This document shows positions 1-27,268 of a DNA stretch of 27,268 nt, one piece after another. Source of the stretch: a virus; the IMG/VR virus record IMGVR_UViG_3300021378_000136, positions 1 to 27,268 of that record. One strand, given 5' to 3'. Below the pieces are notes generated by a model. The model did not search any database. It saw only the letters and a list, made by a program, of their open reading frames with translations, and was not told where the DNA came from. How positions within the stretch are numbered: position 1 is the first letter of the stretch; every line of letters begins with the position of its first letter. The position numbers were made by a program, and so were the translations under genes.

Positions 1-3000
1 AGGCCAATGGTTTTGAGATGATCCTGAAGCAGCCGCTGAGGCAGGTTTGTTTGCCGTTAGTTGCGTTGAGCTATCAACTGATACAACTTCAAAGATATCA
101 ACAACACCGCTTACAACGACCTTAATAAAGTCACCAGCAGTATAAGTACTATCGAGGGCTGTGCCTGTAATTAATTTAGAACCTACCGAAGTACCAACTG
201 CAAGTCCTGTTGAACCGTTGGGTGTTTTTTCCTGATATATTCTTTCGCCTGGATTAAATCTTCCTGTAATATTATTTACTGTGAAGAACTCGTGGCCATT
301 ATTAGTTAAACTTATTGAACCTGTAGATGAATTAAAGTTATGTCTATTTAATGCAAACTTAATATCTTCATCTTGATATGATTTCCAAGCAGAGTTATTT
401 GTTGAAGTAAATAGAACACCGTCACCCCAATCCTGAGTAATAGCAGCACCTTGAGTTTCACCTGGTGTTAAATCAATCCCACCTACTTTAGCAGTATATA
501 CAAGGTAATTAGGATCCGAAGCATCAGGCTGAATTACAAATGAATATTCTTTTTCAACATCTAATCTAACCGGAGCTTCAAAAGTAAACTTGGTTGCTAA
601 TGATGCATCTTCAGATACATTTACATCGGCAGGTAACTTATGTACTACAGAGAAAGGAATAATTGCATTAGTTGGATAACCGTTAATTACTTCTCTTATT
701 TGTACTGATACACCATTAAGAGCAGCATTAGAGTTTGCGTTTGCATCTGTGGTTGAAGGCTTACGTTTAAAGTAAACATCAATATCAGATAAGTAAACTG
801 AATTGGAACCTGCGCCCATACCTTTCTTAACAAAGAATGTTTGAGCAAGTGGATCTCTACCTCGTAAACGACGTGCAACGTTTCTTGTCGTTACTGTTGT
901 GTTTACATCAAAGTTTGGAGATCTTGTTGAAGTTGTTAATGCTGTTTTCTCAACACTGAAGTTATATGCTCTGTAAGTAACGAATCCTTTTGATGTTGAA
1001 GCAGAATCAAGACTGCTATATAAATTAACATCTGCAATTTCTAATATTCTGTCACCTACATAAAATGTTTCGGCGGGTAAAGCAAAGACTGCTCTTAATA
1101 CACCGTTTGCATCTGTTGATACTGCGGCTGCTTTAACTCCTGTTCTTTGAACATCTTCAACATTATTTGCTGTTGAGGATCCAGGAAGTACGTGAGCATC
1201 AACGTTAACACCATCAAAGAAGAAGTAATGTCTTTGGTTAGGTCTTAACCCAGCCATATAGATTTTAATATCTCTTGCTGCCATAAATGGTTCAAACTGA
1301 AAGTTAGAAACAAATTCGCCAACATCAGAAACTTCTACTGTACTATCAACATTAATTTCACTTGTTCTTGTTGTAAAGGTTGTGGTTTCAACACCACCGC
1401 CTCTACGACGACCACCCATTCTTCTTCCCCAACGTTCTTGTTGAGTTACGACTGTTGTTGTCGTATCTGTCATTGGTACAATTTCTTGAATTGCATCAAC
1501 GAAGTCTTCAAATGGACCGGCTAGGTCAATATCAATCGTAGCAGGATTAACTGTTGTATCATAAGCAGCATCGTAAGGTGGAGATATTGCTCCTTCACCT
1601 ACATACTTATAGAAGTTACTTACAGCATTACGATAACCTGAAGCGTATGGTTGATCTATAATTTGAACATTAGAGTTTCTTCCAATTGTACCTACCTTTG
1701 CATTTGAGGCAGATGGAAATACTGATGCACCTGTTGATGAATCATATGTTAAATCTAATGCGAATGTTTTAACAGCAGGAGTTAATATCTTTTGATTAAA
1801 TGGAACCGCTGCTTTAAATTGTGGATCGGCAATTTCAGCAAGACTTAAATTATTAAATGGATCAACAACGAAACCATTTTTAAATCTGCTTAAACCGTTT
1901 TCATCTCTAACAACCATATTAGAAGTTTCAGATTCTAATTGATTCAATGAAATGTAATATTGCATGTTATCAATTTTCTTTTCTAATTGATGCATATCTT
2001 TCATTGTGTAGTTTTTAACACCTACAGCTTTAGGACGGATTGAGTATTCGTTCTTACGAAGAATATTTGCTTGTTTATGAGATAGTGCAGGATATCCTGG
2101 AATCTCAATTTGAGCAATCGCAACTTGGTCAGTATCAACTGATGGAGGTACTGCATATCTATCCTCTTCGCCTTTAATGATTGAAAGCTCACCGTAAGAA
2201 TCACATACGATTGTATCAATTCTTGTAAGGTAATATTCTAAATCAGTCGTTATACTATTTCCGAGTGCAGGTAATAATGGAGGATTAGAAAAAGCAATTG
2301 TGTTAGAACCAACAGGTATGTTTGATAATACAGGACCAGGAGCAGATACATTTGTATAATCTGCGGCCGTATCTTTATTTGTATATTGTCTAAAGTCAAA
2401 GCAATCTCTTAAATTAAAACGTCTACCTGAAGAAGATACATAAGTTGGTATTTCATATCTATCTAATGAATTAGGATAACTGTTAATTGTAAAGAATGCT
2501 TCACCAGATACATTAGAGAGTTGGAATACTCCTACTTGTATTGAAAGATTTTCATTTCCTGGCTGTGGTCGACCTTCAATATATTCCATGTAAGATATAT
2601 CATAATAAGTATCTTTTTGATTAGGTCTTAATACGAAGCTGCTTGTCCAATCAGTTCCTGAAGTTTGTCCTGTAATACTAATGATCTTATATACATCAGG
2701 GAAACCTAATTGATACTTAGTCGTTGCTGGTGCATGCGTCACCTGAACATAAGGAGTCTTTGATAATTTGGAATAAGGATCTACGCCGCTTGAACCAATT
2801 AATCTTTTATTATAATATACATATACTTGAGCAGCAGCCGAAGAACTAAAGTTAACGGTTAGTTCAGAATTATTATTTGCTAATGAGAAACTGGTGACTG
2901 CGTGTTGAACTGATGTACTATCAATCACAACAATATCATCGTTAGTACAATTAAAATCTTCACCAGCAACTGCTGATATTGTTAATGAACCACTCGTATG

Positions 3001-4518
3001 AGAAATTGCACCAGATCTAACTCTTACAGGAACAAGTGTATCGTTAGTTCCATATAAACTATTTAAACCTGTGTCAAATATTAATGATCTTTGACCTGAT
3101 CTGTGTAATGTATTACCAACTCTGATATATCCATTACCGTCTGTAATTCTATCAAGATCAGCAATACTATTAGAACCATTCATAATCACACGTGATAAGA
3201 ATACTTTCGTTGGTGTAATATTAGTAACGATTGCTGTACCTAAATTACTTGAGCTTTGATTTTGTAAAGTAACTTCTGTATTATCAAGATCTATTCTACC
3301 GTTGAAGCTTACAATATCAACATAGTTTCCATAATCAAAAGATACGCTTTGGTTTTCAACTTCTTCAGTGCCTGAGATTTGATCTATTGGGAATGCGCGC
3401 TCACCGGAATTTTCTACTCTATAACCTTTAACGTAAGCAACACCAGTTCCTACTAATACATTTACTTTACTTGCACCGCCACCCTCAGGTACACGGTCAT
3501 CAGTTTGTAATGGGAAGTTATCTAAAATGTAGTTTCCTGATTCTTCATATGTACGTCTTGCGAGTTCTTCACCTAATACATTGTACTGTGAAACATCACG
3601 AACAGTAATTGCATTACCGTTTTCATAACGAACTAATGTAAAGAAGTCTGAGTTTGATTTAGCAAGGGATGTTGCTAAAACAGTTAACGTAGGTGTTAGT
3701 TTTAATCTATCAGCACCAGGAGCATTTTCATTTTTAGATCCGTTTGCATTATCATACAAAGAAGCATCTTGTAATGAATCAACTAATGTTTCGGATACTG
3801 TGAAACCAACTGATTTTAAGTTAGGAACGTTTGAATATTTTTCTACAATTATATTTTGTGCGGCAACAAATATGAAATGACCTTTTTGGAATATAATACC
3901 AGGAGCAGCTTCAATACCAAATGATTTACCAACATGAGGAGTTGAGATTCCGTCTGCCACGTTAATTGTTGTAATACCAGTTGTAGGTGTTAAGACTTGA
4001 GTTGTCGTACCTACTTTATATTTGTATAAGTTAATGGTTAATTGTTCACCAGCAATAAACTGTGTTGCTGTTGAAGTCGTGTTTGTGTAGTTAACATAAA
4101 AAGTATTTAAATCAGGCGGTCTTGTAGCAAATCCAATAGATGCTTGAACAATATTTGCTCTTAGTCCTGAGGATGCGCCAACAATTTCATAAACTTCATC
4201 CAATAAAACATCTTGGCCAGCAATACTTTCAGTTACTGTTTTACTAATATATGTTTCAGGATTGAATGTTCCGCCGTCAACCATCTTGACGAATTGAAGA
4301 TCATCGAGATCTGTAAAGTTACAGCCTTTTACAACCGAACCTTCTTTGAATATGTTATCTCCAAATTGCTCTACTTGATTCTGAAGAGTAGTTTGAAGTT
4401 GAGTAAGCTCTCTTGCCTGCACAGCATACCCAGGCTTGAACATGACGCGATAGAATTGCTTCTCAACGTCGTAGTCGTCAAAATATGGAGCTTGATTTAA
4501 ATTTTTATTAATAGGCAT
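1..4518 (-). CDS. DUF4815-type giant baseplate/tail-fibre structural protein, 3' end outside window
   Basis: The minus-strand frame is open from the ATG at 4516-4518 to base 1, giving about 1506 residues with the C-terminus missing. The N-terminus (APYFDDYD, then FKPGYAVQARELTQLQT at about residues 30-50) is the conserved start of the DUF4815 structural proteins of marine T4-like phages. These occupy the gp9/gp10 position after gp8, as here. Most of the chain is beta-rich, with many short Thr/Ser/Asn repeats typical of a virion surface protein. Residues about 1025-1043 form an unusual Arg/Gly patch (RWGRRMGGRRRGGG) between Thr-rich stretches. An AAGGA Shine-Dalgarno lies about 12 bases before the start, overlapping the end of the gp8 gene. 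The probable role is a peripheral baseplate or fibre-attachment protein; the exact function is not known. The family call is from memory of the N-terminal signature. Confidence 0.8.
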   Translation of the reverse strand, partial: MPINKNLNQAPYFDDYDVEKQFYRVMFKPGYAVQARELTQLQTTLQNQVEQFGDNIFKEGSVVKGCNFTDLDDLQFVKMVDGGTFNPETYISKTVTESIAGQDVLLDEVYEIVGASSGLRANIVQASIGFATRPPDLNTFYVNYTNTTSTATQFIAGEQLTINLYKYKVGTTTQVLTPTTGITTINVADGISTPHVGKSFGIEAAPGIIFQKGHFIFVAAQNIIVEKYSNVPNLKSVGFTVSETLVDSLQDASLYDNANGSKNENAPGADRLKLTPTLTVLATSLAKSNSDFFTLVRYENGNAITVRDVSQYNVLGEELARRTYEESGNYILDNFPLQTDDRVPEGGGASKVNVLVGTGVAYVKGYRVENSGERAFPIDQISGTEEVENQSVSFDYGNYVDIVSFNGRIDLDNTEVTLQNQSSSNLGTAIVTNITPTKVFLSRVIMNGSNSIADLDRITDGNGYIRVGNTLHRSGQRSLIFDTGLNSLYGTNDTLVPVRVRSGAISHTSGSLTISAVAGEDFNCTNDDIVVIDSTSVQHAVTSFSLANNNSELTVNFSSSAAAQVYVYYNKRLIGSSGVDPYSKLSKTPYVQVTHAPATTKYQLGFPDVYKIISITGQTSGTDWTSSFVLRPNQKDTYYDISYMEYIEGRPQPGNENLSIQVGVFQLSNVSGEAFFTINSYPNSLDRYEIPTYVSSSGRRFNLRDCFDFRQYTNKDTAADYTNVSAPGPVLSNIPVGSNTIAFSNPPLLPALGNSITTDLEYYLTRIDTIVCDSYGELSIIKGEEDRYAVPPSVDTDQVAIAQIEIPGYPALSHKQANILRKNEYSIRPKAVGVKNYTMKDMHQLEKKIDNMQYYISLNQLESETSNMVVRDENGLSRFKNGFVVDPFNNLSLAEIADPQFKAAVPFNQKILTPAVKTFALDLTYDSSTGASVFPSASNAKVGTIGRNSNVQIIDQPYASGYRNAVSNFYKYVGEGAISPPYDAAYDTTVNPATIDIDLAGPFEDFVDAIQEIVPMTDTTTTVVTQQERWGRRMGGRRRGGGVETTTFTTRTSEINVDSTVEVSDVGEFVSNFQFEPFMAARDIKIYMAGLRPNQRHYFFFDGVNVDAHVLPGSSTANNVEDVQRTGVKAAAVSTDANGVLRAVFALPAETFYVGDRILEIADVNLYSSLDSASTSKGFVTYRAYNFSVEKTALTTSTRSPNFDVNTTVTTRNVARRLRGRDPLAQTFFVKKGMGAGSNSVYLSDIDVYFKRKPSTTDANANSNAALNGVSVQIREVINGYPTNAIIPFSVVHKLPADVNVSEDASLATKFTFEAPVRLDVEKEYSFVIQPDASDPNYLVYTAKVGGIDLTPGETQGAAITQDWGDGVLFTSTNNSAWKSYQDEDIKFALNRHNFNSSTGSISLTNNGHEFFTVNNITGRFNPGERIYQEKTPNGSTGLAVGTSVGSKLITGTALDSTYTAGDFIKVVVSGVVDIFEVVSVDSSTQLTANKPASAAASGSSQNHWP

Positions 4519-4533
4519 CTTTACTTACGTTCC

Positions 4534-6519
4534 TTAAAATTCCAGTACAAACTTAAATTCCTCTCGGGAAAGTTCAGTTCTTGCTAATGGGAAGAAGTCT
4601 TCCATGAAGTACACTTCGCCTGTTCTTTGTATATAATCTGAATACACAACATTAGTGGCTACAGGATTATTTATTGTGATAAGCTGACCTGAATCTGAGC
4701 GAATAGGCAAATTAGGATTAAATGACGTATCACCGTTGCCTGATGTTGCTAAATTCTTATTTGGACCCATATATTCAGCTAAATAAACCGTATTGGCAGT
4801 TGCATCAACTTCATGTACTTGCGCAGTAAATGTTATTTCATTACTTCCATCTGTTTGTGTTATAACGCTATTTGCAGTTACTCTTTGATAGTCATTGGTT
4901 ACTATTGCGATTCTATTATCAAAAATTGCCGGGCTTGCACCTGTCGTAACTCCTGATCTCCACCCTGAACCAAGTTGTCTAAACTGTGGGCTTCTTACAA
5001 TACCAATAGCACCATAAGTATTTACTCCGCCAATGTTAGTATTATCGTCTGCGGTAATATATCCATAGAATGAAAAATGTTTACATTTAAATTCATCTAA
5101 TAAACTATATGCATGGCCACCGCCTGGCTCTATAATTGCTCTTGCCACTGCTCTTACATCTGTTCTATTTACATCAGCGGGATTAAATCCTGAAGGATCT
5201 ACTACAGCAGCTGTAATGTTGTTATAATCTTGTCCTCTATTTAAAACAGTTGTCTTTGTAATTCTTCCATTACTTATTGTAGGGATTGCGACTGCACCAA
5301 CACCATCTCCTTTAATATCAATTCTTGGAAAGATTTGTACACTTGCATTAAATACAACTCCTGCTTTATTTGGAGTCTTAACTGATGTAAATACGCCGCC
5401 TGATGTATATGCTCCAAATGCAGTTCCATCAACCGGTGTATTTAAAGTTTGTAATACATCATTAACATATGATCTTGAAGAGTGCAATGCAAATGTATCT
5501 GCTGTTAATACATCAACATAATAAGTTGGAGTACCATCACCTGTTACATCGTTAATCTCAGTCATACCTAAAACATCTGTAAAATTAACAGGTTGACCAT
5601 CTTCGAGATTATGCGCTACTGAAGTAATCACGACTGGGTTTGCTTGAGTTGCTCCGGTTACGTTTCCTCTATCAGGATTTGCTAATTCTGTTTTAACTCT
5701 AACTTCAACATTACCTGTGTTAGTATTATAGGAGTAATATTCAAGTTTAAATAAATTAGTAATAGCGCTTGAAGGATTTGTTAAGTAAATATATTGTCCA
5801 GTTAAAGTATTAATTGTCTGAGGCCAATTGGTTTCTGTAGGATTAATGAATAAAGTGGTAAGACCTTCAGTTGATGCTGTTGAGCTTGTTTCTAATCTTG
5901 GAGCTTGAGTTAAATAACCATTCCATAAATTATAGCCTTGGTTATCAAGAGGATTCGAGATTTCTACATCTGAAATACCACCACCCAAAATTCCTGTAGG
6001 ATTAGTATTAGCACTAGGATCAATTGGAATATAACCTAAAGCATTATAAGCTTCAAATTGTAAAGTAGTTAAACGATACATATACTTCCAAATGTATCCA
6101 TCTGCAGTTTCATATATTTGCGTTACATTAGCAGAATCAAAAGTTGGAGGAGATTCTGCAGTAGACCTTTGCGAATTGTCAATACATTTATAGACTCGAT
6201 AATCACCAGTGTCGTTGTCGTTTGGTCCAACAACTGCATAGAATTTTAATCCATCCAAATCAAGAGCATCATCGTACTGATCATATATTGATCCTTTCTG
6301 CCAAGGATAATACTTAATCATAAAATTAATATCGTTATTATTAATTCTTTTACCAAATAAAGTATTTTCTAGGAATTCATTTGACGAGACAGCCGAATCT
6401 ACTGGATTGAAATTTCCAATAGTTGATACGAACATATAATATTCTTCGTTAGCTTTAACGTCAGCCAAGAACATTCTATTAATATCCGTCTTAAAATTAT
6501 TTGTTAGAATTTCTGCCAT
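4534..6519 (-). CDS. 8: Baseplate wedge subunit gp8 homologue, enlarged (661 aa)
   Basis: This is the wedge protein that in T4 forms a dimer linking gp6/gp7 and gp10. The N-terminal third keeps gp8 landmarks: YYPWQKGSIYDQYDD (T4 has a similar RRDWGD...Y segment), VYKCID, a TAESPPTF-like loop and DGYIWKYMYRL (T4 DGYVWEYLFEI). The C-terminus TGEVYFMEDF...FVLEF matches the T4 SGEMIYMEN...ILFTF ending. T4 gp8 is about 334 aa, so this copy is about twice as long. The extra length is in the middle and includes a module at about residues 288-376 with NPVVITSVAHNLEDGQPV, GMTEIND, TADTFAL and YTSGG. I recognise this as a small repeat module seen in many phage tail proteins. The start is the first ATG of the open frame. 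Two AATAAATA boxes lie just upstream (6535-6554). Confidence 0.88.
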   Translation of the reverse strand: MAEILTNNFKTDINRMFLADVKANEEYYMFVSTIGNFNPVDSAVSSNEFLENTLFGKRINNNDINFMIKYYPWQKGSIYDQYDDALDLDGLKFYAVVGPNDNDTGDYRVYKCIDNSQRSTAESPPTFDSANVTQIYETADGYIWKYMYRLTTLQFEAYNALGYIPIDPSANTNPTGILGGGISDVEISNPLDNQGYNLWNGYLTQAPRLETSSTASTEGLTTLFINPTETNWPQTINTLTGQYIYLTNPSSAITNLFKLEYYSYNTNTGNVEVRVKTELANPDRGNVTGATQANPVVITSVAHNLEDGQPVNFTDVLGMTEINDVTGDGTPTYYVDVLTADTFALHSSRSYVNDVLQTLNTPVDGTAFGAYTSGGVFTSVKTPNKAGVVFNASVQIFPRIDIKGDGVGAVAIPTISNGRITKTTVLNRGQDYNNITAAVVDPSGFNPADVNRTDVRAVARAIIEPGGGHAYSLLDEFKCKHFSFYGYITADDNTNIGGVNTYGAIGIVRSPQFRQLGSGWRSGVTTGASPAIFDNRIAIVTNDYQRVTANSVITQTDGSNEITFTAQVHEVDATANTVYLAEYMGPNKNLATSGNGDTSFNPNLPIRSDSGQLITINNPVATNVVYSDYIQRTGEVYFMEDFFPLARTELSREEFKFVLEF

Positions 6520-6534
6520 TTTAAATTTGTCTCT

Positions 6535-6554
6535 TATTTATTTGTTTATTTATT
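6535..6554 (-). promoter_or_regulatory. Candidate tandem late-promoter boxes before gp8 (weak)
   Basis: On the minus strand the 45-base gap upstream of the gp8 homologue contains AATAAATA twice, 12 bases apart (boxes at 6535-6542 and 6547-6554). Each differs from the T4 late box TATAAATA by one base. The farther box would leave a leader of about 20 bases with a weak AAGAGA ribosome site. In DNA this A+T-rich such near-matches are common, so this is only a candidate. Confidence 0.3.
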
Positions 6555-6563
6555 ACAATAACC

Positions 6564-8780
6564 TTAAGAAGAAAAAGATACCTTCTGTCGAGGCCAAGCG
6601 CGGCCTGATGTAGGTCTTCTTCCATTTGTTGTTTGTTCTGAACCACCTGCGATATATTTACCGCTTCCCATTCTTATTCCCCAAGGAATATGAACTCTTA
6701 ATGGTGGGGTTCCATATAATTCTGTTAAGTCTGCACCACCGTTTTGATAATCATTGTCTTTAACTCTATTTACTTCGGAGGAAGAATATAATTTAGTCGA
6801 AGATATATCTCCTGCGGAAGGTACACTACTAAAGTCAATTAAATTTTCTCCAATTAAATTTGACTTTGCATGTTTTATCATATGTGCTTTCAATTGAGCA
6901 ATAGATGGATATACGCCTCTCTGTGTAAACCAATGATCTAAGAATACTACTGCACAACCTGCCGCAACTGGAGCAGCACAACTTGTTCCAGAAAAGTAAG
7001 CCCACTTACCATCTTGGTATGTTGATATAGGATAGCTTGTCCATGTATATGCACCATAAGATGCAAAATCAACCGCTGGTCCTCGTGAACTATAATCATC
7101 CATTAATCTATTTGTATCATCTTGTTGGCAAGCAGCAATTGTAAACTGGTTATCACCACCGTCAATTTCAGATCTTAAACAGTAATAAGATAAGGGTGAA
7201 CCAGATACTATATCGGTAAACTGATTTCTTCCCTCACTATCTAAAGTATTTAATACTCCGTTTGCATTACTATCAATGTTAATTTTATTATTCCATCTTG
7301 GATCATCAGGATTAACCATTACATGAGCATTATTACCTGCACTCTTAAAATGATAAATTCCATTATAAGAATTATATTGGCCCATTATTGTATCAAAGAA
7401 TGTTGCTCTTGTTTGGTCAGGTACTGATATACACCAATTATCATTAGAAGTAATTGGATCTTGAATAACTCTTGGAACAAATAAGTTATTTGTAAATGAA
7501 GTTAAGTCTGAACCCCACCCAGAAGGTGTTGATGCCGATACAATAATTTGGCCAACCATTGAACCATGATACTCGCAAATATAATAGTATGTACCTGCTA
7601 CGCTTGGGGTCCAAGACATTGAAGAAGTACCTTGCCCAGATGCTCCTGAAACTTGACTTCCTGTTCCTGTCACGGATGCCGTTTTAAAATACATTGGGTG
7701 GCCACCCACTGCATTGTTTGTCATATTAATTGTATCACCAACAACCATATTAATTGTTGGGTCATTGCCTGAAACCGATCCGTTCCTATCTGTTCCACTT
7801 ACCTGATAATCACTTGATCCAGTTGCAGAAGCAGTAAAGCTTAAGCTTTGAGTGCTGCCTGTTCCTGTTGGTCTATTTACTGTTGATTGAACTCCAGTAT
7901 CTTTGTCATATACTTCAAGAGAATTAATTTGATCGCATTGATAAAATCTTTCGTGTTCAACTCCTGAATAACCCCATGCTCCAGTTACGACGGTTGCATT
8001 ACGAACTCCTGTAGCAGGATTAACTGCTTTAGTATTATGCCATTGAAGTACTGCATAATATGCATTCGTTGCGCCATCAGTTAAATATATAACTCGTAGT
8101 GTTGACTTTTTACCCCAACCACAATACTTACCACCTGCTGCACTTAGTACACCAATTGCGTGGTCTGAGAACCAATTTGTATTATTATTGGTTACTTGAT
8201 TATTTCTTGCAGAAGTAACTGAACTGTTGAACCCAGACCAATCCATAGGTACAAATTTAGAGTTATTAGAATCAAATTCTTCAAAATCTACGTGATCTTC
8301 ATGTCCTGCATTGTCTGTCGCAGGAGAACCTGCCTCAATAGCAACTATATCAACATAGTCACCAGCAAAGTTTGTTTTAACTGTGTCATCAAACTGATAA
8401 TCCCCAAAGTATCCTATAGGTGGGGTAGCATTTGCTGCGGGATTAAACTCACTTGTAAAATATGTATTCATTGAAGTATAGTCTTTACCATTAAGAGCAG
8501 TAGATGGCGAAAACTTTGTTCTATATGTTTGTGTATTACCTTCGTATCTTGGAGTACTTGTTGGATAAGATGTTTCTATTATGTTTCTTTCAGGTAAGCA
8601 TTCTATAACTTTACCGCTTGCTACAATTATTTCTGCTTCGTCTTCTGTTAACATCATACACAGTAAACCGTCAAATAGATCTGGGTTAAAGTTTAACTCC
8701 ATATCAACGGCTTCATTTTCCAATAGATCCGTTTCAGGAACTCCTGGCTGCATAACAATGTTATAAAGTTTCTTGGACAT
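6564..8780 (-). CDS. Subtilisin-like (S8) structural protein with an inserted cupredoxin domain
   Basis: 738 aa, in the gp7-gp8 interval of the wedge operon, so probably a virion protein. Residues about 10-70 resemble an I9 inhibitor/propeptide (LTEDEAEIIVASGKVIECLPE). S8 elements follow: DIVAIEAGSP at the position of the catalytic Asp motif, but with Glu149; SDHAIGVLSAAGG with His207; FKSAGNN with oxyanion Asn483; and FSGTSCAAPVAAG with Ser600. Between His207 and Asn483 lies a plastocyanin/azurin-like domain (about 310-416): GGHPMYF (His361) and YICEYHGSMVG (Cys402, His405, Met408), the full type-1 copper ligand set. The C-terminal ~45 residues (HIPWGIRMGSGKYIAGG, then GRRPTSGRAWPRQKV) look like a separate tail-protein module. 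A GAGAG ribosome site lies 7 bases before the ATG, within the end of the upstream gene. It may process baseplate parts or attack host surface protein; activity is unproven because of the Asp-to-Glu change. Confidence 0.82.
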   Translation of the reverse strand: MSKKLYNIVMQPGVPETDLLENEAVDMELNFNPDLFDGLLCMMLTEDEAEIIVASGKVIECLPERNIIETSYPTSTPRYEGNTQTYRTKFSPSTALNGKDYTSMNTYFTSEFNPAANATPPIGYFGDYQFDDTVKTNFAGDYVDIVAIEAGSPATDNAGHEDHVDFEEFDSNNSKFVPMDWSGFNSSVTSARNNQVTNNNTNWFSDHAIGVLSAAGGKYCGWGKKSTLRVIYLTDGATNAYYAVLQWHNTKAVNPATGVRNATVVTGAWGYSGVEHERFYQCDQINSLEVYDKDTGVQSTVNRPTGTGSTQSLSFTASATGSSDYQVSGTDRNGSVSGNDPTINMVVGDTINMTNNAVGGHPMYFKTASVTGTGSQVSGASGQGTSSMSWTPSVAGTYYYICEYHGSMVGQIIVSASTPSGWGSDLTSFTNNLFVPRVIQDPITSNDNWCISVPDQTRATFFDTIMGQYNSYNGIYHFKSAGNNAHVMVNPDDPRWNNKINIDSNANGVLNTLDSEGRNQFTDIVSGSPLSYYCLRSEIDGGDNQFTIAACQQDDTNRLMDDYSSRGPAVDFASYGAYTWTSYPISTYQDGKWAYFSGTSCAAPVAAGCAVVFLDHWFTQRGVYPSIAQLKAHMIKHAKSNLIGENLIDFSSVPSAGDISSTKLYSSSEVNRVKDNDYQNGGADLTELYGTPPLRVHIPWGIRMGSGKYIAGGSEQTTNGRRPTSGRAWPRQKVSFSS

Positions 8781-8783
8781 TTA

Positions 8784-10649
8784 TTAGCTCTCGAGTTTAA
8801 GTGCGGCGATCGTAACTGTTACTGTACCTGTTGAACCTGAATTATTTTGTATTGCTACAGGAACTTCAGTTTCTGAATCATCGAGCCAGCCCATAATAGC
8901 AGGTGTTACTTTAAACACTGTATTTGCTGAAGTAGCAATAAATTCTGCAATAACTCCAGAGCCGTCAGCGGGGTCTGTTCCTTGAACTCTTGATGCATCT
9001 GCAGTTCTTGATGATGTATCAGAATATATTCGTATCCATGATTCTTTTTCAGCAGTTACTTTTTGTATTGCGAATGATTTACCTAATGTAGCATATGCAA
9101 CACTTCCACTAGCACCATCAGATATAGAAGCGGTTGTTTCAGCTTCACTAACTCTACTTGCACCACTACCGCCGCTTGATGATGGGTCAGCAATAACAAC
9201 ATCACCAATCATTCCACTATGACTAGTACAAATATACTTATATGTACCACTTATACTTCCTGGTACTTTCCAATATAAAACACCTGATGTTTTGCCTTGT
9301 GCGTTTGAACCTGTTGTCCTAGTTCCATCAGGAGCGATATGAACAAGTCCTGTATTATATGCAGTACTTGCATCTGAACGAATTTCAAATGGATGCGAAC
9401 TGGTAACACCTGTTAAATCAAAGGCAATTGTTTCTCCTGCATTAACATATAGTGTTGGATTATCTGTTGTACCGTAATGATCTGAACGATATGCGGAAGA
9501 ACCGTTAGGTGTCATAACATGAACTGTACTTGCAGGGTATGCAATATCATGAACATCAAGATCTGCTGTATTAACTTCAGTTAAAGCGGCTAGTGTTGAA
9601 GAACCGCCACCGCCTGTTGCATCAGCAACCCAAGCATAATCAGAACCGTCCCAAGATAATATTTGATTATTACTTGCGCTTGAAACATTAAGATGAGAAT
9701 CAACATCAGAATTTGCATATTGTGTAATTGTACTTGATAGTTGACCTGAAGAAGCAGATAAGCCTGTTCCTGCAAGCATAGCAACAAAGTCTGTTACTGT
9801 TTCTTTCTTTGTATTACCTGAATCATCGGCATCAATAAATGCAATACTATCTGCGGTAACATTAAGAATTCCAGCATCAACACTATTTAAGTTAACACTG
9901 TTTGAACCACCGCCACCACCTGAGGCTGCAATAGTAACTGAATCTGTTGATGAATTAGCAGTTAATGTAATGTTAGATCCTGCGACAATGTTTAATGTAT
10001 CAGTACCTGATGCTTGTATATTAACACCACCTACTGCTACTGTTGTAAAAGCATCACCGCCACCTGATGACTGTGCAACCCAATCGTAATCTGAACCTGT
10101 CCATGATAAGACTTCATTACTTTGTGCTGCACTTGTATTTAAATGAGAATCAATATCAGTATTAGCAAATGAAGATCCACCTCCGCCTGAAGGTTGTTCT
10201 ACCCAAGTATAAGTACTATCTCCATTTGTCTTAAGAATGTAATCAGCTGTTTCTGAATTCGTAACATTATTTGCATAGACATGAGGAGCAAGAGGGTCTG
10301 TATAATTTAATATTGTACCACCAGAAGTATCTGCTAAAAGCTTTCTCCATGAACCGTGGGCATAATACAAAGAACCTGTACTATGTGCATGGCCAATAGC
10401 ACCATGATATACACTTGGATCAATTGCTAATAGCTCTGCCTCTGTGTTATATAAGAATGATACTTTATGCGGCTTACCAATTAAATCAAGTGCACCAGCA
10501 TTATCGAATAGGTCAATTGGGTTCTGGGAATTACCCAATGCTAGGTATAACTCATTAAAGTTATCGTTTGTTTTATCGAATGCATTCCTTAACGGATCAC
10601 CTGTTCCGTCGTTTGCGGATGCACCGATGTTAATTACTTGCTTTGTCAT
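8784..10649 (-). CDS. Fibre-like virion protein with a C-terminal-half cupredoxin domain
   Basis: 621 aa. The N-terminus INIGASANDGTGDPLRNAF...NDNFNELY is the recurrent start of many phage fibre and baseplate-attached proteins. Residues about 140-350 are low-complexity with Gly-rich linkers and two similar units (ANTDIDSHLNTSAAQSN..LSW at about 160 and ANSDVDSHLNVSSASNN..LSW at about 310). Residues about 390-485 form a cupredoxin: SHPFEIR with His419, then TYKYICTSHSGMIGDVVI with Cys474, His477 and Met480. The last ~120 residues (SWIRIYSD, SRTADASR, TDPADGSGVIAEF, then VTPAIMGW) match a C-terminal beta domain I recall from cyanophage fibres. It sits directly before the S8/cupredoxin gene, 3 bases from it. 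An AGGAAAA ribosome site precedes the ATG. Probable role: peripheral baseplate or short-fibre protein contacting the host; a copper or redox role is inference only. Confidence 0.75.
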   Translation of the reverse strand: MTKQVINIGASANDGTGDPLRNAFDKTNDNFNELYLALGNSQNPIDLFDNAGALDLIGKPHKVSFLYNTEAELLAIDPSVYHGAIGHAHSTGSLYYAHGSWRKLLADTSGGTILNYTDPLAPHVYANNVTNSETADYILKTNGDSTYTWVEQPSGGGGSSFANTDIDSHLNTSAAQSNEVLSWTGSDYDWVAQSSGGGDAFTTVAVGGVNIQASGTDTLNIVAGSNITLTANSSTDSVTIAASGGGGGSNSVNLNSVDAGILNVTADSIAFIDADDSGNTKKETVTDFVAMLAGTGLSASSGQLSSTITQYANSDVDSHLNVSSASNNQILSWDGSDYAWVADATGGGGSSTLAALTEVNTADLDVHDIAYPASTVHVMTPNGSSAYRSDHYGTTDNPTLYVNAGETIAFDLTGVTSSHPFEIRSDASTAYNTGLVHIAPDGTRTTGSNAQGKTSGVLYWKVPGSISGTYKYICTSHSGMIGDVVIADPSSSGGSGASRVSEAETTASISDGASGSVAYATLGKSFAIQKVTAEKESWIRIYSDTSSRTADASRVQGTDPADGSGVIAEFIATSANTVFKVTPAIMGWLDDSETEVPVAIQNNSGSTGTVTVTIAALKLES

Positions 10650-10663
10650 GGCGTTTTCCTAAA

Positions 10664-10679
10664 TTTTTATATATTTATT
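10664..10679 (-). promoter_or_regulatory. Candidate late-promoter box before the fibre-like gene (weak)
   Basis: The 34-base gap between the gp7 homologue and the fibre-like gene contains, on the minus strand, AATAAATA followed by TATAAAAA. Each differs by one base from the T4 late box TATAAATA. Initiation about 6 bases downstream of the first box would give a ~17-base leader that still includes the AGGAAAA ribosome site. The gap is nearly all A+T, so a chance match is quite possible. Confidence 0.3.
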
Positions 10680-10683
10680 TTAA

Positions 10684-13600
10684 TTAATAAGTTATACTGT
10701 AATTATCTTCTAAGTATTTGTTTACGAGGTTTCTCATATCAGCAGAAGTAGTATGTCCTACTGCATCGTTCAAAAATATAACGTCTCCGTAGTCAACGAG
10801 GAATGAATTTGTTCCATACGATGTACCACTCGATTGGCTACCTGAATATCCTTGTGCTTGAGCAAACGCATATGCACTATTTGGAGCACTCAAGTGAGTC
10901 ATACCTGTAAAGTTAGCACCACCGTTATATGGAATCACTGTATCTAACGTTCCATTTAATTGTACTATTTTTCTTTGAGGTATTGGGTTTTTAATTGCAT
11001 TATATCCATCATTAGCATATGCATCACCCGTTAGTTCTTCATCTGCTGGATAAAAGAAATAACCACCTCTATATTGATCATCATTAGTTTGTGATCCACC
11101 ACATATAATAACATCAACTGCTGAGTCAGTTATTTCTACAGCTGCTCTTAATGCAAGTGCTCCACCATTTGAGAATCCCATAATTCTAAACTTAGTTGTA
11201 TCAACATTATTATAAAGTTTCAGTTTAGTGATTAAATCATTTAACATTTCAATATCAGGGCCGTTGCTTGGCTCATTTGAAATATTCCATGTATCATTAT
11301 AACCGTCTACTGCGATTAATACATGTCCTGGTAATACGGAAGCATTTTGAGCAATCATACCTGCAGCGTTACCGCCTGCTCCATGTAGTAAAATAGCAAC
11401 TGGGTAAGGAGCCGATCCTGATGTAGGCATTTGCACTGTTACTTCATAATCAAAGAAACCTTGGCTCCAATTTTTTGTTATGTCCAAATCTGTCGATGCA
11501 GTTAAAGTTAATCCGCCGCTTCCGCCTGGTGTATGGTCAGCAGAAACATACGAACTGTCTGAAGTATAGTTTGTAATTGAAGCTCTTAAGTCTGCAATAT
11601 CAGCAATGTCTAATGGTGAACCTCCACCTTGATCATTAAACAATCTCAAGAACCTTGTCTTAACGTCAGATCCAACAAAAGATTTGAATATAAAGTCACC
11701 AAACAGTTTACTACCTGCTAAGTGAACATTTTCTTTAAGTGCAGTTTCGTATTCCTGTAATGGCATTGATGATTTAATCTGATAAGAATATTCTTGGAAG
11801 AAATCACTATCTTGTATTCTTGAACCGCTATCATAATATTCTTGTGTATATGCGTTGGATGTACCTGTCACTGTATAAAGAATGTCTGCCATTGATGTAT
11901 ACCAAGCCTGCTGTTTAAAGTTAGGCTCAATCACATTGTCAAATCGTATTTGACTTTGTGGTAGTAATGTATTTTCTCCGTTAGCAATTTTTGTGAATTC
12001 TACAGCATCAGCAGAATCAATACTTCCGCTTGAATTAATATCACCGTATGCAAATCCGTCAGGTGCAAGTGACTCTGCCCAGTTTTCAAACTCTAACGCA
12101 ACACCACTTGGCAATGAACTACTTACAGCAACTGCAGTAATTGATGTGGCAAAGTCCGATAGAATTGAAATAGAATCAACTGATGTTTTACTTAATTGTT
12201 TGTATCCAGCAAGCTGAGAATTTTCGCCAGCCCAATAGCCTTGAGTAACACCTTGCGTCTTAGCTCCGATAGTTCCTTGAGAAACAGGAAGTCCTGTTGG
12301 ATCCAAAGGATCTATAAGCTGTCCTGGATATCCGTCAACATAACCAAAGCCTGAAGATAATATACTTACTTCTTTAACTCTGCCAATCGCAAATTCTGTT
12401 TCTGCATTAATCTCTGCATTATTACCGTATGTGTCAGTACCTGAGTAATCGTTTGAAACACCAGTTACATTATAAATTGGAGTGGATATTCCTGACCTAA
12501 TAATATCAAGACCTGTAAACCCATAATAATCAAATGGTACAACTGTAATTGCTCCTTCGTCATTATTTACTGATAGTACTCTGCCTCTTACGGTGCCTGC
12601 TTGTTCTTTTACAATATCTCCAATCGAGAATCCACTTGCTTCGGCAACATCTTGGAATCTTATAATTTGATTTCTTCTTTCAAAATTTTTCATTACAGAA
12701 TCTTCAGCTCGAGCATATACATCGTTTTTGTATTCAGAGCCTGGATTAATATTATCAAATCCACTTATTTCACCAATTGTAAAATCGGTAATCGCAAATG
12801 CATCATTAAGCGCAGTATTTAAATTAACTGGTGAAGCGGTGCCTGACATAGCAGCGGTTGATTCATAATCAGCTGCATTAATGACAGTAGGTAAATGTGG
12901 TGTAATTACATCCTCTATGAGAGAAGCAACTGATGCATTCTTTAAGGATGTTACTTTTACATCGTTTACATCTGAAGTATCAGGATAAAGATCACCTGGA
13001 GAAGTTTCATTCTTTTCTGTTACTCCGTTTCCATTAGCACCAATGACAACTGTAATGTTGCCGCTTGCTCTTACTGTTGTGATTGTACTTGACCCAGTGA
13101 AGGCTAACCCAGTACCCATACGAATACCAACAGTGCTTTTGTTTTGTCCTATAACCGTACCAGAATTGCCTGAGCCGTCTTGTACTGTTTCACCAATGAT
13201 AAACCCTTGATTATAACCAGTTTCAGAGTTATCACAAATGATTGATTGGTTAGAAACTAATAATCTCGCATTATCAATTGTATAGCCATATCCACCGTCA
13301 ATTACTTCGTAGTTAATCTTACCTGTAATTTCGTTTGTGATATCAGTAACGATTACTTTTCCTGCGTAGGCATTGTCTTGTTTTACATCAAGTATCTCGC
13401 CAACTCTTCTGCCTACTAATCCTTTTTGTGATGTATCAACAGTAAATGAAGATAGTGAACCGTTAATTCTTCCGAAGTTAATTTGCTCGCCGCTTATTAC
13501 ACTAACGATATCTTCGTATCTTGAAAAGGTTCCTTGTATATCATCTAGATATATCACAGGAGTTTTAATTCCATTTAAAATAAAGAAGTTAACCGATCTT

Positions 13601-14139
13601 ACGGCGGCTCGAGCTTTTGTTTCAGATCCCTCAACGTTTTGAGATAATAAATTAAAGTAAGTATATTTCTTATTCGTAATAGATAAGAACTCATTTTGGT
13701 TTGGAAGCATTTGTAAATAAACACCTTGCCTCCATTCACTATCAGAAATCTTTGCCATTTTTTCAGAAGGATATATGATTTCAATATCGAACTCTTGATA
13801 GAAAATAGCAAAGAATAATTCTATCCCTCTTTTTGTACCTTTTGAGCGATACATATCAAGAATGTTTTTAACAATAAAAGAAAGTATATCTGTCTTAAGA
13901 GGAAGATCAGCAAGAAACTTTTTCTTAAAGAATATTAACATACTCGTAATAGTAGTGTCAATGTCTTTTAATTCAAACAGTCTTCTCTGATTATAGATTC
14001 CTTGATTTTGTTGTGTTTCACAAAACTTATAGTACTCTTCAACAAGAGAAACAAGCTCAGGACCGTTCTCACGATATATCGCAGGAAATTGCTGTCTTAC
14101 AAACAGTGATATATTTTTTTCTATTTCACCCTGAGGCAT
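10684..14139 (-). CDS. 7: Baseplate wedge gp7 homologue fused to a C-terminal alpha/beta-hydrolase
   Basis: 1151 aa, at the gp7 position directly after gp6. Residues about 25-130 (ELVSLVEEYYKFCE, DILSFIVKNILDMYRSKGT, RGIELFFAIFYQEFDIEI) parallel the C-terminal half of T4 gp7 (FCEAYIQYLSDGY, FFESRSYDFYSTKGIEASYKFLF). Residues about 770-820 (QEYSYQIKSSMPLQEYETAL, AGSKLFGDF) parallel the T4 segment YYVMKIKSNLPSS..HPVGFGF. Residues 700-711 form a dockerin/EF-hand-like loop (D700, N702, S704, G705, I707, D711). From about 880 to the end is a PHB-depolymerase/LpqC-like hydrolase: oxyanion motif HGAGG at 919-923, nucleophile elbow GFSNGG with Ser990, acid in NGTLDTVIPY (Asp1066), and His1129 in AVGHTT. 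No stop or internal ribosome site separates the halves. It probably puts an esterase on the outer wedge; the substrate is unknown (surface ester, polymer side group or polyester are options). Confidence 0.85.
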   Translation of the reverse strand: MPQGEIEKNISLFVRQQFPAIYRENGPELVSLVEEYYKFCETQQNQGIYNQRRLFELKDIDTTITSMLIFFKKKFLADLPLKTDILSFIVKNILDMYRSKGTKRGIELFFAIFYQEFDIEIIYPSEKMAKISDSEWRQGVYLQMLPNQNEFLSITNKKYTYFNLLSQNVEGSETKARAAVRSVNFFILNGIKTPVIYLDDIQGTFSRYEDIVSVISGEQINFGRINGSLSSFTVDTSQKGLVGRRVGEILDVKQDNAYAGKVIVTDITNEITGKINYEVIDGGYGYTIDNARLLVSNQSIICDNSETGYNQGFIIGETVQDGSGNSGTVIGQNKSTVGIRMGTGLAFTGSSTITTVRASGNITVVIGANGNGVTEKNETSPGDLYPDTSDVNDVKVTSLKNASVASLIEDVITPHLPTVINAADYESTAAMSGTASPVNLNTALNDAFAITDFTIGEISGFDNINPGSEYKNDVYARAEDSVMKNFERRNQIIRFQDVAEASGFSIGDIVKEQAGTVRGRVLSVNNDEGAITVVPFDYYGFTGLDIIRSGISTPIYNVTGVSNDYSGTDTYGNNAEINAETEFAIGRVKEVSILSSGFGYVDGYPGQLIDPLDPTGLPVSQGTIGAKTQGVTQGYWAGENSQLAGYKQLSKTSVDSISILSDFATSITAVAVSSSLPSGVALEFENWAESLAPDGFAYGDINSSGSIDSADAVEFTKIANGENTLLPQSQIRFDNVIEPNFKQQAWYTSMADILYTVTGTSNAYTQEYYDSGSRIQDSDFFQEYSYQIKSSMPLQEYETALKENVHLAGSKLFGDFIFKSFVGSDVKTRFLRLFNDQGGGSPLDIADIADLRASITNYTSDSSYVSADHTPGGSGGLTLTASTDLDITKNWSQGFFDYEVTVQMPTSGSAPYPVAILLHGAGGNAAGMIAQNASVLPGHVLIAVDGYNDTWNISNEPSNGPDIEMLNDLITKLKLYNNVDTTKFRIMGFSNGGALALRAAVEITDSAVDVIICGGSQTNDDQYRGGYFFYPADEELTGDAYANDGYNAIKNPIPQRKIVQLNGTLDTVIPYNGGANFTGMTHLSAPNSAYAFAQAQGYSGSQSSGTSYGTNSFLVDYGDVIFLNDAVGHTTSADMRNLVNKYLEDNYSITY

Positions 14140-14150
14140 ATCTTACTCTC

Positions 14151-16031
14151 TTAATAAGCTGTGTTAATCGTTGTGTTTGGCGGATTTGTTGCTGACTGCG
14201 TTGCTATCGGAGTTCTGAATTCTTCTAGGTCCATTGTTAATTTAACGTCAGTATCTCTAATAATGAATACTCTACCTTTAGGAGCTTTAACATCATTTTC
14301 TTTTGTCTTTGCTGTTATCTTAATCGCTGCGCCTGTGAATGACTCAACCTTAAAGTTCGTTAAAGTAACTTCACCAGTTATATAATTAACCGTACCTACA
14401 GTAGGATTAATAATTTGAGGATTAGTTACCTCATCTGTAATTGTCATTATATTTCCATTACCATCGTCTTGTAAGAACATACAAGTTCCATCTTGGTCAA
14501 ATACAGATGACTTAATAGCAGGTTTATAATCTGTGAAACCATTTACCGCTTTAAAAGGATATGGTTTTAGTAATTCAGCTTCAAATCTAAACTTAGGATT
14601 TGTACTAAAGTTAAGTGGTGGATTATATTCAATAACAGGACAGATATTAATTTCATTACTTTCGATACCCGTGTCTAATAAATCAATGATAGACGATAGT
14701 TTCGATGATCTTAATGTTTTATTAAAGTCGTTTAAATTATCTGTATTATATTTACTTATTGCTGCTCGTACTAATGTTTCAAGTTCAGGGCCTGTCTTTT
14801 CAGTATTCTTTTTACTATAACTTATTGTGCCTGTAATATCAGCATATAAGAATTTTGTTTGAATAAAGATTGGTTCAACACCTAATGGACTTCTTTCACT
14901 TAAATAACTAATGTATGAATTAGATAAAGTAGTTGAAACGATTTGTGCATTCTCATTTAAGTAAACTGAAATACCAACCTTTCCATATTGAGGTGGATCT
15001 AATAATTCGCCACCGTATGCAGAGACTGCTGTAATTTCAGGGAATGCTTGTTTTAATAATATTTCGTAATCAGATGATGTGACTGCTCTTTCCTGAACCT
15101 GTAATGCTTTAGGAGCAAAGTAACGAATGCTTTCTAATGATTCACGTTCAGATCCGCCTGCCGCAATTGCTGTACATGTTCCAACAGTTGTTGCTCCGTC
15201 AATAAAGCTTGCTTGCATTTGATCGCCAATCTTTCCTGGTGCTCCGTTTGCTTCCGCACCCGATGTAATTCTATAACGTACTCTTACATCTTCTTGTTCT
15301 TCAGGTTGTAAACCAAACTGATTCTTACCAAAGTAAATTGCATAGCGATCATCAAGGTATGGTTCTAAATAAAATACTTTATCTGTAGGCTTAACACCAA
15401 AGATTGTATTTGCTCTTGTAAAAATATTTTGATCATCGGTTTGTTCAGCATCAACAAAGACAACAATTGAATCTGTATCTACTTCGTTGTTTGTTAAATT
15501 AACTCGTAATGTTCCATCAGCATCTACAATGAATCCTTCTTTTTGGAAACTTTGTAACATTTCACCTTCGTAAACATCAACATTTTCTGCTACATATACA
15601 CCAGCTGATACTCTTCTTGCGATATATGCTTGATCTGTAATAAAGTTAAACGAACTACCTTGATAGCTTACTGAGAAGTCAGCATACTTTGGAATTGTAA
15701 TTGTTGAAGCTACTTCATCAGTTTTTGTAATCGTAACTGTTAGTGTTGCTTTTGCAGATTTACGTGAACGAGGAATATAGTTTAATTCTTTAGCATGGGA
15801 AACGATAGAGTTCTTAAGGACGGCAGAGTCAAGAAACATTTCGTTAAGAGCCATGTTAGTATAAAAGTTACCTTGATAACTATTAAATGCAAGGACATCC
15901 AGTAATACAGATAAGTTACTTCCTTCGAAGTTATAATCTTTAAACTGTGTTTGCGTTTCTAAATATAATTGAAGCTGACTTTTGATACTATCAAAATCAA
16001 GTTCTGTAATTGGAGTTTTTGGATTTGCCAT
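14151..16031 (-). CDS. 6: Baseplate wedge subunit gp6
   Basis: 626 aa against about 660 in T4. gp6 forms the inner ring that holds the wedges together around the hub and triggers sheath contraction. The N-terminus (TPITELDFDSIKSQLQLYL, FEGSNLSVLLDVLAFNSYQG, MALNEMFLDSA) is the strongly conserved gp6 signature in T4-like phages, including marine ones. The middle part (RYFAPKALQVQERAVTSSDY) is the Baseplate_J-like motif shared with P2 gpJ-type wedge proteins. The gene lies between gp25 and gp7, as in the conserved wedge cluster. The gp25 stop is 2 bases before the start, and AAGGAAT in the end of gp25 is a likely ribosome site. Length and motifs look normal. Confidence 0.93.
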   Translation of the reverse strand: MANPKTPITELDFDSIKSQLQLYLETQTQFKDYNFEGSNLSVLLDVLAFNSYQGNFYTNMALNEMFLDSAVLKNSIVSHAKELNYIPRSRKSAKATLTVTITKTDEVASTITIPKYADFSVSYQGSSFNFITDQAYIARRVSAGVYVAENVDVYEGEMLQSFQKEGFIVDADGTLRVNLTNNEVDTDSIVVFVDAEQTDDQNIFTRANTIFGVKPTDKVFYLEPYLDDRYAIYFGKNQFGLQPEEQEDVRVRYRITSGAEANGAPGKIGDQMQASFIDGATTVGTCTAIAAGGSERESLESIRYFAPKALQVQERAVTSSDYEILLKQAFPEITAVSAYGGELLDPPQYGKVGISVYLNENAQIVSTTLSNSYISYLSERSPLGVEPIFIQTKFLYADITGTISYSKKNTEKTGPELETLVRAAISKYNTDNLNDFNKTLRSSKLSSIIDLLDTGIESNEINICPVIEYNPPLNFSTNPKFRFEAELLKPYPFKAVNGFTDYKPAIKSSVFDQDGTCMFLQDDGNGNIMTITDEVTNPQIINPTVGTVNYITGEVTLTNFKVESFTGAAIKITAKTKENDVKAPKGRVFIIRDTDVKLTMDLEEFRTPIATQSATNPPNTTINTAY

Positions 16032-16033
16032 CT

Positions 16034-16453
16034 CTATCTATTCCTTTCTAAAATAACATCTAATTGGATTGGTTGCTTAACATTACGAACAAAGAAAGTA
16101 ATTCCTACTGATACATTATGACTATCTAGGCTACCGTTAACTGATACGTTTAATAGTTGTGCCCTTGGTTCGTATTGTTCAATAGTAGATGTTACTCTAT
16201 CTTCTATAAGTTTTAGTGTACCGGGCGTCATATTCTCAAAAAGCATTGCTCTTATATTGCCACCTAAGTAAGGTTGCATTAAACGTTCACCACGATCTGT
16301 TAAAATTAAATTCTTAATTGATTCTTTTACTGCGTCTTCATCTTTTAATAATACAATATCTTTTGACACTGGAGATTGTAATAGATCCTTTTTAAAGTCA
16401 CTATTAAGATTTATCTTTTTATTTCTCGGTGATAAGTACTCTGCTATTGCCAT
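16034..16453 (-). CDS. 25: Baseplate wedge subunit gp25 (gpW/gp25 family)
   Basis: 139 aa, close to T4 gp25 (132 aa). gp25 binds gp6 and gp53 in the inner wedge and is the sheath-initiation adaptor; homologues exist in contractile tails and type VI systems. Visible family features are the early SDFKKDLLQSP, AVKESIKNLILTDRGERLMQP, GGNIRAMLFENMTP, the conserved acidic-Pro-Arg motif EPRAQL near residue 96, and a beta C-terminus with VGITFFVRN. Its ATG overlaps the stop of the upstream M15 gene (TAATG), so the two are probably translationally coupled. Confidence 0.93.
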   Translation of the reverse strand: MAIAEYLSPRNKKINLNSDFKKDLLQSPVSKDIVLLKDEDAVKESIKNLILTDRGERLMQPYLGGNIRAMLFENMTPGTLKLIEDRVTSTIEQYEPRAQLLNVSVNGSLDSHNVSVGITFFVRNVKQPIQLDVILERNR

Positions 16454-18006
16454 TAAACTATTGCTCTTATATCTAGGTGAATAAAATTATCATATTCTTT
16501 AACATATTTAAATCCTGCTTTAAATGCTTCTTCAATAAACTTAGCAGGGTCTGGCATATCTTTCTTAATATCTATAACTAAACCACTTAAGTGAGAATTC
16601 TCTTCACTCTTTTTGAGTTTCTTATTATAACCTTTACTTATCCAGCCATCAGTTATAATAAACTTTGAACCAATTTGGTCATAAACACGTTTCAAATATA
16701 CTTTAACATCAAGATCTACTCTCGTATATCCATATATTCCATCGCCTTCTTTTGGATCTGTCCAAGCACCTTCAACACCAAAAGTTGCGTCAGCTCCAGA
16801 GAATACGTTTCCGCACCTTGGAAGTGATTTATATTCTGCAGCAGTAATTGGTTTAATTCCACCAACTGGGTTACCTGTATTTGTAATTTCATTACCGCCA
16901 GGTGTAGTCCATCTGCCTTCTAATCTATTTATTACCTCTTGACGACTTGTTGGAGAGAAACGTATAGCTCCTGCTCTTACAGCGGTAGAAGTATTTACAT
17001 TTGATATGTTTTTAAGACGATTAACGATCGTTGTGTATCGCCTTGTATAATCATCAAGTGGTTTATTAATGTCCCTAATCAATGCTTCAACGTTTGCTGC
17101 AAGTGAACATATACGAGCGATAAGGAATTGTATTTCTTCAATCCCAGGACTTTCAAATAAGCTTATTGCGTAATCAATTAATCCTAATACCTTATCTTTA
17201 ATACCTTTCTTATTCTCTTCAGTAAAGAATGCGCACATCTGTTCACGAACTGTCATAATCCCTTTCACAACAGATTTATCAATAAAAGTTTCTGCACCTT
17301 CTGTTATTTTACTTGGGTCAAAATTATCAATGATATCTGTTACTTCTTTAAAGACTGCGTCAATTACGTCGCCAATCTTTTTCTTTACTTCTTTAATTAA
17401 TTGTTTTATTACTTCTTGAACAGTAAGATCTTTGATTCCGTCGTATCCTCTTTGAATCTTACTTACTAATTCTAATGCTTCGCCAATAAGCCCTTCAACT
17501 ACACCAATTAAATCAAAGAAAGCATCAATAGAAGAAAAGATAGAATCAAACTTATCGCAGAATCCACCAAGTATACTTGAACTAAAGTCTTTCTTATAAT
17601 ACGAATCTAAATTCCTTGCTAATTTAAATGGATTTGAATCATCTATAAAAGCCTGAGGAGTTTGATTATATTTACCAAGGAAGTCTGCCATTTCAAGATT
17701 GGAGACAGGTCCTTTTTCCCATCTTGCTGCTAAGTCAGGATAATCATTTGTGCTACCAATCTTTTGTCTTAATAATCCATTTAAATAATCTGTTGCTCGA
17801 TATAAAGTATCTCCATATCTATTAACTGCGATTGCTAAGGGATTGGATTCAGCATCGACCATAATAGAATTAGCAAGATCTTCAACTACAGCATCGATTT
17901 GCCCAAGAGTAAATCTTCCTTGTCCATCCGTAACATTTGGCGCTGATAACGCTAACTTATTAAGAGTAGTTTGATCATCTCTATCAATACATACTTCGGT
18001 TGCCAT
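16453..18006 (-). CDS. Hub-associated protein with C-terminal M15-type Zn peptidase domain
   Basis: 517 aa, between gp5 and gp25. Residues 1 to about 380 are largely helical and amphipathic (for example VIKQLIKEVKKKIGDVIDAV), with no enzyme motif I recognise. Residues about 425-517 form a peptidase M15-like domain: ITDGWISKGYN, SHLSGLVID with Zn ligands His472 and Asp479, and NFIHLDI with His510, the S-x-H-x6-D ... H-x-D pattern of D-Ala-D-Ala carboxypeptidases and L-Ala-D-Glu endopeptidases. Predicted role: cutting peptidoglycan peptide cross-links during tail penetration. The neighbouring gp5 lacks the T4 lysozyme domain, so this protein may supply the wall-cutting activity. The start has AGGAG 7 bases upstream and overlaps the gp5 stop (TAATG). 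Exact bond specificity is not readable. Confidence 0.8.
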   Translation of the reverse strand: MATEVCIDRDDQTTLNKLALSAPNVTDGQGRFTLGQIDAVVEDLANSIMVDAESNPLAIAVNRYGDTLYRATDYLNGLLRQKIGSTNDYPDLAARWEKGPVSNLEMADFLGKYNQTPQAFIDDSNPFKLARNLDSYYKKDFSSSILGGFCDKFDSIFSSIDAFFDLIGVVEGLIGEALELVSKIQRGYDGIKDLTVQEVIKQLIKEVKKKIGDVIDAVFKEVTDIIDNFDPSKITEGAETFIDKSVVKGIMTVREQMCAFFTEENKKGIKDKVLGLIDYAISLFESPGIEEIQFLIARICSLAANVEALIRDINKPLDDYTRRYTTIVNRLKNISNVNTSTAVRAGAIRFSPTSRQEVINRLEGRWTTPGGNEITNTGNPVGGIKPITAAEYKSLPRCGNVFSGADATFGVEGAWTDPKEGDGIYGYTRVDLDVKVYLKRVYDQIGSKFIITDGWISKGYNKKLKKSEENSHLSGLVIDIKKDMPDPAKFIEEAFKAGFKYVKEYDNFIHLDIRAIV

Positions 18007-19733
18007 TATAGATCTCCTTCCTTAGCAGTATCATCAGTAGGTGAAAGATAACCACCAGAGAATCCCATTGCGAAATATCCTTTAGGACGAATAGAAGTTG
18101 ACTTGCTTGGTGGCTCAGGCATCTTGGCTTGTGTCATACCCCATGCACCATTTCCAATAGGTAAGAAATCAGCAACGATAGCAGCGAACGCATTCACAGG
18201 ATTTAATACCTTAGTAATAAATTCTGGACTATTACCTGTAGGATATGCCCAACCTGAAGTAATCCCTGGTAAAGGAGCAACGACTGGTGCAGATACAGCA
18301 GGAGGTACTATCGCAGGCAAGGTTGGTACTGAAGGAGCAGTAAAGCCAGTTAAAGGAGCGATGTACCCTGCATTAACGCTAACAGGTCCTGAAGGTAATG
18401 GAGCAGCAAGGATTGTTGTACTTACCGTTGTTGCACTAACACCAGTAGCAGATAACGCCGTGACGTTAGTAACACCTGCATTAAGTGCAGTGAACGAACC
18501 AACTCCACCATTTACTACTCCTGCGTTCCATATTCCACTAAAGGATCCAGTGGCTGCGGCAATTTGCATGGCAGGTGTTGTTAAACTCCAACCTGGTGTT
18601 GGTACAGCAGTTCCTGTTAAAGGAGTAGGCGGTATTAAGCCACTTGCTAAACTGATTATGTTTGAAGCTGTATTATGTATATCACCTGGAGTAGATAACT
18701 TAATTGCTTTTGTTGAGAATACATCATAAGTATTTAATGCTGTATTTTTAATATTTTTGGAAACAAAGTTTAATTGATTAACTGCCTCAAACTGTATTTC
18801 TTTTTTACCAAATACAGTCATAATACCTGCATTGGCTTCTAACTTAACGTCTCCACCTCTTAACTGAACTTGTTCGCCACCATTTAAATTCATTTGTCCA
18901 CCAACACCAAACTCGGCATTGCCATGTACAAGCATTCGATAGTCGCCTTCTATTTCTTCCGTCTTATCCCCTTTAACATAAACATGAGCGTTACCATTGA
19001 CAGTAATAACTGAATGGCCTGACGATTCGTGTTTTGTTCCGATGTTAACTTCATACCGATCTCCTGCTGCTCTTTCAGCAACTGTACCTTTAGAATCTAT
19101 TTCTATATAAGAACCTGCTCTATGATGTATCGTAATTCGTTCTGCACCTGGCGAATCATCTAATTCAATTGAATGATTTGCCGTTTTAATAACTCTGTTG
19201 TGTGGATATTTTGCTGCATAAGCTGGAGGTGGTTCAGCCCACGTCTCATCTGAATTCGCAATCTGTTGATCGTGTACTCTATTAGCTGCCATTCCTAAAA
19301 TATATGTCTCTAATAGATTTTCACCCTTTGCTAATTTATCAGGTCCGCCTCCTGTATTAAAACTTCTAGGATCATAACCTTGTCCTAATAGTTCTCCGTC
19401 TTTTTCAGCGATGACTCCCATGCCATCTTTTGTTGGATCTAATTCTTTATTATATGTACCTGGGATTAAACCAAGTATCATTGGGTGCTGTGCCATTCTT
19501 CCGTCCATGAATAAACCATAAACAAAAGAATTTAGCGGGGGTATTGATTTAAATAGATCATAGTTTCCCTGTGCACAAATAGCCCAAGGTAGATCTGCTG
19601 TTTCTATTTCTTTGTGCGTTCCGTGTACACCAAAAGCTCTTACTTGAACTCTACCTTCGTGCGATGGGTCGTCATTACGCTCAACTATTCCAAAGAAGAA
19701 ATGAGGACTACTTATTCCTGAACTATCTATCAT
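18006..19733 (-). CDS. 5: Baseplate hub spike gp5 (VgrG-like), lysozyme domain absent
   Basis: I place the start at the ATG at 19731-19733 (575 aa; MIDSSGISSPHFFFG). GAGGTGAT sits just upstream, whereas the in-frame ATG 8 codons earlier (19757) has no such site and would overlap gp27 more deeply. The OB-fold region has HFFFGIVERNDDPSHEGRVQ, then ADLPWAICAQ, VYGLFMDG and MILGLIPG, like the T4 FVGVVEDRMDP..GRVRV and LPWMSVI. A linker of ~90 residues replaces the T4 lysozyme. The triple-stranded beta-helix needle follows (about 190-375; HVYVKGDKTEEIEGDYRML, LNGGEQVQLRGGDVKLEANA). The tail (about 390-540) is a Pro/Val/Ala/Gly/Thr low-complexity segment unlike T4. The protein pierces the outer membrane as a trimer on gp27. 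Confidence 0.9.
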   Translation of the reverse strand: MIDSSGISSPHFFFGIVERNDDPSHEGRVQVRAFGVHGTHKEIETADLPWAICAQGNYDLFKSIPPLNSFVYGLFMDGRMAQHPMILGLIPGTYNKELDPTKDGMGVIAEKDGELLGQGYDPRSFNTGGGPDKLAKGENLLETYILGMAANRVHDQQIANSDETWAEPPPAYAAKYPHNRVIKTANHSIELDDSPGAERITIHHRAGSYIEIDSKGTVAERAAGDRYEVNIGTKHESSGHSVITVNGNAHVYVKGDKTEEIEGDYRMLVHGNAEFGVGGQMNLNGGEQVQLRGGDVKLEANAGIMTVFGKKEIQFEAVNQLNFVSKNIKNTALNTYDVFSTKAIKLSTPGDIHNTASNIISLASGLIPPTPLTGTAVPTPGWSLTTPAMQIAAATGSFSGIWNAGVVNGGVGSFTALNAGVTNVTALSATGVSATTVSTTILAAPLPSGPVSVNAGYIAPLTGFTAPSVPTLPAIVPPAVSAPVVAPLPGITSGWAYPTGNSPEFITKVLNPVNAFAAIVADFLPIGNGAWGMTQAKMPEPPSKSTSIRPKGYFAMGFSGGYLSPTDDTAKEGDL

Positions 19734-21129
19734 ACTGATCACCTCGTTCCCATTCATATTTTAATATTTCGCAAGTTGTATCTAATCTATTTTCTTTCAT
19801 ATCATGGGCAACTGTAGATACTAAATACTTTCCTGATAATCTTTCGTTTTGTTCTTGACTTAATGCAACATCAGGTTCTTGTGTAATTACATTTAATACA
19901 TCACCTGGTTTCAAATCAAGTCTTCCTTCTAATGAGATCTGAACTCTTGAGTTTTGTATATGATGATTATACGCTATTCTATTTTGAATAATCTCTACAA
20001 ACTTTTGAGGTTCTCTTGGTACTTGTCCGTCTTTAGTTTCTAATGTATCATCTTGCCAATCTCTAAACACTACTTGTTGAGGAGCGTTCTCAGATGTAAA
20101 TGTTTCTTTAATAAATTTATCAGAATGAACAGCTCCTGCTGATGATGTCTTTATTGTGCCTTTCATTCCAACAAATTTTTGTTTTGTATAATCAAAATCA
20201 TAATACTGACGATGATGATTTGTAAAGTCAATTTCTAAAACTGAATTACGATATCCGCCACTTGTCATATCACTAATAGTATCTGCGTGATTAGAGTTTT
20301 GGAATCCTAAAATTGTTTTAACAATTAGATTACCTTTTCTTGGATCTTGTTCTGTAAATGGTAAGTAATAAAAATCTTTTACTTTATTATCGTTAAGCGC
20401 AGCTCTTTTTAATAACCATTCATCAGTTACCCAATAATAACCATCGTATGTTTCAAAGAAACGATACATATTAGACGGTGATTGATTATTAGATAAAGAT
20501 TTAGATGCTAAGAATCTCATTGCCTGCGCAGGAGAATAGTCAGGAATAATAGTTCTCATATTACCTGATGAATCTTCAATATAAAATCGTCTACCTCTAT
20601 CGCTCGTTAATTTATATCTATTACTTCCTATAGGCATTTCTTCAACAAAAGAGTTAGTACCTTTATCAGTATCGTATACTAGTTCTTTGTCTTTATTATA
20701 ATACTTTTTAAATATATCTTTAGCAGCATATGAACCTAATCTATTTCTATATGCAGTTTTAATATTTCTTATACCTGCTTCAAAAGTTGTCTTCGTTACA
20801 AAGTGTAAAGTATAAATGTAAGCATCACCACTATCACTTTTAGATACATTATTAATCTTAGTGATTTGTCCTTTAAGAGTAAGTTCTGTTTGTAAGTCAT
20901 GTCCTTTTAAAATTAAAGTAATTGTTTCTTCGGCTCTTAACGGATGATTATGTAACATACCTATACTATCGAATACTTGAATAGATCCAACAATCCCAGC
21001 CTGATATATTGACTGACGAATACTTACTTCAGCAATTAATGCAGCGATAGATGCCTTTCTTCCTTCAGGCGATTCTATTTCAGCTTCTTCAACTGTGCAA
21101 TATGATGGATTAAACGTTTCACTTGTCAT
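19723..21129 (-). CDS. 27: Baseplate hub subunit gp27
   Basis: 468 aa (T4 gp27 is about 391). gp27 forms the trimeric ring that joins the gp5 spike to the tube. Matching landmarks are VSIRQSIYQAGIVGSIQVFDS (T4 TMRDSLYGRNEGMLQFYDS) near residue 35, EETITLILKG after it, and the late LKPGDVLNVI...GKYLVSTVAHDM, which parallels T4 LTPGVKIIF..FYVDEVIHEL. It is followed by gp5 with an overlap of about 11 bases, as hub genes often are, and its ATG overlaps the stop of the 85-aa gene (TAATG). The extra length is mainly in the middle (about residues 160-340), including aromatic-rich stretches such as FFETYDGYYWVTDEWLL. Assignment rests on these motifs plus the gp27-gp5 gene order. Confidence 0.85.
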   Translation of the reverse strand: MTSETFNPSYCTVEEAEIESPEGRKASIAALIAEVSIRQSIYQAGIVGSIQVFDSIGMLHNHPLRAEETITLILKGHDLQTELTLKGQITKINNVSKSDSGDAYIYTLHFVTKTTFEAGIRNIKTAYRNRLGSYAAKDIFKKYYNKDKELVYDTDKGTNSFVEEMPIGSNRYKLTSDRGRRFYIEDSSGNMRTIIPDYSPAQAMRFLASKSLSNNQSPSNMYRFFETYDGYYWVTDEWLLKRAALNDNKVKDFYYLPFTEQDPRKGNLIVKTILGFQNSNHADTISDMTSGGYRNSVLEIDFTNHHRQYYDFDYTKQKFVGMKGTIKTSSAGAVHSDKFIKETFTSENAPQQVVFRDWQDDTLETKDGQVPREPQKFVEIIQNRIAYNHHIQNSRVQISLEGRLDLKPGDVLNVITQEPDVALSQEQNERLSGKYLVSTVAHDMKENRLDTTCEILKYEWERGDQYDR

Positions 21130-21386
21130 TAGTCAGTACTTACACTATTTTTAAATTCTCGTGTTACTTGATTTAACATTGTGTTATCAAACAGCAGGAT
21201 TTCTTTTTTGTTTTCATTAAGCTGAGTTTCATACTCAAAGATACGATAAGGTACCCAATCGTCAGGAATGATTCTTTTAATAATAATCTTGTCACCTCGT
21301 TCAGTACGCATAATCACACGGTCTTCACGACGAAGATAAATTGTTCGGAAAGATTCCGGTGCTAATATAATATTGTCAATTGCCAT
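21129..21386 (-). CDS. Small unknown protein (85 aa) between gp53 and gp27
   Basis: I do not recognise a family. The protein is strongly charged with alternating beta-like stretches (YLRREDRVIMRTERGDKIII, DDWVPYRIFEYET), then a Lys/Glu stretch and DNTMLNQVTREF at the C-terminus. No signal peptide, membrane segment or catalytic motif is seen. It is real by context: AGGAA ribosome site, a 9-base gap after gp53, and a stop that overlaps the gp27 ATG. Translation is probably coupled to gp27, so a small hub or wedge component or an assembly factor is a fair guess, no more. Confidence 0.75.
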   Translation of the reverse strand: MAIDNIILAPESFRTIYLRREDRVIMRTERGDKIIIKRIIPDDWVPYRIFEYETQLNENKKEILLFDNTMLNQVTREFKNSVSTD

Positions 21387-21395
21387 TCGTTATTC

Positions 21396-21776
21396 CTAAA
21401 CTGTTTTTATATAGTATAAAATATTTGTATCAATGTTGGGGTTCTTTGTCCAATCAATGACATCTTCACCAATCTCACCGGATTGTGCTGTGTACTTTGA
21501 AACTAAATAATCGTTAAACGTTTGAGTATCCATCGGCCACTCGTAATACGGATCTATGATATTATTTGCCATATAAATTAACCAAACATATTCAACTGAA
21601 CCATAATAATCTAAAGCAATGTCTTCGGCTCTTTCGTTTTCTTTAACTGTGTATGGATAATAAACATAAGGATTATTTGATACTGCTCTTACAAACGATG
21701 ATCTTCGAGTAATATCACGTACTCTTTTTCCTTCGTAGTTTATAATTGGAAAGTTTTCAAAATATTTAGTTGCCAT
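21396..21776 (-). CDS. 53: Baseplate wedge subunit gp53
   Basis: 126 aa, shorter than T4 gp53 (about 196). gp53 is a LysM-like clamp that locks neighbouring wedges in the inner baseplate together with gp25 and gp6. The LysM-like core is visible: YYPYTVKENERAEDIALDYY, then GSVEYVWLIYMANNIIDPYY, which parallels T4 YYIKGSPRPEELANAIYGNPQLYWVLLMCNDNYDPYYGW. The end is trimmed relative to T4. GGAGAA precedes the ATG, inside the last codons of gp48. Its place between gp48 and the hub genes fits. Confidence 0.88.
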   Translation of the reverse strand: MATKYFENFPIINYEGKRVRDITRRSSFVRAVSNNPYVYYPYTVKENERAEDIALDYYGSVEYVWLIYMANNIIDPYYEWPMDTQTFNDYLVSKYTAQSGEIGEDVIDWTKNPNIDTNILYYIKTV

Positions 21777-21778
21777 CT

Positions 21779-22804
21779 TTATTCTCCTGGAGGCTCATCA
21801 GCTGCAGCTTCAGTTGTTTGATTATCTCCATCAGAAGGTTCTTGGAAATCATCAGCTGTTTGAATTTCCATTTCTTTAAATGACATTGATAGTTTAATAC
21901 CTTGAGGCTTGCCACCTTCGGCAATAACAACACTACCGCTTCCGCCATAATCAACTGTAATATCTCCAACCATACATGCTTTAAATTTTACAAAGGCTGA
22001 TTCATCAACTCCTAATAAGTTAATAAATGCAACTGCTGGATATTCTAAAAAGGCTCGAGCGAAAGATTGTCCTGGGCCGCCATCAGGACCTACAGTAACA
22101 CCTGCTGTTTTTGGTAGTATAACTCTTTTAATAGATCTTACAATTTTTTTAATATCTTCAGCTTCTGCAAGACTGTCTGGATATAATGTCCAATCAAATG
22201 AAAAGTTTCTTAAATTAACACCTTCAAAAGATAATGTAGCGTGTGGATTAATTGCTGCGCCTGTTGCATTACCAATTGCCTTTTGACCAATGCCTGCGGC
22301 GTTTAATGTGTTTCTTAAAAAGAATCCTGCTAATCTTCCACCATTGCCTGCTGCTTTACCAAGATCTCCTGTAAACCCAGAAGGATCCGACAGCATTTTT
22401 TGTATTCCGCCAACAACAGATTCTGCACCTGATTCTCCAAAGTCATATAAGGATTTTAAACCGTCCATTGGAGAACCGCCTTGTCCTGATAATGTTGGTG
22501 CTAACGCATCTGCGACAAACGATTCTAATAGTGACTTTTCAAAGCCATTTATCTGTAGACCTGTTGCATCAACTAATGATGTTGGCATTGGAAGTTCAAT
22601 AACTAGATTATCTCCTTCTTTAGCACCACCAGATCTATCGTTAACATTTCTAAAGCCTGCGGCAGATCTGCCCACAATCATTTCTTCGTAATTGTATTTT
22701 TTAAAGATAATTTGTATTCCGTGTGGAAACGGTGCAGCAGGAAATGCGAGTCTTCCTTCACGGCTTCGTGTTTGACTTCTAAGAGTTTGATTTGGATTAC
22801 TCAT
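21779..22804 (-). CDS. 48: Baseplate tail-tube cap gp48
   Basis: 341 aa against about 364 for T4 gp48. With gp54 it caps the baseplate hub and starts tube polymerisation. The region LSFEGVNLRNFSFDWTLYPD, followed by EAEDIKKIVRSIKRVILPK, is the conserved gp48 tube-like core; RAFLEYPAVAFI and SFKEMEIQTADDF follow it. The N-terminus SNPNQTLRSQTRSREGRLAFP is basic, while the C-terminus is acidic and low-complexity. The middle (about 95-180) is Gly/Ala-rich and partly hydrophobic. AGGAATGA lies 8 bases before the ATG. This is the first gene of the leftward series, about 60 bases downstream of a perfect minus-strand late box. Confidence 0.88.
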   Translation of the reverse strand: MSNPNQTLRSQTRSREGRLAFPAAPFPHGIQIIFKKYNYEEMIVGRSAAGFRNVNDRSGGAKEGDNLVIELPMPTSLVDATGLQINGFEKSLLESFVADALAPTLSGQGGSPMDGLKSLYDFGESGAESVVGGIQKMLSDPSGFTGDLGKAAGNGGRLAGFFLRNTLNAAGIGQKAIGNATGAAINPHATLSFEGVNLRNFSFDWTLYPDSLAEAEDIKKIVRSIKRVILPKTAGVTVGPDGGPGQSFARAFLEYPAVAFINLLGVDESAFVKFKACMVGDITVDYGGSGSVVIAEGGKPQGIKLSMSFKEMEIQTADDFQEPSDGDNQTTEAAADEPPGE

Positions 22805-22837
22805 TAATCATTCCTGGTTTAAGTTCCGTCATATCAG

Positions 22838-22845
22838 TATAAATA
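22838..22845 (+). promoter_or_regulatory. T4-type late promoter box TATAAATA driving gp4 rightward
   Basis: Exact match to the T4 late -10 element recognised by gp55 with the gp33/gp45 system. It lies in the 92-base gap at the strand switch. Expected initiation is near 22851, giving a leader of about 45 bases to the gp4 ATG at 22897. The match is perfect and intergenic. It faces the minus-strand box at 22869-22876. Confidence 0.72.
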
Positions 22846-22868
22846 AGGTATACGGATAGTTATGTAGT

Positions 22869-22876
22869 TATTTATA
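22869..22876 (-). promoter_or_regulatory. T4-type late promoter box TATAAATA driving gp48 and the baseplate series leftward
   Basis: The plus-strand text reads TATTTATA, an exact TATAAATA on the minus strand. Expected initiation is near 22863, with a leader of about 59 bases to the gp48 ATG at 22804. It converges on the plus-strand box 23 bases away, so the two transcripts would overlap at their 5' ends by about 13 bases. Confidence 0.72.
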
Positions 22877-22896
22877 CAAGAAGCGAGAAATATATT

Positions 22897-23358
22897 ATGG
22901 CATATAAAGGTCGATTTCGTCCAAAGAACCATGCAAAGTACAAAGGCGACCCAACTAAGATTATTTATAGGTCTTTATGGGAGTTTAAAGTCTTTAAGTG
23001 GGTTGATTTACATCCGGATGTTATTTGGTGGCAATCTGAAGAAGTCGTAGTACCTTATAGATCGCCAATAGATGGTCGTATGCATCGTTACTTTCCTGAT
23101 GTCATTGTACACAAGAGAGATATTTCAGGTAAACCTCAAACGATTATGATTGAGATTAAACCTTCAGCACAATGTAGACCACCTGATCCAAAGAATAAAA
23201 ATAAAACAAAGACAGGTCGAGTATCGAGAAGATATTTAAATGAAGTTAAAACGTGGGGAGTAAATGAAGCAAAGTGGAAAGCAGCAACATCTTTTTGTGC
23301 AGACCGTGGATGGCTATTTACTATCATGACAGAAAAACATATACCAGGAGCCCGTTAA
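22897..23358 (+). CDS. 4: Head completion protein gp4 (nuclease-like fold)
   Basis: 153 aa, the same size as T4 gp4 (gene 50/65, about 150 aa). gp4 acts on filled heads before tail joining. The N-terminus (GRFRPKNHAKYKGDPTKIIY, RSLWEFKVFKWVD) and WQSEEVVVPYRSPIDGRMHRYFPD are near-identical in pattern to T4-like gp4. The acidic residues in the SEEVVVPY and HRYFPDVIV strands, with IMIEIKPS after them, form the E...D...E-x-K pattern of TnsA/restriction-like endonucleases, which the family is thought to resemble. The only weak point is the ribosome site (a short GAG-rich stretch). The gene abuts the next one with no gap. Confidence 0.92.
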   Translation: MAYKGRFRPKNHAKYKGDPTKIIYRSLWEFKVFKWVDLHPDVIWWQSEEVVVPYRSPIDGRMHRYFPDVIVHKRDISGKPQTIMIEIKPSAQCRPPDPKNKNKTKTGRVSRRYLNEVKTWGVNEAKWKAATSFCADRGWLFTIMTEKHIPGAR

Positions 23359-23967
23359 GTGGCACAAATATTTTCAGACATATTAGCAAAAGGAATTAGG
23401 CGTGGGCAAGTACCTGCGCGAACTGCCTCAGCTCGAGAATGGTATCGTAATCAAGCTAAAAGAAGTAGCGGCACCAGTGCAGAATCTGTTATACAACAAA
23501 CAAAGAAAAGCAACACAAGAGCAACAGTATCTAACGAAGGCCACATTGGTCAAATGTTATTATTTCAATACGATGCTAAGAATAAAGATACATTACCTTA
23601 TTACGACAGGTTCCCTCTCATATTCCCAATAAATATAGTTAGAGGTGGTTTCATGGGAATGAACATGCATTACTTGCCGCCAATGTTGAGAGCAAAATTA
23701 ATGGATGAGTTATACGATGTAGCAAGTAATGATAAATTTGATGCAAGAACAAGATTAGAAGTATCGTATAAATTATTGAGTTCAGCATCTAAGTTTAGTT
23801 TATTTAAACCAACAGTTAAAAGATATTTGTCTTCTCATGTAAAATCGCGGTTTGTTAAAATAGAATCAAGTGAATGGGATATTGCATTATTCCTACCACT
23901 TCAGAATTTTGTTGGTGCTTCGAAACAGAAAGTATGGGCAGATTCAAGAAAGATGATACAGGGATAA
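23359..23967 (+). CDS. gp2-like DNA end protector / head completion protein (tentative)
   Basis: 202 aa. The start is a GTG at 23359, chosen because AGGAG lies 8 bases upstream and the gp4 stop directly abuts it. The core YYDRFPLIFPINIVRGGFMG, MNMHYLPPMLRAKLMDELY and the C-terminal KPTVKRYLSSHVKSRFVKI, EWDIALFLPLQNF, VWADSRKM form a pattern I associate with proteins annotated as DNA end protector (gp2) in marine T4-like phages. T4 gp2 itself is longer (about 274 aa) and I cannot align it by eye. gp2 binds DNA ends in the head and protects injected DNA from RecBCD. Location next to gp4 agrees with T4, where the two genes are adjacent. The N-terminal 60 residues are basic (RRGQVPARTASAREWYRNQA). 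Family call is moderate. Confidence 0.58.
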   Translation: MAQIFSDILAKGIRRGQVPARTASAREWYRNQAKRSSGTSAESVIQQTKKSNTRATVSNEGHIGQMLLFQYDAKNKDTLPYYDRFPLIFPINIVRGGFMGMNMHYLPPMLRAKLMDELYDVASNDKFDARTRLEVSYKLLSSASKFSLFKPTVKRYLSSHVKSRFVKIESSEWDIALFLPLQNFVGASKQKVWADSRKMIQG

Positions 23968-23973
23968 AAAAGA

Positions 23974-24750
23974 ATGCCATTTAATATCAGTAATTTTAAA
24001 TCTTCGTTTGATAGATACGGCGGTCCTGCACAAGCAAATTTATTTGAAGTGTCTATACCTAACGTACCTAAAAATTTACCGGAGAATAATGTATTTGATT
24101 ATAAAAGACAATTCACATTCTTTTGTCATTCAATTACTTTTCCTGGTGTTGCTATTAATACATCAGATACAAACTATGTTGGTCAATTAGGAAGAAAGCA
24201 TCCAACAGCAGCACAAAACCCAGGTCCAATAAGCGCGTCATTTTTTGTTGATAGTGACCATCATATATTAACATTCTTTCATAACTGGGCGCAACAGATT
24301 GTAAACTTTAGTAAAAAGAGTGGACCGTTTACAGAAGTAAATGGTAAGCTGCCACATGAAGTTGGTTATAAAAATGACTTTGCGGTTCCAATGTATATAA
24401 GACATTACACAACAGATTCATTTCCTAATTCATATTATGAATGTGAATTGATTAAAGCTTATCCGGTTGCGGTTGCTCCTCTTGCGTTAGACTGGGCAAC
24501 AAATAGTTCATTCTTAAAATTAGACGTTCAGTTTGTCGTTGATGATTTTAGTTTTAGTTCAGATAAGACAGGCAACGCAGAACGTAGTGGAAGAGGCGGT
24601 GGCCTTTTAGATATTCTTGGTGACATAGCAGGATTTGCTGATACAGTACAAGGTACATTAAAGTCAGGCAAACCTACAAGCATACAAGATGCAGTAAACA
24701 AACTAACAAGATTAACGAATAGTTTTGGAAACTTGAGTGATAACATTTAA
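23974..24750 (+). CDS. 54: Baseplate tail-tube initiator gp54
   Basis: 258 aa (T4 gp54 is about 320). gp54 has a tube-protein-like fold, sits on gp48 and starts gp19 tube assembly. Visible features: YGGPAQANLFEVSIP, then FFCHSITFPGVAI, PISASFFVDSDHHILTFFHN followed by WAQQIV, and YYECELIKAYPVAVAPLALD, which parallel the T4 gp54 core (ISFRMDSEACNYRAMQDWVN, FTGCIPVSVSAPELSYD). The Gly/Ser-rich C-terminal helix with LTNSFGNLSDNI recalls the SLSRLSRLGG end of T4. In T4 gp48 and gp54 are consecutive on the same strand; here they lie on opposite strands on either side of the switch. An AGGGA ribosome site is present. Confidence 0.82.
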   Translation: MPFNISNFKSSFDRYGGPAQANLFEVSIPNVPKNLPENNVFDYKRQFTFFCHSITFPGVAINTSDTNYVGQLGRKHPTAAQNPGPISASFFVDSDHHILTFFHNWAQQIVNFSKKSGPFTEVNGKLPHEVGYKNDFAVPMYIRHYTTDSFPNSYYECELIKAYPVAVAPLALDWATNSSFLKLDVQFVVDDFSFSSDKTGNAERSGRGGGLLDILGDIAGFADTVQGTLKSGKPTSIQDAVNKLTRLTNSFGNLSDNI

Positions 24751-24766
24751 ATTATAGGAGTATATA

Positions 24767-25468
24767 ATGGCATTACCAAAAATTAACTTGCCAATCTCGG
24801 AACTTATTGTTCCAAGTAATGGACAAAAAATTAAATATAGACCTTTCTCGGTAGCAGAAGAAAAGGTCTTACTCATTGCGCAAGAATCGGAAGACGCGGT
24901 TCAAGAAGTAGTCGCAATGAAACAGATTATGAATAACTGTCTGATTGATTACGATGTAAACGATTTAGCTTTATTTGACTTTGAATACATATACTTGTTA
25001 TTGCGTTCAAGATCAGTTGATAATATAGCAAACTTTGTCATTAACGATCCACAGACTGGAGAACAGATTAACGTAGAGGTTGAACTTGATAATTTAGAAT
25101 ATCATTCAACAGATGGTCATTCAAAAGAATTAAAAATTAACGATGATTATACATTGTTTTTAAAATATCCATCTATTAATGAATTTATTAAAATTATTGG
25201 AATGGATAACGAAGATCCATTAGTAAACTATTTTATTATGACATCTTGTTTAGATACATTAGCATCAGAAGATGAAGTACATTCTTTTGCTGAATATAGT
25301 GATGAAGAGATTGAAGAGTTTATGGATGGACTTTCTAGTTTAGTAATTAAAGAAATAAGTAAGTTCTTTGAAACAATGCCTAAGTTAAGGCATGAACATA
25401 AGTATACTAACGAAGAGGGTAAAGAACAAACGTTCGTTATAGAAGGAACGCGTAGTTTTTTTATATAA
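24767..25468 (+). CDS. 26: Tail/baseplate chaperone gp26 family (T4_baseplate family)
   Basis: 233 aa. The N-terminus LPKINLPISELIVPSNGQKI, then KYRPFSVAEEKVLLIAQESE and MKQIMNNC, is the T4-like gp26 signature (Pfam T4_baseplate). FDFEYIYLLLRSRSVDNIA and the acidic C-terminal half follow. gp26 is a chaperone or hub-assembly protein for the tape-measure/hub complex, located just before the tape measure, like gpG in siphophages. AGGAG lies 6 bases before the ATG. The last codons AGT-TTT-TTT-ATA-TAA contain a seven-T slippery run followed at 6 bases by a hairpin; a -1 shift would replace the final Ile with a 58-residue extension, giving 290 aa (see the following entries). Main product ends at 25468. 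Confidence 0.85.
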   Translation: MALPKINLPISELIVPSNGQKIKYRPFSVAEEKVLLIAQESEDAVQEVVAMKQIMNNCLIDYDVNDLALFDFEYIYLLLRSRSVDNIANFVINDPQTGEQINVEVELDNLEYHSTDGHSKELKINDDYTLFLKYPSINEFIKIIGMDNEDPLVNYFIMTSCLDTLASEDEVHSFAEYSDEEIEEFMDGLSSLVIKEISKFFETMPKLRHEHKYTNEEGKEQTFVIEGTRSFFI

Positions 25469-25492
25469 GCCTTAGTCATATAACACTAAGGC
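25456..25492 (+). promoter_or_regulatory. Predicted -1 programmed frameshift signal at end of gp26
   Basis: T-TTT-TTT occupies 25456-25462 in the zero-frame X-XXY-YYZ phase (AGT-TTT-TTT-ATA-TAA). A 6-base spacer follows (25463-25468), then a perfect 8-bp hairpin: GCCTTAGT at 25469-25476 and ACTAAGGC at 25485-25492 with an 8-base loop. The -1 frame has no stop through 25635. Slippery run, spacing and stem all fit the usual geometry. It is not a terminator on either strand, since no U-run follows the stem. Real efficiency is unknown. Confidence 0.75.
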
Positions 25493-25515
25493 ATTATTAC
25501 CAAATCGTTTTCGCA

Positions 25516-25638
25516 ATGGCACAACACCATAAATGGTCAGTGTCTGAAATCGAGGCGATGATGCCTTATGAACGTGACTTATATTTTACAATGTTACTTG
25601 AACATATAGAAGAACAAAAGGAAGCTAATAAATCTTAA
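25516..25638 (+). CDS. Small ORF, likely the frameshift extension of gp26 (T-like domain)
   Basis: Taken from its own ATG this is 40 aa (AQHHKWSVSEIEAMMPYERD, then LYFTMLLEHIEEQKEANKS). There is no Shine-Dalgarno before the ATG (the preceding bases are CGTTTTCGCA). The same frame is open upstream to the slippery site at 25462, adding 18 codons (ending in QIVFA), so the natural product is probably gp26 residues 1-232 plus 58 residues. A W..SEIE.MMPYERD.Y motif followed by an amphipathic helix is the sort of motif found in the T-domain of lambda GT-type tail chaperones. In T4 the equivalent place holds gene 51; I cannot show homology to it. It lies 9 bases before the tape measure. Confidence 0.72.
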   Translation: MAQHHKWSVSEIEAMMPYERDLYFTMLLEHIEEQKEANKS

Positions 25639-25647
25639 GGTAATAAA

Positions 25648-27268
25648 ATGGCAGAAGATAAAGTAAAAACAGCAAAGACAGATCCTATTATAGATAGGCT
25701 TACTCGTGAAGGTGAGCTATTACGTAATAGTGGTTCTAATTCAATTAAGTCTGTAAAGATTGAATTAGCTAAGTTTGCGAGTGTTTTTGAGTCAATACAA
25801 GTGGCAACAACATCAACTGCTAAAGCATTAGGTACTTTAGAAAATACTTTCAATGTTCAAGATGATAAGCAAGATGATTTAATAGAGCAAATTAAAAATG
25901 CAAGTGAAGAAGATAAACAAAGAGCACAAGAAGCCTTAAGAAATAAAAAGGAAAAGGAATCAGAAGATGCTGGTTTATATGATCGTTTATCAGACGGCCT
26001 TGGTGGTTTAGGTAAAAGTATTAAGAGTGGCTTCGCAAGTATGAAAGAAAATAGCTTTAACTTTTTAAAGAAAGCTGCGCAGTTTTTAATCTTCGGTCCA
26101 CTTTTACTTGGTGCTATTAAAGGAGTTCTTGACGGTATCTTTGGTGAGAACAAAGTACAAGAAGTATTTACTAAAATTGCAGAGTCTCCATTTACTAAAT
26201 TTATATTAGATCATCCGTGGAAATCTCTTGGTATCGCATTAGTTGCGTTCGCTGGTGTTAAGTGGGCAGCAATGGCGGCTGCTATGTTTGCTGCTGCTAA
26301 AATGATGGGTGTTCAAGGTGGGACCGATGTTATTGGTGGTCCTGGTGGTGGCGATGGAAAAGACAAAAAAGGTAAAGGAAAAGGTAAGTTTAAATTTGGT
26401 AAAAGTAAATATGGATTAGCTGCAGCTGCTCTAGTAGCAGGTGGAGTTGGTTTATTCAGTATGTTTGGCGACGACGAAGACGATGAAACTGAAATTGCTA
26501 AAATGGAAGATAAGATTAAAAAGATTAATGAAGATGCTATAGCAGAAGAATCAAAAGTAGTTGATGGTGCTGTATTACAGTTTGAAAAAGATAGAGTAGG
26601 ATTAACGGACGTACTTGCAGACGCAGCAATATCAGCAGGCATTGGCTTTGCTGTTGGCGGACCATTAGGTGCTGGTGTAGCAGCTGCAGGATCGGTAGCG
26701 TTTTCTGGGTTAATGAGAGTCGGAGAAGGAGTATACGATTTCTTTGGTGATATTGATGAAGTATCAAATGAAACAGAAGATTTAATTAAAAACGAACAGC
26801 GCAAATTAAATAGTAAAAGAAACAAGTTAAATGCTGGAGATAAGGCCGATCTATTCCTTGAAACAAATAATGCGTTAATCGAAGAAAGAGATAGACTTGC
26901 AGATGAAGGCGCAGAGATAGATGATAAGCTTAAGGTGCTTAAAGAAAATTTAGCTAATCCAAGCTCACTAGGAACTGTAAGATCTGGTAGAGGAAGAAAT
27001 TCTCCTAGTGTAACAGTTAAAAGACTAGAACGTCAAATCGCAGATTTGGAAGAAGTTCGTTTATTACTTGCTAAACAGGAAGCGGTATCATCTCGTATTA
27101 TCGATGATAGATTGGCTACTATTGAAACAAAACCAGTTACACAGGTTGTTGAGCAAGTTGCAGAGCAAATAGTATCACAAGATCAAATAACACCGGTTGT
27201 TCCACAAACGCCCGAGCAAATGAAAGATGCTTCATCTAATGATAAGCCAATTATTAACATAATGAATA
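25648..27268 (+). CDS. Tail tape measure / baseplate hub protein at gp29 position, 3' end outside window
   Basis: Open from ATG 25648 (AAGG 7 bases upstream) to the right edge: 540 codons, C-terminus missing. The protein has an early helical part (IELAKFASVFESIQVATTST), a Lys/Glu/Asp-rich stretch, and four hydrophobic segments: about 143-165 (AAQFLIFGPLLLGAIKGVL), 193-222 (SLGIALVAFAGVKWAAM), 253-274 (KYGLAAAALVAGGVGLF) and 326-355 (AISAGIGFAVGGPLGAG). Heptad-like coiled-coil stretches follow (about 414-480; ERDRLADEGAEIDDKLKVL, LERQIADLEEVRLLLAKQEA). Hydrophobic segments separated by charged coiled coil are typical of tape measures, which set tube length and may enter the host membrane at injection. 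The position immediately after the gp26 chaperone supports this. I saw no peptidase domain in the visible part. Confidence 0.72.
   Translation, partial: MAEDKVKTAKTDPIIDRLTREGELLRNSGSNSIKSVKIELAKFASVFESIQVATTSTAKALGTLENTFNVQDDKQDDLIEQIKNASEEDKQRAQEALRNKKEKESEDAGLYDRLSDGLGGLGKSIKSGFASMKENSFNFLKKAAQFLIFGPLLLGAIKGVLDGIFGENKVQEVFTKIAESPFTKFILDHPWKSLGIALVAFAGVKWAAMAAAMFAAAKMMGVQGGTDVIGGPGGGDGKDKKGKGKGKFKFGKSKYGLAAAALVAGGVGLFSMFGDDEDDETEIAKMEDKIKKINEDAIAEESKVVDGAVLQFEKDRVGLTDVLADAAISAGIGFAVGGPLGAGVAAAGSVAFSGLMRVGEGVYDFFGDIDEVSNETEDLIKNEQRKLNSKRNKLNAGDKADLFLETNNALIEERDRLADEGAEIDDKLKVLKENLANPSSLGTVRSGRGRNSPSVTVKRLERQIADLEEVRLLLAKQEAVSSRIIDDRLATIETKPVTQVVEQVAEQIVSQDQITPVVPQTPEQMKDASSNDKPIINIMN

Follow-up and report, generated by a model that had tools for sequence, protein, structure and literature searches.

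Introduction

Described proteins comparable to the one reported here include the 'subtilisin-like serine protease' of phage S-H9-1 (QPB08157) and its homologues in S-CAM4 and ACG-2014e/j. A homologous S8 scaffold is present in the 'tail fiber / putative proximal tail fiber protein' of phage S-CAM1 (YP_007672920, PHROG 15006). No paper on phage S8-cupredoxin proteins or on phage tail cupredoxins was found in the literature searched, in which most subscription journals were not covered. For metals on phage tails, the 'Ferrojan horse' idea, which concerns iron, has been put forward for the tail fibre of an Alteromonas phage (PMC11705849).

The stretch of DNA analysed here, referred to as the window, comprises 27,268 nucleotides (positions 1 to 27,268 of IMG/VR virus record IMGVR_UViG_3300021378_000136). 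It encodes a protein in which a cupredoxin is set inside the S8 domain, not C-terminal to it as in the S-H9-1 group, and in normal strand order, not permuted as in S-CAM1. The architecture is a new combination of parts already known; what was unexpected is the gain, loss, exchange and permutation of the cupredoxin in the S8 scaffold.

Results

A phage S8-fold protein is interrupted by a cupredoxin

A sequence-only reading of the window had described an S8 protease with a plastocyanin-like copper domain inserted between its catalytic His and oxyanion Asn. The features of this gene are as follows, in order along the protein.

6564–8780, minus strand: S8-fold (subtilase-like) protein with inserted cupredoxin; ATG start, 738 aa
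8592–8780, minus strand: beta-alpha-beta-beta-alpha-beta domain at the inferred subtilisin-prodomain position, residues 1–63 (predicted secondary structure)
7875–8486, minus strand: S8 domain segment 1, residues 99–302 (VIA alignment to S8 proteases, model range 99–712)
8334–8336, minus strand: Glu149 at the catalytic Asp position (alignment of strand 143–149)
8160–8162, minus strand: His207, catalytic His (invariant in alignments A1 and A3)
7536–7874, minus strand: cupredoxin cassette at 'site 2', residues 303–415, normal strand order (PF00127, own HMM 204 bits, structure)
7698–7700, minus strand: His361, putative copper ligand (65/65 distinct domains)
7575–7577, minus strand: Cys402, putative copper ligand (65/65 distinct domains)
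7566–7568, minus strand: His405, putative copper ligand (65/65 distinct domains)
7557–7559, minus strand: Met408, putative copper ligand (65/65 distinct domains)
6666–7535, minus strand: S8 domain segment 2, residues 416–705 (PF00082 and structure prediction)
7332–7334, minus strand: Asn483, oxyanion Asn (invariant column)
6981–6983, minus strand: Ser600, catalytic Ser in GTSCAAP (invariant column)

The S8 assignment was supported by family searches and by structure prediction. Peptidase_S8 (PF00082) exceeded its cut-off in a six-frame search (33.6 vs 21.8 bits, residues about 468–640) and was absent from the hmmscan listing of the whole interrupted protein; a cupredoxin-free sister (L061) scored 41.7 bits over 333–525. 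A phmmer search against the PDB matched a subtilase at residues 588–639, and the protein matched PHROG 15006, 'tail fiber protein' (E 1.8e-50). The AlphaFold2 model built from a 34-sequence alignment (mean pLDDT 82.3, pTM 0.77) had S8 proteases among its Foldseek matches and was aligned by VIA with keratinase 5wsl_A (Z 27.5, rmsd 3.0, 269 residues). In this model strand 143–149 ends with Glu149, His207 is at the start of helix 206–216, and residues 1–63 show the strand and helix order of the subtilisin prodomain. No Pfam match to Inhibitor_I9 was obtained in the window protein; the model of a relative with two permuted cupredoxins (L117) matched the Tk-subtilisin propeptide in Foldseek (TMt 0.75 over 71 columns).

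The insert (residues 303–415) is placed by the model between strand 262–267 and helix 460–471, before Asn483. Nine strands were predicted in 312–415, with pLDDT about 90 over most of the insert, and Foldseek matched it to rusticyanin (1rcy, E 2.2e-5) and plastocyanin (2plt, E 4.5e-5), so that the eight-stranded beta-sandwich criterion of cupredoxins was met by predicted strands and Foldseek matches. Copper-bind (PF00127) was over its cut-off (22.1 vs 21.2 bits, residues 336–414), as it was in the relative L026 (23.8 bits); L010 and L012 remained under it (15.5 and 15.8 bits). With phmmer, amicyanin from the PDB was matched at residues 339–414, with all four H/C/H/M ligands in register.

The ORF and every residue number of the sequence-only reading held, and the seven residues H207, H361, C402, H405, M408, N483 and S600 are invariant columns in an alignment of 8 sequences (A1). 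The interruption of the S8 domain between His and Asn was likewise confirmed by sequence, family searches and structure prediction, and the outcome named as a refutation, an insert that is not a beta-sandwich, did not occur. The complete type-1 copper set held as a ligand set, aligned column by column with that of amicyanin. The label 'plastocyanin-like' was too narrow; the amicyanin (TIGR02657, 24.5 vs 110.2 bits) and plastocyanin (TIGR02656, 24.4 vs 87.85 bits) models matched equally, and both failed their equivalog cut-offs by far. The insert is thus predicted to be a cupredoxin with a type-1 ligand set; the convergence of the ligands is inferred from the alignment, and there are no metal data. 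Chance motif matches were ruled out by the family cut-offs, the structure and the ligand conservation, and a chimera or assembly artefact was ruled out by the many independent contigs that show the same architecture.

The copper ligands are invariant

Ligand conservation was scored in 65 distinct normal-order domains, some in S8 proteins and some in other proteins of phages. All four ligands were present in each of them, while the rest of the domain drops to about 30–40% identity; besides the ligands only Y400 and P362 were fully conserved. The loop reads CxxHxxM in 64/65, which is the amicyanin spacing, that of plastocyanin being CxxHxxxxM. Three connector cupredoxins read MHP at the His ligand, with the ligand still present by column. 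Inclusion required that a match reach near the end of the profile, where three of the ligands lie, and forms without that end would escape the count. Purifying selection on the copper site is the simplest reading of this pattern; that a metal is bound is inferred, and its identity is unknown.

Glutamate occupies the position of the triad aspartate

The His, Asn and Ser motifs of an S8 protease held, and the triad Asp, which the sequence-only reading had left unnamed, corresponds to Glu149. The strand ending in this residue ('VDIVAIEAG', 143–149) aligned with 'VDVVIVDDP' and 'VDVVIMDTG' of other phage S8 proteins. The position was Glu in every row of two MAFFT alignments (34/34 in A3 and 17/17 in A4), in both of which His, Ser and the oxyanion Asn were invariant (H207, S600 and N483, 34/34 in A3). 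These alignments were used for the count, and not the profile alignment of the scaffold tree, because rows of S-CAM1-like proteins were partly misaligned around the permuted insert in the latter; there, the Glu column was gapped in 10/67 rows and read D in 2, and three rows were less than half filled. Where the cupredoxin of a phage S8 protein is C-terminal (L010, L015, S-H9-1 and S-CAM4), Asp is kept at the equivalent position, as judged by reading the sequences by eye.

Other hydrolases work with Glu-His-Ser triads. No paper on a Glu-His-Ser subtilisin was found in the literature searched, which excluded most subscription journals. Since Glu149 replaces the triad Asp, proteolytic activity of the window protein is not to be assumed, and the protein is described here as an S8-fold homologue with a variant triad, not as a canonical active subtilase; its peptidase activity is untested.

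The cupredoxin is gained, lost and exchanged as an in-frame cassette

Scans of viral contigs for relatives yielded 14, 77 and 25 loci, with some contigs recurring, and the relatives were classed with S8-scaffold and cupredoxin profiles built for this analysis. ORFs truncated at a contig end were omitted, as were those with profile coverage below 480 or a best score below 100, which left 67 distinct full-length relatives; the whole C-terminal-cupredoxin group is thereby excluded. A normal-order cupredoxin at site 2 was found in 32 of the 67 relatives (L086 being counted here, like its near-copies L084 and L085), so the architecture, which the sequence-only reading did not know from characterised proteins, recurs. 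The S8 protein had no cupredoxin in 23/67, a permuted one at site 1 in 8/67 and permuted ones at both sites in 4/67.

Site 1 lies between strand 143–149 and helix 206–216, that is, between the Glu and the His. Beta-to-alpha connections of the subtilisin fold sit on the active-site side, and both sites fall in such connections, which would put the inserts on the active-site face; this placement rests on the predicted model and on general knowledge of the fold, and no distances were measured.

Occupancy of site 2 required at least 10 changes on a scaffold tree from which the columns next to the sites had been removed. The tree was built with a quick method and had support below 80 on 15/56 inner branches; if only its starred branches are counted, the normal-order class still requires at least 6 changes.

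Close pairs showed the individual events. L026, with a cupredoxin, and L069 and L070, without one, differ by a single in-frame, domain-sized gap (NRP-[domain]-GWG vs NRP-GG-GWG); one flank is 98.4% identical over 1728 bp, and the other is 97.8% identical over 3819 bp to L069 and 98.1% over 1608 bp to L070. At the same NRP codons, L112 and L114 differ from L107 by the permuted domain, with flanks about 93–95% identical. Exchange was seen between L025 and L034–L036, with 90% identity in the scaffold and only 38–39% in the cupredoxin, and in the opposite sense between L008 and the window protein (scaffold 45%, cupredoxin 77%). These comparisons of presence with absence and of exchanged domains show that the cupredoxin is a mobile in-frame cassette, gained, lost and exchanged whole. 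The connector gene, too, varies by in-frame pieces: a 117-bp segment (L026:3058-3174) is missing in L069 and L070, beside an AGGTGG repeat.

The cupredoxin is dispensable to the scaffold, as the 23/67 relatives without one in the S8 protein indicate. Many of these carry one on a neighbouring protein (for example L059, L061–L066, L068–L073, L091–L096 and L098–L100); L122 has one in neither place.

The origin of the cassette was also addressed. A recent copy from the connector of the same genome was ruled out, the two cupredoxins of the window being 31% identical. A search for a bacterial source by scanning genome contigs with A3 gave 57 pattern matches and no relatives (0/57), a weak result obtained with two short patterns, and no plasmid source was found by tblastn with the permuted relative L117. 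When the window cupredoxin alone was used as the query, 18 loci were obtained, almost all of them on contigs that the set included before.

Further variation was observed in the S8 proteins. Near scaffold position 115, between the prodomain-like part and the S8 domain, L006 (L006:1207-2157), L066 and L077 contain an insert of about 310 aa whose family is unknown; that of L006 had no Pfam or PHROG match. In L012–L014 the cupredoxin is found at yet another place in the S8 protein, nested after the catalytic Ser region and ahead of the C-terminal end. The S8 gene of L074 (L074:772-2654) is split into two ORFs in the contig.

Circularly permuted cupredoxins keep the ligand set

Two profiles were used to score strand order, one covering the N-terminal part of the cupredoxin and the other its last two strands. 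The normal order was found in 105 matches, the last part came first in 29, and 4 showed the N-terminal part only, 3 of these being truncated by a contig end. The 29 permuted domains represent 13 distinct ORFs, all of them S8 proteins of the S-CAM1 group. In them the Y-W-Y-Q-C..H..M strand precedes a short linker, after which come the N-terminal strands to and past the His ligand. Permutation with retention of the ligand set is thus shown at the sequence level, and is the most surprising part of the result.

Natural permuted cupredoxins with all four ligands are present in S-CAM1 (L016:3674-3994) and in L101–L120 and L125; S-CAM1 is a cultured phage, and its protein is annotated only as a tail fibre protein. 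When the S-CAM1 domain was searched by tblastn against phage records, 7 of the 35 matching records were S-CAM1 copies, matched end to end, and the other records among 30 rows were matched mainly in the N-terminal part. The model of the double-permuted L117 had a pLDDT of 56, with the insert blocks mostly at 60–89. Its top 50 Foldseek matches were S8 folds and propeptides, without a cupredoxin row, in a search by a sequential aligner poorly suited to a permuted domain. No paper on naturally permuted cupredoxins was found in the literature searched, and the passages bearing on the subject describe no permuted copper-site cupredoxin.

The S8 gene lies among baseplate wedge genes

The sequence-only reading had placed the gene in a wedge operon, which held: the genes from gp25 to a gp8-like gene are all on one strand, in the order gp25, gp6, gp7-like, gp9/10-like connector, S8 ORF and gp8-like. 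The neighbouring features are as follows.

8784–10649, minus strand: gp9/gp10-like baseplate-to-fibre connector, upstream (PF07880 at residues 3–41, PHROG 677)
9189–9527, minus strand: second cupredoxin, in the connector (own profile; 31% identical to the S8 insert, all four ligands)
8790–9182, minus strand: C-terminal domain of the connector, residues about 490–620 (conserved partner domain of the S8 gene)
4534–6519, minus strand: gp8-like baseplate wedge protein, directly downstream (PHROG 438, E 1e-45)

The set examined for gene order comprised 116 S8 ORFs whose 5' end is intact, some of them redundant copies. Directly upstream of 102 of these, the ORF encodes the 130-residue connector-type C-terminal domain at its end. 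In 13 of the remaining 14 no upstream ORF lay within the set limits, and in one (P-SSM2) the upstream ORF lacked the domain. The upstream protein of S-CAM1 is short and shares only this domain with the connector. The association suggests that the S8 protein is attached to the tail; that the domain holds or assembles it at the baseplate is inferred from gene order. Its place beside connector and wedge genes is that expected of a T4-type connector-attached fibre or tailspike. A gp8-like gene followed the S8 gene in 53/67 relatives and in 0/12 S-CAM1-like members with a cupredoxin. This gene context lends weight to the suggestion that the protein may belong to the virion, which is not shown; no virion proteomics was found.

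Among cyanophages, tail spikes, connectors and further large proteins also carry cupredoxins. A comparison of gp6 gave Sinorhizobium phages as the nearest records (39% identity), with phiN3 ranked first and phiM12 among the nearest; in phiM12, gp7 is followed directly by gp8, with no connector or S8 gene between. The host may possibly be a marine alphaproteobacterium, a guess that rests on this gp6 similarity.

Other wedge proteins of the window showed further features. The gp7-like protein (10684-14139, minus strand) has a C-terminal alpha/beta-hydrolase domain (residues about 876–1146) nearest to polyhydroxyalkanoate depolymerases, another enzyme domain on a baseplate protein. The gp8-like protein (4534-6519, minus strand) contains an E1_FCCH domain over its cut-off (residues 299–381, E 6e-9). 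The gp53-like gene (21129-21776, minus strand) appears as two ORFs matching PHROG 232 at 3–111 and 152–192, either a split gene or a frameshift.

Discussion

The architecture, the ligand invariance, the presence or absence and exchange of cassettes, the permutation and the gene order are shown, and the fold is predicted by the model. By a modest margin, we favour the explanation that T4-type marine phages bear on their baseplate a subtilase homologue, fibre- or tailspike-like, with exchangeable metal-binding recognition domains in loops of its active-site face; virion location, proteolysis and copper are untested. In this explanation the C-terminal domain of the upstream gp9/10-like connector would hold the S8 protein, and the S8 fold would be turned to the host surface, where it would bind, and probably cleave, a surface polypeptide. 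The two loops would be landing sites for cupredoxin domains, and recombination would add, remove and swap whole in-frame cassettes, normal or permuted, by which stability or recognition would be tuned at adsorption. Because the type-1 site is retained in every cassette, a metal, copper or a substitute, would be required for the cassette to work. The connector attachment, the location in the virion, activity with a Glu triad, the identity of the metal and the recognition role are all inferred. Several observations count against this host-contact reading or limit it. The Glu in place of Asp may mean that enzyme activity is low, changed or lost; cupredoxins occur on many other phage proteins, so that their role need not concern the protease; the scaffold stands without a cupredoxin in 23/67 relatives; and the C-terminal-cupredoxin group, with its domain outside the S8 core, speaks against active-site proximity as a general rule.

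Four rival explanations were considered, which are not mutually exclusive. The cupredoxin may be a structural decoration, a stable Ig-like beta-sandwich whose fold is stabilised by the metal and which has no role in proteolysis or recognition. This remains possible, and is supported by the S8 scaffold that is intact without a cupredoxin and by the occurrence of cupredoxins elsewhere, in the window's own connector and in cyanophage tail spikes, connectors and large proteins; however, the four ligands are kept in 65/65 domains at about 30–40% identity elsewhere, and the swapping of whole cassettes between near-identical scaffolds is more typical of host-contact selection than of passive fillers. 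A second possibility, of similar standing, is that the protein is a dead subtilase serving as a binding scaffold, with Glu149 as the mark of lost activity. The Glu in every row of A3 (34/34) and A4 (17/17) and the Asp kept by S8 proteins with a C-terminal cupredoxin favour this view, but His, Ser, the oxyanion Asn and much of the Ser and Asn neighbourhood are invariant, and dead enzymes usually lose some of these. The working Glu-His-Ser triads of other hydrolases also weigh against it, although no such subtilisin was found in print.

Two further explanations appear unlikely. Metal-dependent attachment, in which tail copper would be recognised by a copper or electron-transfer protein of the host envelope as a copper counterpart of the 'Ferrojan horse', draws on the exchangeable domains in tail genes, whose type-1 ligands do not vary, and on the iron precedent proposed for the Alteromonas phage tail fibre (PMC11705849). 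Against it, no host partner is known, the host itself is unknown, and other metals may fill the site; in addition, there is very little free copper in open seawater or in the cytoplasm. In the other explanation, the protein would be a maturation protease that processes baseplate or fibre proteins within the cell during assembly and does not act at adsorption. The prodomain-like N-terminus and the place among wedge genes would agree with this, but surface domains that are polymorphic and swapped serve no evident purpose in such a protease, the annotation of the family is tail fibre, and a T4-type baseplate is not known to need a processing protease.

A bolder form of the host-contact reading is also unlikely. 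It holds that type-1 copper domains are an exchangeable host-facing recognition module in the loops of a Glu-His-Ser tail protease, that evolution has made permuted copper domains for the same loops, and that metal loading or redox state of the insert could gate binding or cleavage at adsorption. Independent of the reading preferred, the combination is unusual: a subtilase among baseplate genes, an invariant metal site on a domain that is gained, lost and exchanged, and a natural permutation. Pairs of phages that differ in this domain and have 98% identical flanks offer a natural experiment for an effect on host range. The finding also makes it testable whether copper on phage tails acts in ocean host recognition, as has been proposed for iron.

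Comparison with known systems

The fold of the window protein is that of peptidase family S8 (keratinase, proteinase K, aqualysin and PCSK9), from which it differs by Glu in place of Asp, the cupredoxin insert and the phage baseplate context. The insert shares its predicted fold and its four ligands with amicyanin, plastocyanin and rusticyanin, and the CxxHxxM loop with amicyanin in particular, while its equivalog scores for amicyanin and plastocyanin are far under the cut-offs. Unlike these blue copper proteins, it is set in another domain, is not a free electron carrier and has permuted versions.

Among phage proteins, the S-H9-1 and S-CAM4 proteins also combine S8 and a CxxHxxM cupredoxin in one chain, with the connector C-terminal domain encoded upstream; in this group, about 30% identical to the window protein, the cupredoxin is C-terminal and not inserted, and Asp is kept, as read from the sequences. 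The S-CAM1 protein, the best match in the viral structure library, has the homologous S8 scaffold with Glu at the place of Asp, the same connector domain upstream and a cupredoxin as well; its cupredoxin, in contrast to that of the window protein, is circularly permuted and occupies site 1, and site 2 is empty.

Follow-up and report, generated by a model that had tools for sequence, protein, structure and literature searches.

In the DNA analysed here, a −1 programmed ribosomal frameshift at the end of a gp26-type gene is predicted with high confidence to yield two forms of a tail assembly chaperone. This DNA, referred to below as the window, comprises the 27,268 nt of IMG/VR record IMGVR_UViG_3300021378_000136 and belongs to an uncultured phage related to phage T4. 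The frameshift signal, conservation of this signal, coding conservation of the −1 frame, and homology to T4 gp26 and gp51 were all found in the sequence. The frameshift had been proposed in an initial annotation made from the window alone, and conservation of the slippery heptamer and of the −1 frame among relatives supported that reading.

The gp26-type gene (24767..25468; plus strand, as are all features described below) starts with ATG at 24767 and encodes a product of 233 aa, corresponding to the short form (TAC-N). The product is a member of the profile PF12322 T4_baseplate (E 4.7e-48, 164 bits against a cut-off of 24.5) and matched phrog_150 (baseplate hub) with E 1.1e-54. The 3′ codons of the gene, ...CGT AGT TTT TTT ATA TAA, contain the slippery heptamer T TTT TTT (25456..25462), which has the form X XXY YYZ in zero-frame phase exactly as initially annotated and is followed after one codon by the zero-frame stop TAA (25466..25468). 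Among 8,927 codon positions in the 18 window genes, this was the sole in-phase all-T heptamer.

The −1 frame was open from 25462 up to the TAA at 25636-25638, giving an extension of 58 codons plus TAA (25462..25638). Both this uninterrupted frame and the predicted fusion length of 290 aa (232 + 58) had been given correctly in the initial annotation. Residues 3-57 of the −1 peptide matched phrog_634 (baseplate hub assembly catalyst, E 1.8e-21), and homology therefore begins well 5′ of the ATG that gene finding would favour. From this match and from homology to the T4 gp51 tail, the extension was assigned as the putative T-like C-terminal domain of the long form (TAC-NC).

The signal was then followed through 231 IMG/VR loci in which the gene end was present, made up of the best 80 relatives and of 151 from two further searches seeded from the distant members Pseudomonas phage pf16 and Sinorhizobium phage phiM7. 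In 231/231 of them the same codons read T TTT TT(T/C) and the −1 frame was open, so that no exception to the retention of the T-run and open frame was encountered in IMG/VR. Among the best 80, heptamer and open frame were each present in 80/80, with a −1 frame of 55-66 codons where the contig end does not interrupt it. The two further searches gave 158 loci, seven of them cut before the gene end, and the heptamer was found in the remaining 151/151; all the −1 ORFs of at least 40 aa in this second set (147/147) matched an HMM of the T domain derived from the first set. These loci share ancestry, and 65 lineages remain at <75% identity. The sampled conservation reaches down to about 27% protein identity, and the window gp26 has at most 58% identity to the loci fetched.

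The wobble base preceding TTT was always T, while the residue encoded by that codon varied (S, A, T, N, D, G, H). For 49 lineages at <80% identity, naive odds that ignore shared ancestry were about 1e-13 for the base before TTT and about 1e-9 for the TTT codon. Differences at the three codon positions of the −1 frame numbered 76/62/178, an excess at the third position. As judged from these comparisons, the −1 frame is protein-coding and conserved from the slip site onward.

A separate gene in place of the extension has been the usual annotation. The 3′ part of the extension reads as an apparent 40-codon ORF (25516..25638), and most of the cyanophage records examined annotate such an ORF as gp51, baseplate hub assembly catalyst; it would then have its own start and be translated by reinitiation after the gp26 stop. 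An ATG is present within 14 codons of the slip site in 25/65 lineages, in which some free small protein may be made. Against this explanation, 31/65 lineages including the window have none of the start codons ATG, GTG and TTG among −1 codons 1-14, a stretch in which the peptide is conserved, and a Shine-Dalgarno sequence accompanies just 1/47 early −1 start codons (46/47 without). A clear Shine-Dalgarno sequence was looked for in the window before the ATG at 25516 and none was present (ATTACCAAATCGTTTTCGCA), whereas the flanking genes carry one (TAGGAG for 24767, AAGG for 25648), in agreement with the initial annotation. The ATG itself is TTA in the close relative L004, and a separate gene leaves the invariant slippery heptamer unexplained. 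An independent start of the small ORF was rejected as the general explanation on account of the missing start codon in about half of the lineages and the near absence of Shine-Dalgarno sequences, and we regard it as very improbable. On the comparative evidence, the 40-codon ORF is the end of the −1 extension and not a separate gene.

Candidate stimulators of the frameshift were located on both sides of the heptamer. Downstream, the 6-nt spacer ATATAA (25463-25468), confirmed in length from the initial annotation, leads to a putative stimulatory hairpin (25469..25492) with arms GCCTTAGT (25469-25476) and ACTAAGGC (25485-25492) and an 8-nt loop (25477-25484). The perfect 8 bp previously described for this hairpin stand in the window, but they are not conserved base for base among relatives. 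Its stability by itself is unusual to a modest degree, being equalled or exceeded in 2% of 45-nt windows, and the weight of the argument lies on conservation of the heptamer; the hairpin is retained in L004 with one G-U pair. Across relatives, folds of the 45 nt 3′ of the heptamer are more stable than those of gp26 control stretches (p 1.5e-8); an MFE of −9 kcal/mol or lower was reached in only 29/65 lineages, and about half of the lineages have a stable downstream structure, in differing registers. A universally conserved hairpin was not found among the relatives, in which at least two different stems occupy the same place and none is stable in L006-L008. In a cyanophage-type stem of 11 pairs, the same pair is T-A in 21 sequences and G-C in 11. 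This compensatory pair, GCT with GAG versus GCG with GCG, is synonymous on one side and changes the amino acid on the other; the register of the window hairpin differs from that of this covarying stem.

Upstream, an internal Shine-Dalgarno-like AGAAGGA (25441..25447) lies 8 nt before the window heptamer. Such a motif was found in 41/65 lineages (63%) versus 7.7% of control positions, ending 8-10 nt before the heptamer in 40 of those 41, and was undetected in 24/65. Candidate stimulatory elements of both kinds, upstream Shine-Dalgarno sequence and downstream structure, are present among the relatives, neither being universal. The −1 heptamer A AAA AAG of E. coli dnaX is likewise preceded at about 10 nt by an internal Shine-Dalgarno sequence and followed by a stem-loop. 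The window resembles dnaX in this arrangement and differs in that dnaX is a cellular gene with another heptamer, whose shift truncates the product, whereas the predicted shift in the window extends it.

An alternative is RNA polymerase slippage, by which a U would be added on the T-run and a minority of transcripts would encode the fusion in frame. The seven consecutive Ts of the window would suit this mechanism, but 42/49 lineages have just six Ts followed by C. A six-T run is short for polymerase slippage, and transcriptional slippage is disfavoured because most relatives have only six Ts; conservation of codon phase and the covarying downstream stem favour ribosomal slippage instead, leaving the transcriptional mechanism a slim chance. 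Coincidence of a T-run with an unrelated open frame, for which the AT-rich genome might speak, was rejected as already refuted by the comparative data, its probability being practically nil given that conservation is complete across 231 relatives with protein identities down to about 27% and that the −1 frame is conserved as coding sequence.

With −1 ribosomal frameshifting as the preferred reading, most ribosomes would reach the gp26 stop and release the short form, and a minority would pause at U UUU UUU with tRNA-Phe in the P and A sites. Contact with the upstream Shine-Dalgarno-like motif, together with the downstream hairpin, would assist a slip of one base back, after which the −1 frame would be read to give the 290-aa long form with its 58-aa helical tail. 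If the two forms act as G and GT do in lambda, their shared N part would cover the tape measure, and tail-tube subunits would be recruited by the tail of the minor form. The synthesis of both proteins, their ratio and the chaperone role are what we infer from the sequence.

The slippery heptamer of the window is U UUU UUU versus G GGA AAG in lambda. The lambda G/GT system pairs a short chaperone with a longer one produced by −1 frameshifting that acts on the tape measure (PMC5009743, a review in which T4 is named as the exception to such frameshifting). The window is predicted to have the same pair of forms, and the analogy with lambda G/GT drawn in the initial annotation was judged right. The window gene differs in being a member of PF12322, and searches revealed no significant similarity between it and lambda-type chaperones. 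A fold search of PDB with the gp26 model gave no significant match (HK97 chaperone 2ob9 with probability 0.41, E 1.3), and none was obtained with a T4-type gp51 model; a sequence search of PDB gave no match, and an NCBIfam search nothing useful. Against viral models, the best named matches of the gp26 model were gp26-like baseplate hub proteins.

The gene neighbourhood contains a tail-tube-like gene 5′ of gp26 (23974..24750), which matched phrog_45 tail tube (E 2e-30) and PF23849 Phage_TTP_2 (E 5.5e-7). The large gene 3′ of gp26 (25648..27267) encodes 540+ aa and continues beyond the window end. It is presumed to be the tape measure from its position, from hydrophobic segments near residues 143-165, 193-217 and 255-274, and from weak profile matches (phrog_339 tape-measure profile, E 0.027; better for the gene in this place in R10Z and phiM7, E about 1e-5).

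In T4 itself, gp51 (249 aa) matched the gp26 profile over its length, and its C-terminal tail is homologous to the −1 peptide, here fused in frame to the gp26 domain. An HMM built from −1 ORFs only found T4 gp51 (E 3.7e-7) and other gp51s; T4 gp26 was absent among the matches listed. By this homology T4 gp26 and gp51 are paralogues, gp26 being the short form and gp51 the long one. A tree in which T4-type gp26 and gp51 cluster apart from the frameshifting gp26s (100/98), unrooted and with long branches, fits a single duplication in the T-even line. The remark in the initial annotation that T4 uses separate genes 26 and 51 was right, with the addition that gp51 is a gp26 paralogue carrying the same tail. 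T4 has its two forms in two genes on opposite strands and no frameshift, where the window has one gene and a predicted frameshift. In the 2022 report of Vladimirov, Gautam & Davidson, the short and long forms of T4 reportedly correspond to genes 26 and 51, and its abstract is said to state that frameshifting is conserved in several T4-like groups. In agreement with that report, the wider family of T4 would frameshift, with the short and long forms split over two genes in T4.

T4 gp51 is needed for assembly yet absent from the final particle, and the role listed for gp26 is that of a hub assembly chaperone (PMC3004832). From these roles and the homology, a mechanism of the lambda G/GT kind is suggested, in which the short chaperone would be the major product and the long one the minor.

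In some T4-like phages a short gene is accompanied by a longer fusion gene (Vladimirov, Gautam & Davidson 2022, Virology 566:9-15, as cited in PMC10885494), and the TAC-N genes of T4-like phages are known to contain slippery sequences of the poly-T type (2022 report, as cited in PMC12846349). As far as the citing papers describe them, these TAC-N/TAC-NC genes are of the same family as the window gp26. The arrangement is not new in kind, having been described for T4-like phages in 2022, and the window is a new, divergent member. In Vandenendeviridae and Andersonviridae a −1 frameshift at a T-run ending TAC-N is routinely misannotated (PMC12846349); a frameshift of this kind is predicted at the corresponding place in the window, but the motif in those families is GTTTTT and their phage lineage is another one. 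Neither a covarying downstream stem with an internal Shine-Dalgarno sequence nor the Vibrio clade described below was found mentioned in the literature searched, the 2022 paper being represented by papers that cite it.

In Enterobacter phage EC-F2 (L099:3001-4294) a gp51-type (long) and a gp26-type (short) gene lie in tandem on the same strand, whereas the T4 pair is divergent; the tandem arrangement is possibly close to the original duplication. The Vibrio phages K452 (L089, 3690-3905), 207E48.1 (L095), K369 (L268) and D532 (L269) have no canonical heptamer (GCTTTTTG or ACTTTTCA), and a TAATG stop-start overlap precedes a small ORF resembling the tail domain, pointing to a different mode of expression in this clade. 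It is conceivable, if rather doubtful, that one chaperone family has taken three routes to the tail domain: frameshifting in the window and most T4-like phages sampled, duplication with in-frame fusion in T4 and its close kin, and, in the Vibrio clade, heptamer loss with a TAATG overlap, the tail domain there perhaps being a free protein.

Among named phages, the heptamer was found in S-PM2, P-SSM2, phiM7, pf16, Vibrio phages R10Z and D484, Aeromonas phages phiWae14 and P19, Citrobacter phage Ci1, Stenotrophomonas phage Yut3, Rhizobium phage IG49, and phages B23, C48C1 and OLIVR6. The taxa concerned include Kyanoviridae, Emdodecavirus, Chakrabartyvirus, Schizotequatrovirus, Ceceduovirus, Menderavirus and others. 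A heptamer with G as its last base (T TTT TTG) was encountered once, in Rhizobium phage RHph_I46 (L273:1170-1204). In 35/151 loci of the second set the zero frame extends 8 codons beyond the heptamer, so both frames overlap as dual coding sequence.

In cyanophage records, among them L083, L091, L271 and L272, the −1 extension appears either as a separate gene gp51, with varying starts, or as a hypothetical protein. Roughly 570 phage records carry the small gene, often under the name gp51, and where the heptamer is present it should be re-annotated as the frameshifted end of gp26. Stenotrophomonas phage IME-SM1 (L088:3682-3786) has a slippery run one T shorter than its near relative Yut3 (L096) and an annotated gp26 with an unrelated C-terminus, which suggests that this record contains a sequencing error.
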